Source of the DNA: Streptomyces sp. NBC_00234
GTDB taxonomy: Bacteria > Actinomycetota > Actinomycetes > Streptomycetales > Streptomycetaceae
Reading direction: 5' to 3'
DNA length: 64,000 nucleotides
NCBI RefSeq assembly: GCF_036195325.1
Contig: NZ_CP108101.1
Coordinates: forward strand, 3,534,001 to 3,598,000
Each line of letters starts with the position of its first letter. Position 1 is the stretch's first letter. This document shows, in pieces, positions 1 through 64,000 of the stretch. Under the pieces are notes generated by a model. The model worked only from the letters and a program-made list of their open reading frames with translations. It was not told the origin of the DNA and did not search any database. A program made the translations under genes and the position numbers.

Positions 1-800
1 GCCGCCCCCTTGCCCCCCAGTTCCATCAGCTGCCGTTTCATCGAGCGCCCGCACACCTCGGCGATGCGCTGCCCCACGCCGGTCGAGCCGGTGAAGCTGA
101 CCATGTCGACGTCGGGCGAGTCGACGGCGGCCTCCCCCGCCCCGGGGCCCGAACCGGTCACGACGTTGACGACGCCCGGCGGGATGCCCGCCTCTTCGAG
201 GGCGGCGGCCATCGCGTAGACGGAGAGCGGGTCCTGCGGGGCCGGTTTCACGAGGACCGTGTTGCCCATGGCGAGCGCGGGGGCGATCTTGCCCGCCGCG
301 TTGGCCCACGGGTTGTTGTACGAGGTGATGCAGGTGACGACCCCGACCGGGCGGCGGACGGCCAGCGCGCCGAAGACACCGGCCCGCCCCATCGGGCCCG
401 CCTCGTTGATCTGCGGCGGCACGGCCTGCTCGACGGGTTCCAGCGCGCCCTTCGCGTACCGCCGGAAGCGGGCCGCGCCGACGGCCACCTGCATGCCGCC
501 GGCCGTTCCCGTGGTCGCACCGCTCTCCGCCGAGGCCAGCACGGTGTGGGCGGCGGCGTCCCGCTGGATGATCCCGGCGGCCCGGTCCAGGATCGCGGCC
601 CGCTCCTCCGGGCGGGTGCGCGACCAGGTGGCGAAGGCTTCGCGGGCCGCGGCGGCAGCCGCGTACACCTGCGCGCGGCTCGCCTCGGGCGCCCGTCCGA
701 CGACCTCCTCGGTGGCCGGGTTGATCACGTCGTAGTGACCGCCGTCCGGCTCCGTCCACTCCCCGCCGATGAACAGCGGCTGCTCCGTCGTCCCGCTCAT
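1..800 (-). CDS. Aldehyde dehydrogenase (NAD(P)+-dependent), C-terminus cut by window edge
   Basis: About 266 N-terminal residues of a class 3-type aldehyde dehydrogenase, which oxidises an aldehyde to the carboxylate in the cytoplasm. Visible family motifs are the Asn-bearing SYNNPWANAAGK, the cofactor segment NTVLVKPAPQDP, SFTGSTGVG and ELGGKGA, in the usual order. The catalytic cysteine region lies beyond the left edge, so activity cannot be judged. The ATG at 798-800 overlaps the stop of the upstream amidohydrolase as ATGA, which indicates translational coupling in one operon. The partner genes suggest it removes an aldehyde made during catabolism of a cyclic or amide-containing compound; the substrate is inference only. 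Confidence 0.9.
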   Translation of the reverse strand, partial: MSGTTEQPLFIGGEWTEPDGGHYDVINPATEEVVGRAPEASRAQVYAAAAAAREAFATWSRTRPEERAAILDRAAGIIQRDAAAHTVLASAESGATTGTAGGMQVAVGAARFRRYAKGALEPVEQAVPPQINEAGPMGRAGVFGALAVRRPVGVVTCITSYNNPWANAAGKIAPALAMGNTVLVKPAPQDPLSVYAMAAALEEAGIPPGVVNVVTGSGPGAGEAAVDSPDVDMVSFTGSTGVGQRIAEVCGRSMKRQLMELGGKGA

Positions 801-2536
801 GCGGTGCTCACCGTCCGGGTGTCGCGGCCGGAGCGGAGCACCGTGCCGGGGACCGCGCCGGTCACCTTGTCCTCGCGCAGCGTCTCGACGCCGTTGACGC
901 GGACGGACACGATCCCGAGGGCCTTGGAGTCCAGGCGCGGGCTGTCGCCCGGCAGGTCGTGCACGAGGGTGGCGGGACCCGCGTCGATGCGTTCGGGATC
1001 GAAGAGGACGAGGTCGGCGTGGAAGCCTTCCTGGATGCGCCCCCGCTCGCGCAGGCCGAAGAGCTGCGCCGGGTCGTCGGTGAGCATCTTGACGGCCTGG
1101 GTCAGCGGGAGGAGTTTCCGGCCGCGCAGACAGTCGCCGAGAAAGCGTGTGGTGTACGGGGCTCCGCACATCCGGTCCAGGTGGGCGCCCGCGTCGGACC
1201 CCCCGAGCAGGACGTCCTCGTGTTCCCAGGTCTGGCGGCGCAGGTCCCAGGAGGCCGGGTCGTTGTCGGAGGGCATGGGCCACAGGACCGTACGCAGCTC
1301 GTCGACGGCACAGATCTCGACGAGGCACTGGAAGGGGTCCTGCCCGCGTTCGGCGGCGATGTCCCTGACGACGCGCCCCGTGAGTCCTTCGTTCGCCGGA
1401 CTGTAGGTGTCCCCGATGACGTAGCGGCCGAAGTCGGCGAGGCGGCGGAAGACGCCTGCCTCCTTGCTGTTGGCGCGGCGGAGCATCTCGGCACGGGTGC
1501 CGGCGTCGCGCAGCCGCTCGATGCGCTCGGGAACGGGGAGGGCGAGGATGTCGCCCCAGCCGGGGATGAGGTTGAGGGCGCAGAAGGTGCCGAGCGACAT
1601 GTTCATCGGCGTGAGGATCGGCATGGTGAGGGCGACGATCCGGCCGCCCGCGCGACGGGCCCGTTCGCTGGGTATCAGCTGGCGGGGTACGCGCTCGGGG
1701 ACGGCGGCGTCGATGGTGAGGACGTTCCAGTTGAGGGGCCGTCCGGCGGCTGCGCTCATGTCGACGAGCAGGTCGATCTCCTCGTCGGAGAACTGGTCGA
1801 GGCAGCCCGCGACGATCGCTTCGAGCTGGGTGCCCTCGTGCTCCCCGACGGCCCGGGACAGGGCGAGGAGCTCCTCGGGCCGTGCGTGCCGGGAGGCGAC
1901 CGGCTGTCCGTCGCCGTCGGAGTGGGTGGAGGACTGCGTGGTGGAGAGCCCCCAGGCCCCGGCGTCCATCGCGTCGTGGAGCAGCGCGGTCATGGCGGCC
2001 GTCTGCCGCTCCGTGGGCTGTCCGCCGACCGCGTCGGGGCCCATGACGTGGCGGCGCAGGGCGCAGTGCCCGACCATGAACCCGGCGTTGACGGCGATGC
2101 GTCCTTCGAGGGCGTCGAGATACTCCCCGAAGCCGGACCAGGTCCACTCGACGCCCTCTTCGAGCGCCGCGAGGGCCATGCCCTCCACCCGCGACATCAT
2201 CCGCCGGGTGTAGTCGGCGTCCTCGGGCCGGTCCGGGTGGAGCGGGGCGAGGGTGAATCCGCAGTTGCCCCCGGCGACGGTGGTGACGCCGTGGTTCATG
2301 GAGGGCGTGGCGTACGGGTCCCAGAACAGCTGCGCGTCGTAGTGGGTGTGCGGGTCGACGAAGCCGGGTGCGAGCACCAGCCCGGTGGCGTCCTCGGTGG
2401 TGACGGCGTCCTCGGTGAGGACGCCCGGCTCGGCGATGACGGCGATGCGGCCGTCGCGGATGCCGAGATCGGCGGTGTACGCGGGAGCGCCGGTGCCGTC
2501 CACGACGGTCGCTCCGCGGATGAGGTGGTCGAGCAT
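797..2536 (-). CDS. Amidohydrolase family protein (D-aminoacylase/dihydroorotase-like)
   Basis: A 579-residue cytoplasmic metal-dependent amidohydrolase. The N terminus has the small beta-sandwich typical of the family, followed by DPHTHYDAQ with the metal-binding HxH. Near the C terminus GSDAGAHLD carries the catalytic aspartate, followed by a DPA-LFG and ADLVLFD tail. This layout matches the N-acyl-D-amino-acid deacylase branch (amidohydrolase_3); members hydrolyse cyclic or linear amides, but the substrate cannot be read from sequence. The ATG at 2536 follows GAAGGGAAC. The gene is coupled by ATGA to the aldehyde dehydrogenase and separated from the upstream monooxygenase by a hairpin at 2688-2712. 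Confidence 0.85.
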   Translation of the reverse strand: MLDHLIRGATVVDGTGAPAYTADLGIRDGRIAVIAEPGVLTEDAVTTEDATGLVLAPGFVDPHTHYDAQLFWDPYATPSMNHGVTTVAGGNCGFTLAPLHPDRPEDADYTRRMMSRVEGMALAALEEGVEWTWSGFGEYLDALEGRIAVNAGFMVGHCALRRHVMGPDAVGGQPTERQTAAMTALLHDAMDAGAWGLSTTQSSTHSDGDGQPVASRHARPEELLALSRAVGEHEGTQLEAIVAGCLDQFSDEEIDLLVDMSAAAGRPLNWNVLTIDAAVPERVPRQLIPSERARRAGGRIVALTMPILTPMNMSLGTFCALNLIPGWGDILALPVPERIERLRDAGTRAEMLRRANSKEAGVFRRLADFGRYVIGDTYSPANEGLTGRVVRDIAAERGQDPFQCLVEICAVDELRTVLWPMPSDNDPASWDLRRQTWEHEDVLLGGSDAGAHLDRMCGAPYTTRFLGDCLRGRKLLPLTQAVKMLTDDPAQLFGLRERGRIQEGFHADLVLFDPERIDAGPATLVHDLPGDSPRLDSKALGIVSVRVNGVETLREDKVTGAVPGTVLRSGRDTRTVSTA

Positions 2537-2687
2537 GACGGTTCCCTTCGTGTGGTGGTGTGCCGCCGGGGTGCGTACGGGCTGGCCGCGGTACGCATCC
2601 CGGCGGCCGGGGCGACGGTCCGGGAAGACGCCGCCCGGTCGATGGCCGGGAGCTCCGCCCCCGGCCCCCCCGCTGCTCGGCCGCCGG

Positions 2688-2712
2688 ACGGGCTCGGCGG
2701 AGCCGAGCCCGT
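2688..2712 (-). terminator. Hairpin terminator after the 2737-3864 monooxygenase
   Basis: Perfect 11-bp inverted repeat (ACGGGCTCGGC / GCCGAGCCCGT) with a 3-base loop, 25 bases downstream of the monooxygenase stop. There is no T-run, as is usual in Streptomyces. It separates this gene from the amidohydrolase operon. Confidence 0.65.
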
Positions 2713-2736
2713 GCCGTTCGGCCCCGCGCGTGCCGC

Positions 2737-3864
2737 CTACGAACCGGCCGCCGCCCGGAACCGGCTCGTCCGGTGCACCGGATCCGTGTCGATCTTCGGA
2801 ATCACGTGCTCCCCGATCAGCTTGATCGAGTTCAGCGTGTCCTCGGGCGAGATCCCGATCGGCAGCCCGAAGCTCAGCTGGTCCGCCCCCGCCTGCTCCC
2901 AGCGCCGGCACTGCTTCAGCACCTCGTCGGGATCACCGCAGATCATCAGCTCCTCCGCGATCAGCAGCTCGATGATCTCCTCGGAGTACTCCGGCAGCAG
3001 CTCGGGCCACTCCGGGACGCCGTCGGGCCGGGGGAACGTGTCGTGGTAGCGGAAGAGCAGCGACTGGAGGTAGTTCAGCCCGCCGCCGACCGCGATCTCC
3101 ACGGCCTTCGCGTGCGTCTCCGCGCAGATCGCCGTGGACGTCACCATCACGTTGTCGTTGACGAAGTCCCCGACCGGCCGGGCCTCCTTGACCGCCGTCT
3201 TGTACGACTCGACGACCCACTCCATGTCGGCGACCTTCTGCACGCTGAAGCCCAGCACGCCGAGGCCCTTCTTCCCCGCCATGGCGTACGAGGAAGGCGA
3301 GCCGGCCGCGTACCACATGGCCGGGTGCGACGTCCCGTACGGCTTCGGCAGGATCTTCCGCGGCGGCAACGACCAGTGCTTGCCCTGGAAGCCGACGTAC
3401 TCGTCCTGGAGCCACATCTTGGGGAACTCCGCGATGGTCTCCTCCCAGAGTTCCTTGGTGTGGTTCATGTCGGTGATGCCCGGCATGAATCCCAGGATCT
3501 CGTGGCTGCCGGCCCCGCGCCCCGTGCCGAACTCGAAGCGCCCTTCCGACAGGTGGTCGAGCATGGCGACCTTCTCGGCCACCTTCACCGGGTGGTTGAC
3601 CGGGGCGAGCGGGTTGAAGATGCCGGACCCCAGGTGAATCCGGTCGGTGGCGTGCGCGAGGTAGCCCAGGTACACATCGTTGGCGGAGAGGTGCGAGTAC
3701 TCCTCCAGGAAGTGGTGCTCGGAGGCCCAGGCGTACTTGAAGCCGGACTTGTCCGCCTGGATGACGTACTCGGTCTCCTCGATCAGTGCCTTGTGCTCTG
3801 CCTCGGGATCGACCTTGGCGCGCGCGGCAGGCACGTACCCCTGCACAAAGAGCCCGAATTCCAC
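2737..3864 (-). CDS. LLM class flavin-dependent oxidoreductase (bacterial luciferase-like)
   Basis: A 375-residue TIM-barrel monooxygenase of the luciferase-like family, which uses FMNH2 or F420H2 to hydroxylate or cleave small organic molecules. Typical segments are the N-terminal MEFGLFVQGY strand, WASEHHFLEEYS, LGSGIFNPLAPVNHPVKVAE and LSEGRFEFGTGRGAGSHE. The length is normal for the family. The start is GTG at 3864 behind GAGGAC; two CTGAC-N5-GTCAG palindromes lie in the 98-base upstream gap, so the gene is probably repressed or activated by the cluster's regulator. The SDR and second LLM gene upstream and the amidohydrolase downstream suggest a shared catabolic pathway. Confidence 0.88.
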   Translation of the reverse strand: MEFGLFVQGYVPAARAKVDPEAEHKALIEETEYVIQADKSGFKYAWASEHHFLEEYSHLSANDVYLGYLAHATDRIHLGSGIFNPLAPVNHPVKVAEKVAMLDHLSEGRFEFGTGRGAGSHEILGFMPGITDMNHTKELWEETIAEFPKMWLQDEYVGFQGKHWSLPPRKILPKPYGTSHPAMWYAAGSPSSYAMAGKKGLGVLGFSVQKVADMEWVVESYKTAVKEARPVGDFVNDNVMVTSTAICAETHAKAVEIAVGGGLNYLQSLLFRYHDTFPRPDGVPEWPELLPEYSEEIIELLIAEELMICGDPDEVLKQCRRWEQAGADQLSFGLPIGISPEDTLNSIKLIGEHVIPKIDTDPVHRTSRFRAAAGS

Positions 3865-3889
3865 GGAGGTTCACCGTCCTCAATCATTT

Positions 3890-3904
3890 CTGACACACCG
3901 TCAG
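3890..3904. promoter_or_regulatory. Operator box CTGAC-N5-GTCAG (copy 1)
   Basis: Perfect inverted repeat CTGAC-acacc-GTCAG, 26 bases upstream of the monooxygenase start at 3864. It is one of four similar boxes in this cluster; the binding protein is not evident in the window. Confidence 0.6.
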
Positions 3905-3951
3905 TTCACGATGCGACCGACTGTTCCACCGGTGGTCCGACCCGTCAATAG

Positions 3952-3966
3952 CTGACGCATCGTCAG
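3952..3966. promoter_or_regulatory. Operator box CTGAC-N5-GTCAG (copy 2)
   Basis: Perfect inverted repeat CTGAC-gcatc-GTCAG. Its right arm contains the stop codon of the SDR gene. A TTGACG hexamer that could serve as a -35 element lies just inside it on the minus strand. Confidence 0.6.
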
Positions 3967-4748
3967 AACAGGCTGACGCCCGCCAGCCAGCCGCCGTCGA
4001 TCACGAACGGCTGCCCGGTGACGTACGAGGAGTCCTCGGAGCTCAGGAACAGCGCCAGCGCCGCCACCTCCTCCGGCCGCCCGATGCGCCCGAGCGGCAC
4101 GAGCTTGCGGTAGAGCTCCGCCACCGCGGCCCCGGTCTCCTCGGGGTCCGCCGCCGGGTCCAGCGCCGCCGGATTGGTCATCGCGGTGTCCACCGCCCCG
4201 GGGCACACGGCATTGACCCGGATCCCCTTGCCCGCCAGCTCCAGCGCCGCCACCTTCGTCAGGGCGACGACAGCGTGCTTCGTGGCGGCGTAGGCGCCCA
4301 CGAAGGCCATGCCGGTGAGACCGGTGTATGAGGCGGTGTTGACGATCGTCCCGCCGCCCGCGGCCTCGATCTCCGGGGCGACGGTCTTGATCCCCAGAAA
4401 GGCCCCGACCTGGTTGACCTGCACGATCTGCTGGAACTCCGCCAGCGGCGTGCTCACCAGCTCGTTGAAGCGCAGGATCCCCGCGTTGTTGACCAGCCCG
4501 TCGATCTTCCCGAAGGCGGCCTTCGCCTCCTCGACGGCGGCCTGCCACTCCTCCTCCCGGCTCACGTCCAGATGCACGAACCGGGCCGCTTCGTCCCCGA
4601 GCTCCTTGGCGAGCGCCTCCCCCTGCTCGTCGAGCACGTCGGCGATCACCACCCGCGCCCCTTCGGCGGCGAAGAGCCGCGCCTCCTGCTCGCCCTGCCC
4701 GCGCGCCGCACCGCTGATCAGCACGACACGTCCGTCCAGCTTTCCCAT
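3963..4748 (-). CDS. SDR family oxidoreductase (classical short-chain dehydrogenase)
   Basis: A 261-residue NAD(P)-dependent dehydrogenase. It has the Rossmann start SGAARGQG (a variant of TGxxxGxG), LDVS for adenine-ring contacts, NNAG, the catalytic YAATK with an upstream serine in NTASYTG, and a C-terminal [13 protein letters not shown] typical of FabG-like SDRs. It would oxidise an alcohol or reduce a ketone in the cytoplasm. ATG at 4748 starts 11 bases after the stop of the upstream F420-type monooxygenase, so the two are one transcript. Confidence 0.9.
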
Positions 4749-4759
4749 GCCCGGTCTCC

Positions 4760-5704
4760 CTACCTGTCGAGATGAGGTGCGACCTCGGCGGCGAACGCCG
4801 CCATCTGGTCGGTCAGTTCGGCACGGCTCCGGCTGCGGAACCGCACCTGGATCTGGTGGACGCCCATCGCCGCGTACTCGCGCAGCGACTCGGCGATGAC
4901 CTCCGGCTTCCCGGTGAGAGCGCGCCTGCCCACGGCCCAGTCGGGCTCGCCCACGTACAGCGGCTCGGTGATCGCCCCGACGACGATGGGCTCCTCGACC
5001 CCGGCCTCCTCGCGCAGGGCCAGCAAGCGGGCGATCTGCGCGGGCAGCCTGCTCCTGGGGTCCCCCTGCGGCAGCCACCCGTCGCCGCGCACGGCGGCCC
5101 GCCGGACGGCGGCGGGCGAGGAACCGCCCACCCAGACGGGCACCCGCCCCTGCGCGGGACGCGGCAGCTGCCCCAGCCCGCCGAAAGTGAACCGCTCCCC
5201 CGCGAACTCCGGGTACTCGGCCGGCCCGAGTGCGGCCTTCAGCGCGTCGATGCTCTCGTCGAGCAGCCCTCCGCGCCCGTCGAAGTCCACCCCGAGCGCC
5301 TCGAACTCCTCCCGCACGTGCCCGGCCCCGACCCCGAGGATCAGCCGGCCGCCGCTGAGGTGGTCCAGCGTGGCGTACTGCTTGGCGGTGACGAGCGGGT
5401 GCCGCAGTCCGACGACGGCGACATGGCTCATCAGCAGGACCCGCTCGGTGACCCCCGCGAGGAACGACAAGGTGGCCACGGGGTCGTACCAGACCGTACT
5501 CATGGCCTCGGCGAGCCGCTCCGGCACGCCGACGTGATCACAACAGGCCAGGTACCCGAACCCGGCCCGGTCGGCGGTGCGGGCGATCTCGGCGAGGTCG
5601 TCGGGGGTGGCCCCGGCCTCCCACCTCTCCGCGTAGATGGTGCTCTGCGACTGGATCGGCAGCTGCATCCCGTACGACAGCGGCCCGGCGGACAGTATCG
5701 GCAC
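4760..5704 (-). CDS. LLM class F420-dependent-type oxidoreductase
   Basis: A 314-residue luciferase-like protein; the N-terminal strand ending in YGMQLPIQSQ, CDHVGVPERLA, DPVATLSFLAGVT and LSGGRLILGVGAGHVREEF are characteristic of the actinobacterial F420-dependent branch. The reaction is probably hydride transfer or oxygenation on a pathway intermediate. GTG at 5704 has a well-spaced AAGGAGG. It heads an operon with the SDR gene and is preceded by two CTGAC-type boxes at 5755 and 5795. The cofactor choice (F420 against FMN) is inferred from subfamily resemblance. Confidence 0.87.
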   Translation of the reverse strand: MPILSAGPLSYGMQLPIQSQSTIYAERWEAGATPDDLAEIARTADRAGFGYLACCDHVGVPERLAEAMSTVWYDPVATLSFLAGVTERVLLMSHVAVVGLRHPLVTAKQYATLDHLSGGRLILGVGAGHVREEFEALGVDFDGRGGLLDESIDALKAALGPAEYPEFAGERFTFGGLGQLPRPAQGRVPVWVGGSSPAAVRRAAVRGDGWLPQGDPRSRLPAQIARLLALREEAGVEEPIVVGAITEPLYVGEPDWAVGRRALTGKPEVIAESLREYAAMGVHQIQVRFRSRSRAELTDQMAAFAAEVAPHLDR

Positions 5705-5754
5705 CGACCGGCCTCCTTCCCCTGGGTGACCCCGCCCGACCCCGGCTCATGGAT

Positions 5755-5769
5755 CTGACGTCCCGTCAC
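5755..5769. promoter_or_regulatory. Operator box CTGAC-N5-GTCAC (copy 3)
   Basis: One-mismatch copy of the cluster palindrome, 51 bases upstream of the monooxygenase start at 5704. Confidence 0.5.
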
Positions 5770-5794
5770 ATGACGGGCGGGGACATCGTCGTAC

Positions 5795-5809
5795 CTGACG
5801 GTCCATCAG
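5795..5809. promoter_or_regulatory. Operator box CTGAC-N5-ATCAG (copy 4)
   Basis: One-mismatch copy of the same palindrome, start-to-start 40 bases from copy 3. Paired copies therefore occur before both monooxygenase genes. Confidence 0.5.
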
Positions 5810-5878
5810 GCAAGGGAAGTTACGGAGCGCGGGCGCGACGCCTCAGGGTCCGCGGTCGCCGGCCTCGGCGGCCGGGAT

Positions 5879-5924
5879 GCCGAGGCCGTACGGCAGGGAC
5901 CGGATCCGGCCGTACGGCCTCGGC
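5879..5924 (-). terminator. Strong hairpin after the M23 peptidase gene
   Basis: Perfect 15-bp arms (GCCGAGGCCGTACGG / CCGTACGGCCTCGGC) around a 16-base loop that itself contains CCGGATCCGG. It lies 7 bases past the peptidase stop and insulates it from the catabolic operon. Confidence 0.75.
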
Positions 5925-5930
5925 GCCGGC

Positions 5931-6773
5931 TCAGCAGTCCGGGATCACCGTGCCGTTGTTGTCACGGGCCTCGTCATTGCCCCAGCGGGAGAGGTAGTAC
6001 GCCGAGACATAGGCCCCGTAGCCGTTCTTGCCCGCGTACACCGTGTCCAGGTCGGTCTTCAGCCACCAGTGGTTGTAGCTGCTGCCCGAGCCGATCTGCT
6101 GGCCCCAGACCTTGCAGTAGACGTAGTTCGTGCCCGCGTTCAGCACGCCCTGCGCGTCGTTCGTGTTCGCCGCGGCGTATCCGGTGGCGTTGGCGAAGGT
6201 GTCGACCCAGTACTTTCCGCCACCGCCGCCACAACCGTTGTCGCTGGTCAGGTACTTGCTGTAGTACGAGCCGGGGTACGGGGCGAGCGACTGGCCGTTG
6301 ATCACGATGCTCTGGCCGACGCCGTTGTACAGCTGCTCGTAGTGGATGTGGGCACCCGAGCTGTTGCCGGTGGAGCCGGTGACGCCGATCTGCTGGCCCT
6401 GGGAGACCTGGGCGCCGTTGGCCACGGAGTACGAGGCCAGGTGGAAGTAGTACGTCTTCCAGCCACCGCCGTGGTCGATGGCGATGTAGTTCCCCGCGCC
6501 GGTGGGCTGCGAGTAGCGGTAGGCGGTGCCGCCCGCGGAGGCCAGTACGGCCGACCCGGCCGTGGCGCCGCCGTCCGTGCGGACGAAGTCGAGGGCCTGT
6601 CTGACCTCGGCCGAGTGGTGGCTGTAGGTCCATTGCTGGCCGCAGCCGAAGGGGGCCTTGAAGTTCGGTGCAGCGGCGGCGGGGGTCGCGGTGGCCGTGA
6701 CGGCGAGGAGGCCGCCGAGGAGGGAGAGCAGGGCCAGCAGGGAGATACGTATCGATCGCGTGCGCGTGCGCAT
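5931..6773 (-). CDS. Secreted M23 family metallopeptidase
   Basis: A 280-residue exported cell-wall endopeptidase. A Sec signal peptide (basic MRTRTRSIR, hydrophobic LLALLSLLGGLLAV, cleavage near PAAAAP) leads into an M23 domain. Metal ligands are suggested by the QALDF aspartate and HIHYE; YYFHLASY and GQQIGVTGSTGNSSGAHIHY are classic M23 segments. The C-terminal roughly 95 residues (KYWVDTF through VIPDC) form an extra SH3-like or wall-binding module. The role is probably peptidoglycan cleavage in growth or sporulation. The ATG follows GGAGG. Its 149-base leader can fold (GTCGAAG with CTTCGAC enclosing a GGACG/CGTCC hairpin). Confidence 0.88.
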   Translation of the reverse strand: MRTRTRSIRISLLALLSLLGGLLAVTATATPAAAAPNFKAPFGCGQQWTYSHHSAEVRQALDFVRTDGGATAGSAVLASAGGTAYRYSQPTGAGNYIAIDHGGGWKTYYFHLASYSVANGAQVSQGQQIGVTGSTGNSSGAHIHYEQLYNGVGQSIVINGQSLAPYPGSYYSKYLTSDNGCGGGGGKYWVDTFANATGYAAANTNDAQGVLNAGTNYVYCKVWGQQIGSGSSYNHWWLKTDLDTVYAGKNGYGAYVSAYYLSRWGNDEARDNNGTVIPDC

Positions 6774-6877
6774 TCATCCTCCGGTACGAAGAAGTCGAAG
6801 CGTGGGCATCAATCCGCGTTGAACGGACGTGGAGCGTCCAGAGTGCCGGAACTTCGACGTCCCCAGTAGACCCGGAA

Positions 6878-6899
6878 GGCGGGCCCAACCGGGCCCGCC
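6878..6899 (-). terminator. Hairpin terminator after the acyl-CoA ligase gene
   Basis: Perfect 9-bp stem GGCGGGCCC / GGGCCCGCC with an AACC loop, 23 bases after the ligase stop. Confidence 0.65.
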
Positions 6900-6922
6900 C
6901 GTAAGGAAGTCGGGACTTCTCC

Positions 6923-8836
6923 CTACTTGCGGTACAGCTCCTCGATCTCCGCCCGGAAGTCCTCCTCGATCGCGGCCCGCTTCAGCTTGAGCGAGGGGGT
7001 CAGATGGCCGCTCTCCTCGGTGAAGTCCGTCGGCAGGACGGTGAACTTGCGGATCGACTCCGCGCGCGACACCAGCCGGTTGGCCTCGTCCACCGCGCGT
7101 TGCAGCGCCGCACGCAGGTCCTCGTCGTTCACGAGGTCCCGCATGGGGATGTCCTGCTTCTTGCGCATCTGGCGCCAGTGCGCGAGACCGTCCGGTTCCA
7201 GGGTGATCAGCGCGGTGATGAACGAGCGGTTGTCGCCGACCACCATGCACTGGCCGACCAGCGGGTGGGCGCGCAGCCAGTCCTCCAGCGGGGCCGGAGT
7301 GACGTTCTTGCCACCGGTCGTGATGATGATGTCCTTCTTGCGGCCGGTGATCGAGAGGTAGCCGTCCTCGTCGAGCGCGCCCAGGTCGCCGGTGGCGAAC
7401 CAGCCCTCGTCCAGATGCGGCACCGCCGTCCCGCGCTCGGCGTCCCAGTAGCCCTGGAACACCTGACCTCCCCGCAACAGGACCTCCCCGTCGTCGGCGA
7501 TCCGCACGGCGGTGCCCGGCAGGGGCCAGCCGACGGTGCCGAGGCGGGGCTTGAGGGGCGGGGTCACCGTGTGGGCCGCGGTGGTCTCCGTCAGGCCGTA
7601 CCCCTCGAAGATCTCGATGCCCGCGCCCGCGTAGAACGCGGCGAGCCGGTGCCCCAGCGGGGAGCCGCCGCAGATCGCGTACCGCACGTGCCCGCCGAGC
7701 GCGGCCCGGATACGCCGGTAGACCAGGGGGTCGTAGAGGGCCCTGGCCATGCGCAGGCCGAGTCCGGGGCCGGGGCCCGTCCCGTGTTCGGCGGCCTCGA
7801 CCGCCTCGCCGTAGCGCCGGGCGATCCGGGCGGCCCGGTCGAAGGACGAGGCGCGGCCCATCTTCTCGGCCGTCGCCCGGCCGGTGTTGAACACCTTCTC
7901 CAGCACGTACGGGATGGCCAGCAGGAACGAGGGCTTGAAGCCCGCGAGGTCGGCGAGCAGGTCCTCGGTCCGGATGGAGGGCGCGTGGCCCAGGCGGACC
8001 CGCGCCCGTAGACAGCCGATGGCGACCATCCGGCCGAACACATGGGAGAGCGGGAGGAAGAGGAGCGTGGACGCCGGGTACTTGGACACGGACTTGAAGA
8101 CCGGGTGGAGCAGTTCGATCGCGTTGTCGACCTCGGCGAAGAAGTTGCCGTGGGTCAGGACGCAGCCCTTGGGGCGGCCCGTGGTGCCCGAGGTGTAGAT
8201 GAGGGTGGCCGGGGTGTCGGGTTCGAGGCCGGCTCTGCGGGCGGTGACGACCTCGTCGGGCACGTCCCTGCCGAGGGTCTTGAGCCGGCCGAGGGACCCG
8301 GTGTCGAACTGCCAGAGGTGTTCCAGGTCGCCGAGCTGCTTGCGCTCCTGGCTGATCAGCCGGGCCTGTTCGGTCGTCTCCACGGCGCAGGCGACGACGC
8401 CCGCGTCCTGGAGGATCCAGCGCGCCTGGAAGGCCGACGAGGTGGGGTAGATGGGCACGGTGACCAGACCGGCGGCCCAGGACGCGAAGTCGAGCAGGGT
8501 CCACTCGTAGGTCGTCCGGGCCATGATCGCGACCCGGTCGCCGGCCTGGAGCCCTTCGGCGATCAGCCCCTTGGCGACGGCCGTGACCTCGGCGGCGAAC
8601 TCGGCGGCCGTCACCTCCTGCCAGCTCTCGTCGGGCTGCTTGCGGCTGAGCACCGCCTCGGCCGGGGCCTCGCGGGCGTTGTCGAAGGGGATCTCGGCGA
8701 GTGAGCCGCGTCGAACGGACGGGGCGAAGGCGGGTACGGAGACTTCTCGTACGGTTCCGTCCGCCGCCCTGACCTTGGTCGGCTCGACGAGGACGGGGCG
8801 GGAGGGGGTGACGGGTGCGGAGGCTGGCGTGGACAC
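6923..8836 (-). CDS. Long-chain fatty-acid--CoA ligase (AMP-forming; FadD15-like)
   Basis: A 637-residue acyl-activating enzyme that forms acyl-AMP and then acyl-CoA. The AMP-binding signature LIYTSGTTGRPKGC, the A5 motif GYGLTETTAA, the A7 region GWFATGDLGALDEDGYLSI and the A8 hinge GRKKDIIITTGGKN are all present. The N-terminal MARTTYEWTLLDFASWAAGL is typical of the FadD15-type branch. GTG at 8836 is chosen because GAGGAG stands 6 bases before it; the upstream in-frame extension is poorly conserved-looking. It lies beside thiolase, reductase and hydratase genes, which fits fatty-acid activation and beta-oxidation or elongation. Confidence 0.9.
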   Translation of the reverse strand: MSTPASAPVTPSRPVLVEPTKVRAADGTVREVSVPAFAPSVRRGSLAEIPFDNAREAPAEAVLSRKQPDESWQEVTAAEFAAEVTAVAKGLIAEGLQAGDRVAIMARTTYEWTLLDFASWAAGLVTVPIYPTSSAFQARWILQDAGVVACAVETTEQARLISQERKQLGDLEHLWQFDTGSLGRLKTLGRDVPDEVVTARRAGLEPDTPATLIYTSGTTGRPKGCVLTHGNFFAEVDNAIELLHPVFKSVSKYPASTLLFLPLSHVFGRMVAIGCLRARVRLGHAPSIRTEDLLADLAGFKPSFLLAIPYVLEKVFNTGRATAEKMGRASSFDRAARIARRYGEAVEAAEHGTGPGPGLGLRMARALYDPLVYRRIRAALGGHVRYAICGGSPLGHRLAAFYAGAGIEIFEGYGLTETTAAHTVTPPLKPRLGTVGWPLPGTAVRIADDGEVLLRGGQVFQGYWDAERGTAVPHLDEGWFATGDLGALDEDGYLSITGRKKDIIITTGGKNVTPAPLEDWLRAHPLVGQCMVVGDNRSFITALITLEPDGLAHWRQMRKKQDIPMRDLVNDEDLRAALQRAVDEANRLVSRAESIRKFTVLPTDFTEESGHLTPSLKLKRAAIEEDFRAEIEELYRK

Positions 8837-8995
8837 GTGCGGCTCCTCAACAGGGGGGCGGGCGGTCGCCGGGTCCGTCCGGCGGCCGTTTCGTCCTCGA
8901 TCACCGGACGGGCTCGGAGTTGTCCTGGAGCGCCGGGCCGGCTCGGTCGTGGCGGACCGGCCTGCGTGCACCGGCCGACCGGGTCGGGGCGGCTG

Positions 8996-10264
8996 TCAGG
9001 GGCGCTCCAGGATCGCGGTGACTCCCTGGCCGCCCGCGGCGCAGATCGAGATCAGGCCGCGGCCGGGCGCGTCCCGTTCCGCGAGGAGTGCGGCGAGGGT
9101 GGCGACGATCCGGGCCCCCGTCGCGGCGAACGGGTGCCCGGTCGCGAGCGAGGAGCCCGCCACGTTGAGCTTCTCCCGGTCGACGGGTGCCAGGCCCTGC
9201 TTCTCCCAGGCCGCGAGCGTGGCGAGCACCTGGGAGGCGAACGCCTCGTGGACCTCGAACAGGTCGAAGTCCTCGATGGTGAGACCCGCGCGTTCCAGCA
9301 GACGGGGCACGGCGTACGCGGGCGCCATCAGCAGCCCGTCCTCGCCGTTCACGTAGTCGACGGCCGCCGTCTCGTAGAGGGAGAGGTAGGCCAGTGGTTC
9401 GAGGCCGCGCCGCTCCGCCCACTCCTCGCTCGCCAGCAGGACCGTGGCGGCCCCGTCGGTGAGGGGCGTCGAGTTGCCGGCCGTCATCGTCGCGCCGGGC
9501 TGACCGGTGCCGAACACCGGCTTCAGCGTGGCGAGTTTCTCCACCGTGGAACCGGGGCGCAGGTTCTCGTCGCGGGCCAGGCCGCGATGGGGGACGACGA
9601 GGTCGTCCAGGAATCCCCGTTCGTACGCGGCGGCGAGCCGCTGGTGGCTGGTGGCCGCCAGGAGGTCCTGCTCCTCGCGGCCGACGTCCCATTGCCGGGC
9701 GGTGACCGCCGCGTGCTCGCCCATCGAGAGACCGGTGCGCGGTTCGGCGTTGCGCGGGATGTCCGGGACGAGGTGGCGGGGGCGCACCCCCGCAAGTGCC
9801 GCGATCCTGGCGCGCGTCGACTTCGCGCGGCGGGCCGCGAGCAGGAGTCCGCGCAGCTCGTCGTTGACGCCGAGGGGCGCGTCGCTCGTGGTGTCGGAGC
9901 CGCCCGCGATCGCCGAGTCGACGGCACCCAGCGCGATCTTGTTGGCGGCGGCGACGACCGCCTGGAGGCCGGTGCCGCACGCCTGCTGGATGTCGTAGGC
10001 GGGGGTACGCGGATCGAGGGCCGAGCCCAGGACGGTCTCCCGGGCCAGGTTGAAGTCCCGGCTGTGCTTGAGGACGGCGCCCGCGACGAACTCGCCGACC
10101 TGCTGCCCCTCCAGGCCGAACCGCTCGACCAGTCCGCCGAGCGCGGCGGTGAGCATCGTCTGGTTGGACTCCTGCGCGTACGGGCCGTCGGAGCGGGCAA
10201 AGGGAATGCGGCTGCCGCCGATGACCGCCACCCTGCGCGGCTGCGGGAGGGCGAGGGGGATCAC
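8996..10264 (-). CDS. Acetyl-CoA C-acyltransferase (FadI/FadA2-like thiolase)
   Basis: A 422-residue thiolase that cleaves 3-ketoacyl-CoA or condenses acyl-CoAs. The nucleophilic cysteine is in DIQQACGTGLQ, the histidine in VHEAFASQV, and the C-terminal catalytic segments are GHPFAATGAR and ICAAGGQG. GTG at 10264 gives an N terminus leading into RRVAVIGGSRIPFARSDGP, as in actinobacterial relatives; in-frame codons continue upstream but no better ribosome site is seen. The gene is divergent from the FabG4-like gene across a 108-base promoter region, the same layout as fadA2/fabG4/htdX in mycobacteria. Confidence 0.9.
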   Translation of the reverse strand: MIPLALPQPRRVAVIGGSRIPFARSDGPYAQESNQTMLTAALGGLVERFGLEGQQVGEFVAGAVLKHSRDFNLARETVLGSALDPRTPAYDIQQACGTGLQAVVAAANKIALGAVDSAIAGGSDTTSDAPLGVNDELRGLLLAARRAKSTRARIAALAGVRPRHLVPDIPRNAEPRTGLSMGEHAAVTARQWDVGREEQDLLAATSHQRLAAAYERGFLDDLVVPHRGLARDENLRPGSTVEKLATLKPVFGTGQPGATMTAGNSTPLTDGAATVLLASEEWAERRGLEPLAYLSLYETAAVDYVNGEDGLLMAPAYAVPRLLERAGLTIEDFDLFEVHEAFASQVLATLAAWEKQGLAPVDREKLNVAGSSLATGHPFAATGARIVATLAALLAERDAPGRGLISICAAGGQGVTAILERP

Positions 10265-10324
10265 GGCGACCAGCTCGTCTCGATCGATCTCGGGCAGCTC
10301 ATCTCGACCTACTCCTGACTCCTG

Positions 10325-10345
10325 AGTAACCTTACTTGAGAGTAA
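10325..10345. promoter_or_regulatory. Alternating half-site operator AGTAA-CC-TTACT-TGAG-AGTAA
   Basis: Three half-sites form two overlapping inverted repeats (AGTAA-CC-TTACT and TTACT-TGAG-AGTAA) in the divergent thiolase/FabG4 promoter. The layout is typical of TetR-family operators; the TetR gene at 12546-13187 is the obvious candidate. Confidence 0.55.
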
Positions 10346-10372
10346 ATCTACGACTGAGCAGGAGTCTGGACA

Positions 10373-11698
10373 ATGGCCGACCGCTATCTGCACCTCACCG
10401 GCACAGCACCCGGCCGTTTCCTGACCCGCAGGCTCGGCCTGCCGCAGCCCGCGCCCCTGCGCCGGTGGTCCCTGGAGACCCCTTCCCTCGACGGCCCGGT
10501 CCTGCACCTCACCGCGGGTCCGTCGACGGTCACGGACGCGCTCGGCACCGTCCTCGCCGGAACCGGCCTGAAGGTGACCGGCAGCGCCGAACGCCCCGTC
10601 GGCATCGTCGTGGACGCGACGTCCGTCACCACCGCCGCCGGGCTCGGCGAGGTGCACGCGGCGCTCCACCCCGTCATACGCTCCCTCGCCCAGGGCGGCC
10701 GGGTCGTCGTCCTCGGCACCCGGCCCTCCGCCGACGACCACCACCAGGCGGCGGCCCAGCAGGGACTGGAAGGGTTCGTGCGCTCCCTGGCCAAGGAAAC
10801 CGGCAGGGGCGCCACCGTCCAACTGCTCCGGATCGCTCCCGGGGCCGAGGGCGTCGCCTCGGCCGAGTCCACCCTCCGCTTCCTCCTCTCCCCCAAGTCC
10901 GCGTACGTCAGCGGCCAGGTCGTCGAACTCACCGCCGCCACCCCCGACCCGGTCCCCGACTGGGCCGCGCCCCTCACCGGCCGCACCGCCCTGGTCACCG
11001 GAGCCGCACGCGGCATCGGCGCCTCGGTCGCCTCCGTACTGGCCCGCGACGGCGCCCAGGTGATCTGCCTGGACATCCCGCAGTCGAGGGACGAACTCGT
11101 GCGCACCGCGGACCGGTTGGGCGCCACCGCACTGCCCCTGGACATCACCGCGCCCGACGCCGCCGACCGCATCGCGGCAGCCGCCCCGGACGGTCTGGAC
11201 ATCCTGGTCCACAACGCGGGCATCACCCGCGACCGGCGGCTCGCCAACATGCCCGCCGAGCGCTGGGCCTCCGTCGTCGAGGTCAACCTCGACAGCGTGC
11301 TGCGCACCACCGACGCCCTGCTCAAGGCGGGCACGGTCAACCGCGGCGGCCGGATCGTCGCCACCGCGTCCATCGCCGGGATCGCGGGCAACAACGGCCA
11401 GACCAACTACGCCACGAGCAAGGCGGGCATCATCGGCCTGGTCCGCTCGCTGGCCCCGCGCGCCGCCGCCGACCACGGCGTCACGGTCAACGCGGTCGCC
11501 CCCGGATTCATCGAGACGAAGATGACCGCCGCCGTGCCCTTCCTCATCCGGGAGGCCGGCCGCCGTATGAACTCCCTCTCCCAGGGCGGACTCCCGGTCG
11601 ACGTGGCCGAGGCGACGGCCTGGTTCGCACAGCCCGCGTCCAGCGCCGTCAACGGCCAGGTCCTGCGGGTCTGCGGCCAGAGCCTGCTGGGGGCGTGA
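10373..11698 (+). CDS. 3-oxoacyl-ACP/CoA reductase, high-molecular-weight FabG (FabG4-like)
   Basis: A 441-residue two-domain reductase. Residues 1-200 form a flavodoxin-like degenerate Rossmann domain lacking a glycine motif; residues 201-441 are a complete SDR with TGAARGIG (209-216), HNAG, a serine in TASIAG and YATSK. This architecture is that of mycobacterial FabG4, which reduces 3-ketoacyl-CoA with NADH. The ATG at 10373 follows GCAGGAG. The MaoC hydratase gene starts 5 bases after its stop, so the two act in sequence (reduction/dehydration or the reverse in beta-oxidation). Confidence 0.92.
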   Translation: MADRYLHLTGTAPGRFLTRRLGLPQPAPLRRWSLETPSLDGPVLHLTAGPSTVTDALGTVLAGTGLKVTGSAERPVGIVVDATSVTTAAGLGEVHAALHPVIRSLAQGGRVVVLGTRPSADDHHQAAAQQGLEGFVRSLAKETGRGATVQLLRIAPGAEGVASAESTLRFLLSPKSAYVSGQVVELTAATPDPVPDWAAPLTGRTALVTGAARGIGASVASVLARDGAQVICLDIPQSRDELVRTADRLGATALPLDITAPDAADRIAAAAPDGLDILVHNAGITRDRRLANMPAERWASVVEVNLDSVLRTTDALLKAGTVNRGGRIVATASIAGIAGNNGQTNYATSKAGIIGLVRSLAPRAAADHGVTVNAVAPGFIETKMTAAVPFLIREAGRRMNSLSQGGLPVDVAEATAWFAQPASSAVNGQVLRVCGQSLLGA

Positions 11699-11703
11699 CG
11701 CGG

Positions 11704-12555
11704 ATGCCGAGCCCGATCGCTTCCCTGGTACGCGGGGCCGTCACCTCCCCCTTCAAGCGGGCCGGACGCCCCGGCGCCGAACTGCCCGCCGCCCGGATCA
11801 CCCTCCCGCCCGCACCCGTGGCGCCCGGTCACCTCGCCGCGTACAGCAGGATCTGCGGCTTCTCCGAGTCGGGCGCGCTGCCCCTCACGTACCCCCACGT
11901 CCTGGGCTTCGGCCCGGCCATGCGGCTGATGACGGGCCGGAGCTTCCCGCTGCCCGTCGTCGGACTCGTCCACACCTGGATCGAGATCACCCGCCACCGG
12001 GCCCCGCTCCCGGCCGACGCACTCGAACTCACGGTGTACGCACAGGGGCTGGCCCCCCACCGCCGGGGCACCGAGGTCACGATGGTGACGGAAGCGCGGC
12101 TCGCGGGCGAGCTGGTGTGGGAGTCGCGGAGCGGCTATCTGTCCCGCCACGCGACGGCGCACCGTACGGAGACCCCCGCGTCCGCGCCCGCCGCCCCGCC
12201 CGCACTGCCCGCCGTGGCCGAGTGGCAGCTGCCTGCGGACCTCGGGCGGCGGTACGGCGCCGTGTCGGGCGACCGCAATCCGATCCACCTGTACCCGTTC
12301 ACCGCCCGGCTGTTCGGGTTCCCGCGGGCCATCGCGCACGGCATGTGGACCGTCGCCCGCTGCCTTGCCGAGGCCGAGGAACCGGGCCGGATCCAGCACG
12401 TACGGGCGGACTTCAGGGCCCCCGTCCTGCTGCCGTCGACCGTGACGTACGCGGCGGACCGCACGCGTACCGGCACCGCCTTCGAGCTGCGCGGGTCCAC
12501 CGGCCGCGTCCACCTCACCGGGACGACGGCCCAGGACGCCCAACGCTACGGCTGA
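11704..12555 (+). CDS. MaoC-like (R)-specific enoyl-CoA hydratase/dehydratase (HtdX-like)
   Basis: A 283-residue double hot-dog protein. The N-terminal half is a degenerate hot-dog; the C-terminal half holds the hydratase-2 motif SGDRNPIHLYPFTARLFGF with catalytic Asp and His, followed by AIAHGMWTVAR. Family members hydrate trans-2-enoyl-CoA or dehydrate 3-hydroxyacyl-CoA. The gene directly follows the FabG4-like gene, and its last 10 bases overlap the convergent TetR gene. Confidence 0.9.
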   Translation: MPSPIASLVRGAVTSPFKRAGRPGAELPAARITLPPAPVAPGHLAAYSRICGFSESGALPLTYPHVLGFGPAMRLMTGRSFPLPVVGLVHTWIEITRHRAPLPADALELTVYAQGLAPHRRGTEVTMVTEARLAGELVWESRSGYLSRHATAHRTETPASAPAAPPALPAVAEWQLPADLGRRYGAVSGDRNPIHLYPFTARLFGFPRAIAHGMWTVARCLAEAEEPGRIQHVRADFRAPVLLPSTVTYAADRTRTGTAFELRGSTGRVHLTGTTAQDAQRYG

Positions 12556-13187
12556 GGCTGCCAGGGACGGCCGTGCATCAGGTTCTCCAGGCCCGCCCAG
12601 GAGAAGTTCATCAGGGTGGCCGCGGCCTCCTTCGCCGAGACCCCCGGGGTGTCGTTCGCCCACCCGGCCAGCGCCTCCGCGGCCCCCACGAGCGCCTGCG
12701 CGAGCCCCGCCACATCCCGGTCGGGCAGCGCGGGATCGTGGTGCGCCTCGCGCGCCGCGGCCCCGATCAGACCCGTCACGAACGCAACGATCTCGTCCCG
12801 CATCACGACGACCTCGGTGGCGAACGGTTCCCCGTGCGTCCGCGCCTGGCGGTGCAGGACCGCCCAGCCGTCCGGGTTCTCGGCGGTGTGCGTGAAGAAC
12901 GCCCGCAGCCCGGCCCACAGTTGGCGGTCGGCGGGCAGCCCCGGCTCCACCGCGGCCTGCACCGCCTCCACCAGCGCCTTTGCCTCACGGCGGATACAGG
13001 CGGTGAAGAGTTCCTCCTTGGAGTTCAGGTACAGATAGACCAGCGGCTTGGACACACCGGCCAGCTCCGCGATCCCGTCCATCGACGCGGCCCGGTATCC
13101 GAGCTGCCCGAAGGTCTGCACCGCGGCATCCATCATCTGCTGCTCGCGCACGGCACGCGGCATCCGTTTGCTCTTCACCACACCCAC
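12546..13187 (-). CDS. TetR/AcrR family transcriptional regulator
   Basis: A 213-residue one-component regulator. The N-terminal HTH is MMDAAVQTFGQLGYRAASMD followed by GIAELAGVSKPLVYLYLNSKE, and the all-helical ligand domain fills the rest. GTG at 13187 is chosen for a GGAGG 8 bases upstream; the ATG seen just after GGAGG is in another frame. It converges on the fatty-acid operon and overlaps it by 10 bases, so it plausibly senses acyl-CoA and binds the 10325-10345 operator, though that is inference. No matching box was seen in its own promoter. Confidence 0.88.
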   Translation of the reverse strand: MGVVKSKRMPRAVREQQMMDAAVQTFGQLGYRAASMDGIAELAGVSKPLVYLYLNSKEELFTACIRREAKALVEAVQAAVEPGLPADRQLWAGLRAFFTHTAENPDGWAVLHRQARTHGEPFATEVVVMRDEIVAFVTGLIGAAAREAHHDPALPDRDVAGLAQALVGAAEALAGWANDTPGVSAKEAAATLMNFSWAGLENLMHGRPWQPQP

Positions 13188-13395
13188 GACATAATCCTCC
13201 CACCCCCGGCTGAGCCACTCCTCGGCAAGAGTATGTCGCGGGCCCCGCACCCGCCGTACGCACAGTCCCGCCCCCCTGGCCGAAAGCGGCCCCCGGCACC
13301 ACGGGCGAACCCTAGGGGGAACCGGCCACAGCACTCCGCCCACGGGCTGACACACGCTCCGCCCGGTGACTGATGTGGTGCCACGGCCGCCCTCC

Positions 13396-13401
13396 TAGCG
13401 T
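13396..13401 (+). promoter_or_regulatory. Possible -10 element (TAGCGT) for a leaderless transcript
   Basis: TAGCGT ends 7 bases before the ATG at 13409 and no ribosome site is present, which fits a transcript starting at or next to the start codon. No clear -35 was found. Confidence 0.35.
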
Positions 13402-13408
13402 TGAACGC

Positions 13409-14620
13409 ATGATCAGTCACCGCAGCCGAGCAGCAGTCACGGCGCTCGCCGTGACCATGCTCCTCGCGACCTCCGCCACCGCCGCCACCGCCTTATCGGC
13501 ACCCGGCGCCACCTCGGCCGGCCAGGCCGTCGCCGCTCCGACCGGCCCACCCGTCTCCACCCCGTCACTGGAGCTGCCCCGCCCGACCGGCCCGTACGCG
13601 ACCGGCCGCGACACCCTGCACCTGACCGACACGAGCCGCCGCGACCCCTGGGTCCCCGAAGCGGGTGCACGGCAGGTGATGGTGTCGCTCAACTACCCCG
13701 CGCGCCCGGGCACGGGCGGCGGAACCGCGCCGTACATGACCGTGGACGAAGCCCGGCGGCTGATGGAGGCCAAGGGCCTGGAGGACGCCTTCCCCCCTGC
13801 CACGGTCGCCTCCACCCGCACCTACTCCCGCACCGATGCCCGCCCCGCAGGGGGCCGGTTCCCGCTGGTGGTGCTCTCCCCCGGCTTCAACACTCCGCGC
13901 ACGACCCTCACCGGCCTCGCCGAGGAGCTGGCGAGCCGCGGATACGTCGTGGCGACCGTCGACCACGCCTACGAGTCGACCGGCACCGCCTTCCCCGGCG
14001 GGCGGCTGCTCACCTGCGTCGCCTGCGAGCGCCTCCAGGGGACCGGGCGGGAAGGCATGAAGCGGGTGTCCGAGGGCCGGGCCGCGGATCTCTCGTTCGT
14101 CCTCGACCGGCTGACCGGGCGCCACCCGGCCTGGCGTCACACCGGCCTGATCGACCGGCACCGGATCGGCGTCGCAGGCCATTCCATCGGCGGGAACGCC
14201 GCCGCGTCGACGATGGCCACCGACTCGCGCGTGGACGCCGGCGTCAACATGGACGGAACCTTCGCCGACCCGGTCCCCTCCTCGGGGCTCGGCGGCCGGC
14301 CGTTCCTGATGCTCGGATCGACCGTCGACCACAGCCCCGGCGGGGACGACACCTGGGACGGCGGCTGGGCATCCCTGGACGGCTGGAAGCGCTGGCTGAC
14401 GGTCGACGGCGCAGGCCACTTCTCGTTCACCGACGTCCCCGCGCTCGCCGAGCAACTGGGTGTCGAGGACCCCGAGACCCCGATCTCCGGGGACCGTGCG
14501 ACCCGGATCACCCGGGACTACGTCACGGCCTACTTCGACCTGCACCTGCGCGGCATCCACCAGCCGCTCCTGGACGGTCCGGTACCGGCCCATCCGGAGG
14601 TCAGGTTCGTGACTCCCTAG
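13409..14620 (+). CDS. Secreted alpha/beta hydrolase (PAF-acetylhydrolase/lipase-like)
   Basis: A 403-residue exported esterase or lipase. A Sec signal (MISHRSR, then TALAVTMLLATSATAATAL) precedes an alpha/beta-hydrolase fold with FPLVVLSPGFNTPRTTL (oxyanion region), nucleophile elbow GVAGHSIGG, an acid in NMDGTF or a nearby strand, and DGAGHFSFTD supplying the histidine. This pattern resembles platelet-activating-factor acetylhydrolase-type enzymes. Leucine codon 29 (13493-13495) is TTA, so translation probably depends on the bldA tRNA and is linked to development. No ribosome site precedes the ATG, so the mRNA may be leaderless. Confidence 0.85.
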   Translation: MISHRSRAAVTALAVTMLLATSATAATALSAPGATSAGQAVAAPTGPPVSTPSLELPRPTGPYATGRDTLHLTDTSRRDPWVPEAGARQVMVSLNYPARPGTGGGTAPYMTVDEARRLMEAKGLEDAFPPATVASTRTYSRTDARPAGGRFPLVVLSPGFNTPRTTLTGLAEELASRGYVVATVDHAYESTGTAFPGGRLLTCVACERLQGTGREGMKRVSEGRAADLSFVLDRLTGRHPAWRHTGLIDRHRIGVAGHSIGGNAAASTMATDSRVDAGVNMDGTFADPVPSSGLGGRPFLMLGSTVDHSPGGDDTWDGGWASLDGWKRWLTVDGAGHFSFTDVPALAEQLGVEDPETPISGDRATRITRDYVTAYFDLHLRGIHQPLLDGPVPAHPEVRFVTP

Positions 14621-14637
14621 GAGTGTCCGCACCGGGA

Positions 14638-14681
14638 ACGCACGAGTGCCCCGGATCGGCTGATCCGGGGCACTCGTGCGT
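14638..14681. terminator. Bidirectional terminator between convergent genes
   Basis: Perfect 20-bp stem (left arm ACGCACGAGTGCCCCGGATC) with a GGCT loop, between the stops of the hydrolase (+) and symporter (-). It is the most regular hairpin in the window. Confidence 0.85.
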
Positions 14682-14689
14682 CGTCATGC

Positions 14690-16066
14690 CTAGGCGGGGA
14701 CCGGAACGGCGTCCTTGCGGTCGACGTCGACGAGACCGTCCTCGAGCTCCTCGATCTCGTCGACCGGGGACGACGAAGCCGAGTCGTACTTCTCGTGGTC
14801 GAGGATCTTCTCGCGGGAGGCCACGATCACCGGGACCAGCGCCTGTCCTGCCACGTTCGTGGCGGTACGCATCATGTCCAGGATCGGGTCGATCGCCAGC
14901 AGCAGGCCGACGCCCTCCAGCGGGAGGCCCAGCGTCGACAGGGTCAGCGTCAGCATGACCGTCGCACCGGTGAGACCGGCGGTGGCCGCCGAACCGATGA
15001 CCGAGACGAACGCGATCAGGATGTAGTCACCGACACCCAGCTGCACGTCGAAGATCTGCGCGATGAAGATCGCCGCCAGCGCCGGGTAGATCGCGGCGCA
15101 GCCGTCCATCTTCGTGGTGGCGCCGAACGGCACCGCGAAGGACGCGTACTCCTTCGGGACACCGAGACGCTCGGTGACCTTCTGGGTGACGGGCATCGTG
15201 CCGACCGAGGAGCGGGAGACGAAGGCCAGCTGGATCGCGGGCCAGGCGCCCTTGAAGAACTGGATCGGGCTGACCTTGGCGACCGTCGCGAGCAGCAGCG
15301 GGTAGACGCCGAACATCACCAGGGCGCAACCGATGTAGACGTCGGCGGTGAACGTCGCGTACTTGCCGATCAGGTCCCAGCCGTAGTCGGCGATCGCGTA
15401 GCCGATGAGGCCGACGGTGCCGAGCGGGGCGAGGCGGATGACCCACCACAGGGCCTTCTGGAGGAGCTCCAGGATCGACTCGCTGAGGGTGAGGATCGGC
15501 TTGGCCTTCTCACCGAGCTGGAGCGCGGCGATACCGGCGACGGCGGCCATGAAGACGATCTGCAGCACGTTCAGCTCGGTGAACGGCGTGATGACGTCCG
15601 TGGGGATGATGCCCGTCAGGAAGTCCAGCCAGGAGCCCGCGCTCTCCGGCTTGGCGCCGTCCTTCGGGGTGAGGCCGGTGCCGGAGCCCGGGTTGGTGAT
15701 CAGGCCGATCGCGAGGCCGATGGCCACGGCGATCAGCGAGGTGATCATGAACCAGAGCAGCGTGCGGGTGGCGAGCCTGGCGGCGTTGTTGACCTTGCGC
15801 AGGTTGGTGATCGACACCAGGATCGCGAAGAAGACGAGGGGTGCCACGGCCAGCTTGAGCAGCTGGACGAAGATGTGGCCGACCTGGTCGAGCGTGGTGT
15901 AGAGCCAGTCGATGTCCTGGCTGCGGGCGAGCCAGCCGAGGAGGACACCGAGGACCAGACCGGTGACGATCTGGGCCCAGAACGGGACCTTCGGTATACG
16001 GAAACCGCTACCGGAGCCGGAGGGCTTTCCGGTCTCGGTGGTGGTGGACGCGGAGTTCGCGGACAC
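14690..16066 (-). CDS. Dicarboxylate/amino acid:cation symporter (DAACS family)
   Basis: A 458-residue inner-membrane transporter of the glutamate/dicarboxylate symporter fold. It shows several long hydrophobic helices, the serine-rich reentrant loop SRSSVGTMP, the TM7 segment PFGATTKMDGCA (cf. NMDGT), the second hairpin IGSAATAGLTGATVM and the TM8 segment DPILDMMRTATNV with substrate- and cation-binding residues. It takes up glutamate, aspartate or C4-dicarboxylates with Na+ or H+; which one cannot be fixed here. The second of two in-frame GTGs is chosen (GGAG 7 bases upstream). The acidic C-terminal tail (DEIEELEDGL) is cytoplasmic. Confidence 0.9.
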   Translation of the reverse strand: MSANSASTTTETGKPSGSGSGFRIPKVPFWAQIVTGLVLGVLLGWLARSQDIDWLYTTLDQVGHIFVQLLKLAVAPLVFFAILVSITNLRKVNNAARLATRTLLWFMITSLIAVAIGLAIGLITNPGSGTGLTPKDGAKPESAGSWLDFLTGIIPTDVITPFTELNVLQIVFMAAVAGIAALQLGEKAKPILTLSESILELLQKALWWVIRLAPLGTVGLIGYAIADYGWDLIGKYATFTADVYIGCALVMFGVYPLLLATVAKVSPIQFFKGAWPAIQLAFVSRSSVGTMPVTQKVTERLGVPKEYASFAVPFGATTKMDGCAAIYPALAAIFIAQIFDVQLGVGDYILIAFVSVIGSAATAGLTGATVMLTLTLSTLGLPLEGVGLLLAIDPILDMMRTATNVAGQALVPVIVASREKILDHEKYDSASSSPVDEIEELEDGLVDVDRKDAVPVPA

Positions 16067-16314
16067 GGACACACTCCTGTGGGGACGCAGCGGAACGCAC
16101 GAGGACAGACGCACGGTCGTGCGGTGGAACGGGGACGGGGGTGCGGCGCCCGCGACAGGGGCGGCGCCGCTGCATGGTGCCGGTTCAGACGTTGCGGCAA
16201 CAGACCGCGGACATACAGCGGCAGAGATCGACATGCAGGCGCGCCACGAGCGGAATGCTCGCGGCATGGTGGAGGCGCACAGCTGTCTTCATGTCGAACA
16301 CGTTAACACTTGAA

Positions 16315-16331
16315 CTTTGAGATCCTCAAAG
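16315..16331. promoter_or_regulatory. 17-bp palindrome CTTTGAG-ATC-CTCAAAG
   Basis: Perfect 7-bp arms around ATC, about 250 bases upstream of the symporter start and overlapping a possible minus-strand -35 (TTGAGG). It is a candidate operator for symporter control; the protein is unknown. Confidence 0.45.
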
Positions 16332-16384
16332 GTCTTCTTTGGCAAGACGACATGCCGCCACTCCTCGGAGAGGCCGGAAAACGG

Positions 16385-16427
16385 CGAAACCCCAGTGCTG
16401 GAGCGGTGGCTCCGGCCTGGGGTTTCG
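16385..16427 (-). terminator. Hairpin terminator after the DUF4229 gene
   Basis: CGAAACCCCAG / CTGGGGTTTCG (11 bp) encloses a second stem GCTGGAGC/GCTCCGGC with a GGTG loop. It lies 56 bases beyond the stop at 16483. Confidence 0.7.
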
Positions 16428-16482
16428 GGCGCCCGGGGGCGCGAGTGTGAGGAAGCTTACGCTCCGCTTACCGGCTGCGGCC

Positions 16483-16776
16483 CTACTGGACGGCGTCCTC
16501 GCGGGTCCGGTTGGACTCCAGGCGCGCCTTGGTCCGGTCGACCCTGGAGACGAGCTGCTCGGACATCTCGTCGCGCTGCTTGCGCAGCAGCACGTAGCTG
16601 AGCGGCGCCGAGAGCAGCAGGCCGAGCAGGATGACCCAGATGAAGTTGGAGCCGGCGAGGCCGGACGGCAGGAGCCCGAAGTGGACCGCCACACCGGAGA
16701 CGAAGAAACAGCCCACGAAGATCAACAGACGCAACGCGGTGTAGCGGATCGTTGCGTTCGGCCTGGCAGCGGACAC
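16483..16776 (-). CDS. DUF4229 small membrane protein
   Basis: A 97-residue protein with two transmembrane helices (LLIFVGCFFVSGVAVHFGLL and FIWVILLGLLLSAPLSYVLL) and a charged, probably cytoplasmic tail (RKQRDEMSEQLVSRVDRTKA). This matches the actinobacterial DUF4229 family; its function is not known. GTG at 16776 is preceded by GAGAGG at good spacing. It is a single gene between its own terminator and an acetyltransferase gene 74 bases upstream. Confidence 0.8.
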   Translation of the reverse strand: MSAARPNATIRYTALRLLIFVGCFFVSGVAVHFGLLPSGLAGSNFIWVILLGLLLSAPLSYVLLRKQRDEMSEQLVSRVDRTKARLESNRTREDAVQ

Positions 16777-16850
16777 GGCTGACCCTCTCTCTACGTACGA
16801 CACGTCGCAATCCTGCTCAACCAGTGAAGCATGACCCGAATTCACTCGGT

Positions 16851-17408
16851 TCAGGGGGCTCCCGGGCCGGCCGCGCACGGCGCCGGGTAGAGCGGGAGCA
16901 GCATGGTGATGTCGTCGCGGTCGTCGCCCGGGGCCACCCGGATCGCACCGGGGACGCGGCCCACCTCCCGGTAGCCGCAGGAGGCGTAGAAGCGGTCGGC
17001 TCCGGTGCCGCCCCGGCAGGTGAGCCGGATGGCCTCGATGCCGTCGGTCGCGCGGGCGGCGTCGGCAGCCGCGGCCATGAGCTCCCGGCCGAGGCCCCTG
17101 CCCTGGAGGCGGGGATGGATCATCACGGTGTGCAGCAGGACCCAGTGGGTCATCAGCCGGTGGGTGGTGCGGGCCAGGAAGGCGGTGGCGGCGACGCTCC
17201 CGTCCGCGTCGTAGCCGACGAGCAGCCGGGTCCGGCCCTCGGCGATCGCCGCGAGGTGCTTGAGCAGCTCGGGCCGGATCTCGTCGGGGTTCGCGGGCGG
17301 TACGAAGCCGACGGCGCCGCCCGCGTCGGTGACATCGGCCCAGAGTGCGGTGATGCCGTCGTGCAGGGGCCGGTCGAAGGCGGGGTCCAGCTCGAATGTA
17401 AGCGCCAT
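16851..17408 (-). CDS. GNAT family N-acetyltransferase
   Basis: A 185-residue acetyl-CoA-dependent acetyltransferase. The acetyl-CoA pyrophosphate loop is HPRLQGRGLGRELM (Q/RxxGxG/A), preceded by strand HWVLLHTVMI and followed by IRLTCRGGTGADRFYASCGY, the usual motif B with YxxxGF/Y. The substrate is unknown. ATG at 17408 lies at an A/T-rich promoter patch (TGTTAGCTATTACATC on the plus strand). It may be co-transcribed with the downstream DUF4229 gene, but the gap is 74 bases. Confidence 0.88.
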   Translation of the reverse strand: MALTFELDPAFDRPLHDGITALWADVTDAGGAVGFVPPANPDEIRPELLKHLAAIAEGRTRLLVGYDADGSVAATAFLARTTHRLMTHWVLLHTVMIHPRLQGRGLGRELMAAAADAARATDGIEAIRLTCRGGTGADRFYASCGYREVGRVPGAIRVAPGDDRDDITMLLPLYPAPCAAGPGAP

Positions 17409-17464
17409 AATGCGATGTTAGCTATTACATCAAGCACCCTCAACAAGTGTCCGACACGCGAGAA

Positions 17465-17487
17465 AGCCCCGGTCGGGGACCGGGGCT
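17465..17487 (-). terminator. Hairpin terminator after mqnE
   Basis: Perfect 10-bp stem AGCCCCGGTC / GACCGGGGCT with a GGG loop, flanked by GAGAA and CTCTC, 26 bases after the mqnE stop. Confidence 0.75.
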
Positions 17488-17512
17488 CTCGTACGGAACG
17501 GTGCGCCGGACG

Positions 17513-18676
17513 TCAGACGCGCATCGGCTGCGGCGACTCACGCCGCCCGGCGTCCGGACCCGGGTACTCCCGCAGGATCTCGTACCGGGTGTTCCGCTCC
17601 ACGGGCCGGAAGCCCGCGTCACGGATCAGGTCCAGCAGATCGTCACGGCCGAGCTTGTTCGGCGTGCCGTAGTTGTCCGCGTCGTGCGTGATCTTGTACT
17701 CGACGACCGAGCCGTCCATGTCGTCGGCACCGTGCTGAAGGGCGAGCTGGGCGGTCTGCACGCCGTGCATCACCCAGAACACCTTCACGTGCGGCACGTT
17801 GTCGAACAGGAGTCGCGAGACCGCGAAGGTCTTCAGCGCCTCGGCGCCCGTCGCCATCGTCGTCCGCGCCTGGAGCTTGTTGCGGACCTTGCCGTCCTTC
17901 ATGTCCACGAAGTCGTGCTGGTAGCGCAGCGGGATGAAGACCTGGAAACCGCCGGTCTCGTCCTGCATCTCCCGCAGCCGCAGCACGTGGTCGACGCGGT
18001 GACGGGGCTCCTCGATGTGCCCGTACAGCATCGTCGCCGGGGTCTTGAGCCCCTTCTCGTGCGCGAGACGGTGGATGCGCGACCAGTCCTCCCAGTGGGT
18101 GTCGTGGTCGACGATGTGCTGGCGGACCTCCCAGTCGAAGATCTCCGCGCCGCCACCGGTCAGCGACTCCAGACCGGCCTCGATCAGCTCGTCGAGGATC
18201 TCGGAGGCGGTGAGCCCCGAGATCGTCTCGAAGTGGTGGATCTCCGTCGCCGTGAACGCCTTGAGCCCCACGTTCGGCAGGGCTTCCTTCAGCGCGCTCA
18301 GCGAACGCGGGTAGTAGCGCCACGGGAGGGTGGGGTGCAGCCCGTTGACGATGTGCAGCTCGGTGAGGTTCTCGTTCTCCATCGCCTTGGCGAGGCGGAC
18401 GGCCTCCTCGATGCGCATCGTGTACGCGTCCTTCTCGCCCGGCTTGCGCTGGAACGAGCAGTACGCGCAGGACGCGGTGCACACGTTGGTCATGTTCAGG
18501 TGACGGTTGACGTTGAAGTGCACGACGTCGCCGTTCTTGCGCGTGCGCACCTCATGGGCCAGTCCGCCGAGCCACGCCAGGTCGTCGGACTCGTAGAGGG
18601 CGATCCCGTCCTCGCGGGTCAGCCGCTCGCCGGCCCGGACCTTCTCCTCCAGCTCGCGCTTGAGTCCCGCGTCCAC
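17513..18676 (-). CDS. mqnE: Aminofutalosine synthase MqnE (radical SAM)
   Basis: A 387-residue radical SAM enzyme that joins 3-[(1-carboxyvinyl)oxy]benzoate and the adenosyl radical to make aminofutalosine, an early step of futalosine-route menaquinone synthesis. The [4Fe-4S] motif CxxxCxxC appears as CTASCAYCSF after FNVNRHLNMTNV, which is characteristic of MqnE; NGLHPTLPWRYYP and FIPLRYQHDFVDM follow. GTG at 18676 (GGGAGG, 7-base gap) is preferred to the ATG 15 bases upstream, which has a ribosome site only 2 bases away. The Lrp regulator and the ubiX, mqnP and decarboxylase genes nearby belong to the same pathway. Confidence 0.95.
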   Translation of the reverse strand: MDAGLKRELEEKVRAGERLTREDGIALYESDDLAWLGGLAHEVRTRKNGDVVHFNVNRHLNMTNVCTASCAYCSFQRKPGEKDAYTMRIEEAVRLAKAMENENLTELHIVNGLHPTLPWRYYPRSLSALKEALPNVGLKAFTATEIHHFETISGLTASEILDELIEAGLESLTGGGAEIFDWEVRQHIVDHDTHWEDWSRIHRLAHEKGLKTPATMLYGHIEEPRHRVDHVLRLREMQDETGGFQVFIPLRYQHDFVDMKDGKVRNKLQARTTMATGAEALKTFAVSRLLFDNVPHVKVFWVMHGVQTAQLALQHGADDMDGSVVEYKITHDADNYGTPNKLGRDDLLDLIRDAGFRPVERNTRYEILREYPGPDAGRRESPQPMRV

Positions 18677-18724
18677 TAGGGCGCCTCCCATATCTCCGTG
18701 TAACAGACTCCGACCACCGTACGC

Positions 18725-19180
18725 CTAGCCCTCGTCGGGCAGGTCCCCGACCCGGTTCTCCCACTTCGTGGACAACACGATCGTCGTACGGGTGCGGGAG
18801 ACGCCCTTCGTGCCGCTCAGCCTGCGGATCGTCTTCTCCAGGCCGTCCACGTCACCGACGCGGACCTTGAGCATGTACGAGTCGTCGCCCGCGATGAACC
18901 AGCAGTCCTCGATCTCCGCCAGGTCCTTCAGCCGGTGCGCCACGTCCTCGTGGTCGGCGGCGTCGGAGAGGGAGATGCCGATCAGGGCGGTGACGCCCAG
19001 TCCGAGCGAGGCCGAGTCGACGGTGGCGCGGTAGCCGGTGATGACACCGGCGGTTTCCAGCCGATTGATGCGGTCGGTGACGCTGGGCCCGGAGAGCCCG
19101 ACGAGCCGTCCCAGCTCGGCGTACGAGGCCCTGCCGTTCTCCCTGAGGGCCTGGATGAGCTGCCTGTCCACCGCGTCCAT
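18725..19180 (-). CDS. Lrp/AsnC family transcriptional regulator
   Basis: A 151-residue regulator. The HTH is at the N terminus (DRQLIQALRENGRASYAELG, then RLVGLSGPSVTDRINRLE) and the RAM ligand domain follows (IGISLSDAADH, CWFIAGDDSYMLKV). The inner ATG at 19180 is chosen because GGAAGG precedes it by 10 bases; an ATG 18 bases upstream lacks a site. It lies 48 bases before mqnE on the same strand and probably shares its transcript, so it may tie menaquinone synthesis to an amino-acid signal. That link is inference. Confidence 0.88.
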   Translation of the reverse strand: MDAVDRQLIQALRENGRASYAELGRLVGLSGPSVTDRINRLETAGVITGYRATVDSASLGLGVTALIGISLSDAADHEDVAHRLKDLAEIEDCWFIAGDDSYMLKVRVGDVDGLEKTIRRLSGTKGVSRTRTTIVLSTKWENRVGDLPDEG

Positions 19181-19313
19181 ATGACTGAAACCTTCCATTG
19201 TTCAGCAGTACCGCGAGTTTACGTATAGAATCTAAGGCATGCAGGCTTCGAGCCCTGCAAATCTTTCAGAACATCCAAGAAATGCTTTCGAATCTTCAGG
19301 AGTGAACTTCACC

Positions 19314-19448
19314 GTGTACACGATCGAGATGGCCTACGCCCGGATGCGCGAGCTGCAGGACCTGGCCAACCGCTCGCGTGCCCACCAGCCCGCCGCCGCG
19401 CACCGGATCGACAAGGCCCGGACCCCGCGCGCACCCAAGAAGCGCTGA
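19314..19448 (+). CDS. Small basic hypothetical protein (44 aa)
   Basis: A short ORF with normal Streptomyces third-position G/C bias from about 19325 on, reading VYTIEMAYARMRELQDLANR and ending in a basic KARTPRAPKKR tail. The start is GTG at 19314 with CAGGAG 11 bases upstream; an ATG at 19329 is possible. It is divergent from the Lrp gene across an A/T-rich promoter region that contains a GGCT-TCG-AGCC hairpin. The product is amphipathic and basic, perhaps nucleic-acid binding; no family is recognised. Confidence 0.6.
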   Translation: MYTIEMAYARMRELQDLANRSRAHQPAAAHRIDKARTPRAPKKR

Positions 19449-19470
19449 CCCGCACCCCTCGCGAGCAGCA

Positions 19471-20142
19471 TCAGGAGCGGGAGCCACCGAGCTCTCCCTC
19501 CCAGCGGCGGTAGAGCTGATGCGGCACCCCTGCCGCGTCCAGCACCCGCCCCGCGACGAAATCCACCAGATCCTGGATGTGCGTCGCGCCCGCGTAGAAC
19601 GCCGGAGAGGCGGGCAGCACCACGGCGCCCGCCTCGTCCAGCGCCACCAGAGCCTTCAGCGTCTGACCGCTGAGCGGCGTCTCGCGCACCGTCACGACCA
19701 GCTTCCGCCGCTCCTTGAGCGTCACGCTCGCGGCCCGCTGGAGCAGATCCTTCGACAACCCCAGCGCCACCCCGGCCACACAGGCCGTCGACGCCGGAAC
19801 GATCAGCATCCCCTTCGCCGGGTACGACCCCGAGGACGGCCCGGCGGCCAGATCGCCGGCCGCCCAGTGCCGTACGTCGTCGAGATCGCTCCCGCCCACC
19901 GCGAAGGTGTCCGGCTTCCCGTCCGCGCCCCGCGCCAGCCAGCCGCGCAGATCCTCGCGCCAGTGAGCGTCGCGGAAGGCGATCCCGGTCTCGTCCAGCA
20001 GTGTCAGCCGCGAGGCACGGCTCACCACCAGGTCCACACTCTCCCCGGCGGCCAGCAGCCCTCGCAGGACCGCGGCGGCGAACGGGGTCCCTGACGCGCC
20101 GGACACCCCGACAATCCAAGGCCGCCGCTGCTGTTGACTCAT
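19471..20142 (-). CDS. ubiX: UbiX family flavin prenyltransferase (menaquinone pathway)
   Basis: A 223-residue flavoprotein-fold enzyme that prenylates FMN to the prFMN cofactor needed by UbiD-type decarboxylases. It has the FMN-binding start WIVGVSGASGTPFAAAVLRG, SSGSYPAKGMLIVPASTACV and LKERRKLVVTVRETPLS, all typical of UbiX. ATG at 20142 is chosen over an upstream in-frame GTG because it begins at the family's usual N terminus; the ribosome site is weak. The UbiD-like and UbiA-like partners lie 0.7-3 kb to the right. Confidence 0.92.
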   Translation of the reverse strand: MSQQQRRPWIVGVSGASGTPFAAAVLRGLLAAGESVDLVVSRASRLTLLDETGIAFRDAHWREDLRGWLARGADGKPDTFAVGGSDLDDVRHWAAGDLAAGPSSGSYPAKGMLIVPASTACVAGVALGLSKDLLQRAASVTLKERRKLVVTVRETPLSGQTLKALVALDEAGAVVLPASPAFYAGATHIQDLVDFVAGRVLDAAGVPHQLYRRWEGELGGSRS

Positions 20143-20264
20143 CGAAGTCCCGGGTTTCACACCTGTGAGCCTATCCGGCACCCCGCACCAGGAACCGAGT
20201 CAGGGCCTCGGGACGTTCCGACAGATGAGGGGCAGGACTGTGCAGGCCCGGGACAGGGGGAGCC

Positions 20265-20876
20265 ATGACCGGCATCCGTAACTCCGCCACGACCACGACC
20301 ACCGGTGCCCGGGCCATGACGGCCGGCGCGGTGATGCTGGGCTGGGTCGCCCTGCTGTGGGTGCTGGAAGGCATCGACACGGCGACGGGCCATGCGCTGG
20401 ACACCTACGGAATCAGCCCCCGCGAGCCCTCCGAACTGCTCGACATCGTGCCGTCCGCCTTCCTGCACAGCGGCTGGGACCACGTCGCGTCCAACAGCGT
20501 CCCGCTGCTGGTCCTGGGCTTCATCGCGGCGCTCGCCGGGCTGCGCAGGTTCGCCGCCGTCGTCCTCACGGTCGTCCTGATCGGCGGCCTGGGCGTCTGG
20601 CTCACCGCCCCGTCCCACACCGTCACGCTCGGCGCGTCCGGCGTGGTCTTCGGCCTCTTCGGCTATCTGCTGGTCCGCGGCTTCGTGGACCGGCGCCCCC
20701 TCGACATCGTGGTGGGCGTGATCATCGCCGCGGTCTACGGCTCGATCCTCTGGGGCGTCCTGCCCACCGACTCGGGCATCAGCTGGCAGGGACACCTCTT
20801 CGGCCTGATCGGCGGGGTCGTGGCGGCCTTCGCCTTCCGCAGACCCCGCCGCACCGCCACCGCCGTCACGGCGTGA
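20265..20876 (+). CDS. Rhomboid family intramembrane serine protease
   Basis: A 203-residue polytopic membrane protein with about six hydrophobic helices. The catalytic serine is in GASGVVFG and the histidine in GHLFGLIGG, the rhomboid Ser-His dyad; HSGWDHVASNSVPLLVLG is the usual H-x-x-x-N region in TM2. It would cleave transmembrane substrates in the plasma membrane. The ATG follows GGGGGAG. It sits between ubiX and mqnP on the opposite strand, and its 3' end overlaps mqnP by 11 bases; no functional link to menaquinone is evident. Confidence 0.92.
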   Translation: MTGIRNSATTTTTGARAMTAGAVMLGWVALLWVLEGIDTATGHALDTYGISPREPSELLDIVPSAFLHSGWDHVASNSVPLLVLGFIAALAGLRRFAAVVLTVVLIGGLGVWLTAPSHTVTLGASGVVFGLFGYLLVRGFVDRRPLDIVVGVIIAAVYGSILWGVLPTDSGISWQGHLFGLIGGVVAAFAFRRPRRTATAVTA

Positions 20877-21768
20877 GGCCACGCACCAGCAGATCCAGCA
20901 GCGCGCAGGCGAACAGCGCCATGCCGATGAAGCCGTTCACCGAGAAGAACGCCCTGTTGAGCCGGGACAGGTCGTGCGGACGCACCACCCGGTGCTCGTA
21001 CACGAAGGCCACGGCGACGATCACCATGCCGATCCAGTAGAGCAGTTCCGCCCCGATCGCGAGACCGAACCAGACCAGCATCCCGGTCGTCACCACGTGA
21101 CAGACCCGCGCGCCCCACAGCGCCGCCGGAATCCCGAAGCGCGCGGGGAACGAGAGCACCCCGTGGGCGCGGTCGGCCTGCACGTCCTGGCAGGCGAAGA
21201 TCAGATCGAAGCCGCCGATCCAGATCCCGACGGCCAGCCCCAGGATCACCGCGTCCCACGACCAGCTGCCCGTCACCGCGAGCCAGGCGCCGATCGGCCC
21301 CATGGCCTGCGCGAGCCCCAGGATGGCGTGCGGGAAGTTCGTGAACCGCTTGCCGTACGGATAGACGACCATCGGCACGACGGCCAGCGGCGCCAGCGCC
21401 AGACAGAGCGGGTTCAGCAGGGCCGCCGCACCGAGGAAGACGACGAGGGCGACGAGCGCCCCGGTCCACGCCGACCTCACGGAGACCGCGCCGGTGACCA
21501 GTTCACGGCTCGCGGTCCGGGGGTTACGGGCGTCGATCTCCCGGTCGATGATCCGGTTGGCGGCCATCGCGAACGTCCGCAGCCCGACCATCGCGAGCGT
21601 GACGAGCAGCAGCGTGCCCCAGTGGATGTTCTCGTCCGTCTGGAACATCGCGGTCAGCGCGGCGATGTAGGCGAAGGGCAGCGCGAAGACCGAGTGCTCG
21701 ATCATGACCAGACGGAGGAACGCCTTGGTCCTGCCGGGCGTGGGCAGCGCGGCGGCTGAGGCGCTCAC
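20866..21768 (-). CDS. mqnP: Menaquinone biosynthesis prenyltransferase MqnP (UbiA family)
   Basis: A 300-residue membrane prenyltransferase that attaches the polyprenyl chain to the naphthoate precursor. The first Asp-rich motif is NRIIDREIDARNPRT and the second DLIFACQDVQADRAHG; eight or nine hydrophobic helices follow UbiA topology. GTG at 21768 overlaps the decarboxylase stop as GTGA and has GGAG 8 bases upstream. Coupling to a UbiD-type decarboxylase and the proximity of mqnE identify the futalosine branch rather than ubiquinone synthesis. Confidence 0.92.
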   Translation of the reverse strand: MSASAAALPTPGRTKAFLRLVMIEHSVFALPFAYIAALTAMFQTDENIHWGTLLLVTLAMVGLRTFAMAANRIIDREIDARNPRTASRELVTGAVSVRSAWTGALVALVVFLGAAALLNPLCLALAPLAVVPMVVYPYGKRFTNFPHAILGLAQAMGPIGAWLAVTGSWSWDAVILGLAVGIWIGGFDLIFACQDVQADRAHGVLSFPARFGIPAALWGARVCHVVTTGMLVWFGLAIGAELLYWIGMVIVAVAFVYEHRVVRPHDLSRLNRAFFSVNGFIGMALFACALLDLLVRGLTP

Positions 21769-23222
21769 AGGCCGTACTCCTTCCAGCGGCGGTCGACCTT
21801 CGCCGCCGTCTCCGGGTCGGACTCGACCATGTCGGGCCAGCCGCCGTCCCGGGTGTAGCCCTCCTCGGGCCACTTCCTCGTCGCGTCGATCCCCGCCTTG
21901 CCACCCCAGAACTGCTGGTAGGAGGCGTGGTCGAGATGGTCGACGGGCCCCTCGGCGACGGTCAGGTCGCGTGCGTAGTCGGTGTTCCCGAGCGCCCGCC
22001 ACGCCACTTCGTGGAGGTCGTGGACGTCGCAGTCGGAGTCCACCACCACGATCAGCTTGGTCAGCGACATCATGTGCGCGCCCCAGATGGCACTCATGAC
22101 CTTCTGGGCGTGCTTCGGGTACTTCTTGTCGATCGAGACGATCGCGCAGTTGTGGAAGCCGCCCGCCTCGGGCAGGTGGTAGTCCACGATGTCCGGCACG
22201 ATGATCTTCAGGAGCGGCAGGAAGAAGCGCTCCGTGGCCCGCCCCAGCGGACCGTCCTCGGTCGGCGGCCGGCCCACCACGATCGACTGGATCAGCGGAC
22301 GCTTCCGCATGGTCACGCAGTCGATCGTCAGCGCGGGGAATGGTTCCTGCGGCGTGTAGAAGCCGGTGTGGTCGCCGAACGGCCCCTCCGGCAGCATCTC
22401 CCCCGGCTCCAGCCAGCCCTCGATGACGACCTCGGCCTGCGCCGGCACCTGGAGCGGCACCGTCTTGCAGTCGACCATCTCGATCCGCTTGCCCTGGATG
22501 AAGCCCGCGAAGAGGTACTCGTCGATGTCACCCGGCAGCGGCGCGGTGGAGGCGTACGTCACGGCGGGCGGTGCCCCGAAGGCGATCGCGACCGGCAGCC
22601 GCTCACCGCGCTTCGCGGCGACCTGGTAGTGGTTGCGGCTGTCCTTGTGGATCTGCCAGTGCATGCCGATGGTGCGCTTGTCGTGGCGCTGGAGGCGGTA
22701 GAGCCCCAGATTCCGGATGCCGGTCTCGGGGTGCTTGGTGTGGGTGAGCCCCAGGTTGAAGAAGGAGCCGCCGTCCTTCGGCCAGGTGAAGAGTGCCGGC
22801 AGCTGCTCCAGGTCCACGTCGTCGCCGGTGAGGACGACCTCCTGGACGGGAGCGTGCTCGGACTTCACCTTCTTCGGCGGCACGTGCACCATCGAGCCGA
22901 GCTTCCCGAACGCCTCACGGACCCCGACGAAACCGTGCGGCAGCTCCGGCTTGAGGAGCCCGCCGATCTTGTCGCTGATCTCGGCGTACGACTTCAACCC
23001 GAGTGCCTTGAGGAGCCGCCGGTCCGTCCCGAAGACGTTCATCGCCAGGGGCATGGTCGCCCCCTTGACGTTCTCGAAGAGCAACGCGGGTCCGCCCGCC
23101 TTGTTCACCCGGTCGACGATCTCGCCGACCTCCAGATGCGGGTCGACCTCGGCCTTGATGCGCTTGAGATCGCCCTCGCGCTCCAGAGCCCGGAGCAGGG
23201 AGCGAAGATCGTCGTAAGCCAT
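21765..23222 (-). CDS. mqnL: Menaquinone biosynthesis decarboxylase (UbiD family)
   Basis: A 485-residue prFMN-dependent decarboxylase acting on the naphthoate intermediate. It has KAGGPALLFENVKG, NLGLYRLQRHDKRTIGMHWQ (prFMN/metal site), GPFGDHTGFYTP with catalytic-type residues, and HMMSLTKLIVVVDSDCDVHD. The length is typical. ATG at 23222; it is the first gene of a two-gene unit with mqnP (GTGA overlap). It needs the prFMN made by the UbiX protein encoded 1.6 kb downstream. The symbol follows the futalosine naming and is less certain than the family. Confidence 0.92.
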   Translation of the reverse strand: MAYDDLRSLLRALEREGDLKRIKAEVDPHLEVGEIVDRVNKAGGPALLFENVKGATMPLAMNVFGTDRRLLKALGLKSYAEISDKIGGLLKPELPHGFVGVREAFGKLGSMVHVPPKKVKSEHAPVQEVVLTGDDVDLEQLPALFTWPKDGGSFFNLGLTHTKHPETGIRNLGLYRLQRHDKRTIGMHWQIHKDSRNHYQVAAKRGERLPVAIAFGAPPAVTYASTAPLPGDIDEYLFAGFIQGKRIEMVDCKTVPLQVPAQAEVVIEGWLEPGEMLPEGPFGDHTGFYTPQEPFPALTIDCVTMRKRPLIQSIVVGRPPTEDGPLGRATERFFLPLLKIIVPDIVDYHLPEAGGFHNCAIVSIDKKYPKHAQKVMSAIWGAHMMSLTKLIVVVDSDCDVHDLHEVAWRALGNTDYARDLTVAEGPVDHLDHASYQQFWGGKAGIDATRKWPEEGYTRDGGWPDMVESDPETAAKVDRRWKEYGL

Positions 23223-23312
23223 GCGTCCCAGTATCGGCCACCCGCTACCCTGGCCCCGTCACCGGGGCGGGACACCGCGCCCCCTCACCTCTTCTCGGGG
23301 GACCCTTCCACC

Positions 23313-23720
23313 ATGCTCAGGGCCTTGATCTATCTTCTGCCGCTGGCACTGACGATCTACGCGTTCATCGACTGTCTGAACACCCCGGAGGACGAGGCCA
23401 AGCACCTTCCGAAGCTGGCCTGGGTCTTCATCATTCTGCTGTTCTGGATCGTGGGCCCGATCGTGTGGTTCGCCGCGGGCAAGATGCGCGTGGCGCCCGA
23501 CGGCGGCCGTACGCCCTCCGAGTGGCACCGCAACCACCGCCACACGTGGGTGGCGCCCGACGACAATCCCGACTTCCTCAAGTCGCTCAAGGACGAGAAC
23601 GAGAAGGACGAGTCCGTCCTCAAGGACTGGGAGGCGGACCTGCGCCGCCGCGAGGAAGAGCTGAAGCGCCGTGACGCGGAGGGCGGAAGCCCGGAGGACC
23701 CGACGCCGCCGAAGGGCTGA
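23313..23720 (+). CDS. PLDc_N domain small membrane protein
   Basis: A 135-residue protein: N-terminal hydrophobic helix (ALIYLLPLALTIYAFIDCL), a short polar stretch with TPEDEAKHLPK, a second helix (WVFIILLFWIVGPIVWFAAG), then a charged tail ending in a coiled-coil-like EADLRRREEELKRRDAE. This is the phospholipase D-nuclease N-terminal (PLDc_N) membrane domain without any catalytic HKD motif. The tail has the HTWVAPDDNPDFLKSL stretch common in actinobacterial members. The function is unknown; it faces the ATPase gene 121 bases downstream on the same strand. Confidence 0.82.
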   Translation: MLRALIYLLPLALTIYAFIDCLNTPEDEAKHLPKLAWVFIILLFWIVGPIVWFAAGKMRVAPDGGRTPSEWHRNHRHTWVAPDDNPDFLKSLKDENEKDESVLKDWEADLRRREEELKRRDAEGGSPEDPTPPKG

Positions 23721-23841
23721 GACCCGGCCGGTCACGATCGGGCTCAATCGTTCGAAAATCTACACCTGCCCCCAACACCCTCCCGATATCCTGATGTTGA
23801 CGCTGTGACAGGTCGTACGGGGTGTCGGCACTGGGGGTGCG

Positions 23842-25971
23842 GTGGACAGAGAGCTGTACGGACGCGAGGCGATTTTCGGCAACGACGGCCTGGCGGCACG
23901 TCTGACAGGTCTCACTCCGTACGGCTCGGCCAAGACGCCGTACGAGCACCGCGACGATCCGCCGGTGGTCGTGCTGACCGGTGGCCGCGGCATGGGCAAG
24001 ACCGCGACGCTCAAGCAACTGCGCCATGTGTACCGGGAGATCACCCCGGTCGCGCTGGTCGACTGCGAGGCGGTCGCGCCGCCGGAGGATCCCGGGCCGG
24101 GCTGGACGCCGGTGACCGGGGCGCTGCCCGCGCTGGCCGTCCAGCTGACGCCGAGGGTGCGGGCGGCGAAGCCGGTGCAGTTCCCCCGACTCAGCCTGGG
24201 TCTGGTGGCGGTCGCGTCCATCGCCTGGAGCCGTGAGGACGAGACGCAGGCCCAGCGCGATCTCCAGTCCCTCGGGCCGGTGCTCGCGACCGTGGACTCC
24301 AGGCCGGGTGCGGCGCAGGGCTGGGTCACCAAGGTGCTGACGAAGCTGGCGGCTACGGCGTTCGACGCGGTCGCGCCGCTGGCCGGGCTGATCGCCGAGG
24401 CGACCGTGGAGTCGGTGCTGGAAGAGACGTTCAGCCGCTTCCAGCGCCGCACCGTCGACTGGTACGGCGCCTATCCGCACGCCGGGGGCGACGGCCGGAT
24501 CGGGCTGCGGCAGCTCGCGGTCGACTTCGAGCGGGGCGGGGATCTGCGCAGGCGGGCCGAGGACCATCTGGTCGGGGCGCTGGTCGAGGACCTCTACCGG
24601 GCCTACCGGGGCACGGCGCTGGGCATGCGCCGGGGCCGTCCCGTGATCCTGCTGGACAACGCCCACAACGCGCTGGGCCGGCAGCTGGTCGAGCCGGTGC
24701 TGCGGGCACGGGCGTCGGGCCGCCGCGACCAGATCGTCTTCTTCGCCGCCTCCCGCTCCAGCGACCACGAGGGGCTGCGGCACGCCGTCCACCACCGGCT
24801 GCCGGAGGTGGCGCACGCCTCGCACTGGACCCGCGGCACGGAGGTGACCTCCGGCATCCTCGCGGTGGGGCTCACCCCGCTGAGCGCCGCGCACGCCCAG
24901 GCCGCGTTCGAGCGCCACGACCCGGGGGCCCGTACACCGGCCGGCCTGGCGCGCGGGGTGCACCGGCTGACGGGGGGCCGGCCGCTGGGGATCGCGCTGT
25001 TCGCCCAGGCGGCGGGCGAGGCGGAGCGGCCCGGTTCTCTGGTGCCGGGCGCGCTGCTGGACTGCACGGTGCAGGTGCGTGAGGACCGGCAGCCGGTGCG
25101 GCTGGCGGACGAGCTGCTGGAGCGGCTGCTGCCGGGGCAGCGCCTGGAGGTCCTGAGTGTGCTGGCCGCCGCGCACGGCGAGGAGTCGGCCAGGCTGCTG
25201 GCCGGGCTCCGGCTGCGGGGCGAGTCCCTGGACGGCGACGTGGCCCTGCGGGTACGGGACGTGCTGCGCGCGGAGGACTGGCGGGTCGGTCCCGAGTACT
25301 TCGTCGGCGACCCGTTGCTGCGCTCGCTGCTGCTGCACCGGCTGCGGTTCCAGGACGACGACCATCCCCGGTACGCGGTGTGGCGCGCGGTGCACGAGTC
25401 GCTGCGCGAGGTCTACCAGACGGGGAACGTCGCGAGCGCCCCGCACCGGCTGCACGAGGAGCTGGTGCTGGGCCGGGAGGCGGCGTGCGTGACGCATCTG
25501 CGGGTGCGTTTCCCGCGACCCGACGTGCCGGGCTGGCTGGGCGAACTGCGGCTGATCGCCTCGGCGCCGTATCCGCGTGAGCGTGCGGCGCGCGGTCCCG
25601 ACCCGCGGCGGGCGGTCGCGCTGGGCCAGGACGTGGCCGGAGGGCCGCTGCCCGAGGAACGGACCGGTCTTGCCGGGCTCGACGAGGAGGCCGCGGAGCT
25701 CCAGCTGCGGATGCGCCGGCTGCTGCACGCGGTGTGGCTGCTGTCCGATCCGCTGGCCCTGCCGGACGACGAGGTGACCGACAAGATGGCGCACGAGCTG
25801 CGGCAGCTGTCCGGCAGGCACCTCACGGGCAACGCGGTGCTGTGGGACGCGGCGACGCACTGGCCGCGGGACATCAGGGCGTGGCGATCGCTGTCCATGC
25901 CGCCGGGGGTCCCGCAGGACGGGGCGCCGGACCGACGGAACCGACAGGGGGACGGTGGCTCGGATGCGTAA
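23842..25971 (+). CDS. Large P-loop ATPase of unrecognised family
   Basis: A 709-residue cytoplasmic protein. A Walker A motif GGRGMGKT lies at residues 47-54 after strand PPVVVLT, and a Walker B-like VILLDNAHN at about 268-276, with Asn in place of the second acidic residue. The AAA/STAND-like core spans roughly 40-340 with a long helical insert (about 140-200); the remainder is Leu/Arg-rich and helical with no domain I can name. There is no HTH, TIR or protease motif. GTG at 23842 has only a weak ribosome site. The last 8 bases overlap the sensor gene, so the two proteins are likely made together and may interact. Confidence 0.8.
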   Translation: MDRELYGREAIFGNDGLAARLTGLTPYGSAKTPYEHRDDPPVVVLTGGRGMGKTATLKQLRHVYREITPVALVDCEAVAPPEDPGPGWTPVTGALPALAVQLTPRVRAAKPVQFPRLSLGLVAVASIAWSREDETQAQRDLQSLGPVLATVDSRPGAAQGWVTKVLTKLAATAFDAVAPLAGLIAEATVESVLEETFSRFQRRTVDWYGAYPHAGGDGRIGLRQLAVDFERGGDLRRRAEDHLVGALVEDLYRAYRGTALGMRRGRPVILLDNAHNALGRQLVEPVLRARASGRRDQIVFFAASRSSDHEGLRHAVHHRLPEVAHASHWTRGTEVTSGILAVGLTPLSAAHAQAAFERHDPGARTPAGLARGVHRLTGGRPLGIALFAQAAGEAERPGSLVPGALLDCTVQVREDRQPVRLADELLERLLPGQRLEVLSVLAAAHGEESARLLAGLRLRGESLDGDVALRVRDVLRAEDWRVGPEYFVGDPLLRSLLLHRLRFQDDDHPRYAVWRAVHESLREVYQTGNVASAPHRLHEELVLGREAACVTHLRVRFPRPDVPGWLGELRLIASAPYPRERAARGPDPRRAVALGQDVAGGPLPEERTGLAGLDEEAAELQLRMRRLLHAVWLLSDPLALPDDEVTDKMAHELRQLSGRHLTGNAVLWDAATHWPRDIRAWRSLSMPPGVPQDGAPDRRNRQGDGGSDA

Positions 25972-27523
25972 TCCGCTGCGTTATCGCGTCTGGTACACGA
26001 CCCGGCAGAGGATCGTCACGACGGTCGTCGTGGCGGCGCTGGTGACGGGCACCGGCTGGTACGGCATCGACCGGGCGACCACGCCGGAGGACCGGAGCTG
26101 CGTGCCGGGTGTGGAACGTCCGCAGGGCAGCGACGAGTGCGTGGGTGTCTCCGGTTCGGGTTACGACTTCGGGATGAAGCAGCTGACGGAGGTCGCCTCG
26201 GCGATCGGCCGGGAGAACCGGAGCCTGAAGGCGGGCGAGTACGCGACGGTCGCCCTGCTGCTGCCCCTGACCTCGACCGACGGGTCCATGGGACGGAAGA
26301 TGCAGCGGGAGCTGCAGGGTGCGTTCGCCGAGCAGTACCGGGCCAACCGTCTGTCGAACTCCCAGGTGCCGAAGATCCGGCTGGTGCTCGCCAACACCGG
26401 TAAGAACAACCTGTTCTGGAAGCCGACGGTCGAGCGGCTGAAGACCATGACGGACGCGCCCGACCATCTGCGCGCGGTGTCCGGGGTCGCCACCAGCAGC
26501 TCCGAGGTGAAGCTCGCGGTCCAGGCGCTGACGAAGGCGCGGATCGCCGTCGTCGGCACCACGATCACGGCCGACGACATCGCCAACGGGCCCGGCGGGG
26601 ACCCGTTCCCGGGGCTGGCGCGGGTCTCGCCCACCAACCGGGACGAGGCGCGGGCGCTGGCACAGTTCGGCAAGGTGGAGGCCGACAAGGCGCTGCTGGT
26701 CGAGGACACGCGTACCGGCGACCACTACACGGACACGCTGAAGGCGGCGTTCACCGCGCTGGTGAAGGGCACCAAGTACGAGGCGCAGCTGTTCACCTCG
26801 CCCCCGGACGCGACGGACGAGGGCACCACGTCCAACACGTTCAAGCAGATCACGCACCTGCTCTGCGACACGGACGCGGAGACGGTGTTCTTCGCCGGGC
26901 GGCACACGCAGTTGCGGCAGTTCATCAACGAGCTGGGGCGGCGCGGCTGCCAGAACCGGGCGTTCACGGTGCTCACCGGCGACGAGGGCTCGTACCTCGG
27001 TGGGGACGAGAAGCTGGACCGGAGCGCGCTCAGCCGGAAGGTCACCGTCCGCTACGCCTCGCTGGCCCATCCGGACGCCTGGCTGGACGGGAAGGACAGG
27101 AAGGTGCCGACGACGGGCGGTTCCCCGGAAGACTTCCGGGACTTCCAGCGGCTGCTGGCCCAGGTTTCCAAGAAGCCGGCCGGCCCGATCGGTCCGACGG
27201 GCCGGGACACCATGACGGACGGCCAGGTGATCATCGCGTACGACGCGATGGCGACGGCCGTGCACGGCATCCGGCAGGCGACCCCGGACGGCAAGCGGCT
27301 GCCGACCAAGACCGATGTGGGCGGCCAGTGGCCGCAGGTGAAGTCCTCGCTGAAGGTCGCGGGGGCGAGCGGCTGGATCTGCCTGGACAACCACGGCAAC
27401 CCGTACAACAAGGCGGTTCCGGTGGTGGAGCTGACGGACCAGGGCGTGCAGCGGTTCGTGGCGATCGCCTGGCCGGAGGGCCGGGCGCCGGACCGGCGCT
27501 GCCTGCCGCCGTCGGGGCGCTAG
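25964..27523 (+). CDS. Membrane-anchored type I periplasmic-binding-fold protein
   Basis: A 519-residue protein with one N-terminal transmembrane helix (IVTTVVVAALVTGTGWYGI) and an extracellular region resembling the LivJ/receptor-family ligand-binding fold: YATVALLLPLTSTDGSMG, LRAVSGVATSSSEVKLAV, RVSPTNRDEARALAQFG, ETVFFAGRHTQLRQFINELG and TDGQVIIAYDAMATAVHGIR. Six or more cysteines suggest disulfides outside the cell. It has no lipobox and no permease or ATPase of ABC type nearby, so a sensor role is likelier than transport. ATG at 25964 is favoured over GTG at 25955 by spacing from AGGGGGAC. Overlap with the P-loop ATPase gene is 8 bases. Confidence 0.8.
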   Translation: MRNPLRYRVWYTTRQRIVTTVVVAALVTGTGWYGIDRATTPEDRSCVPGVERPQGSDECVGVSGSGYDFGMKQLTEVASAIGRENRSLKAGEYATVALLLPLTSTDGSMGRKMQRELQGAFAEQYRANRLSNSQVPKIRLVLANTGKNNLFWKPTVERLKTMTDAPDHLRAVSGVATSSSEVKLAVQALTKARIAVVGTTITADDIANGPGGDPFPGLARVSPTNRDEARALAQFGKVEADKALLVEDTRTGDHYTDTLKAAFTALVKGTKYEAQLFTSPPDATDEGTTSNTFKQITHLLCDTDAETVFFAGRHTQLRQFINELGRRGCQNRAFTVLTGDEGSYLGGDEKLDRSALSRKVTVRYASLAHPDAWLDGKDRKVPTTGGSPEDFRDFQRLLAQVSKKPAGPIGPTGRDTMTDGQVIIAYDAMATAVHGIRQATPDGKRLPTKTDVGGQWPQVKSSLKVAGASGWICLDNHGNPYNKAVPVVELTDQGVQRFVAIAWPEGRAPDRRCLPPSGR

Positions 27524-28063
27524 CTAGGTGGGCGCTGCCGCGCCGTCCACCGCCACGTAGAGCGCGTGCAGCTCCCGCCGTCTCGCCGGGGTCCACCGGG
27601 ACAGGTCGGCGGGGTGTCCGCCGAGCGCGGCGACGAGGTGCTCGAAGTGCTCGTGCCAGGCCGCGAGCCGGTCCAGGCGCAGGTCGTCGTCACCGCGGAA
27701 CTCGTGGGTGAAGCGGAGGACGACGTGATCGCCGCGTGGCGGCTCCAGATGGAAGCGGACACGGCCGGGCGGCACCCCGACGGTGTACTCGGCGACCCGC
27801 TCGACGTCCCAGGCGGTGACGGTGCCCGCGGCGTCGGTGACCGTCCCGTCCAGGCCGCTGTTCAGCCGGCGCAGGGTGATCGCGCCGCCGACGCGCGGCT
27901 CGAAGGGGTCGGCGGCGGCGAGCCAGCTGCGCAGCCCTCCGGAACCGGCAACGGCTGCCCACACCCGGGGAACGGGATGGGGCAGCCGCAGGGTGAATCT
28001 CAGGAGGTGCGTGCCGTCGCGCGTCTCGCTGGTACCTCGCTCGATCGCATCGGTCGGGGTCAT
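27524..28063 (-). CDS. SRPBCC (AHSA1-like) domain protein
   Basis: A 179-residue protein with the START/AHSA1 pattern: TLRLPHPVPRVWAAVAG, LRSWLAAADPFEPRVGGA, VTAWDVERVAEYTVG, and a C-terminal helix LDRLAAWHEHFEHLVAALGG. Such domains bind hydrophobic ligands or act as stress-response or polyketide-associated proteins; no specific role is evident. The stop codon abuts that of the convergent sensor gene, the two forming TAGCTA. ATG at 28063; a GGAGG lies very close. Confidence 0.85.
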   Translation of the reverse strand: MTPTDAIERGTSETRDGTHLLRFTLRLPHPVPRVWAAVAGSGGLRSWLAAADPFEPRVGGAITLRRLNSGLDGTVTDAAGTVTAWDVERVAEYTVGVPPGRVRFHLEPPRGDHVVLRFTHEFRGDDDLRLDRLAAWHEHFEHLVAALGGHPADLSRWTPARRRELHALYVAVDGAAAPT

Positions 28064-28095
28064 ACCTCCAGGGTGACGCAACCGGGCCGGTCCGG

Positions 28096-29181
28096 CTACA
28101 CGCCCGCGTACGAGTGCTTGCCGGTGACGAAGATGTTCACGCCGTAGTAGTTGAACAGCCAGCAGCCGAAGGCGATCAGTGCCAGATAGGCGGCCTTGCG
28201 GCCCTTCCAGCCGGCCGTGGCCCGCGCGTGCAGGTAACAGGCGTACGCGACCCACGTGATGAAGGACCAGACCTCCTTCGGGTCCCAGCCCCAGTAGCGC
28301 CCCCACGCGTCGCCGGCCCAGATCGCGCCCGCGATGATCGTGAACGTCCACAGCGGGAAGACCGCGGCGTTGATGCGGTACGAGAACTTGTCCAGGCTCG
28401 CCGCCGAGGGCAGCCGCTCCAGGACGGACCGGGCGAAGGCGCCGGGCTTGCCGCCGCCCGCGAGCTTGTTCTCGTAGCTGTCGCGGAACAGGTAGAGCAG
28501 CGTGCCGACCGCACCGAGGTAGAAGACGGCGCCGCAGATGATGGCGGTGGAGACATGGATCCACAGCCAGTAGGAGTCCAGCGCGGGGACCAGCTGGTCG
28601 CTGTCGGTGTAGAGCGTGGTGGTGGCGATGCCCAGGTCCAGCAGGACCGTGGTGACGAGCATCAGGCCCATCCAGCGCACGTTCTTCTTCAGCGCGAGCA
28701 GGACGAGGTACGCGCCGACCGCCACCGTGGAGAAGGTGATCGAGAACTCGTACATGTTGCCCCAGGGGGCACGCTGCACCGACAGCGCGCGGGTGAGGAC
28801 TCCGCCGGCCTCGACGAGGAAGGCCACGACGGTCAGGGAGACCGCGATCCGCCCCCACAGGTCGCCCTTGAAGGTGCCGCCGGCCGCTCCGGGGCCGTCC
28901 GGGACGTCCCGGGTCCCGGCGGCGGAACGGGTAACGATCTTCGGGCGCTCCAGGACGGTGGTGGCGCCGCCCTTCTGCGCGACCTGCACCTTCACGGCGG
29001 GCGCCGAGGACGCCGGGGCTCCGGCCAGCGCGGCGGCGGTACGGCCGACCTTGCTGCGGCTGCCGAACACCCACTCCGCGATGTGCGCGAAGAAGGCCAG
29101 GGTGTAGACGGCCATCGACGAATAGATCAGCACATTGCTGGTGTGCGCCAGGTTCTCGTTGGTTGCGGCGGCGAGATTCAC
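28096..29181 (-). CDS. ccsB: Cytochrome c biogenesis protein CcsB (ResC)
   Basis: A 361-residue membrane protein of the system II haem lyase. It carries the tryptophan-rich haem-binding segment WGWDPKEVWSFITWVAYACY between hydrophobic helices and conserved histidines (HVSTAIICGAVFYL, CYLHARATAGW). Together with ResB it moves haem across the membrane and attaches it to apocytochrome c. GTG at 29181 overlaps the resB stop as GTGA. It is the last gene of the resA-ccdA-resB-ccsB operon. Confidence 0.95.
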   Translation of the reverse strand: MNLAAATNENLAHTSNVLIYSSMAVYTLAFFAHIAEWVFGSRSKVGRTAAALAGAPASSAPAVKVQVAQKGGATTVLERPKIVTRSAAGTRDVPDGPGAAGGTFKGDLWGRIAVSLTVVAFLVEAGGVLTRALSVQRAPWGNMYEFSITFSTVAVGAYLVLLALKKNVRWMGLMLVTTVLLDLGIATTTLYTDSDQLVPALDSYWLWIHVSTAIICGAVFYLGAVGTLLYLFRDSYENKLAGGGKPGAFARSVLERLPSAASLDKFSYRINAAVFPLWTFTIIAGAIWAGDAWGRYWGWDPKEVWSFITWVAYACYLHARATAGWKGRKAAYLALIAFGCWLFNYYGVNIFVTGKHSYAGV

Positions 29182-30896
29182 TTCTCAGCCCCTTCGGCAG
29201 GTTCTTCGGAAGGTACTTCGGGACCGGACCCGGGATCGGTCTCCGGGTCGTTCGTGGCATCGGGCGCGGTGGGCGCCACGCTGTTGAGCTCGACCGCGAG
29301 ATCGGCCAGCTCCTCGGGGAGTTTCGCGGACTCGCTGCGGCCCAGACCGGCCATCTCGACGACGGTGACGCCGTCCGCTCCCCGTACCGCCCTGACCCAC
29401 ACCCGGCGGCGCTGGATGAACAGCGACCCGGCGAGCCCGGCGATGGCGGCGATCGATCCGGTGAGCGCCCAGCCGGTGCCCGGCTGCTCCGAGACCTGGA
29501 AGCTGGCCCACTCCTCGACGCTCTCGAAGGTGATCGAGCCGGCCCCGTCGGGCAGTTCCATCGTCTCGCCGGGGAGCAGCCGCTTCTTGAGCTTCTCGCC
29601 GCCGGCGTCCTTGAACTCCGTCATCTTGGAGGAGTCCAGCTGGTACACGTTCTGCGGCAGGCCCGAGTCGACGCCGAGGCTGCCGTGGAAGCCGTTCAGG
29701 GCGAGCACCGGGAACTCGGCGCCCGGGAACTGCGAGAACATCGTGCCCTTGCCCGCGCCCGCGAACGTCGGGACGAAGAACGCCTCGAAGCCCAGCTGGG
29801 TCTTCTCGCCGTTCTTGTCGCGGTAGCCGTCCATCACCTTGATCGCACCGGTCGAGGTGATGTTGTTGTCGATGGGCAGCAGCGGGACGGCGGTCCGGTA
29901 GATCTCCTTGCCCTTGCCGTCCTTGACCGAGACGACGGGGGCGTAGCCGTGCGAGATCAGATAGATCTTGGTGCCGTCGACGACCAGCGGTTCGTTGACC
30001 TTGATGACGGACTTCTTCGGCTTGCCGTCGGCGCCCTCCGCGTACGTCACACGGGCCTCGAAGGTGCGCGGGGTGCCGCGCTGCGGGCCGCTCTTCGCGT
30101 ACGTGCCCACGAAGTCGTCGAGGGTGAAGCTGAACGGGGCGAGGGAGTCGGTGTCGTACAGCGAACCCGACTTGAAGTCGTCGTACTGGGTGAGCGTGTT
30201 GGAGAAGCCGTCGCCCTCGACGATCAGCTTGCCGCCCTCGGACTTGAAGAGCTGTCCGGCGGCGAAAGCCACCAGCATCACGATCAGCGCGATGTGGAAC
30301 ATCAGGTTCCCGGCCTCGCGCAGATAGCCCTTCTCGGCGGCCACCGCGTCACCGACCGCGTGGGAGCGGAAGCGCCGCTTGCGGAGCATGGCGACCGCGG
30401 CCTCGCGGACCTGCTCGGGCTCGGCCTCGGTGCGCCACGTCGTGTACGCGGGGAGGCGGGTGAGGCGCTTCGGGGCGGCCGGCGGGCGGCTGCGCAGCTG
30501 GCCGACGAACTGGCCGGTGCGCGGGACGATGCAGCCGATGAGGGAGACGAACAGCAGGATGTAGATCGCGGAGAACCACACCGAGCTGTAGACGTCGAAC
30601 AGCTGGAGCTTCTCGTAGATCGGCGTGACCGTGGTGTGCGCTTCCTTGAAGGTCCGCACCTTCAGCTCGTCCACGCTGTTCTGCGGGATCAGCGAGCCGG
30701 GGATCGCTCCGAGCGACAGCAGGAACAGCAGGATCAGCGCGACCCGCATCGAGGTGAGCTGCCGCCAGAACCAGCGCGACCAGCCGATGACCCCCATCGC
30801 GGGCACCGAGGCGGCGGACTCCTCGCGCGGGGCGGTGGAGAGCTGTTCTCCGGCCGCGTCGAGCTCGCGCTCTTCCGTGGTGTTCGTGTTGCTCAT
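29178..30896 (-). CDS. resB: Cytochrome c biogenesis protein ResB (Ccs1)
   Basis: A 572-residue partner of CcsB. Three N-terminal helices (MRVALILLFLLSLGAIPGSL, FSAIYILLFVSLIGCIVP, NLMFHIALIVMLVAFAAG), a large extracellular domain and a last helix near WALTGSIAAIAGLAGSLFIQ match ResB topology; IPQNSVDE and YLREAGNLMFHIAL are conserved segments. An acidic, Pro/Glu-rich tail follows. ATG at 30896 begins 3 bases after the ccdA stop. Confidence 0.93.
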   Translation of the reverse strand: MSNTNTTEERELDAAGEQLSTAPREESAASVPAMGVIGWSRWFWRQLTSMRVALILLFLLSLGAIPGSLIPQNSVDELKVRTFKEAHTTVTPIYEKLQLFDVYSSVWFSAIYILLFVSLIGCIVPRTGQFVGQLRSRPPAAPKRLTRLPAYTTWRTEAEPEQVREAAVAMLRKRRFRSHAVGDAVAAEKGYLREAGNLMFHIALIVMLVAFAAGQLFKSEGGKLIVEGDGFSNTLTQYDDFKSGSLYDTDSLAPFSFTLDDFVGTYAKSGPQRGTPRTFEARVTYAEGADGKPKKSVIKVNEPLVVDGTKIYLISHGYAPVVSVKDGKGKEIYRTAVPLLPIDNNITSTGAIKVMDGYRDKNGEKTQLGFEAFFVPTFAGAGKGTMFSQFPGAEFPVLALNGFHGSLGVDSGLPQNVYQLDSSKMTEFKDAGGEKLKKRLLPGETMELPDGAGSITFESVEEWASFQVSEQPGTGWALTGSIAAIAGLAGSLFIQRRRVWVRAVRGADGVTVVEMAGLGRSESAKLPEELADLAVELNSVAPTAPDATNDPETDPGSGPEVPSEEPAEGAEK

Positions 30897-30899
30897 GAC

Positions 30900-31655
30900 T
30901 CAGATCCCCACAGTGAAGCCGTTGGACCAGACCTGCATCTCCTGCATGAGGGAGTCCCAGACGCCCGTCAGCAGGAGGATTCCGGTCGCGATCATCATGC
31001 CGCCGCCGATGCGCATGACCCATGCGTAGTGGCGCTTGACCCAGCCGAACGCGCCGAGTGCCTTGCGGAAGGCGACCGCCGCCAGGACGAAGGGGACACC
31101 GAGTCCGAGACAGTACGCGACGGTCAGTATCGCCCCGCGTCCGGCGGTCCCCTGTTCCAGCGAGAGCGTCAGCACGGAGGCGAGCGTCGGGCCGATGCAG
31201 GGCGCCCAGCCGATCCCGAACAGGGCACCGAGCAGCGGTGCGCCGGCCAGCCCGGCCACCGGCCGCTTGTGGATACGGAACTCGCGCTGGGTCACCCCCG
31301 GTAGAAGCCCCATGAAGAAGATCCCCATGAGGATCATCAGGCCGCCGAGGACCTTGTTGAGTACCCCGCTGTGTTCCTGGAGCCGGTCGCCGAAGAAGCC
31401 GAAGAGCGCGCCGCTGGAGACGAAGACGGCGGTGAAGCCGAGCACGAAGAGCGAAGCACCGGCGACGACCCGGCCGCGCCGGGCGTCGGCGAGATCCGTG
31501 CCGCTGACCCCTGTGACGTAACTGAGGTAGCCGGGGACGAGCGGCAGGACGCAGGGCGAGAAGAACGAGACGAGCCCGCCGAGCACGGCGATGGGCAGCG
31601 CCGCCAGGAGCGCCCCGCTGAGAACGGTCTCGTTGTACGCGGCGAGGGTGATCAC
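30900..31655 (-). CDS. ccdA: Thiol-disulfide transporter CcdA (DsbD-like)
   Basis: A 251-residue membrane protein with six hydrophobic helices that moves reducing equivalents from cytoplasmic thioredoxin to the outside, keeping apocytochrome c and ResA reduced. The first redox cysteine is in LVSFFSPCVLPLVPGYLSY and the second in GIGWAPCIGPTLASVLTLS, the signature pair. GTG at 31655 follows the resA stop by 4 bases, with GGAG 10 bases upstream. Confidence 0.94.
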   Translation of the reverse strand: MITLAAYNETVLSGALLAALPIAVLGGLVSFFSPCVLPLVPGYLSYVTGVSGTDLADARRGRVVAGASLFVLGFTAVFVSSGALFGFFGDRLQEHSGVLNKVLGGLMILMGIFFMGLLPGVTQREFRIHKRPVAGLAGAPLLGALFGIGWAPCIGPTLASVLTLSLEQGTAGRGAILTVAYCLGLGVPFVLAAVAFRKALGAFGWVKRHYAWVMRIGGGMMIATGILLLTGVWDSLMQEMQVWSNGFTVGI

Positions 31656-31659
31656 CGGA

Positions 31660-32265
31660 TCACTTCTCCGCGATCAGCGGGTCGATCATCTTGCGCAGGT
31701 TCTCCGCGTCGAGGGCCTGCAGGGTGCGGGCGGCGATCTTCCCGTCCCGGTCGATGACCACGGTCGACGGGATGGCCACCGGGTTCAGGGTTCCCTTGGG
31801 GAAGCGCAGGATGAGCTTTCCGGTCGGGTCGAAGAAGCTCGGGTAGGTGACGCCGAAGTCCTTCTCGAAGTTCACCGCGGCGGCCTTCTGGGGGTCCCGG
31901 GTGTTTATCCCGATGAACTGGACCCCCTGGTCCGCGGTCTCCTTCGAGACCTTCGCGAAGTGCTTGGCCTCGGCACGGCACGGGCCGCACCACGATCCCC
32001 AGACGTTCAGTACGACGACCTTGCCCTTGTAGTCGGCGACGTCGAGGCTCTTGCCGTCCAGGGCGGTGCCGTCGAGCTTCGGTGCCGCGGTCCGTTCACC
32101 CTTGGCAACGGTCGAGATTCCGCCGGTGCCGGTCACGAAGTTCGTATTGCCGCCGCCACCGGTCTTGTTGCCGTCCCCACTGCACGCGGACAGGGTCAGT
32201 GTCGCGGCCACGGCGGTGGCGGCGAGCAGGATGAAGCGGCGTCGGGGTGCGCGGCCAGAGCTCAT
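31660..32265 (-). CDS. resA: TlpA/ResA-like thioredoxin-fold lipoprotein
   Basis: A 201-residue exported disulfide reductase that opens the CxxCH cysteines of apocytochrome c. A lipoprotein signal (RRRFILLAATAVAATLTLSAC) gives a lipidated cysteine; the active site is VWGSWCGPCRAEAK (CxxC), and the cis-proline region is IPSTVVIDRDGK. It heads the resA-ccdA-resB-ccsB operon. ATG at 32265 has a poor ribosome site. A TTGACA hexamer on the minus strand at 32331-32336 could be its -35, but no good -10 was found. Confidence 0.9.
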   Translation of the reverse strand: MSSGRAPRRRFILLAATAVAATLTLSACSGDGNKTGGGGNTNFVTGTGGISTVAKGERTAAPKLDGTALDGKSLDVADYKGKVVVLNVWGSWCGPCRAEAKHFAKVSKETADQGVQFIGINTRDPQKAAAVNFEKDFGVTYPSFFDPTGKLILRFPKGTLNPVAIPSTVVIDRDGKIAARTLQALDAENLRKMIDPLIAEK

Positions 32266-32332
32266 GTGAAAAGTTTCGCATGGCGGTTTCGGGGATCTTG
32301 CGCACCCCCCTCACTGCCCGTAAAGCCCCTTG

Positions 32333-33586
32333 TCAAGGCTGTTTAAAGAAGGTATTCCAGCCGCCTGCGGGCGACTGACCGACGTCAAGCGTACGGAGCT
32401 TCGCGAGCACCGCCGGATCCTGAACGTCGAGCCAGTCGACGAACTGCCGGAAGGAGACCAGCCGTACGTCCGGCTTACCGGCAATGCGCTTGATCACTTC
32501 TTCGACGGCATCCATATAGATTCCGCCGTTCCACTCCTCGAAGTGGTTGCCGATGTAGAAGGGCGCGCGATTCGTCTCGTACGCGCGGAGGAAACCGTCC
32601 GTATAGGCACCGGCCGCCTGCTTGCGCCAGCCCGGATAGCGGGACGGCATGCCCTTGGTCGAATTCAGCGACTGATTGGCGAGGATGTTGTAGTCCATGG
32701 AGAGGACTTCGAAGGAGTGCCCGGGGAACGGCATGCCCTGCAGGGGAAGATCCCACACTCCGTCGCGCTTCTCCGGCCACATCTGACGGCCTCCGGGTGA
32801 GCTGGCGTCGTAACGCCATCCCAGCTTCCTGGCCGTCGGCAGGAGATTGTCCTGACCGAGCAGACAGGGAGTGCGTCCGCCGATCAGTTCTTTCCGGTAG
32901 TCGAACGGCAGCGGCTCAATGTTTTCCCAGCCGGTGTTCGTCCGCCACTCGGTGACGAAGGAGACCGCCTGATTGATCTCGCTGTGCCATTGCGCGGGCG
33001 ACCAGTTGGCGACCGAGCCGGAACCGCCGCAGAAGTGGCCGTTGAAGTGGGTGCCGATCTCGTGGCCGTCGAGCCACGCCTCACGGACGTACCTCAGGGT
33101 CTCCTTCACGTGGCCATCGGTGAGATATCCGATGTCGGAGGCGCCGCGGGGGTTGTTCGGCGGACGGTACAGCGACTTCTTCGACTCGGGCAGCAGATAG
33201 ATCCCGGAGAGGAAGAAGGTCATTGCGGCGTCGTGTTCCCTGGCCAGTTCGAGAAAGCGCGGGAAGAGGCCGTTGCCCACCTCGCCCGCCCCGTCCCAGG
33301 AAAAGATCACGAACTGCGGCGGTTTCTGGCCGGGTTCGAGAGGAACGGGAGCGGAGGGCTGATTCGGCTGCTTTCCGGTATCGGAGGTCGAACCGTCACC
33401 GATCAGCCTGACGCTCTTCTTCGGGGCCCCGGCACCCGGCCCGTTGGCATCACCGCCCCGGCCGCCCCTGGCGCTCTCGCCAGGCTTCGGCCCGTTATTG
33501 CCGGACGCTCCGCACCCGGTGATCCCGATTGCGGCCGCGGCTCCCAGTCCGGCGCCCAGCAGGCCCCTTCGCCTGATCTCGCGCAT
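32333..33586 (-). CDS. Polysaccharide deacetylase-like lipoprotein
   Basis: A 417-residue exported protein. Signal MREIRRRGLLGAGLGAAAAI ends in lipobox ITGC; the RRRGLL stretch could also suit the Tat route. A proline/glycine linker leads into a NodB-like barrel: FVIFSWDG stands where TFDDG is expected, GHEIGTHFNGHF replaces the HSxxH zinc motif, and later FYIGNHFEEWNGG. The first acidic pair is altered, so activity on sugars is uncertain. ATG at 33586 (GGGG 5 bases upstream) is preferred; ATG at 33610 is an alternative. Codons look somewhat richer in A/T than neighbours. It lies between the phosphatase and the cytochrome c operon on one strand. Confidence 0.8.
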   Translation of the reverse strand: MREIRRRGLLGAGLGAAAAIGITGCGASGNNGPKPGESARGGRGGDANGPGAGAPKKSVRLIGDGSTSDTGKQPNQPSAPVPLEPGQKPPQFVIFSWDGAGEVGNGLFPRFLELAREHDAAMTFFLSGIYLLPESKKSLYRPPNNPRGASDIGYLTDGHVKETLRYVREAWLDGHEIGTHFNGHFCGGSGSVANWSPAQWHSEINQAVSFVTEWRTNTGWENIEPLPFDYRKELIGGRTPCLLGQDNLLPTARKLGWRYDASSPGGRQMWPEKRDGVWDLPLQGMPFPGHSFEVLSMDYNILANQSLNSTKGMPSRYPGWRKQAAGAYTDGFLRAYETNRAPFYIGNHFEEWNGGIYMDAVEEVIKRIAGKPDVRLVSFRQFVDWLDVQDPAVLAKLRTLDVGQSPAGGWNTFFKQP

Positions 33587-33660
33587 ATCGTCCCCATCCG
33601 CGTCGTTCATCTCAAGGCCATACAAACCGACGAAGGCTTAGATGACCGATGCAACACGGG

Positions 33661-33678
33661 GGTTCCGCGAACCGGAAC
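33661..33678. promoter_or_regulatory. Overlapping inverted repeats upstream of the deacetylase-like gene
   Basis: GGTTC-CGC-GAACC (33661-33673) and GTTCCG-CGAAC-CGGAAC (33662-33678) overlap, about 75 bases upstream of the start. They may be an operator; evidence is only the symmetry. Confidence 0.35.
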
Positions 33679-33803
33679 AAATATCGTTACGAGACCAGAC
33701 CCTTACGGAACCTGCACACCGATAAAGATCGACACCGCAATGGGGGCCGCAACGGAGAGGCGGCACCCGGACGCACCGGGCACCGCCCACCTCCACGCCC
33801 GGC

Positions 33804-34496
33804 CTACGCGCCGAACGCCTTCGACTTCCCCTTCACGGGCTTGGCCCCGGCCAGCAGATGCGCCGGTACGAGATCCCGCGCCGGCTCCGTGTACGCGACC
33901 GACACGATCTTGTCGCCCTCGTACGTGAAGCTGGTCAGCGAGGCCAGCGTGCACTGCCGCCTGCGCGGGTCGTGCCACAGCCTGCGGCGCTCCACGAAGC
34001 TCCGCACGATCCAGATCGGCAGCTGGTGGCTGACGCACACCGCCTCGTGACCCCGGGCCGCGTCGCGCGCCGCGTCCAGGGCGCCCATCATCCGTACGAC
34101 CTGCTCGATGTACGGCTCGCCCCAGGACGGGGTGAACGGATTGGTGAGGTGCTTCCAGTTCTCCGGGCGGCGCAGGGCCCCGTCGCCGACCCCGAAGGTC
34201 TTGCCCTCGAAGACGTTGGCCGCCTCGATCAGGCGGTCGTCCGTGGCCAGCTCCAGGCTGTGCGCGGCGGCGACCGGCGCGGCCGTCTCCTGGGCACGCT
34301 CCAGCGGGGAGGCGACGACATGCGTGATGTCGCGCTTCTCCAGGTGCTCCGCGACCCGGTCGGCCATCTGCCGGCCGAGCTCGGAGAGGTGGTAGCCGGA
34401 GCGCCGCCCGTAGAGGACGCCGTCCGGGTTGTGCACCTCGCCGTGACGCACGAGGTGCACCACGGTGGTGTCGTCACGCTTCACGTTCTCGCTCAT
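33804..34496 (-). CDS. Histidine phosphatase family protein
   Basis: A 230-residue phosphoglycerate-mutase-like phosphatase. The nucleophile motif is [14 protein letters not shown] (RHG), with the second arginine in [10 protein letters not shown], the acid in a NVFEGKTFG-containing region and the second histidine in [10 protein letters not shown]. It probably dephosphorylates a small molecule; the substrate is unknown. ATG at 34496 overlaps the hemL stop as ATGA, so it is coupled to hemL. Such phosphatases often accompany hemL in actinobacteria. Confidence 0.9.
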
Positions 34497-35800
34497 GCGG
34501 TCGCCTCCGCGGCGGCCCGCGCCGCGGCCGGCAGGGCGGCGGCGATCCGCTCGACGGCCGCCGTGTCGTGGGCGGTGGAGACGAACCAGGACTCGAAGGC
34601 CGACGGCGGCAGGTAGACACCCTGCGCCAGCATCGAGTGGAAGAAGGCGGTGAAGCGGAAGGCTTCCTGCTTCTTCGCGTCCTCGTAGTCGCGGACCGGC
34701 TGGTCGGTGAAGAACACGGAGAACATGTTGCTCGCCGCCGACACCGTGTGCGCGACGCCCTCCTTGGTGAACGCCTCGCCCACCAGTCCGCGGAGCTCCG
34801 CGGAGACCGCGTCGATCTTCGCGTACGCGGCGTCGTCCAGCAGGCGCAGCTGGGCGAGCCCGGCGGCGGTCGCGACCGGGTTCCCGGAGAGCGTGCCCGC
34901 CTGGTAGACGGGACCGGCCGGGGCGAGGTGCGCCATGACGTCGGCGCGCCCGCCGAAGGCCGCGGCCGGGAAGCCGCCGCCCATGACCTTGCCGAAGGTC
35001 ATGAGGTCGGGGCGGACTCCGTCGATGCCGTACCAGCCGGCCTTCGAGGTCCGGAATCCGGTCATGACCTCGTCGGAGATGTACAGCGCGCCGTTCGCCG
35101 CGCAGATCTCCTTGAGCCCGGCGTTGAAGCCGTCCAGCGGCGGTACGACGCCCATGTTGCCGGGCGACGCCTCGGTGATCACACAGGCGATCTCCCCGGG
35201 CTGCGCGGCGAACGCGGCCCGCACGGCCTCCAGGTCGTTGTACGGCAGCACGATCGTGTCGCCCGCCTGGGCGCCCGTGACCCCGGGGGTGTCGGGCAGA
35301 CCGAAGGTGGCGACGCCGGAGCCGGCGGCGGCCAGCAGCGCGTCGACGTGCCCGTGGTAGCAGCCGGCGAACTTCACGACCTTCGCGCGGCCGGTGAACC
35401 CGCGGGCCAGCCGGATCGCGGACATGGTCGCCTCGGTGCCGGACGACACCAGCCGTACCTGCTCCACCGGCTCGATCCGGGCGACGATCTCCTCGGCGAG
35501 CGCGACCTCGCCCTCACCGGGCGTGCCGAACGAGGTGCCCCGCCCGACGGCGTCCTGGACGGCCGCGATGACCTCGGGGTGGGAATGGCCGAGAATCATC
35601 GGCCCCCACGAGCACACGAGGTCGACATACTCACGACCGTCGGCATCGGTGAGGTACGGACCGGTACCGGACACCATGAACCTGGGCGTACCGCCCACGG
35701 CCCGGAAGGCTCGTACGGGAGAGTTCACGCCGCCGGGCGTCACAACGGACGCACGGTCGAACAGCGACTGCGAAACTGGGGCTTCGTATGAATACGCCAC
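34493..35800 (-). CDS. hemL: Glutamate-1-semialdehyde 2,1-aminomutase HemL
   Basis: A 435-residue PLP enzyme that converts glutamate-1-semialdehyde to 5-aminolevulinate for haem and other tetrapyrroles. Family segments are [50 protein letters not shown], the PLP region [10 protein letters not shown] and the Schiff-base lysine in [20 protein letters not shown] at 35800 (AGGA 5 bases upstream) gives the usual short N terminus; TTG at 35866 with a stronger GAGGAG is possible but adds 22 unlikely residues. It feeds haem to the cytochrome c genes downstream on the same strand. Confidence 0.95.
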
Positions 35801-36232
35801 TTTGGTCCTGATCTGCGATTCGGGGGTCGGGAGGCCGGGCCGGAAGTCCTGGCCAACGGTGAGCAAGGAGCGCACTCTCCTCGTATCACGAAAGGGCGTC
35901 GGCCCCCTCGCGTCTGCGAAACTGGGGCGACATTAGGGAAAGCTCACACATGCCATGGTGTCAGAGGCACGGACGGTCTTGCGGACAGGTGTTTCACCGC
36001 ACGCCCGTGGGGGAGGTCACTGACACGATGATCGGGTTGCGCAGCGGGGGCTGTGTCTCCTAAGAAGTAGTCGGGTGGATGAGATATGCATCGCGGTGGC
36101 GGAGTGGGCGAAGGGACCGACGACCTGGGGCCCGAGCCTGCCCGGCGAGGGCGGCACCGGCGCGAGGCCGAGCGCATACAGGGCACTCAGGCAGGCAATG
36201 CCAGGAGTCCCGGGAGCAGGAGCAGTGGCCGC
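35801..36232. other. 432-base region between hemL and the 36233 gene
   Basis: Divergent upstream region. No convincing gene, though an ATG frame starting at 36086 runs into the next gene and could be a longer N terminus. It holds a 15-base repeat of hemL sequence (CTGCGAAACTGGGGC at 35914-35928, also at 35768-35782) and the nested inverted repeat at 35958-36026. Confidence 0.6.
35958..36026. other. Nested inverted-repeat structure, possible structured RNA
   Basis: Three nested stems: GTGTCAG/CTGACAC (outer), CACGG/CCGTG (middle) and GGTG-TTT-CACC (inner hairpin at 35988-35998). It lies in the divergent leader region, so it could be part of either 5' leader or a small RNA. No known RNA family is recognised. 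Confidence 0.4.
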
Positions 36233-36670
36233 GTGGGGGTGACCTACAAGTACTTCGGGGCCCCCGACGGGGCCACGGCAGCCCGTGTGCCCATTTCGAT
36301 GCGCCCCGAGGAGCTCGGCGGCGACGAGCTGGGCATGGGTGGCATGTTCACCAAGATCAAGCCGGAGACGGTGGCCGCCATGGTCCTCACCGGCATACAG
36401 GGCATACCCCTGCACAAGGTCCCCCCGCTCGAACTGGTCGTCCTGCACCCCGACTACGCGGTGGTCAAGCTCCCGATGACGGTCGTCGACCCCCTGCGCG
36501 ACGTCGGCGAGGAATCGGTCGGAGCGGCAGCCTTCATCTGGTCCACGGTCCCGGACCGCGGCGGCCCCCGCGACGCGTTCAACGTCTACCAGCTGCTCCA
36601 CGAGTGGCAGGACTTCTCCCACCGCCTGCACGACGCGGGCCACCAGGCGTACTGCCTGGTGTGGCCCTGA
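36233..36670 (+). CDS. Conserved-looking hypothetical protein (145 aa)
   Basis: A soluble mixed alpha/beta protein with segments TYKYFGAPDG, MRPEELGGDELGMGGMFTKI, VVLHPDYAVVKLPMTVVD and a C-terminal VYQLLHEWQDFSHRLHDAG. It has no signal, transmembrane helix or motif that I recognise. GTG at 36233 is chosen for GGAGC 9 bases upstream and because the protein-like composition begins here; GTG at 36239 or ATG at 36086 are alternatives. Divergent from hemL. Confidence 0.6.
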   Translation: MGVTYKYFGAPDGATAARVPISMRPEELGGDELGMGGMFTKIKPETVAAMVLTGIQGIPLHKVPPLELVVLHPDYAVVKLPMTVVDPLRDVGEESVGAAAFIWSTVPDRGGPRDAFNVYQLLHEWQDFSHRLHDAGHQAYCLVWP

Positions 36671-36785
36671 CCTGGGGCTCCCCGGGGGCTGGGTGGGGTT
36701 TCGGCCCGTCGGCCAACTGAACTGCATCGAGGCGTAATTCACCCAGCATCGGGGCAAAACACCACCTCCGTGCTCGCCCCGGCCC

Positions 36786-36816
36786 TGGCGACCTGTGCCA
36801 TGGCGAGAGGTCGCCA
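36786..36816. promoter_or_regulatory. Inverted repeat TGGCGACCT-N13-AGGTCGCCA
   Basis: Perfect 9-bp arms, ending 47 bases upstream of the subtilase start. A likely operator or leader hairpin for that gene. Confidence 0.5.
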
Positions 36817-36863
36817 TCAAAGCCTCGTGTCCGGGCCGGTGGGCGTCGCGCAGGATGCTCGGC

Positions 36864-39800
36864 ATGATTCCTGCTTCTCCTCCAGCCGATGGCACGGCAA
36901 CATCCCCCAGCACCCGGCGCCGGGCCCTGTTGGCCGCGACCGCCGTCGCACTGGCCGGCGGCCTGCTCCTGCCGCTGGGCCCCGCCACCGCCGCACCGGC
37001 CGCCGCACAGCCGGCAGCCTCGTCCGGGTCCGCCGAAAGCACCACCCACCGGATCACCCTGGTCACCGGCGACGTCGTGACGTTCACCGACGGCCCCGGA
37101 ACCCGTGACCTCGTCACCACCGCCCCCGACGCCCAGGTGTCGGTCGAGCAGTTCGGCGACGACGTCTTCGCCGTCCCGCTCGACGCACAGCCGCTGATCT
37201 CCGCCGGGAAGGTGGACCGCCGGCTGTTCAACGTCACCGACCTGGTCGAGATGGGGTACGACGACGCCCGCACCGGCGGCCGGCTGCCGGTGATCGCCAC
37301 GTACGACGCGAAGACGGCCCGCTCGCAGCCGTCCGCGCCCCGGGGCAGCAGGGTCACCAGGCGCCTGGAGAGCATCGGCGGCGCCGCGCTCACGGCGGAC
37401 AAGGGCGAACGGCGGTCCTTCTGGAAGTCAGTCGCGGGCTCCGCCGAGGACCGCGCCCTCGAAGGCGGGATCACCGGGCTGTGGCTCGACGGCAGGGTCG
37501 AGGCCGCCCTGAGGGACTCCGTGCCGCAGATCGGGGCGCCGGAGGCATGGGCGAAGGGCTTCGACGGCAAGGGCGTCAAGGTCGCCGTGCTGGACACCGG
37601 CATCGACCTCGACCACCCGGACGTCAAGGACCGCGTCACCGTCGCCAAGAGCTTCGTACCGGGTGAGGAGGTGGAGGACGGCAACGGCCACGGCACCCAT
37701 GTGGCCTCCACCATCGCCGGCTCCGGCGCGGCCTCGGGCGGTGCGTACAAGGGTGTCGCCCCGGCCGCCGACCTGCTGATCGGCAAGGTGCTGGGGAACA
37801 ACGGCTCCGGCGCCGACTCCGGCATCATCGAGGCGATGGAGTGGGCCAAGGACCAGGGCGCCGACGTCGTCAGCATGAGCCTCGGCACCCCCTACGGCGA
37901 CAGTGGCTCCGACCCGATGTCCCTCGCCGTCGACGCGCTGTCCGCGAACGGCGGTCCGCTGTACGTGATCGCCGCGGGCAACGCGGGCGCCGAGGGTTCC
38001 GTCACCGCCCCCGGCTCCGCCGAGAAGGCGCTGACCGTCGCCGCGGTCGACAAGTCCGACACCCGTGCGTCCTTCTCCAGCCAGGGTCCGCTGACGCGCA
38101 GCCATGCGCTGAAGCCCGACATCTCCGCACCGGGCGTGGACATCGTCGCCGCCGCCTCGCAGTCCGTTCCGGGCTGGACGGGCGGGATGTACCGCTCGAT
38201 GGACGGCACCTCGATGGCCACCCCGCATGTGGCCGGTGCCGCGGCGATCGTGCACCAGCAGCACCCGGACTGGACGGGCGAGCAGGTGAAGGACGCGCTG
38301 ATGAGCACGTCCAAGAAGCTTGCGGACACGCCGTACTCGATGGGCACCGGGCGGGTCGACGTCTCCGCGGCCGTCGGCAGCACACTCACGGCCACCGGTT
38401 CCGTCGCCGCCGCGGTCTACACCTGGCCGCACAGCGCCGACGACCCGGCGACGACGAGGACCGTCACCTACACCAACAACGGCACCGAGGACATCGCCCT
38501 CGACCTGGCCACGGACACCACCGACCAGGCGTACACGCTGGCCGACCGCGCGATAACCGTTCCGGCGGGCGGGAAGGCGCAGACGACACTCGCCCTCGAC
38601 CCGGCCGCCGTCGCCGTGGACACCTCGTTCTCCGGGCAGGTCGTCGCCAAGGACCACGCCACCGGCGCGGTCGTGGCGCACACCGGCTTCGCGCTGTACA
38701 AGGAGCGCGAGCTGTACGACGTGACCATCAAGCTGCGCGACCGCAGCGGCAAGCCCGCGACCGGCATCGTGACGCTGGGCGCGCTCGGCGGCACGGACGT
38801 CGTCGAGCCGATGGTCACCGGCGAACTGACCCTGCGCGTACCGCCGGCCGACTACGTTGCGTGGGCACACCTGCAGGTCGAGGGTGAGGCACCGGACGCG
38901 CACGCGACGGCGTTCCTCGTCGACCCGGAGACCAAGGTCACGGACGGTCCGGCGACGATCGTGCTGGACGCGAGCAAGGCCCGCAAGGTCGAAGTGCGCA
39001 CCCCGAAGGCGGCCGAGACCTCGCAGTGGCGCTACGACATGGCGAGGACCGCCCCCAACGGCAGAGTGATGCGCAAGACCACCACGCTGCCGATCTACGG
39101 TGACGAACTGTGGGTCAGCCCGACCGAGCCGGTCACCGAGGGTGATTTCAGCTACCTGACGCGCTGGCGGCAGACCGAGCCCGGCTTCCGTGTCCGCACC
39201 GACGGCGGGACGCTCGACGCGCTGACCCAGAGCGGCAGTCCCAGGACCACCGACAAGTTCACCGCGCGCGCCGTGTACGCGGGCGTCGGCGCGGTGGACG
39301 ACTACGCGGGCAAGGACGTCAGGGGCAGGATCGTCGTCATCGACCGTTCTGCGGAGGTGCCCCCGCGGGAGCGGGCGGCGAACGCCGCGGCGGCCGGGGC
39401 GAAGGCCCTGATCGTCGTCAACGACGGCATCGGCCGGCCGAGCGAGACCTACGGCACGTCGACGTCCCCCGCGGCCTTGCCGGTGGCAGGCGTCCGCAAG
39501 GCGGAGCGGGCCGCACTGCTCGACCACATCGCCGAGCACGGCGCCCTCTCCCTCGACGTGGACGCCACTGCGGACTACCTGTACGACCTGGTGTCCCGTT
39601 ACCAGGGCACCGTCCCGGATCGTCCACTGGTCTACGCCCCGGACGCCGACCGCGATCTCGCCAAGGTGGTCAACACCTTCCACGGCGACCGCGACGCGCA
39701 GGGCGGCGGCTACCGCTACGACATTCCGGCCTACGGACCGGGGGTCGGTTTCGCGCAGTACGAGGAGTACCCGGGGAAGCGCACCGAGTGGGTGTCCCCG

Positions 39801-40601
39801 CTCGGTGACGGGTACAAGTGGACGGACCAGCACCAGATGCTGAGCCCGGCGTCCTTGGAGATGTACGGCCCCCTGGCCGACGTCCAGGCAGGCCGGTCCT
39901 ACGACCGGAACTGGTTCGGACCGGTGCAGCGACCCCGCATGGGCACCGCGTTCGCCGGACCGTACCGCGACGCCAACAACACCCTGTCCCTGGCCGTCGA
40001 GCCCTGGACGGACAGCGGCCCGGCCGGAACCTCCGGCATCGGTGACGGTGAGTTCAAGACCGTCCTGTACCGCGACGGCGTGCAGGCCGCGCAGTCGGCC
40101 GGCCGGGCGGTCAGGGCCACCAGGCAGCCGGCGGAGGAGCTTCCGTACACGCTGGTCATGGACGCCTCCCGCGACGCGTCGTTGTGGCACACGTCGACCC
40201 GCACCCACACCGAGTGGGAGTTCGACTCGAAGGCGATCCCCGCGGGCACGCCGGGAAGCCGGGAGGACGTGCGGCTGCTGCAGCTCGACTACGGAATCGA
40301 CACCGACCTGGCCGGTGACGTCAGGGCCGGCCTGCCGGTCGTCCTGACGCTCTCCTCCGGAACCCAGGAGTGGCTGCCCTCGCGGGTGACGGCGAACACG
40401 GCGGCCCTGTCGGTCTCCTACGACGACGGCGCGACCTGGAAGCCGGTCACGTTGCTCCGCACCGCGGCAGGTACCTGGAAGGCGGCGCTGCTGCCGCCGA
40501 AGAGCAAGGCGGGCGGTTTCGTCTCGCTGAAGGCTTCCGCCGAGGCGGACGGCGGACTCGGCGTCAGCCAGGAGATCATCCGGGCCGTCGGCCTGCGCTG
40601 A
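36864..40601 (+). CDS. Large secreted S8 family serine peptidase (subtilase)
   Basis: A 1245-residue exported protease. A signal peptide with TRRRALLAATAVALAGGLLL (Tat-like arginines) precedes a prodomain (about 55-225) and the S8 domain: Asp244 in AVLDTGIDLDHPD, His276 in GNGHGTHVAS, Asn373 in AAGNAG and Ser450 in GTSMATPHVAG. The long C-terminal part is beta-rich; around 820-890 a PA-like segment (GRIVVIDRSAEVPPRE, AKALIVVNDG) is visible. It would degrade extracellular protein. ATG at 36864 has AGGA 8 bases upstream. It ends at a bidirectional terminator, opposite a TrmB/LuxR-type regulator that may control it. Confidence 0.93.
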   Translation: MIPASPPADGTATSPSTRRRALLAATAVALAGGLLLPLGPATAAPAAAQPAASSGSAESTTHRITLVTGDVVTFTDGPGTRDLVTTAPDAQVSVEQFGDDVFAVPLDAQPLISAGKVDRRLFNVTDLVEMGYDDARTGGRLPVIATYDAKTARSQPSAPRGSRVTRRLESIGGAALTADKGERRSFWKSVAGSAEDRALEGGITGLWLDGRVEAALRDSVPQIGAPEAWAKGFDGKGVKVAVLDTGIDLDHPDVKDRVTVAKSFVPGEEVEDGNGHGTHVASTIAGSGAASGGAYKGVAPAADLLIGKVLGNNGSGADSGIIEAMEWAKDQGADVVSMSLGTPYGDSGSDPMSLAVDALSANGGPLYVIAAGNAGAEGSVTAPGSAEKALTVAAVDKSDTRASFSSQGPLTRSHALKPDISAPGVDIVAAASQSVPGWTGGMYRSMDGTSMATPHVAGAAAIVHQQHPDWTGEQVKDALMSTSKKLADTPYSMGTGRVDVSAAVGSTLTATGSVAAAVYTWPHSADDPATTRTVTYTNNGTEDIALDLATDTTDQAYTLADRAITVPAGGKAQTTLALDPAAVAVDTSFSGQVVAKDHATGAVVAHTGFALYKERELYDVTIKLRDRSGKPATGIVTLGALGGTDVVEPMVTGELTLRVPPADYVAWAHLQVEGEAPDAHATAFLVDPETKVTDGPATIVLDASKARKVEVRTPKAAETSQWRYDMARTAPNGRVMRKTTTLPIYGDELWVSPTEPVTEGDFSYLTRWRQTEPGFRVRTDGGTLDALTQSGSPRTTDKFTARAVYAGVGAVDDYAGKDVRGRIVVIDRSAEVPPRERAANAAAAGAKALIVVNDGIGRPSETYGTSTSPAALPVAGVRKAERAALLDHIAEHGALSLDVDATADYLYDLVSRYQGTVPDRPLVYAPDADRDLAKVVNTFHGDRDAQGGGYRYDIPAYGPGVGFAQYEEYPGKRTEWVSPLGDGYKWTDQHQMLSPASLEMYGPLADVQAGRSYDRNWFGPVQRPRMGTAFAGPYRDANNTLSLAVEPWTDSGPAGTSGIGDGEFKTVLYRDGVQAAQSAGRAVRATRQPAEELPYTLVMDASRDASLWHTSTRTHTEWEFDSKAIPAGTPGSREDVRLLQLDYGIDTDLAGDVRAGLPVVLTLSSGTQEWLPSRVTANTAALSVSYDDGATWKPVTLLRTAAGTWKAALLPPKSKAGGFVSLKASAEADGGLGVSQEIIRAVGLR

Positions 40602-40610
40602 CCCCCACCG

Positions 40611-40663
40611 CGCACGGCGGCCGGCCGCAGCCCCTCCCCAGGGCCGCGGCCGACCGCCGTGCG
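40611..40663. terminator. Bidirectional terminator between subtilase and regulator genes
   Basis: CGCACGGCGG / CCGCCGTGCG (10 bp) encloses GGCCGC / GCGGCC and a CCC/GGG top. It fills the 63-base gap between the convergent stops. Confidence 0.75.
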
Positions 40664-40664
40664 T

Positions 40665-41663
40665 TCAGCGCTTCACCCAGCCCTGCTCGTACGCGTGCCA
40701 TCCCAGTTGCATCCGGGTCGTGACCCCGGACAGTTCCGCCAGCCGCTGTACCCGCCGCTGCATGGTGCGCAGCGACACATCCAGCCGGGCGGCCACCTTG
40801 CGGTCGGTCAGTCCGGTCAGCATCAGGGAGAGGATCAGGAGGTCGGTCTCGTCCGGTCCTTCGGTCTGCGGTTCCTCCACCACCTCGCCCGTGGACGACA
40901 TCAGCAGCGGCCGAGCCGTCACCCAGACGCCCTCGAAGAGCCCGACCAGCGCTTCGACCAGCCCGCCGGCATGCACCACCAGGGCAGCCGCTTCGGCCGA
41001 CGCCTCGGCTTCGGCCGTCGACTGCAACGGCAACAGGGCGATCGACCGGTCCGCCACCACGAGTTTGGTGGGAACCCGTTCCACGACCCGTACCTGCTGG
41101 GCCCGGTCGAGCGCCGAGGACAGCTCCACCAGGGTGGACGGCTGCTCCAGCACGGATTCCTCGATCACCACCCGATAGTTCACCCCCCGGGCGGTCGCCT
41201 GCTCCTCCGCCTGGTGCTCCTCGCCGCGCACGGCCATCGGTTCGGCCGTGACCAGCACCTGCAGCTCGTGCGTCGCACCCCGCTGCAACTGCTCGAAGCG
41301 GTGCCTGATGGGGCCGGCGCCGGTGAGTACCTCCACGACGTCGGACCGCCCCGGCCCGGCCGACAGCCGCCGGTAGTCCTCGGCGAGCGCGGCCACCTCC
41401 GCCTCGGCCTCCTGCAGCGCGTGTCTGCGTTCGGCGAGCGCCCCGCCGAACGCGAGCGGCGGCGGTGCCGCGGCGTAGCGCCCCGGGGCGTCCGCCACGG
41501 GGGTGACCATCCCCCGGGACTCCAGACGGCTCAGCAGCCGGGCCGCCTCCCGTTCGCCCAGGCGCAGGTGGTCCGCGACGGCGGACCAGGACGCCGGCCC
41601 CCGCTGCACGAGCATGCGATAGGCCGCCTCCTCGCCTTCGGCCAGCCCGATGAAGTCAAGCAA
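40665..41663 (-). CDS. TrmB-type/LuxR-type helix-turn-helix regulator
   Basis: A 332-residue regulator with two DNA-binding ends. The N terminus resembles a TrmB winged helix (AEGEEAAYRMLVQRG, ADHLRLGEREAARLLSRLES), the middle a TrmB-like effector or PLD-like fold (LQVLVTAEP, VVIEESVL), and the C terminus a LuxR HTH (LLILSLMLTGLTDRKVAARL, then DVSLRTMQRRVQRL). TTG at 41663 is chosen for GAGAGG 7 bases upstream. Regulators of this type recur beside secreted-protease genes in Streptomyces; control of the convergent subtilase is inferred. Confidence 0.85.
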   Translation of the reverse strand: MLDFIGLAEGEEAAYRMLVQRGPASWSAVADHLRLGEREAARLLSRLESRGMVTPVADAPGRYAAAPPPLAFGGALAERRHALQEAEAEVAALAEDYRRLSAGPGRSDVVEVLTGAGPIRHRFEQLQRGATHELQVLVTAEPMAVRGEEHQAEEQATARGVNYRVVIEESVLEQPSTLVELSSALDRAQQVRVVERVPTKLVVADRSIALLPLQSTAEAEASAEAAALVVHAGGLVEALVGLFEGVWVTARPLLMSSTGEVVEEPQTEGPDETDLLILSLMLTGLTDRKVAARLDVSLRTMQRRVQRLAELSGVTTRMQLGWHAYEQGWVKR

Positions 41664-41762
41664 CGGTTCACCTCTCCTCTGCCCGCCTCTGCGACGTTGC
41701 GCGTGTTCCGCAGGGCCGTGCCAGTCTGCAGCACGGTTTCCCGCCACGGGCAGCCCCCTTGG

Positions 41763-41794
41763 TTCGACATGTGTCAACATAGACGCATGTCGAA
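41763..41794. promoter_or_regulatory. Inverted repeat TTCGACATG-N14-CATGTCGAA over the arsR start
   Basis: Perfect 9-bp arms, the right one including the ATG of the ArsR gene. This suits autoregulation by the ArsR dimer. Confidence 0.55.
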
Positions 41795-42143
41795 TACGAA
41801 GGTGTTGCCGCTGCTGGAGTCGCAGGCCGAGCCCTGCTGCCCGCCCCTGTCGGAGCGCCCGCTGACCGCCGAGGAGGCCGTACGCACGGCCGCGATGTTC
41901 AAGGCGCTCGGCGATCCGGTCCGGCTGCGACTGTTCTCACTGGTCGCGTCCCACGAGGGCGGCGAGGCGTGCGTCTGCGACATCTCGGACGTCGGGGTCT
42001 CCCAGCCGACCGTCTCCCACCACCTGAAGAAGCTCAAGGACGCGGGCCTGCTCACCTCCGAACGACGCGGCACCTGGGTCTACTACCGGGTCGAGCCGTC
42101 CGTGATCGCAGCCATGGGAGACATGCTCGCCTCGCGCGGCTGA
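41787..42143 (+). CDS. ArsR/SmtB family metalloregulator
   Basis: A 118-residue winged-helix repressor. Cys17-Cys18 (AEPCCPPL) and Cys62/Cys64 in ACVCDISD are thiol pairs; the CVCD box is the classic ArsR/CadC site in the recognition-helix neighbourhood, and an N-terminal Cys pair occurs in actinobacterial arsenite sensors. The HTH is VSQPTVSHHLKKLKDAGLL followed by the wing RRGTWVYYRV. No arsenic efflux or reductase gene lies nearby, so it may control distant genes or the divergent regulator. The ATG lies inside an inverted repeat. Confidence 0.9.
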   Translation: MSNTKVLPLLESQAEPCCPPLSERPLTAEEAVRTAAMFKALGDPVRLRLFSLVASHEGGEACVCDISDVGVSQPTVSHHLKKLKDAGLLTSERRGTWVYYRVEPSVIAAMGDMLASRG

Positions 42144-42196
42144 CGCCTCGGGCCCCGCGGACGGCGGAGCACGGACTCGTACAGCGCGGCACACAC

Positions 42197-42224
42197 AAGC
42201 CCCGGGCCCCTCGGCCCGGGGCTT
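42197..42224 (+). terminator. Hairpin terminator after the ArsR gene
   Basis: Perfect 12-bp stem AAGCCCCGGGCC / GGCCCGGGGCTT with a CCTC loop. Confidence 0.8.
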
Positions 42225-42253
42225 CCTCGTGCTGCGCACCGGCTCCGTCAAGA

Positions 42254-42288
42254 TCAGTAATTCGTCAGTAACAACCCGCACCTAGCGT
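42254..42288 (+). promoter_or_regulatory. SARP-like promoter: two TCAGTAA repeats 11 bases apart plus -10
   Basis: TCAGTAA at 42254-42260 and 42265-42271 are direct repeats with one-turn spacing; TAGCGT at 42283-42288 is a possible -10. SARP regulators bind direct heptamers with 11-base period overlapping the -35 region. The downstream genes are the subtilase-propeller pair and then a BTAD regulator. Confidence 0.5.
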
Positions 42289-42373
42289 CCGGCCCCGGTC
42301 GGTCCCCGGGCCTCATCCACCCCGGAGTGCGTGTCGGGACGGCCCCTCTGCACACCCAAGAAGGAGCAGTCCC

Positions 42374-44923
42374 ATGTACCTGCCCCGCACCCTCCGGCGC
42401 AGACGCGCCGTATGGGCGGCGGCCACGGCAGTCGCCGTGCTCGTCGGCTCGGCACCAGCCGCCGCCGCCCAGTCCGCGTCCGGCGGAGAAGCCCGTGGCG
42501 CGAAGATCGACTCCGCAGTCCTCGACACCGTCGGGAAGGGCGAGGAGGCGACCTTCTACGTCGTCCTCGACCAGCAGGCCGACCTGGCCCCCGCCAGGGG
42601 CAAGCGCAGCCACGAAGCCCGGGCCACGTCCGCGTTCTCGGCGCTGCGCGCGAACGCGGCGAGCAGCCAGGCGCGGATCCGTACCTTCCTCGACAAGGAG
42701 AAGGTCGGGTACGAGTCGTTCTGGATCGCCAACGCCCTGCGCGTGACGGGTGACGAGCGACTGATCGACGAGCTGGCCGCCCGGTCCGACGTGAAGAGCA
42801 TCCGGGCGGAACGTACGTACCACCTCGACGACGTCGAGCAGAGCGGGACCGACCCCGCAGGCGTCTCCTCGGCCGCCGACCCCGAGTGGGGCATCAAGGA
42901 CATCAAGGCCGACCAGGTCTGGTCCCAGTACGGCGACCGGGGCGAAGGCATCGTCATCGCCAACATCGACTCGGGCGTGCAGTACAACCACCCGGCGCTG
43001 GTGGGCAACTACCGCGGCAACCTGGGCGACGGCACCTTCAGCCACGACTACAACTGGTACGACCCGACCGGCGAGTGCGGCACCTCCGGCACGCCCTGTG
43101 ACAACAACGGCCACGGCACGCACACCATGGGCACCATGGTCGGCGCCGACGGCATCGGCGTCGCCCCCGGCGCCCGGTGGATCGCCGCCAAGGGCTGCGA
43201 GTCCAGAAGCTGTTCGGACGCCTCGCTGCTCGCCTCCGGTCAGTGGATCCTCGCGCCGACCGACCGCAACGGCCAGAACCCGAAGCCCGAACTGTCCCCC
43301 GACATCGTCAACAACTCCTGGGGCGGCGGCGACACGACCTTCTACCAGGACATCGTCCAGGCGTGGAACGCGGCCGGGATCTTCGACGCGTTCGCCGCGG
43401 GCAACGACGGCAACGGCACGACCTGCTCGACCGCGCACGCCCCGGGCTCGCAGGCCCCGGTGTACGGCGTCGGCGCGTACGACTCCACCGGCAAGATCGC
43501 CGACTTCTCCGGCTTCGGCCCCTCGCTGGTCGACGGCTCGATGAAGCCCGACATCTCAGCCCCCGGCGTCAACATCCGCTCCGCCTGGCCCGGTTCGGCG
43601 TACCGGAGCATCAACGGTACGTCGATGGCGACCCCGCACGTCGCGGGCGCCGTCGGCCTGCTGTGGTCCGAGGCCCCCTCGCTGATCGGTGACATCACCG
43701 GCACCCGCGCCCTCCTCAACGGGGCCGCACGCGACGTGGACGACACCCACTGCGGCGGCACCGCGGACGTGAACAACGTGTGGGGCAACGGCAAGCTCGA
43801 CATCTTCGCCTCTGTCGACGCCGCACCCCACTCCGCGGGCGTCATCTCCGGCAAGGTCACCGACCGGGCGACCGGCGCAGCGGCTTCCGGCGTGTCCGTC
43901 AAGGCCGAGGGCTCGGGCGCCACCCGCTCCGTCACCACCGGCGCCGACGGCTCCTACCGGCTGACGCTGCCCGCGGGCGCGTACACCTTCACGCTCGACG
44001 GCTACGGATACGCGCACGCCGCCGAGTCCGGCTACGAGGTCGCCACCGGCCGCGACGCCGCAAAGGACTTCGCCCTGGACGCCGTACCGGACCACGCCGT
44101 GACCGGCACCGTGCTCGACGTCACCGGCAAGCCCCTCGCCGGGGCCAGGGTCGCCGTCGCGAACACGCCGGTCGCCGGCGTCACCACGGACTCCGCCGGC
44201 CGCTTCACCCTGCCGGAGGTCGCCGAGGGTTCCTTCACCCTGACGGCCACCCCCACCGCCCCGGTGAAGTGCAACGGCGTCTACGCCGGCGTGCTGACCG
44301 TCGACGGCGACGAGACCCTGACCGCCACCCTGCCGAACCGCTCCGACGCCGCGGGCAACAGCTGCGCCCCGGCCGCGTACTCCTGGATCGGCGGCGCCAC
44401 GAAGACCGGCCTGAGCGGTGACGAGAATGCCAAGACCCTCGCCCTGCCCTTCCCGGTGAAGCTGTACGGAGTCCCGTACAGCAGCGCGAGCGTCACCACC
44501 AACGGCGTCGTCAACTTCCTCCAGCCGCGCCTGGGCGACTACGACAACACCGCGCTTCCCAACGCCGCCCAGCCCAACGGCACCGTCGCCGCGTTCTGGG
44601 ACGACCTGGTCATGGACAAGAAGTCCAGCGTCCAGACCGCCACCACCGGCACGGCGGGCACCCGGAAGTTCGCGATCGTCTGGAACAACGCCGCGTTCGC
44701 CTCGGACACCTCGCTGCGGGTCTCCTTCGAAGCCGTCTTCGACGAGGCCACCGGCGCGATCACTCTCCAGTACAAGGACATCGGCGGCGCCACGCTCCAG
44801 CGGGGCTCCTCCGCGACCGTCGGCATGGAGAACCAGGCCGGCACGGACGCCCTCCAGTACTCCTTCAACGAGTCCGTCCTGACCGACGCCTCCGCGATCC
44901 GCTTCTCCCCTAAGGCCGCCTGA
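42374..44923 (+). CDS. Secreted S8 subtilase with carboxypeptidase-regulatory-like domains
   Basis: An 849-residue exported protease. Signal (RTLRRRRAVWAAATAVAVLV, cleavage near AAAAQ), I9-like propeptide (FYVVLDQQADL to RAERTYHL), then S8 catalytic residues Asp199 in IANIDSGVQYNHPAL, His247 in NNGHGTHTMG, Asn344 in AAGNDGNG and Ser417 in GTSMATPHVAG. Two carboxypeptidase-regulatory-like beta domains follow (GKVTDRATGAAASGVSVKAE and TGTVLDVTGKPLAGARVAVA), then a beta-rich C-terminal module. ATG at 42374 follows AAGGAG. The stop shares a base with the next ATG (TGATG), so the propeller protein is made with it. Confidence 0.93.
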   Translation: MYLPRTLRRRRAVWAAATAVAVLVGSAPAAAAQSASGGEARGAKIDSAVLDTVGKGEEATFYVVLDQQADLAPARGKRSHEARATSAFSALRANAASSQARIRTFLDKEKVGYESFWIANALRVTGDERLIDELAARSDVKSIRAERTYHLDDVEQSGTDPAGVSSAADPEWGIKDIKADQVWSQYGDRGEGIVIANIDSGVQYNHPALVGNYRGNLGDGTFSHDYNWYDPTGECGTSGTPCDNNGHGTHTMGTMVGADGIGVAPGARWIAAKGCESRSCSDASLLASGQWILAPTDRNGQNPKPELSPDIVNNSWGGGDTTFYQDIVQAWNAAGIFDAFAAGNDGNGTTCSTAHAPGSQAPVYGVGAYDSTGKIADFSGFGPSLVDGSMKPDISAPGVNIRSAWPGSAYRSINGTSMATPHVAGAVGLLWSEAPSLIGDITGTRALLNGAARDVDDTHCGGTADVNNVWGNGKLDIFASVDAAPHSAGVISGKVTDRATGAAASGVSVKAEGSGATRSVTTGADGSYRLTLPAGAYTFTLDGYGYAHAAESGYEVATGRDAAKDFALDAVPDHAVTGTVLDVTGKPLAGARVAVANTPVAGVTTDSAGRFTLPEVAEGSFTLTATPTAPVKCNGVYAGVLTVDGDETLTATLPNRSDAAGNSCAPAAYSWIGGATKTGLSGDENAKTLALPFPVKLYGVPYSSASVTTNGVVNFLQPRLGDYDNTALPNAAQPNGTVAAFWDDLVMDKKSSVQTATTGTAGTRKFAIVWNNAAFASDTSLRVSFEAVFDEATGAITLQYKDIGGATLQRGSSATVGMENQAGTDALQYSFNESVLTDASAIRFSPKAA

Positions 44924-47859
44924 TGAGAAAAATCCACCGCCGGGGCCTGCGCCTCGCATCCGCCCTGGTCGCGGCAGGACTGGCACTGAGCTTCACGCCG
45001 CCCGCCTTCGCCGATGACGACAACGGCCTGCTGGTCCTCACCGACAGCCAGGCCGAGGATCTCGCGCAGCACGCGCGGATCGATCCGTACGGAGACGGCG
45101 CGACCGTCGACCCGCAGGGCGCGGCCGTGCGCGAGGACGCCGCTTCGGTGCCGTCGTCCACCGGCGCCGACGGCGAGACGGGCGACACCACGGGCAGCGG
45201 ATCGTCGCTCGACGACTCCACCGACGCCGGCTCCTGGAAGGTCAACCAGAAGTCCTCCGTCGAGGGCGACTTCGGGATGGTCGCCACCGCCCCGGTGGCC
45301 GGCTCGGCCGGCGGCGACTACTTCGCACTCGACGCGCTCGGCCCCGTACAGCGGCGCACCGCCGACGGCAAGCAGGTCTGGCGGCGCGACAACGCCTCGT
45401 TCTACGCGGACTGGAAGGTCTCGCCGCTGCGGCCCTGGCAGACCGAGCCGGCCCCGGCGCGCATCGTGATGGGCTACAACGCCGTCAGCCCCTTCAGCAT
45501 CTCCTCGGACAACGGCTACGCCACCGGCGACCTGACCGGTGACGGCGTGGACGACGTGGTCTTCACCGCGAGCGTCGGCGCCACCCCGTACCGACCCTTC
45601 ACCTCACCCGGCTCCACCCTGCCCACCGGCACCTTCGTGACGGTCCTGGACGGCAGCACCGGCAAGACGTTGTGGAGCAAGCTGTACACCGGCGTCTACA
45701 ACGTCACCCTGGTCGGCAAGACCCTGGTCGTCGCCGACTCGCCGTACTTCAACCTCAACGCGCCCGCGGGCTCGAAGGCCGCGCTGACGGGCATCCGCTT
45801 CTCGTACGCGGACGGAGCGCTCACCCCCGCAGACACCTGGACGTACGACACGGGCACCTTCACCGGGGTCGGCTGGGCGAGCCTGGAGCCTCTGGGCAAC
45901 GGTCTGCTCGCCGCCTCCTGGAACCTGCGCAAGCTCAGCGCCACCGCGGCCCCGGCCGGCCACACCATGGTCTTCGACACCCGTGACGGCAGCATCAAGT
46001 GGCAGCAGACCAACCGTCTCTACTCGCGCCAGCTGCACCTGGACGCCGCCCGAGACCGTCTGGTGTCCCTGGAGCAGTCGGACCCGAACGAGGCCGTCAC
46101 CTACGAGGTCGCCTCGTACTCCCTCGCCGACGGCGCCCGCACCACGGTGAGCAGCCGCACCAACGCTCTGCCGCTGGACCTGGAGGTCGGAAACCTCCAG
46201 GGCGGTGCCAAGCCCGAGTACACGGTCAGCGAGTCCACGCTGGACACCAGCCTGTACATGAACGCGAACACCGTACGGGCCCTGAACGGGGACGACGGCA
46301 GTCAGCTGTGGTCGCGCACCGTCAAGCGCGAAGCCGCCAACACCCATGACGGCGGCGCCGCCTGGGGACTGCAGAGCGTCGACGGCAAGATCGTCGCCTC
46401 CTACCTGGACGACGCCGGCCGGAGCACCGCCGACAACCGGGGCAGCAGCCGTTACGCCCGGCTCGCCGTCCTGTCCGGCACGGACGGGACGGTGCGCTGG
46501 GAGCAGCGCGGTGCGGTCGCCTCGCAGATGTGGGCGCAGCCGTTCCGGAAGGACGACAGCTGGAAACTCCGCACGGTCGACACCAACGAGAACGTCCGCA
46601 CGTACAACCTGGGCAGCGGCAAGCAGGAGAACCTCCTCCCGCTGCAGGGCCTGCTGTACGCGGCCGTCTCCACGGACATCACCGGCGACAGGAAGAAGGA
46701 CCTGATCGTCGGCGGCCAGTCCAACGGCGTATACGCCTATGACGGCCCGTCCATGGTCGGCGGCAAGCCGCAGCTGCTGTGGACGGCCGTGATGCCCGGC
46801 CGGGTCGGCGCGCTGGCCAAGGCGGATGTCAACGGCGACGGCCGCGAGGAGACCGTCGTCGCCGCCGACTCCGCGACCGCGGTACTGGACACCCGCACCG
46901 GCAAGGTCCTCACCACGATCGACGGCGGCGGCCAGTTCGTCCGCACGGTGTGCGTCGCCGACATCAACGGCGACGGCAAGGCCGAGATCATCGTCCCCAC
47001 CGACAAGGTGCGGGTCTACAACGCCTCCGGCAAGAAGCTGTGGGAGTACGCCGCCCCGGCCGAGGCGGGCGACGTCGTCTTCTCCGACGTGTCGACCGGC
47101 GACGGCCGCGTCTACGCCCAGTACCAGACCCGGGGCCAGGTCGCCGAGGCGGACCTCGTCACGGGTGGTGCCGCCCTGCACGGCAAGGACGGCTCGGTCG
47201 CCTGGTCCTTCACCCCGAAGTCCGGCCTCGACGGGACGGACGGCAGGATCTACGGCGCTCCGATGCGGGGCGGCACCTTCGCCTCGCCCGGCATCCCGTA
47301 CGCCGACGGGCACGCTGTCGTCCACACGTACATCACGAAGAGCTCCGCCGGCTCCATGGTCACCGGCGTGCAGATCCGCGACGGGCGCACCGGTGAGCTG
47401 CTGCACGAGGGCCTCGCCGGTGGTCCGTTGACCACCGGGAACTGGATGACCGGACCCGAGGGCCTGGTCATGGCCGGCACCGTGTCCTTCCGCACCTATG
47501 GCGCCAACGGCCAGGACGCCCTGGTGTACACGCTCCCGGAGACGCAGTCGGGCACCTTCGCCACCGGTCCCGGCGGCAGCCGGATCCTCGTTGCCGGCGA
47601 GACGGGTGGTGTCAGCACCTACGACCCGTCCGTCCTGACCGGCGCCGACAACTACCCGGCGAGTGTGTCCGGCATCGATGCACTGGGCGGCCGCGAGGTC
47701 TTCGCGGGCGACCTGAACGGTGACGGCGTCGACGAGATCGTCTCGCTCAACTTCGACGATTACGGCACCGACCGCACAGCCGGTCTCATCGGAGGCGCCT
47801 ACTCCGTGCCCTTCACCGCGATACGCCAGATGATCACGGCGACGATCGACCCTTCGTGA
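44923..47859 (+). CDS. Secreted FG-GAP/VCBS beta-propeller protein
   Basis: A 978-residue exported protein. Signal LRLASALVAAGLALSFTPPA ends at FADDD. The body is a repeated propeller with calcium-type DxNxDG loops: DLTGDGVDDVVF, DITGDRKKDLIVGG, DVNGDGREETVV, DINGDGKAEIIV and DLNGDGVDEIVS, mixed with PQQ-like blades (DGTVRWEQRG, DGSVAWSF). It is probably a cell-surface or secreted binding scaffold. Translation is coupled to the preceding subtilase (TGATG), suggesting it is a partner, substrate-capture protein or substrate. A terminator follows at 47900. Confidence 0.85.
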   Translation: MRKIHRRGLRLASALVAAGLALSFTPPAFADDDNGLLVLTDSQAEDLAQHARIDPYGDGATVDPQGAAVREDAASVPSSTGADGETGDTTGSGSSLDDSTDAGSWKVNQKSSVEGDFGMVATAPVAGSAGGDYFALDALGPVQRRTADGKQVWRRDNASFYADWKVSPLRPWQTEPAPARIVMGYNAVSPFSISSDNGYATGDLTGDGVDDVVFTASVGATPYRPFTSPGSTLPTGTFVTVLDGSTGKTLWSKLYTGVYNVTLVGKTLVVADSPYFNLNAPAGSKAALTGIRFSYADGALTPADTWTYDTGTFTGVGWASLEPLGNGLLAASWNLRKLSATAAPAGHTMVFDTRDGSIKWQQTNRLYSRQLHLDAARDRLVSLEQSDPNEAVTYEVASYSLADGARTTVSSRTNALPLDLEVGNLQGGAKPEYTVSESTLDTSLYMNANTVRALNGDDGSQLWSRTVKREAANTHDGGAAWGLQSVDGKIVASYLDDAGRSTADNRGSSRYARLAVLSGTDGTVRWEQRGAVASQMWAQPFRKDDSWKLRTVDTNENVRTYNLGSGKQENLLPLQGLLYAAVSTDITGDRKKDLIVGGQSNGVYAYDGPSMVGGKPQLLWTAVMPGRVGALAKADVNGDGREETVVAADSATAVLDTRTGKVLTTIDGGGQFVRTVCVADINGDGKAEIIVPTDKVRVYNASGKKLWEYAAPAEAGDVVFSDVSTGDGRVYAQYQTRGQVAEADLVTGGAALHGKDGSVAWSFTPKSGLDGTDGRIYGAPMRGGTFASPGIPYADGHAVVHTYITKSSAGSMVTGVQIRDGRTGELLHEGLAGGPLTTGNWMTGPEGLVMAGTVSFRTYGANGQDALVYTLPETQSGTFATGPGGSRILVAGETGGVSTYDPSVLTGADNYPASVSGIDALGGREVFAGDLNGDGVDEIVSLNFDDYGTDRTAGLIGGAYSVPFTAIRQMITATIDPS

Positions 47860-47899
47860 TCACTCCCGCAACGGTCCGTCCGACGTGATCCACCCGATT

Positions 47900-47939
47900 C
47901 CCGCAGACCTCCCGAGCACGCCGTCGGGGGGTCTGCGGG
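47900..47939 (+). terminator. Terminator after the propeller gene
   Basis: 16-bp stem (CCCGCAGACCTCCCGA / TCGGGGGGTCTGCGGG, one G:T pair) with an 8-base loop, 40 bases past the stop. Confidence 0.8.
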
Positions 47940-47946
47940 CGTGCGC

Positions 47947-47971
47947 GGCGACACGGCTTAATGTTGTCGCC
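47947..47971. promoter_or_regulatory. Inverted repeat GGCGACA-N11-TGTCGCC before the BTAD regulator
   Basis: Perfect 7-bp arms around a TTAATG hexamer that may be a -10, ending 3 bases before the ATG at 47975. Candidate autoregulatory site. Confidence 0.45.
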
Positions 47972-47974
47972 CTC

Positions 47975-50900
47975 ATGGACAGCACGATCGTGGACGACAG
48001 GAGCCCCGCCTCGCCGCCACCACTTCTCCGGCTGCACCTTTTCGGCGGATTCCGGGTGTCCCGCGACACCGGCCCCCCGCTCCCCGACCGCTGGCCACGT
48101 CCCAGCGCCCGCGTCCTGGTGAAGATGCTCGCGGTCGCTCCCGGCCGCCGGCTCCACCGCGACCAGGTCATCGAGAGCTGCTGGCCCGACGCCGACCTCG
48201 CATCCGCGTACGGCAGCCTGCGCGTCGCCCTGCACACCGCGCGCCACACCCTGGAACCCGAGCTGGCTCCCCGCGGATCCTCGTCCTACCTCGCCACCGA
48301 CGGCGCGTGGCAGTGGCTGCGGCCGGACACCGTGTGGATCGACGCCGACCACGCGGAGGGCCTGGCAGGGACGGCTCTCAGGCAGGGGGGTACGCAACGG
48401 CTGGCCGGTGCTCTCGCCGCGTTCACGGGCGAACTGCTGCCCGAGGACCGGTACGCGCACTGGGCCCAGACCCGGCGCGACCGGCTCGACGGGCTGCGCG
48501 ACCGGGTCCGGCTGGCTCTCGCCGGGTCGCTGCTGGCCGACGGCTCCCCCGAGGAGGCGGCGGCCACCGCCCGCGCGGTCGTCGAAAGCAACCCCGTGGA
48601 CGAGCGCGCCCATCGTCTGCTGATCAACGCCTTCCTGCAGCAGGGCCTGCGCAGGGAGGCGGTCCGGCAGTTCCACGAGTGCCGCGAGATCCTTGCTACG
48701 GAGCTGGGCATCGGTCCCGACCCGGAGACCGAGCGGCTGCACCTGCTGGCGCTCGACTCCCCGGGCGGCAAGGCGCCCTCCCCGACGGCCGGCCTCACCC
48801 GCCCGGCCGCCCTGCGGGTGCCCGTGCCCGGTCCTCTGTACGGCCGCGGCCCCGCACTGGCCGAACTGCTCTCCCCCGACGCGCCCCCCGTACAGCTCCT
48901 CGGCGGCGAGGCGGGGCTCGGCAAGACCCGCCTGGTCACGGAGGCCGCGCGGCGGGCCGCCGACGACGGCACCCTCGTGCTGTGGGGCGCCGGCCACGAG
49001 GCCGAGGGACATACTCCGTACGGCGCGTTCGTGGAGGCCCTCGACGGCTGGCTGGCCGACCGGCCCCCTGCCGAGCGGGCGCGCGTGGGCACCGACTATC
49101 CGGAACTGGCCGCCCTCCTTCCGTCCCTCGGCCAGACCGGAGCGTCGACGGAGCTCAGCCCCGAGAAGCAGCGCGACCGTCTCTTCCGCGCCGCCGCGGG
49201 CCTGCTGGAGGACCTCGCCGACGTGGTGCCGGTCCTGGTGGTGCTCGACGACCTGCACGCCGCGGACGCCGGATCGTTCCAGCTCCTGGCCCATCTGGCG
49301 GAGCGGGCCGCGGCGCGGACGCGGCACGACCTGAGGTTCGTGGTCACGTACCGGAGCGAGGAACTGACCGGGACGGATCCCCGGCGGGCCGCTCTCGACA
49401 TGCTCGAACGCCACGGGCCGGCCGCACACATCGCGTTGGGGCGGCTCGGCCGCGAGGACTGCGAGACGATGGCCGCGGACGCCCTCGGGCTCCCTCCGGG
49501 CGCCCCCGTGCCGCAGCGGGTGTGGGACCTGTCCCTGGGCAACCCGCTGTTCGCGCTGGAGCTCGCCCGCGAACTCGAAGCGGGCGGCACGGAACGGGAC
49601 CTCCACACACCGCAGGGCGTACGGCACCTGATCTCCGCGCGGCTGGCGCGGCTGACTCCCGGCGCCCGGCTCGCGGTCGAGGTGGCCGCCGTGGCGGGGG
49701 GTGACGCCGCGCTCTCCGAAGTGCTGGAAGCCGCCGCAGCGCTGCGGCCCGGACTGTCCACGGCCCAGGCGGACGCGGACGCGGCGGTCGCGGCCTCCGT
49801 ACTGACCGAGCGCGAGGTGGTACTCGACGGACAGCTGGCCCCCGGACTCGCCTTCCGCCACCCCCTCGTCCGTCTGACCTGCTACGAGAACCTCTCCGTG
49901 GCCCGCCGCCGGCTGCTGCACTCCGCCTACGCCGGCGCGGTGCTGCACAGCAGACCCGATGCCGTCGACAGGCTGGCCCTGCATTTCGCCCGCGCAGACG
50001 ACCCCCGCGCCACCGGCTACCTGCGCCAGGCCGCCGAGCGTGCGGCAGCGCTGTGCGCCAACGACACCGCCGACCACTACTACGCAGAACTCACCAGCCG
50101 GCTCGACGCGCTGGCCGCCGACGCGGCCTGGGCACGCATCGGCCGAAGCGCGGTCCTTCAGCGGATGGCACGGTACGACGAGGCGGCGCAGGTCCTGCGC
50201 GAGGCCGTCGACGACCTGAAGCGGAGCGGCGACGCGGACGGCCTCGTGCTGGCCACCGCGCGCCTGGCGGAGGTGCTCGGCCACTCGCGCGCGCCGGGCC
50301 GGGCGCTGGCACTGCTCGACGCCCGGCTGCCCGACGACGGAACCTCGCCGCCGGCGGCGACCGTCCACCACGTCAGCCGGGCCCGGCTTTACCTCATCGT
50401 CGGCCGGTACGCCGACGCGGCGGCGGCGGCACGGCGGGCTCGCGCGAGCGCCGAGCAGGTGGCCGGGCCCGAGCGGCGCGGGCTCCTCGCACGGGCGCTG
50501 TCCGTGACGGCGGTGTCCCTCGCCCTGGACGGCCGGTTCACCGAGGCGGGCCCGATCGCCGACGAGGCCCTGCCGCACGCGGAGGCCTACGGGGACACCC
50601 GGCTGCTGTGCTCCGTCCTCTCCGTGCAGCGCGAACAGGCGCGCCGTTCGGGCAGGCTCCGGGAGGCCCTGGCCACGGGCCTTCGCGCCGCGGAGTTCGC
50701 GGAGCGTTCCGGGGACCCGGCCGCCACCGCCTTCGAACGGGCCAACGTCGCCGAGATCCACCTCCTCCTCGACGAGCCGGACGACGCCTCCGCACTGGCC
50801 CTGGCAGCCGTGGAGTCGTCCGGGACGGAGCCCAACTGGTCGACCGCGTACGCGAAGGTGGCGCTGGCCCGGGTCCACATGTACACAGCGAGCGGCGACC

Positions 50901-51325
50901 CCACCGGACTCCTCGAAGAGGCGTTGCGTACGGCGGCGGTCCACGACAACCGGCAGGCGGAGCACGAGGCGCTCACCGTGCTGGCGGAATGGCACATCCG
51001 GCAGGACCGCCCGGCCGAGGCCCTGTCGGTTCTCGACGGGATGACCGGCACCGGTCGGGCCCACATCGGCGCCTGGGCCCATCTGACCGCGGGCCGTCCC
51101 GAGCGCGCCGCCACTCTGGCCCGGGCCGAGGTCGGCCGTGCCGAGGAGACGGGTGAGTGCCTCGCCGAGATCGGGGCCCGTACCGTCCTCGCCGCGTCAC
51201 TCGCGGCGCTGGGCCGCGCCGAGGAGTCGGCCGAGGGCTTCGCGACCGCGTCGGCGCTCGCGGCGAGGCTGCCCTACCCGGCGGGACTGCGCCGGATCGA
51301 ACAGGCGAAGAAACTCGCCCACTGA
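47975..51325 (+). CDS. Large SARP-like regulator: winged helix + BTAD + ATPase + TPR
   Basis: A 1116-residue transcription activator. Residues about 17-100 form an OmpR-type winged helix (LRLHLFGGFRV, RPSARVLVKMLAVAPGRRLH), about 120-260 the BTAD domain (VWIDADHAEGL to LGIGPDPETERLHLLAL), about 285-560 an AAA/STAND ATPase with Walker A GGEAGLGKT (310-318) and Walker B VPVLVVLDDLHAAD (418-431), and the rest is TPR-like helices. This layout resembles AfsR and large SARP-LAL activators of secondary metabolism and development. No biosynthetic cluster adjoins it, so its target may be the preceding secreted-protein operon. ATG at 47975 lacks a ribosome site; an upstream in-frame start at 47885 is unlikely. 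Confidence 0.9.
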   Translation: MDSTIVDDRSPASPPPLLRLHLFGGFRVSRDTGPPLPDRWPRPSARVLVKMLAVAPGRRLHRDQVIESCWPDADLASAYGSLRVALHTARHTLEPELAPRGSSSYLATDGAWQWLRPDTVWIDADHAEGLAGTALRQGGTQRLAGALAAFTGELLPEDRYAHWAQTRRDRLDGLRDRVRLALAGSLLADGSPEEAAATARAVVESNPVDERAHRLLINAFLQQGLRREAVRQFHECREILATELGIGPDPETERLHLLALDSPGGKAPSPTAGLTRPAALRVPVPGPLYGRGPALAELLSPDAPPVQLLGGEAGLGKTRLVTEAARRAADDGTLVLWGAGHEAEGHTPYGAFVEALDGWLADRPPAERARVGTDYPELAALLPSLGQTGASTELSPEKQRDRLFRAAAGLLEDLADVVPVLVVLDDLHAADAGSFQLLAHLAERAAARTRHDLRFVVTYRSEELTGTDPRRAALDMLERHGPAAHIALGRLGREDCETMAADALGLPPGAPVPQRVWDLSLGNPLFALELARELEAGGTERDLHTPQGVRHLISARLARLTPGARLAVEVAAVAGGDAALSEVLEAAAALRPGLSTAQADADAAVAASVLTEREVVLDGQLAPGLAFRHPLVRLTCYENLSVARRRLLHSAYAGAVLHSRPDAVDRLALHFARADDPRATGYLRQAAERAAALCANDTADHYYAELTSRLDALAADAAWARIGRSAVLQRMARYDEAAQVLREAVDDLKRSGDADGLVLATARLAEVLGHSRAPGRALALLDARLPDDGTSPPAATVHHVSRARLYLIVGRYADAAAAARRARASAEQVAGPERRGLLARALSVTAVSLALDGRFTEAGPIADEALPHAEAYGDTRLLCSVLSVQREQARRSGRLREALATGLRAAEFAERSGDPAATAFERANVAEIHLLLDEPDDASALALAAVESSGTEPNWSTAYAKVALARVHMYTASGDPTGLLEEALRTAAVHDNRQAEHEALTVLAEWHIRQDRPAEALSVLDGMTGTGRAHIGAWAHLTAGRPERAATLARAEVGRAEETGECLAEIGARTVLAASLAALGRAEESAEGFATASALAARLPYPAGLRRIEQAKKLAH

Positions 51326-51550
51326 GCCGGCCCGCGCCGGGACGGTCCGCGGAGGTGAACCACGGCTTCACGGCGCGGAGACGTCGGGCGGGGGCGCACT
51401 CCGTCTCCGGGCGCTGCCCGTCGCGCACTCCTGGGTCCGGCGTACGCCCCTGTGCAGCCCTATTCGGCCATTCATTGACCGAAGAATGATCTTCAGCTGA
51501 CCTGTCGAACCTGCCGATGTAAGGGGCATCGACCCTGAAGGAGACCTGCC

Positions 51551-51868
51551 GTGGATGACGTTCTGCTGGCCCTGTCCATCCCCGTGCTGGTCTTCGCAAG
51601 CGGCATCTACGCGGCAGGCGAGTGCTGGTGGCGGCGCCGGCACCCGGCACCGCCGTCCCCTTACACGCATCAGGCGGCCCGCCTCGCCGAGCGCGCGATG
51701 CTGACCCGGGCCGAGGACATCGTCGACGGGGCGTACGAGAGCCTCTCCCCCCTCTACGACCCGCCCCTCGTACGAATTCCAGCCACAAAGGCCACAGCCG
51801 TCACACCCGGGGCGAACGCCAGCCAGGATCACGACCGGTCACAGCCAGCGCCTGCTCGAAGGCGGTAG
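51551..51868 (+). CDS. Small single-pass membrane protein, unknown function
   Basis: A 105-residue protein: N-terminal helix DVLLALSIPVLVFASGIYAA, then CWWRRRHP and a hydrophilic tail with AARLAERAMLTRAEDIVDGA. GTG at 51551 has a well-placed AAGGAG. Its last 68 bases overlap the convergent gene at 51801, so the C-terminal tail (after about residue 84) may be poorly conserved. A possible -35 TTGACC (51475-51480) with a GAAGA-ATGA-TCTTC palindrome beside it lies upstream. Confidence 0.65.
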   Translation: MDDVLLALSIPVLVFASGIYAAGECWWRRRHPAPPSPYTHQAARLAERAMLTRAEDIVDGAYESLSPLYDPPLVRIPATKATAVTPGANASQDHDRSQPAPARRR

Positions 51869-52373
51869 CACCGGCCGGTACGGGGAACGGCTCGCCGAAC
51901 ACCTTGCCCTTCCGGGCCTGCGGAGCCATCGCGGCAAGACCGGGCCCCACCTCGTCCACCACGGCCTCGTCCGGCTCGAAGTCCTGACCGGTCGCCCGCG
52001 CCAGATCCCAGGCGTGCACGGTCAGATCGCCCAGCGCCATGAGGCCGACGGTCCTGGCCGGCATCCCCATCCGGCCCGTCACACCGTCCTCGGCGCCGGG
52101 CACGCCCCACGCCTCGACCAGGCGGGCCGTCTCCTCCTCGAACCTGCCGCGCCAGTCCCCCGTGACGACGTCCGGGGCGTCACCGAACTCCGACGGCTCC
52201 CTGGCCGCCAGCGCCCGGAAGTTGGCGACCACGTGGAAGAGATGGCTGACCAGGTCCCGGACGTCGAACTCCGTGCACGGCGTGGGGTCGCCCAACTGGC
52301 CGTCGTCGATTCCCCGCACCACGGCGATGGCCCGGACCCGGGCGGCTTCCAGCAGTTCACTGATCTTCTCCAT
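51801..52373 (-). CDS. TIGR03086-type mycothiol-dependent/DinB-like metal-binding protein
   Basis: A 190-residue helical bundle of the maleylpyruvate-isomerase N-terminal/DinB-like family. Typical segments are PTPCTEFDVRDLVSHLFHVV (metal-binding His), RMGMPARTVGLMALGDLTVH and AWDLARATGQDFEPDE. Such proteins often use mycothiol or coordinate zinc; the substrate is unknown. ATG at 52373. It converges on and overlaps the small membrane protein gene. Confidence 0.85.
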   Translation of the reverse strand: MEKISELLEAARVRAIAVVRGIDDGQLGDPTPCTEFDVRDLVSHLFHVVANFRALAAREPSEFGDAPDVVTGDWRGRFEEETARLVEAWGVPGAEDGVTGRMGMPARTVGLMALGDLTVHAWDLARATGQDFEPDEAVVDEVGPGLAAMAPQARKGKVFGEPFPVPAGATAFEQALAVTGRDPGWRSPRV

Positions 52374-52605
52374 GCCCCCGACCGTGCACCCGGCGGCGCC
52401 CCACGTCCGGAAGGGACGCGCCACGGACGGAGCACCGGCGCCCGCAGGATCACCCGCATGGCAGGGCCCGACGCGACACGAGGGCATCACGGGACACGCG
52501 GGGTCATCACCGACACCCCGGCCCGTCCGCACCCGGCCCGCCTCCGCCTCTCGCCGTCTCTCGCCGCCCGGCCGGTTGTCAGTGCCCGGCCCTAGAGTTT
52601 TCGGC

Positions 52606-53157
52606 ATGGACAGCGCTGCGTCATCACCGGCCTCGCCGGCCTCCCCGGTGCGGATCGACCCCTGGTCCGACGACGACCTGGAGCTGCTCCGCCGGGCCAA
52701 CGCGCCCGAGCTGATGGACCACCTCGGCGGCCCCGAGAGCGAGGAGCAGCTCCTGGGCCGCCACGGACGCTACGTGGCGCTGAGCGCGGACCGTACGGGC
52801 AAGGGACGGATGTTCCGGATCATCCTGGCCGACAGCGGCGAGGCCGCGGGGACGATCGGCTTCTGGGAGCGCACCTGGCAGGGCCAGGAGGTGTACGAGA
52901 CGGGCTGGGCCGTCCTGCCCGGCTTCCAGGGTCTCGGCATCGCGACGGCGGCCACGAGAGCCGTCGCCGAGCAGGCGCGGGCCGAGCACAAGCACCGCTA
53001 TCTGCACGCCTACCCGTCCGTGGAGAACGGCGCGTCGAACGCGGTGTGCCGCAAGGCGGGCTTCGTCCTGCTCGGTACGTGCGATTTCGAGTACCCCCCG
53101 GGCACCCCCCTGCTGACGAACGACTGGCGGCTGGACCTCGGCCCCACCGACGAATGA
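52606..53157 (+). CDS. GNAT family N-acetyltransferase
   Basis: A 183-residue acetyltransferase of the RimJ/RimL-like type: IDPWSDDDLELLRRANAPE at the N terminus, AAGTIGFWERTWQGQEVYET, acetyl-CoA loop LPGFQGLGIATAAT and NGASNAVCRKAGFVLLGT. It would acetylate a small amine or protein N terminus. No ribosome site precedes the ATG at 52606; TAGAGT ends 7 bases upstream, which fits a leaderless transcript. Confidence 0.88.
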   Translation: MDSAASSPASPASPVRIDPWSDDDLELLRRANAPELMDHLGGPESEEQLLGRHGRYVALSADRTGKGRMFRIILADSGEAAGTIGFWERTWQGQEVYETGWAVLPGFQGLGIATAATRAVAEQARAEHKHRYLHAYPSVENGASNAVCRKAGFVLLGTCDFEYPPGTPLLTNDWRLDLGPTDE

Positions 53158-53161
53158 AGGC

Positions 53162-53190
53162 TTGCGCCGCCCCCGGACGACCGATCTAAT
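53162..53190 (+). promoter_or_regulatory. Sigma-70-type promoter for the metallophosphoesterase gene
   Basis: TTGCGC (53162-53167), 17-base spacer, TCTAAT (53185-53190), about 50 bases before the ATG. An ATGGT-N9-ACCAT repeat follows at 53193-53211. Confidence 0.5.
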
Positions 53191-53242
53191 GGATGGTGGA
53201 TCAGTAACCATTATTCGACTTCACTGAGCGACGGGGGCCCCG

Positions 53243-54022
53243 ATGCTGCTGGCACACATCAGCGACCTGCACCTGGACGGAACCGACCGCGCGACGGAGC
53301 GGGCCACCCGCGTGGTGACCTACCTCAACTCCCTGACCCGGCAGCCGGACGCGGTCCTGGTCACGGGCGACATCGCGGACCACGGCGCCCCCGAGGAGTA
53401 CGCCGAGGCGGCCCGGCTGCTCGCCGGACTCACGGCGCCCGCACTTCCCTGCCCCGGCAACCACGACGACCGCGCCACCTACCGCAAGGTCCTGCTGGCC
53501 GACGAGCACCCCACCGGGACGGACGCCGGCACCGGCCCCGTCAACCGGCTGCACCACGTGGCCGGTTACGCACTCCTGCTCTGCGACTCGACGATCCCGG
53601 GCGAGGACGCGGGACGCTTCGACGACGAGACCCTCGACTGGCTGGCCCGCACCCTGGACGACCTGGGCGACACCCCGGCCATCCCGGCCTTCCACCACCC
53701 GCCGGCCACGGTCCACCACCCGTACCTGGACTCCACGAACCTCACCAACGCGGCGCGGTTCGCCGAGCTGCTCGCCGAGCGGTCCCTCGACGACGTCCCC
53801 GCGATCCTGACCGGGCACGCCCACACCCCCATGGCGGCCACCTTCGCCGGGCGGCCCCTGCTCGTGGCGCCGGGAGTGGTCTCGACGCTGCGGCTGCCCT
53901 GGGAGAGCGGAGACGGACTCGTCAGCACCGTGGCGCCGCCCGGCGTCGCCTTCCACGTCCTGGACGAGGGCGACCGGGGCGCCGGTGGCCGCATCACCAC
54001 GCATTACCGCGTCGTGCCGTAA
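53243..54022 (+). CDS. Metallophosphoesterase (CpdA/GpdQ-like phosphodiesterase)
   Basis: A 259-residue binuclear-metal hydrolase. All family blocks are in order: HISDLHLDG (DxH), VTGDIADHG (GD), CPGNHDDRATY (GNHD), FHHPPATVHH and GHAHTP (GHxH). This is the class III cyclic-nucleotide or glycerophosphodiesterase-type fold; cAMP is a plausible substrate but not proven. ATG at 53243. The terminator at 54036 follows. Confidence 0.92.
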   Translation: MLLAHISDLHLDGTDRATERATRVVTYLNSLTRQPDAVLVTGDIADHGAPEEYAEAARLLAGLTAPALPCPGNHDDRATYRKVLLADEHPTGTDAGTGPVNRLHHVAGYALLLCDSTIPGEDAGRFDDETLDWLARTLDDLGDTPAIPAFHHPPATVHHPYLDSTNLTNAARFAELLAERSLDDVPAILTGHAHTPMAATFAGRPLLVAPGVVSTLRLPWESGDGLVSTVAPPGVAFHVLDEGDRGAGGRITTHYRVVP

Positions 54023-54035
54023 CCGCGCACCGCCC

Positions 54036-54067
54036 GGCCCTCCCCAAACCATTTGACGGGGAGGGCC
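54036..54067 (+). terminator. Terminator after the metallophosphoesterase gene
   Basis: Perfect 10-bp stem GGCCCTCCCC / GGGGAGGGCC with a 12-base loop. The -35 TTGACG of the next gene begins inside the loop. Confidence 0.7.
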
Positions 54068-54081
54068 CTTCCCTGGATATT
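54053..54081 (+). promoter_or_regulatory. Promoter for the NmrA-like oxidoreductase gene
   Basis: TTGACG (54053-54058), 17-base spacer, GATATT (54076-54081). Two identical-core palindromes follow directly downstream. Confidence 0.5.
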
Positions 54082-54084
54082 TAT

Positions 54085-54113
54085 CTGCGTCACGCAGCTT
54101 ATGCGTCACGCAG
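54085..54113. promoter_or_regulatory. Duplicated operator CTGCGTCACGCAG
   Basis: CTGCGT-C-ACGCAG at 54085-54097 (perfect) and TGCGTCACGCAG at 54102-54113, with centres 16 bases apart, just after the -10. Such tandem palindromes suit repression by a dimeric HxlR, MarR or TetR protein. Confidence 0.6.
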
Positions 54114-54163
54114 TTCATACGGCAGCCCGTTGGCAGTCGCCCCCCTTCCCGAAGGAGCACCCC

Positions 54164-55006
54164 GTGCCCACCACCCTCGTCACCGGTTCCCGAGGCCGTG
54201 TCGGCTCCGCGCTCGTCCGCCTGCTGCACGGCGCGGGCCACGACGTACGCGCCGCCTCCCGCAGCCCCGAGCAGCTCACCCCGCCGGCCGGCGTACCCGC
54301 CGTCGCCTGCGACCTGAGCGACCCCGCCACCTTCGCCGCCGCACTGGACGGCACGGACTCCGTCTTCCTGTACGCCGAACCGGCCGGGATCGACGCCTTC
54401 CTCAGCCACGCGGAAGCCGCCGGAGTCACTCACGTCGTCCTGCTCTCCTCCAGCGCGGTCCTCGCCCCCGACGCCGCCGACAACCCCATCGCCGCCCCGC
54501 ACCTCGCGGTGGAACAGGCCCTGGCCGCCTCCCCCGTCACCGCCACGTTCCTGCGCCCCGGCGCCTTCGCGGGCAACGCGCACCAGTGGGCGCACCCCAT
54601 CCGCACCCAGGGCGCCGTCGACCTGCCGTACCCCGGCAGCCACACCAGCCCCATCGACGAGACGGACGTCGCCGAGGCGGCGCTCGCGGTCCTCGCGGAC
54701 CCCGGTCTGCGGGGCTCCGCCCACCACCTGACCGGCCCCGAAACCCTCACCGCCGCCGAGCAGATCGAGATCCTGGCGAAGGCCACCGGCCGCCCCGTCA
54801 CCGCGCACGCGGTGAGCCGGACCGCCTGGCTGGAGTCGGTGTCCCCCTTCATGCCCGCCCCCCTGGCCGGAGCCCTGCTCGACTACTGGGCCGACTCGGA
54901 CGGCGTCCCGGCCCTCGTGACCGGCGAGACCGAGCGGCTGACGGGCCGCCCCGCCCGCACCTTCACCGCCTGGGCCGAAGCGAACGCCGCCGCCTTCCGC
55001 CCCTGA
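54164..55006 (+). CDS. NAD(P)-binding oxidoreductase (NmrA/atypical SDR family)
   Basis: A 280-residue Rossmann protein: TLVTGSRGRVGSALVRLLHG carries the GxxGxxG motif, followed by VRAASRSPEQL, LRPGAFAGNAHQWA and FTAWAEANAAAF. No YxxxK dyad is evident, as in the NmrA-like and quinone-oxidoreductase branch; it may be a redox sensor or a quinone reductase. GTG at 54164 follows GAAGGAG. Transcription starts close to two CTGCGTCACGCAG boxes, so expression is likely inducible. Confidence 0.88.
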   Translation: MPTTLVTGSRGRVGSALVRLLHGAGHDVRAASRSPEQLTPPAGVPAVACDLSDPATFAAALDGTDSVFLYAEPAGIDAFLSHAEAAGVTHVVLLSSSAVLAPDAADNPIAAPHLAVEQALAASPVTATFLRPGAFAGNAHQWAHPIRTQGAVDLPYPGSHTSPIDETDVAEAALAVLADPGLRGSAHHLTGPETLTAAEQIEILAKATGRPVTAHAVSRTAWLESVSPFMPAPLAGALLDYWADSDGVPALVTGETERLTGRPARTFTAWAEANAAAFRP

Positions 55007-55072
55007 GCCACACCGCACCCCCCGCCCGGAAAGCCCTCGCTGCCGCACCCCGCCCAGTGGCATCCTGGCCAG

Positions 55073-55828
55073 GTGAACGGACCGGAGATCATCCTCGAAG
55101 TAGCCCCCGAACTGCGCCTCTTCGTCGCACACGAGCGCCGCGGGGGACGCACGACCGTCACCACCGACGGCTCGTCGACACTCGGCCACGTCGTGGAATC
55201 GCTCGGAGTCCCGCTCACCGAGGCCGGACAACTGCTCGTCGACGGCCACCCCGTACCCGTCTCGCACATCCCCGGCCCGGGCGAACGGGTCGAGGTGCGC
55301 GCCGTGGAGCGCCCCCAGCGCGTTCCGGGTGCCCCGTTGCGCTTCCTCCTCGATGTCCATCTCGGCACGCTCGCCCGGCGCCTGCGCCTGCTGGGCGTCG
55401 ACGCCGCGTACGAGAGCGAGGACATCGGCGACCCCGCGCTGGCCACCCTTTCGGCCGCGGAACAACGCGTACTGCTCTCCCGGGACCGGGGGCTGCTGCG
55501 GCGGCGGGAGATCTGGGCGGGGGCCTATGTCTACAGCGACCGCCCGGAGGCCCAGCTCCGCGACGTACTGGGCCGGTTCGCACCGGTCCTCGCACCGTGG
55601 ACCCGGTGCACCGCCTGCAACGGCGAGCTGAGGGAGACCGACAAGAACGCCGTGAGCGACCGCCTGGAGCACGGCACGCAACAGTCCTACGACGTGTTCG
55701 CCCAGTGCACCGAGTGCGGCCGGGTCTACTGGCGGGGCGCCCACCACAGCCACCTGGAAACGATCGTCGCCGACGCGGTCCGCGAATTCGGCGGCCTCGG
55801 CACCGAGGCCCCGACCGCGCGGTCCTAG
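55073..55828 (+). CDS. Mut7-C RNase domain protein with ubiquitin-like N terminus
   Basis: A 251-residue protein. The N-terminal 80 residues resemble the beta-grasp ubiquitin fold (ELRLFVAHERRG to ERVEVRAV); the middle is the Mut7-C PIN-like RNase (FLLDVHLGTLARRLRLLGVD, LLSRDRGLLRRR, with Asp residues likely catalytic); the C terminus has a zinc ribbon with CTACNG and CTECGRVYWRG. It would act on RNA; targets are unknown. GTG at 55073. Its stop overlaps that of the convergent MarR gene (CTAG). Confidence 0.9.
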   Translation: MNGPEIILEVAPELRLFVAHERRGGRTTVTTDGSSTLGHVVESLGVPLTEAGQLLVDGHPVPVSHIPGPGERVEVRAVERPQRVPGAPLRFLLDVHLGTLARRLRLLGVDAAYESEDIGDPALATLSAAEQRVLLSRDRGLLRRREIWAGAYVYSDRPEAQLRDVLGRFAPVLAPWTRCTACNGELRETDKNAVSDRLEHGTQQSYDVFAQCTECGRVYWRGAHHSHLETIVADAVREFGGLGTEAPTARS

Positions 55829-56361
55829 GGCCTTTCGCCGACAGCGCCGGGGCCGGGGCTGCCCGGCCCCTCGGCCGCCTCGAACTCGCCGCCGCGCAGC
55901 CGTTCGATCTGTGCCGCACTGAGCTCGACCGTGCGTCGCATATGGGCGATGAGGAGGGCGACCTCGTCGTCGTCGTACGCCTCGAACATCGCCGCCCAGT
56001 CGCCGTTCAGCCGCGCCCAGACCTCGCCGAACTCCGCCATCCGCTCCGGCACGGCCGCGACGAGGACCCGCCGCCGGTCCGCCGTGTCGCGTTCGCGGGT
56101 CACATAGCCGGCCCGCTCCAGCCGGTCGACGAGCCGGGTCGCCGAACCGGTGGTGAGCCCGGTCAGTTCCGCGACGCGGCCCGTGGTGACGGGCTCCGCC
56201 TCCAGGCTGAGCAGGTTGAGGCACTGCAGGTCGGTGGGGTGCAGCCGCAGGTGATCGGCGACGGCCTGGTTGAACAGGGCGTACGCGGCCATGTAGCGGC
56301 GCGAGGCGACGGACAGCTCGGCCAGCAGGACACTGCGCCGGCCGGAAGACTTCTGCGGCAT
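55825..56361 (-). CDS. MarR family transcriptional regulator
   Basis: A 178-residue winged-helix regulator: HLRLHPTDLQCLNLLSLEAE, recognition region VAELTGLTTGSATRLVDRLE, and wing AGYVTRERDTADRRRVLVAA. The inner ATG at 56361 is chosen because it begins the family's usual N terminus. It lies 37 bases downstream of a TetR gene on the same strand and may be on one transcript. Ligand and targets are unknown. Confidence 0.88.
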   Translation of the reverse strand: MPQKSSGRRSVLLAELSVASRRYMAAYALFNQAVADHLRLHPTDLQCLNLLSLEAEPVTTGRVAELTGLTTGSATRLVDRLERAGYVTRERDTADRRRVLVAAVPERMAEFGEVWARLNGDWAAMFEAYDDDEVALLIAHMRRTVELSAAQIERLRGGEFEAAEGPGSPGPGAVGERP

Positions 56362-56398
56362 GCAGAGAGTGTACGAAGCAGACAAGCCGCGGCCCCCG

Positions 56399-56974
56399 TT
56401 ACGGCCCCTCCGCGGTCAGATAGCGCTGGAGCGTGGGCGCGAGCCAGGCCACGACCTCCTCGCGGGGCATCGCCGCAGCGGGCTCTATCCGCAGGACGTA
56501 GCGCGCGAGCGCCATCCCCAGGATCTGCGAGGCGGCGAGGGCGGCCCGGCGCGGGGCATCGGCGGGATCAGGGCAGACACCGGCAGCTATCGGACCGAGC
56601 TGCTCGGCGAAGACGGCCCGCATCCGCTCCGCTCCCGCCTCGTTGGTGACGCCCACCCTGAGCAGCCCCGTAAGCACGTCGTCCTGCTCCCAGCGGTCCA
56701 GGAAGTGGGTGACGAGCACCGCCCCGATGTGCTTGCCGGGCAGCGCACCCAGCTCGGGAAGGCGCAGGTCGATCGCGGACGCGGCGGCGAACAGCCCCTC
56801 CTTGTTGCCGTAGTAGCGCATCACCATCGACGGGTCGATCCCGGCGTCGCGGGCGATGGCCCGGATGGTGGCGCGCTCGTAGCCGTCGGCGGCGAAGCGC
56901 TCGCGCGCGGCGTCAAGGATCGCGGCCTTGGTGACATCCGAACGGCGGGGGGATGCGGGGGCGTGCGTCATCAT
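56399..56974 (-). CDS. TetR/AcrR family regulator, likely controlling the FAD monooxygenase
   Basis: A 191-residue repressor: AAILDAARERFAADGYERAT then IRAIARDAGIDPSMVMRYYG is the HTH, followed by the C-terminal ligand domain (RRAALAASQILGMALARYVL). It is divergent from an FAD-dependent monooxygenase gene, and four copies of a 14-bp palindrome fill the intergenic region, the usual arrangement of a TetR repressor of an inactivation or efflux gene. ATG at 56974 or the next ATG. Confidence 0.9.
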   Translation of the reverse strand: MMTHAPASPRRSDVTKAAILDAARERFAADGYERATIRAIARDAGIDPSMVMRYYGNKEGLFAAASAIDLRLPELGALPGKHIGAVLVTHFLDRWEQDDVLTGLLRVGVTNEAGAERMRAVFAEQLGPIAAGVCPDPADAPRRAALAASQILGMALARYVLRIEPAAAMPREEVVAWLAPTLQRYLTAEGP

Positions 56975-56975
56975 G

Positions 56976-57003
56976 CCAACAACTGTAGGCCAACACCCGT
57001 TGA
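56976..57003. promoter_or_regulatory. Operator pair 1 (two adjacent CCAACA-N2-TGTTGG-type boxes)
   Basis: CCAACAACTGTAGG (56976-56989) and CCAACACCCGTTGA (56990-57003) are head-to-tail. The second overlaps the -35 of the FAD monooxygenase promoter. Confidence 0.65.
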
Positions 57004-57029
57004 CACACCAGACGGACCCGCTCTACATT
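57000..57029 (+). promoter_or_regulatory. Sigma-70-type promoter for the FAD monooxygenase
   Basis: TTGACA (57000-57005), 18-base spacer, TACATT (57024-57029), between the two operator pairs. Confidence 0.7.
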
Positions 57030-57031
57030 TG

Positions 57032-57059
57032 CCAACAAGCGTTGACCAACACCTGTTGG
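57032..57059. promoter_or_regulatory. Operator pair 2 (two adjacent 14-bp boxes)
   Basis: CCAACAAGCGTTGA (57032-57045) and CCAACACCTGTTGG (57046-57059; perfect palindrome CCAACA-CC-TGTTGG). Both are exactly 56 bases from their counterparts in pair 1. Confidence 0.7.
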
Positions 57060-57111
57060 CACGCAGCTGCCGCCCACCACCCGTGGGCACTCGGTATCGA
57101 AGGAGGCCGTC

Positions 57112-58587
57112 ATGACCGGCACGCCCCACACCGGAACCAGCGCCAGCCCCACCCCCGACACCACGGACGTGATCGTCGTGGGCGCAGGCCCCACCGGCCT
57201 GCTGCTCGCCGGCGACCTCGCCGCCCAGGGCCTCTCCGTCACCCTGCTGGAGCGCCGCCCCCGCGAAGCCGGCAACATGACGCGCGCCTTCGCCGTGCAC
57301 GCCCGCACCCTCGAAGCGCTCGACACCCGGGACCTCGCCGACGAACTGATCGGGACCGGCACCCGCCTCACCGGACTGAGCCTCTTCGGCAAGCTCCGGC
57401 TCGACCTCTCCCGCCTGCACTCCCGCTTCCCGTTCCTGCTGATCACTCCGCAGTACGAGGTGGAGCGCCTGCTGGAGCGCCGGGCCCGGGCCGCGGGGGT
57501 GGACTTCCGGTTCGGGGCGGAGCTGCTCGGCCTGGACCAGCCCGCAGGACAGGACACGGTCACCGCGCGGACGCGGGACGCCGACGGCACGCCCACCACG
57601 CTCTCCGCCCGCTACCTGGTCGGCACCGACGGAATGCGCAGCGCCGTGCGCCAGGCGCTCGGCCTCCCGTTCCCGGGCAGGTCCGTGATCCGCTCCATCG
57701 TCCTCGCCGACGTCAGACTCGCCGAGGAGCCCGCCGGCCTGCTCACGGTCAACGGCGTGGGGGACGCGTTCGCCTTCATCGCCCCCTTCGGCGACGGCTG
57801 GTACCGGGTCATGGGGTGGAACCGCGCCCGCCAGGTCGCCGACACCGAGCCCGTCGAGCTCGACGAGCTGCGCGAGATCGCCCGCCGCGCGCTCGGCACC
57901 GACTTCGGTATGCACGACGCCCGCTGGATCTCCCGCTTCCACAGCGACGAACGCCAGGCGCCCGCCTACCGCGTGGGCCGGGTATTCCTCGCCGGCGACG
58001 CCGCCCACGTCCACTCCCCCGCGGGCGGCCAGGGAATGAACACCGGACTGCAGGACGCCGCGAACCTCTCCTGGAAGCTCGCCGCCGTACTGAAGGGGCA
58101 CTCGGCCGACCCGGAAGCCTTGCTCGACAGCTACCAGTCGGAACGCCACCCGGTCGGCACCGCGGTGCTGCGCAGCAGCGGCGCGATCGTGCGTCTGGCC
58201 ATGGCCCGCACCCCGTTACAGCGCGCCCTGCGCTCGGCCGTCGCCCACCTGCTGTCCACCGTGCGCCCCGCCTCGCACAAGGCGCTGGGCATGATCTCCG
58301 GCATCGGCATCTCCTACGGGGCTCCCCGTCACGCACACCGCCTGACCGGCACCCGCGCCCCCGACCTGACCCTCGCGGAAGGCCGACTCCACGAACTCCT
58401 GCGCGACGGCACGTTCGTCCTGGTCACCCCCGCCGACAGCGCCACTCCCGCGAGCCCGACCCCCTTGGTCCACGCCCACTGGACAGGGGACCGCGCCACC
58501 ACCCTGCTCGTACGGCCCGACGGATACGTCGCCTGGGCGAGCGAGCGCCCCGACCCGGAGGGCCTGCGTCACGCCCTGGGCCGGTGA
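57112..58587 (+). CDS. FAD-dependent aromatic monooxygenase (rifampicin/phenol hydroxylase-like)
   Basis: A 491-residue class A flavoprotein monooxygenase: dinucleotide fold VIVVGAGPTGLLLAGDLAAQ, DG motif in LVGTDGMRSAVR, and GD motif FLAGDAAHVHSPAGGQGM followed by NTGLQDAANLSWKLA. A C-terminal thioredoxin-like tail is typical of polyketide or rifampicin hydroxylases. It would hydroxylate an aromatic compound with NAD(P)H and O2. Codon 369 is TTA (58216-58218), so bldA may limit expression. ATG at 57112 follows GAAGGAGG. The divergent TetR and four operator boxes suggest ligand-induced expression. Confidence 0.9.
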   Translation: MTGTPHTGTSASPTPDTTDVIVVGAGPTGLLLAGDLAAQGLSVTLLERRPREAGNMTRAFAVHARTLEALDTRDLADELIGTGTRLTGLSLFGKLRLDLSRLHSRFPFLLITPQYEVERLLERRARAAGVDFRFGAELLGLDQPAGQDTVTARTRDADGTPTTLSARYLVGTDGMRSAVRQALGLPFPGRSVIRSIVLADVRLAEEPAGLLTVNGVGDAFAFIAPFGDGWYRVMGWNRARQVADTEPVELDELREIARRALGTDFGMHDARWISRFHSDERQAPAYRVGRVFLAGDAAHVHSPAGGQGMNTGLQDAANLSWKLAAVLKGHSADPEALLDSYQSERHPVGTAVLRSSGAIVRLAMARTPLQRALRSAVAHLLSTVRPASHKALGMISGIGISYGAPRHAHRLTGTRAPDLTLAEGRLHELLRDGTFVLVTPADSATPASPTPLVHAHWTGDRATTLLVRPDGYVAWASERPDPEGLRHALGR

Positions 58588-58624
58588 CGGTCCACCGCGC
58601 CGGCGGCGCCGGCCGCCCACCGGG

Positions 58625-59137
58625 TCAGAAGACGTACGCGTCTCCCGTGGCCGGCGCCAGCACCTCGTGCCGGTTGTTCCGCTGCTCGCGATCCGGCACA
58701 CCACCGCTCCACACCGTGTCGACCCGGACGACCACCTCGGCAGGCCGTGTCCCGAGCCGCAGATCGAGCGCCGCGCGCCGGGTCTCGCCGTCCGCGGACA
58801 ACGGCCCCGTCCGGCACAGCACCGTGCGGCTGCCGCCCCAGAGGCACCCCTGCGGCAGCCCCTGACGACCCGCCAGGGGCGTCGAGAAGCGCAGCCTCAC
58901 CGTCGCGTCCGCCAGATCCCACGGACCGCTGTTCGCACTCTCCAGCCAGATTCCGAGCCGATCGCCCCAGAGGGAGACATGACCGTGATGGGCCAGATCC
59001 GCCTCCGGCACGACGCCCGGGGCCACGGGCGGCGTCACGGGCGGGGCGGCGGCCGAGGAACCCGCCCCCCACAGCACGGTCGCCGCCATCGCCGCCCCGG
59101 CGGACACCACCAGCAGAGCTCTACGCGTCACTACCAT
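58625..59137 (-). CDS. Secreted hypothetical protein
   Basis: A 170-residue exported protein. Signal VVTRRALLVVSAGAAMAATV ends near SSAAAPP; the mature part is beta-rich (GHVSLWGDRLGIWLESANSG, LRLGTRPAEVVVRVDTVW) with one Cys pair (GCLWGG, VLCRTG). No family is recognised. ATG at 59137 is chosen; a start at 59167 is possible. No ribosome site is seen. It converges on the FAD monooxygenase across 37 bases. Confidence 0.7.
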   Translation of the reverse strand: MVVTRRALLVVSAGAAMAATVLWGAGSSAAAPPVTPPVAPGVVPEADLAHHGHVSLWGDRLGIWLESANSGPWDLADATVRLRFSTPLAGRQGLPQGCLWGGSRTVLCRTGPLSADGETRRAALDLRLGTRPAEVVVRVDTVWSGGVPDREQRNNRHEVLAPATGDAYVF

Positions 59138-59201
59138 GCGGCGAACATACAGATCGCCCCCAATCATCCCTATTTAATGACCGGTTCGACGCGCCTCACC
59201 C

Positions 59202-59227
59202 CACCCGCACGGCCCACCCGCACGGCC
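59202..59227. repeat. Two tandem copies of a 13-base unit
   Basis: CACCCGCACGGCC occurs twice head-to-tail in the region between the secreted protein and YnfA-like genes. Probably replication slippage; no role evident. Confidence 0.6.
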
Positions 59228-59267
59228 ACCGACCGGCCGGCCGCGCCCCCCATGTCACGCTCTCCGC

Positions 59268-59621
59268 ATGCTTGTCGCGCGCTCCATCGCCCTCTTCCTC
59301 GTCGCCGCACTCTTCGAGATCGGCGGAGCCTGGCTCGTCTGGCAGGGCGTGCGGGGCAGCCACTCGCAGGGCGGACGGGGCTGGATCTGGATCGGCGCCG
59401 GCGTCATCGCCCTCGGCCTGTACGGATTCGTGGCGACGCTCCAGCCCGACGGCGAGTTCGGCCGCATCCTCGCGGCGTACGGCGGTGTGTTCGTCGCCGG
59501 TTCGATCGCCTGGGGCATGGTCGCGGACGGGTACCGCCCCGACCGCTGGGACGTGATCGGCGCGCTGGTCTGCCTGGCCGGTATGGCCCTGATCATGTAC
59601 GCACCACGCGGCGGCCGGTGA
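59268..59621 (+). CDS. YnfA/UPF0060 family membrane protein
   Basis: A 117-residue protein with four hydrophobic helices: [60 protein letters not shown] and [19 protein letters not shown]. The [12 protein letters not shown] start and [12 protein letters not shown] segments are diagnostic of the YnfA family, small drug-resistance-like proteins of uncertain substrate. No ribosome site precedes the ATG at 59268. Confidence 0.9.
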
Positions 59622-59805
59622 CCCTCCGCACTCCGCACCCCTCGCGGCGAACGGACTCCCCGTCCCGCCCACCGTCACCCCGTCCTGTCCCGGCCGGCCT
59701 CCCCGTCCCGCCGGCCGGCGGTCCACCGGGCGGACGGGTGAAACCGCGCCGCACCGGGCTGCCTATCCTTGGCCGCGTACCGATCAGCTGTCCGAGGAGA
59801 TCGCC

Positions 59806-60567
59806 ATGGCCGCCGCCACCCCCATCGCCGTCATCACCGGCGCGAGCAGCGGCATCGGCGCCGCGACCGCCCGGCAGCTCGCCGCCGCCGGCTACCGCGT
59901 CGTGCTCACCGCCCGCCGCAAGGACCGCATCGAGGCGCTCGCCGCGGAGATCACCGAGGCGGGCCACGAAGCGACGGCGTACGCCCTGGACGTCACCGAC
60001 CGCACCGCGGTCGACGAGTTCGCCACGGCCTTCCGCTCCCTCGCCCTCCTGGTCAACAACGCGGGCGGCGCGCTCGGCGCCGACCCCGTCGCGACCGGTG
60101 ACCCGGCGGACTGGCGCCAGATGTACGAGACGAACGTCATCGGCACGCTCAACGTGACCCAGGCCCTGCTGCCCGCCCTCACCGCGAGCGGCGACGGCAC
60201 GATCGTCATCCTCTCCTCCACCGCGGCCCTCTCCTCCTACGAGGGCGGCGGCGGTTACGTGGCCGCCAAGCACGGCGAGCACGTCCTCGCCGAGACCCTC
60301 CGTCTGGAGATCGTCGGCACGCCCGTCCGCGTCATCGAGGTCGCCCCCGGCATGGTCAAGACCGAGGAGTTCGCGACCACCCGCTTCCGCGGCGACACCG
60401 AGAAGGCGGCCAAGGTGTACGCGGGCGTCGACGCCCCCCTCACCGCATCCGACGTGGCCGACACGATCACCTGGGCCGTCACCCGCCCCAGCCACGTCAA
60501 CATCGACCTCCTGGTCGTCCGCCCCCGCGCCCAGGCGTCCAACTCCAAGGTCCACCGCACCCTCTGA
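59806..60567 (+). CDS. SDR family NADP-dependent oxidoreductase (YdfG-like)
   Basis: A 253-residue classical SDR: VITGASSGIGAATARQLAAA, LTARRKDRIEALA (Arg pair for NADP), LVNNAGGALG, ILSSTAALSS with catalytic Ser, then YVAAKHG (YxxxK). It resembles serine/3-hydroxy-acid dehydrogenases of the YdfG type. ATG at 59806 follows CGAGGAGA. The terminator at 60615 follows. Confidence 0.92.
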   Translation: MAAATPIAVITGASSGIGAATARQLAAAGYRVVLTARRKDRIEALAAEITEAGHEATAYALDVTDRTAVDEFATAFRSLALLVNNAGGALGADPVATGDPADWRQMYETNVIGTLNVTQALLPALTASGDGTIVILSSTAALSSYEGGGGYVAAKHGEHVLAETLRLEIVGTPVRVIEVAPGMVKTEEFATTRFRGDTEKAAKVYAGVDAPLTASDVADTITWAVTRPSHVNIDLLVVRPRAQASNSKVHRTL

Positions 60568-60614
60568 CCCCGGCGGCGGACACCGCGGACTCCTCCCGCA
60601 CCCCGGAACACGAA

Positions 60615-60646
60615 GGAGCCCCGGACCGCGAACGGCCCGGGGCTCC
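60615..60646. terminator. Bidirectional terminator between the SDR and rtcB genes
   Basis: 10-bp stem GGAGCCCCGG / CCGGGGCTCC enclosing CCG-CGAA-CGG, between convergent stops. Confidence 0.75.
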
Positions 60647-60667
60647 GGCTACGTCGACGCGCGGGGC

Positions 60668-61861
60668 TCACCCCTTCACGCACACGACCTGCTTCAGCTT
60701 CGCGACGACCTCGACCAGGTCCCTCTGCTGCTCGATGACCTGCTCGATCGGCTTGTACGCGGCCGGGATCTCGTCCACGACGCCGGAGTCCTTACGGCAC
60801 TCCACACCCCGCGTCTGGTCCTCCAGGTCCTGCGTCGAGAACCGCCGCTTCGCCGCGTTCCGGCTCATCCGGCGGCCGGCACCGTGCGAGGCCGAGTTGA
60901 ACGACTTCTCGCTCCCCAGACCCTTCACGATGTACGAGCCCGTCCCCATGGACCCGGGGATGATCCCGTACTCCCCCGAACCGGCACGGATCGCTCCCTT
61001 ACGGGTGACCAGCAGGTCCATGCCCTCGTACCGCTCCTCCGCCACGTAGTTGTGGTGGCAGCTGATCTCCTGCTCGAAGGAGACCTTGGCCTTCTTGAAC
61101 TCCTTGCGGACGACGTCCTTCAGGAGCCCCATCATGATCGCGCGGTTGTACTTCGCGTACTCCTGCGCCCAGAACAGGTCGTTGCGGTAGGCCGCCATCT
61201 GCGGGGTCTCGGCGATGAAGACCGCCAGGTCACGGTCGACCAGCCCCTGGTTGTGCGGCAGGCTCTGCGCGATCCCGATGTGGTGGTCGGCCAGCTCCTT
61301 GCCGATGTTCCGCGAACCGGAGTGCAGCATGAGCCACACGGACCCGTCCGTATCGATGCAGACCTCGCAGAAGTGGTTCCCGCTCCCGAGCGTTCCCATC
61401 TGCTTCGTGGCACGGTCCTGACGGAACTTGACCGCATCCGCGATCCCGTCGAAACGCCCCCAGAAGTCGTCCCAGCCCGCCGTCGGGAAGCCGTGCAGCC
61501 GCCCGGGCTCCACCACCGAGTCGTGCATCCCCCGGCCCACCGGAATCGCCTGCTCGATCTTCGACCGGAGCCGCGACAGATCACCCGGCAGATCGTTGGC
61601 CGTCAGGGACGTCTTCACCGCCGACATCCCGCAGCCGATGTCCACGCCCACCGCCGCCGGACAGACGGCACCGTGCATGGCGATCACCGACCCGACGGTC
61701 GCGCCCTTGCCGTAATGAACGTCCGGCATGACGGCGAGACCCTTGATCCAGGGCAGGGTGGCGACGTTGCGCAGCTGCTGCATCGCCCCGTCCTCGACCG
61801 AGGCCGGATCGGCCCACATGCGAATCGGAACCTTCGCCCCCGGTACCTCTACATACGACAT
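60668..61861 (-). CDS. rtcB: RNA-splicing ligase RtcB
   Basis: A 397-residue GTP- and Mn2+-dependent ligase joining 2',3'-cyclic phosphate or 3'-phosphate to 5'-OH RNA ends. Metal and GTP sites are visible: VMPDVHYGKGATVGSV, GVDIGCGM (Cys and Asp ligands), GSGNHFCEV, LMLHSGSRNIG, ISCHHNY, GSMGTGSYIVKG and SASHGAGRRMSRN with the guanylylated-type His. The length matches short bacterial RtcB. ATG at 61861 follows GAGGGG. There is no RtcA or archease gene nearby. Confidence 0.95.
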   Translation of the reverse strand: MSYVEVPGAKVPIRMWADPASVEDGAMQQLRNVATLPWIKGLAVMPDVHYGKGATVGSVIAMHGAVCPAAVGVDIGCGMSAVKTSLTANDLPGDLSRLRSKIEQAIPVGRGMHDSVVEPGRLHGFPTAGWDDFWGRFDGIADAVKFRQDRATKQMGTLGSGNHFCEVCIDTDGSVWLMLHSGSRNIGKELADHHIGIAQSLPHNQGLVDRDLAVFIAETPQMAAYRNDLFWAQEYAKYNRAIMMGLLKDVVRKEFKKAKVSFEQEISCHHNYVAEERYEGMDLLVTRKGAIRAGSGEYGIIPGSMGTGSYIVKGLGSEKSFNSASHGAGRRMSRNAAKRRFSTQDLEDQTRGVECRKDSGVVDEIPAAYKPIEQVIEQQRDLVEVVAKLKQVVCVKG

Positions 61862-62023
61862 AACCCCTCGATTCCCCCGAAAAGACTGAAAGCGCAAAAC
61901 TGGCGCCAAGATCGGCAAACGCGTCGGTCGACCGGCATTCACAGCTGCGCGTGCGATACACATTGTGTCCATCGGCCGCCATCGGGCGGCAACCCGTTTT
62001 CGTACCGAAGGGAGCCTGGGACC

Positions 62024-62854
62024 GTGCGACACATGGCGTATGTACCCGGCGTCGCGCTCCTCGCAGCGCTCGTCGTCGGCTGCAGCGCGGGCTCGGACGG
62101 CAGTGCCTCCGACGCGGACAGCAAGCCGGGCAGCCCGACGGTCTCGGCCGCACCGCCCGGCAAGTACCGGACCCTGCCCGAGCCCTGCCGCGCGGTCCCG
62201 CGTTCCACCCTCAAGGACCTCCTGCCGGGCGCCGCCGAACTGCCCGAGGAACAGCAGGAGAAGGTGTACGAGGGCACGGCCGCCGTCACCTACGACACCG
62301 ACCGCAAGGTCGGCTGCCGCTGGAAGTCCGAGTCCCCGGACATGTCCCGGAGCCTCGTCATCGACTTCGAGCGCGTCGTGTCGTACGACCCCGCGGTGAG
62401 CGACGACGACCGGGCCCGCGAGGTCTACACGAAGAAGGAGACCGCCGCCGACCTGCCGGCCGCCTCCACCCCCGGCGCGGACGAGGGGACACCCAAGGGC
62501 TCCGCGTCCCCCACCCCCTCGGCCGGCAAGAACGCCGGCACGGAAAGCGCCACCGGCACGGCCGACCCGACGGACGCCGCCACCACCGGCACTCCCGGCG
62601 CCGATGCCGAGGACCTGCAACCACGCGTCCTGGAGGGCCTCGGAGACGCCGCATTTCTGGACGATGCACTCACATCGGCAGGTTCCACCGCACACCAGCG
62701 CACGGTGAGCGTGGTATTCCGCACATCGAACGTCATCGTGACCGTCCGGTACACCGAGCAGCCGGCCCTCGTCACCAAGGTCCCCGACAGCAAGGAACTG
62801 CAGGAAAAGGCCCGCGCACTGGCCCGCAAGCTGGCCGAGACGCTCAGCGAATAG
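62024..62854 (+). CDS. DUF3558-like lipoprotein 1
   Basis: A 276-residue exported lipoprotein: YVPGVALLAALVVGC is the lipobox signal, then LPEPCRAVPRSTLKDLLPGA and VGCRWKSE carry the conserved Cys pair of the DUF3558 family, followed by a Ser/Thr/Ala/Gly linker and a C-terminal TVSVVFRTSNVIVTVRYTEQ. GTG at 62024 follows GAAGGGAG. Function is unknown; it is surface-anchored. A paralogue follows 180 bases downstream. Confidence 0.82.
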   Translation: MRHMAYVPGVALLAALVVGCSAGSDGSASDADSKPGSPTVSAAPPGKYRTLPEPCRAVPRSTLKDLLPGAAELPEEQQEKVYEGTAAVTYDTDRKVGCRWKSESPDMSRSLVIDFERVVSYDPAVSDDDRAREVYTKKETAADLPAASTPGADEGTPKGSASPTPSAGKNAGTESATGTADPTDAATTGTPGADAEDLQPRVLEGLGDAAFLDDALTSAGSTAHQRTVSVVFRTSNVIVTVRYTEQPALVTKVPDSKELQEKARALARKLAETLSE

Positions 62855-63033
62855 CCCCGGTCCGGCGGCCCCGCACACGCCCCTCCCGTCCGCACGAGGT
62901 TCGCGGCCGAGGCGGCATCCGGGCACCGTCCGACGTACCGTGGCCCTCCGGAACACCCTGCCCGACCGGCCGACCACCGGCCCGCCCGACCGAAGACCCG
63001 CACGAGACCGCGTGCCATCCGAGTGAAGGAACC

Positions 63034-63843
63034 ATGCACCGATCAGCTCCGCGACTGTCCCGCATACTCGCCTGCGCCGCCGTCCCGGTGATGCTCGTCG
63101 TCGCCGGCTGCTCGTCGGACGACGGCAAGAAGAACGCGGACTCCTCCGCCTCCGCGAGCGCCAAGCCGACGGCTCCGACCGTCGAGCCGGCGAAGTTCGG
63201 GGAGCTCCCCGACCCGTGCAAGGCGATCGCGAAGAAGACGATCTCGTCCCTGGTCCCCAAGGCCAAGGTCAAGGGCGGCACACCGGGCAAGTCCAGCGAC
63301 GTCTCGGCCCGCGCCGGCTGCTCCTGGAACGGCCTGGACGACAACGGCGTCAAGGGCTCGCAGTACCGCTGGCTCGACGTCGGCTTCACCCGCTTCGAGT
63401 CGGACCCGTCCCTGGGCAGCGGCGCCAAGCGCGCGACCGACGACTACACGAAGCAGGTCGCCAAGGCCGAGGCCACCGAGGGCGCGAAGAAGCTCTCGAC
63501 CGCGGCCGTCGACGGCATCGGCGAGCAGGCCAGCGCCGTCACGTACGCCCTCACCAAGACGAGTGAGGACTTCAACTACGCGACGGTCGTGGCCCGTACG
63601 GGGAACGTCGTCGTCACCCTCACGTACAACGGCGCGGGTTACGCGGGCGCCAAGACGCCCTCCGCCTCCGACATCCTCAAGGGTGCCGAGAAGGCCGCGA
63701 AGGAGGCCGTCGCCTCGGTCGCCACCGCCAACACGTCCGCTCCCGACGACACCACCGGCACCAAGGCACCCGCCACGGGCAAGACCTCGGCCAAGCCGAC
63801 CGCCAAGTCGTCCACCAAGACGTCCGCCAAGACCAAGTCCTAG
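63034..63843 (+). CDS. DUF3558-like lipoprotein 2
   Basis: A 269-residue paralogue: ILACAAVPVMLVVAGC lipobox, LPDPCKAIAKKTISSLVPKA and AGCSWNGLDD with the same Cys spacing, then FNYATVVARTGNVVVTLTYN aligned to the first copy's C-terminal strand. A Lys/Thr/Ser-rich tail (TGKTSAKPTAKSSTKTSAKT) may span or bind the wall. ATG at 63034 follows GAAGGAA. Tandem position and matching motifs show duplication. Confidence 0.85.
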   Translation: MHRSAPRLSRILACAAVPVMLVVAGCSSDDGKKNADSSASASAKPTAPTVEPAKFGELPDPCKAIAKKTISSLVPKAKVKGGTPGKSSDVSARAGCSWNGLDDNGVKGSQYRWLDVGFTRFESDPSLGSGAKRATDDYTKQVAKAEATEGAKKLSTAAVDGIGEQASAVTYALTKTSEDFNYATVVARTGNVVVTLTYNGAGYAGAKTPSASDILKGAEKAAKEAVASVATANTSAPDDTTGTKAPATGKTSAKPTAKSSTKTSAKTKS

Positions 63844-63945
63844 GACAGCGCGCCGAGTCCCGGGAACCGGACACCGGAAACCGTCGGCACATCGTGACGT
63901 AGCCCGGCAGGGAGCCCCAACCACCCTGCCCACAGGCGCTTTTAC

Positions 63946-63977
63946 GAAGCCCGGCCCCCACTCGGGAGCCGGGCTTC
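63946..63977 (+). terminator. Terminator downstream of the lipoprotein genes
   Basis: 10-bp stem GAAGCCCGGC / GCCGGGCTTC with a CCCC/GGG-containing loop; TTTT precedes the left arm. Confidence 0.7.
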
Positions 63978-64000
63978 ACCCCTCCCCGCGCAACGAGGGC

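Follow-up and report, generated by a model that had tools for sequence, protein, structure and literature searches.

A STAND-like NTPase and a membrane-anchored Venus flytrap receptor encoded by overlapping Streptomyces genes: a candidate transmembrane signalling pair

Do an ATPase and an anchored ligand-binding protein whose genes overlap act together as one signalling device? The question is raised by a locus in Streptomyces sp. NBC_00234, located in a stretch of 64,000 nucleotides (contig NZ_CP108101.1, positions 3,534,001 to 3,598,000), which is referred to here as the window. A preliminary description of this DNA had proposed a novel signal or defence device, with the adjacent PLDc_N membrane protein as a possible third part. 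The features under study are the following.

23842..25971, + strand: P1, STAND-like P-loop NTPase, 709 aa (GTG 23842 to TAA 25971)
Within P1: Walker A at residues 47-54, Walker B at D272, GGRP at 378-381, then an all-helical C-terminal part
25964..25971, + strand: 8-base overlap between the end of P1 and the start of P2
25964..27523, + strand: P2, membrane-anchored extracytoplasmic type I periplasmic-binding (Venus flytrap) receptor, 519 aa

Both the 709-residue ATPase with its Walker A motif and the 8-base overlap had been described before and were confirmed here. The open reading frame of P2 opens with GTG at 25955, and the codon model prefers the ATG at 25964. The resulting overlap suggests translational coupling of the two genes.

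The two proteins and their predicted folds

The Walker A motif of P1 (GGRGMGKT) is canonical, and D272, followed by N, forms Walker B. This DN form had been called unusual; it is in fact the commonest one, occurring in 37 of 47 P1 family proteins, and the aspartate itself is present in all 47. The Walker A lysine is kept in 30 of these proteins and replaced by A or R in 17. A GxP-like motif, a marker of STAND proteins, lies past the core domain (GGRP in the window P1), with the P present in 42/47 and the first G in 25/47. The Pfam match of P1 is AAA_16 (E 3.7e-6, below the family cut-off), and no recognised effector or DNA-binding domain was found in the protein. Membrane insertion of P1 was rejected, since the window protein has no segment above the Kyte-Doolittle cut and only 6/47 in the family have one. 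Paralogues were likewise discarded for both proteins, with one match each in their own genome.

The predicted model of P1 (pLDDT 88.3) was compared with known structures. The ten best VIA entries comprised eight plant NLR entries and two archaeal ATPases, with Z of 10.6-11.8 over alignments of 293-319 residues, in line with the STAND-like assignment proposed earlier. CED-4 and the Apaf-1 apoptosome scored 10.4 and 9.4, respectively, and Cdc6/Orc1 reached 10.5, a small margin below the STAND entries; a family missing from a VIA list is not thereby ruled out. Foldseek returned no match for the model at E <= 0.001. The modelled overall fold is thus closest to known STAND proteins, with a narrow margin over Cdc6/Orc1. 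Like STAND NTPases such as plant NLRs, CED-4/Apaf-1, MalT and the archaeal paby2304 and SSO1545, P1 is predicted to combine a P-loop NTPase fold with helical domains, and the window protein carries Walker A, Walker B and the GxP-like motif. STAND proteins are mostly known as cytosolic sensors. P1 differs from them in having no detected effector or DNA-binding domain and in that its sensor is a separate membrane protein; furthermore, Walker A is changed in many P1 relatives and missing from the fused ones.

For P2, hydrophobicity, profile and fold searches all agreed with the one transmembrane helix and extracellular amino-acid-receptor-type domain described previously. The protein has a single hydrophobic segment (residues 17-35, with the helix modelled at 13-39), and an N-terminal hydrophobic segment is found in 47 of 51 P2 proteins. 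The Pfam match, ANF_receptor, lies below the cut-off (E 0.13), and profile comparison matched a Leu/Ile/Val-binding protein homologue (5.3e-9) and mGluR5 (4.5e-7). The model (pLDDT 82.6) is structurally closest to LivJ and LivK, with Z of 29.9 and 29.5, and AmiC scores 24.1.

In the profile alignment, S178, T202 and Y255 of P2 fall on mGluR5 positions which we take to be ligand contacts, making them putative ligand residues. Among 66 P2 proteins called at <650 aa, a set that includes L091, L128, L325 and L329 (fusions or not classifiable), position 178 is S in 65, position 202 is T in 51, S in 9 and A in 6, and position 255 is Y in 58 and F in 8. At this first position, fused P2 proteins frequently have N or D. 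C46, C59, C301, C329 and R313 are conserved, and the cysteine and R313 signature is present in 140/140. P2 shares the type I periplasmic-binding fold and kept ligand-site positions with LivJ, LivK, AmiC and the mGluR ligand domain; it differs from them by its anchorage through one N-terminal helix, its coupling to a STAND-like ATPase and the family's own cysteine and R313 signature.

Genetic coupling, receptor fusions and neighbourhood

The co-occurrence proposed as a check on the pair was borne out. Across 150 Streptomyces genomes, P2 is the next gene after P1 on the same strand for 65 of 72 P1 genes (78 P1 pieces before merging), and 78 of the 80 loci in the genome_contigs set (80 kept out of 245 relatives) are paired, the other two being truncated by contig ends. 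In 78 relatives, the two genes are spaced by -34 to +129 bases. P1 and P2 distances correlate over 44 pairs (r 0.65, uncorrected for species relatedness; 1000 permutations reach at most 0.146). The gene caller had missed the P1 of L117, which tblastn recovered, and the start calls of L322, L326 and L142 are doubtful.

Free separation of the two genes had been named as a refuting observation. They do not separate freely in Streptomyces, where the coupling is tight, but the pairing is usual rather than obligate. A full-length P1 stands without a P2 match in three Streptomyces genomes (G087, G108 and G109), so P1 may act alone there or be decaying. A stand-alone P2 without a P1 match occurs in four non-Streptomyces actinomycete genomes (G185, G243, G272 and G424), three of which (G185, G243 and G424) each contain an extra P2 place within a long open frame; this sample comprised 40 stretches fetched from outside Streptomyces, with weaker places and some second places left out.

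All 143 P2-type domains detected in the 150 Streptomyces genomes have a signalling partner. A P1-type neighbour accompanies 94 of them; 45 are joined in one protein to a STAND-like half that lacks Walker A, three to an HTH-type region and one to a caspase domain. Some P2 domains from outside Streptomyces are fused to a protein kinase, TIR or DUF4062. Matches in P2 relatives include TIR_2 at E 2.5e-34 and, in the caspase-type relative, Peptidase_C14 at E 9.4e-11. L128 is an HTH-type fusion with its start cut by the gene caller and not an orphan P2, and L329, which contains a run of N, is not counted among the stand-alone P2 proteins.

Kinship of the fused half with the ATPase half of P1 comes for most members from hhalign, with probabilities of 99.1-99.5 for the N-terminal halves in three groups totalling 44 proteins; the 45th Streptomyces fusion was assigned by profile. 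HMMER with the P1 profile detected 5 of the 45 at E <= 1e-5, and the genome search with this profile matched three fused genes (E 4.6e-22, 7.5e-14 and 8.6e-11). A Walker A motif is missing from all 47 long fused proteins, a set in which L121, L122 and the doubtful L142 are counted. Together with the loss of the lysine in 17/47 P1 proteins, this means that ATP hydrolysis cannot be required in every member. In the region equivalent to P1, 16 of 29 group-0 fusions carry two Kyte-Doolittle segments.

The window pair is flanked by menaquinone and cytochrome c biogenesis genes, parts of which several relatives retain. As described earlier, no permease, kinase or HTH was found among the neighbouring window genes scanned. 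A 578-aa ORF scanned in the window exceeds the likely 179-aa AHSA1 gene. The PLDc_N gene (23313-23720, E 1.1e-11) is a neighbour of the pair only: its proposed role as a third component was not upheld, as its cluster has only three members among the 40 fetched loci that were clustered, where the gene caller used had missed the window's own copy. In relatives, a PLDc_N gene lies two genes upstream of P1 (L062) or about 6 kb away (L061). A plasmid origin was also discarded, the plasmid records amounting to one for P1 and four for P2, all with <60% identity and 1.8 to 11.9 Mb in size, as was a phage origin, P2 having no phage match.

A proposed ligand-gated switch and its rivals

Both folds, the single-helix anchor, the tight coupling in Streptomyces and the cis fusions of both modules were established computationally. 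We propose, with a probability of roughly 0.6, that P1 and P2 work together as a single transmembrane signalling device in which a flytrap ligand gates a STAND NTPase. The Venus flytrap of P2 would bind a small molecule outside the membrane, with an amino acid or a compound resembling one as the likeliest ligand, and its closure would be relayed through the single membrane helix to P1. Kept near the membrane, P1 would then switch its nucleotide state or oligomerise, and the activated protein would engage a cytoplasmic partner. Direct P1-P2 contact, the ligand class, the direction of gating, the use of ATP and the output are proposals of this scheme.

P2 could instead be the anchored substrate-binding protein of an ABC importer encoded elsewhere, with P1 as an unrelated or accessory ATPase. 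It has the same fold as branched-chain amino-acid binding proteins, which normally serve importers, and P2 is kept without P1 in the four actinomycete genomes above. However, the lipoprotein anchor is usual for such proteins in Gram-positives, and a lipobox-like motif occurs in just 1/51 P2 proteins. Among 119 of 127 neighbours scanned around 30 pairs (eight genes of L067 and L083, where there is no pair, were omitted), there are three ABC_tran matches, and no importer permease appears in the 25 commonest of 132 neighbour families. Moreover, every one of the 143 Streptomyces P2 places has a STAND-like or other signalling domain either alongside or in the same protein. Usual co-travel and receptor fusions to several signalling domains make the system look like a ligand-gated switch and not a nutrient pump, and a role in a distant ABC transporter is quite unlikely.

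The pair could also serve defence or programmed death: P2 would sense an outside threat and P1, like other STAND conflict systems, would trigger toxicity via a partner. The STAND-like fold of P1 fits this idea, as do NNH1-NACHT genes near 3 of the 30 pairs and the TIR and caspase domains on P2 relatives, the caspase one lying behind an EACC1 gene as in the system of Kaur et al. 2020 (PMC7159879). On the other hand, no PADLOC model matched P1 or P2 at E <= 0.01, P2 lacks a phage match, the window pair sits in a biogenesis context partly kept in relatives, and the fusion outputs include HTH and kinase, both regulatory. We consider this explanation rather improbable. Of the device proposed earlier, the anchored sensor, the STAND-like fold and the strong linkage are supported, and cis fusions of both modules add to this; its defence side has no direct support.

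The literature search found no published STAND-receptor pair by title or abstract. System 4 of Kaur et al. (PMC7159879) is an actinobacterial two-gene membrane conflict system with a 5' EACC1 gene and a 3' gene whose product carries a caspase (or cyclase) domain at its N-terminus; the caspase proteins are reported to have TM helices and, downstream, an extracellular PBP domain. This layout is matched by L121, a P2 relative with a caspase domain and an EACC1 gene just upstream. The window pair is likewise an actinobacterial two-gene membrane system, but it has neither EACC1 nor caspase, and its 5' gene separately encodes the STAND-like NTPase. In the actinobacterial GlnH-GlnX-PknG system (PMC6069109), an amino-acid solute-binding protein has likewise been proposed to pass its signal to an enzyme in the cytoplasm. 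There, a separate lipoprotein acts on a kinase by way of a membrane protein, whereas P2 unites receptor and anchor, and its partner enzyme is a STAND-like ATPase instead of a kinase.

Implications for the receptor family

Somewhat tentatively, at slightly less than even odds, a large receptor family of actinomycetes, mGluR-like in its Venus flytrap, membrane-borne and so far undescribed, may plug into interchangeable cytoplasmic outputs: a STAND ATPase in trans, a Walker A-less STAND-like half in cis, protein kinase, TIR, caspase, HTH and DUF4062. In the version represented by the window pair, an amino-acid-like ligand outside the cell would directly gate an NLR-like STAND switch across the membrane. 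Most scanned P1 and P2 members reach no Pfam cut-off (L090, L129 and L337 are among the exceptions), so annotation pipelines may miss the family. The fused STAND-like members without Walker A are natural variants that make the role of the nucleotide in signalling directly testable. The receptor family is found with kinase, TIR, caspase, HTH and STAND-like outputs, and if the STAND switch is indeed wired to an outward small-molecule receptor, immune-type NTPases would be linked to extracellular chemistry.

Gene pair and predicted folds of its products

Two adjacent genes, both called by the codon model, share 8 bases between the end of the first and the start of the second:

23842-25971, + strand: P1, a STAND-like P-loop ATPase
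25964-27523, + strand (start ATG 25964): P2, a membrane-anchored extracytoplasmic Venus flytrap receptor

The pair is flanked in the window by menaquinone genes, matched by the NCBIfam models named for SCO4490, SCO4491 and SCO4494, and by a block of genes for cytochrome c biogenesis (ResB, Cytochrom_C_asm, DsbD_TM and a thioredoxin-like protein).

P1 matched Pfam models, including AAA_16 and nSTAND_NTPase5, below threshold only. Its structure model, built from 55 aligned sequences (mean pLDDT 88.3), gave no Foldseek match at E ≤ 0.001; MalT and plant NLRs were among the weak matches. Structure re-alignment placed NRC4 first (Z 11.8, rmsd 5.1, 312 residues), followed by archaeal paby2304 (11.6), WRR4A and RPP1 (both 11.5) and SSO1545 (11.1), with CED-4 (10.4) and the Apaf-1 apoptosome (9.4) further down; Cdc6/Orc1 also scored close (10.5). 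Our reading of P1 is a putative STAND NTPase; the margin that separates it from other AAA+ relatives is small. All of 47 P1 relatives keep the Walker B aspartate, and their Walker A lysine position is occupied by K (30), A (10) or R (7). A subgroup of 10 of these 47 sequences (L084, L085, L108-L115), in which GSGAS replaces the Walker A lysine motif, retains both the Walker B aspartate and the P2 partner.

The P2 model (mean pLDDT 82.6) comprises a helix at residues 13-39, modelled with modest confidence, and then a two-lobe domain that re-aligned best with LivJ (4gnr, Z 29.9) and LivK (3td9, Z 29.5). A search with a profile built from 28 P2 sequences gave hits to a homologue of a Leu/Ile/Val-binding protein (5.3e-9) and to mGluR5 (4.5e-7). 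Among 140 P2 domains, R313 (140), C301 (139) and C329 (138) are conserved; S occupies position 178 in 112 domains, T (87) or S (46) is seen at position 202, and Y (128) or F (11) at position 255. S178 is present in 65 of the 66 P2 proteins called at <650 aa, while longer ones often carry N or D. Since positions 178, 202 and 255 align to mGluR5 positions that we take to be ligand contacts, our guess is that the ligand may be an amino-acid-like compound.

Linkage of P1 and P2 in Streptomyces

At E ≤ 1e-5, P1 was found in 63 and P2 in 109 of 150 Streptomyces genomes, and P2 follows P1 for 65 of the 72 P1 genes. Among the other seven, those of G001 and G139 lie at contig ends, those of G024 and G128 are truncated, and G087, G108 and G109 hold a full-length P1 but gave no P2 match genome-wide. 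A separate P1-profile search matched 42 of 61 of these Streptomyces genomes.

Of 143 P2 places in the 150 genomes, 65 adjoin a BLAST-detected P1. The remaining 78 were all fetched, and none is partnerless: 29 adjoin a divergent P1 found by profile (one recovered separately), 45 form a single chain with a STAND-like half, three begin with an HTH-type region (identified by Pfam in L091 and by alignment in L122 and L128) and one (L121) carries Peptidase_C14. NNH1-NACHT genes of one sequence cluster lie upstream of three divergent pairs (L070, L071, L078); among 119 scanned neighbours of pairs, 3 match NNH1-NACHT.

A contig scan for close relatives retained 80 of 245, nearly all on contigs labelled Streptomyces. 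P1 lies directly upstream in 78, with a gap of -34 to +129 bases, and the other two are cut by contig ends. P1 and P2 distances across 44 pairs correlated with r 0.65 (permutation maximum 0.146), a statistic that ignores species relatedness.

STAND-like fusions and partners outside Streptomyces

In each of three fusion groups (29, 12 and 3 proteins), hhalign matched the N-halves to the first 385 to 399 columns of P1 (99.4, 99.1 and 99.5, respectively). As HMMER with the P1 profile detects only 5 of the 45 Streptomyces fusions at E ≤ 1e-5, it is profile-profile alignment that relates most of them to P1. The motif G4GK[ST] occurs in the N-half of 0/47 long proteins versus, in its strict form, 26/47 stand-alone P1, so that cis fusion accompanies loss of the canonical P-loop. 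In four Streptomyces (L092, L093, L095, L096), a fused gene of 960-970 aa adjoins the same conserved genes (clusters c23-c25), and its product has two extra hydrophobic segments within the ATPase-like half.

P2 occurs in 45 of 101 genomes of the family sample and, in the class-level sample with Streptomyces included, in 59 of 296 genomes, which belong to 24 of 114 genera. Among 40 non-Streptomyces P2 stretches inspected, P1 lies upstream in 7, and STAND-like fusions were found in 16 by profile (two rounds, 5 + 11) and in three more by similarity (L313, L316, L322). The receptor module is fused to a protein kinase (Pfam Pkinase) in three (L303, L307, L338) and to TIR in one (L333); four are DUF4062-type (L324, L327 and L330 by Pfam, L326 by similarity), four hold a stand-alone P2 (L308-L311), and two are unclassed (L325, contig start; L329, run of N). 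A P1-profile search of 11 genomes gave no match in those of L308-L311 (G243, G185, G424, G272) or in G148 and G313; matches came from the pair-holding G217 and G330 and from G087, G108 and G109. The coupling is strong in Streptomyces and looser outside.

In L333 (683-3013), TIR_2 (E 2.5e-34) shares one chain with the receptor module; this protein is a bacterial candidate for a TIR receptor whose ligand domain is extracytoplasmic. L305 (4581-10011) holds a single P1 gene and then two P2 genes in tandem, possibly a receptor duplication.

Probable signalling by the pair, and related systems

Kaur et al. 2020 (PMC7159879) describe an EACC1/caspase system and refer to TM helices with an extracellular PBP domain after them. 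L121 (3981-6704) fits this description, with an EACC1 gene (E 8.3e-22) upstream of a caspase-TM-Venus flytrap protein; it is a P2 module within an already described conflict system. PMC8195603 contains none of the words periplasmic, ligand-binding, ANF and PBP, and no STAND-receptor pair was found in the titles, abstracts and selected passages of the open-licence papers searched. An earlier case of an amino-acid binding protein employed as a sensor is the GlnH-GlnX-PknG system (PMC6069109).

A lipobox-like motif is present in 1 of 51 P2, and no linked importer was found among the scanned neighbours of pairs. Together with the varied cytoplasmic signalling partners, this favours signalling, which is our best reading of the pair. 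We infer the P1-P2 contact, the ligand, the direction, nucleotide use and the output: the ligand would close P2, the P2 helix would relay this closure, and P1 would switch.
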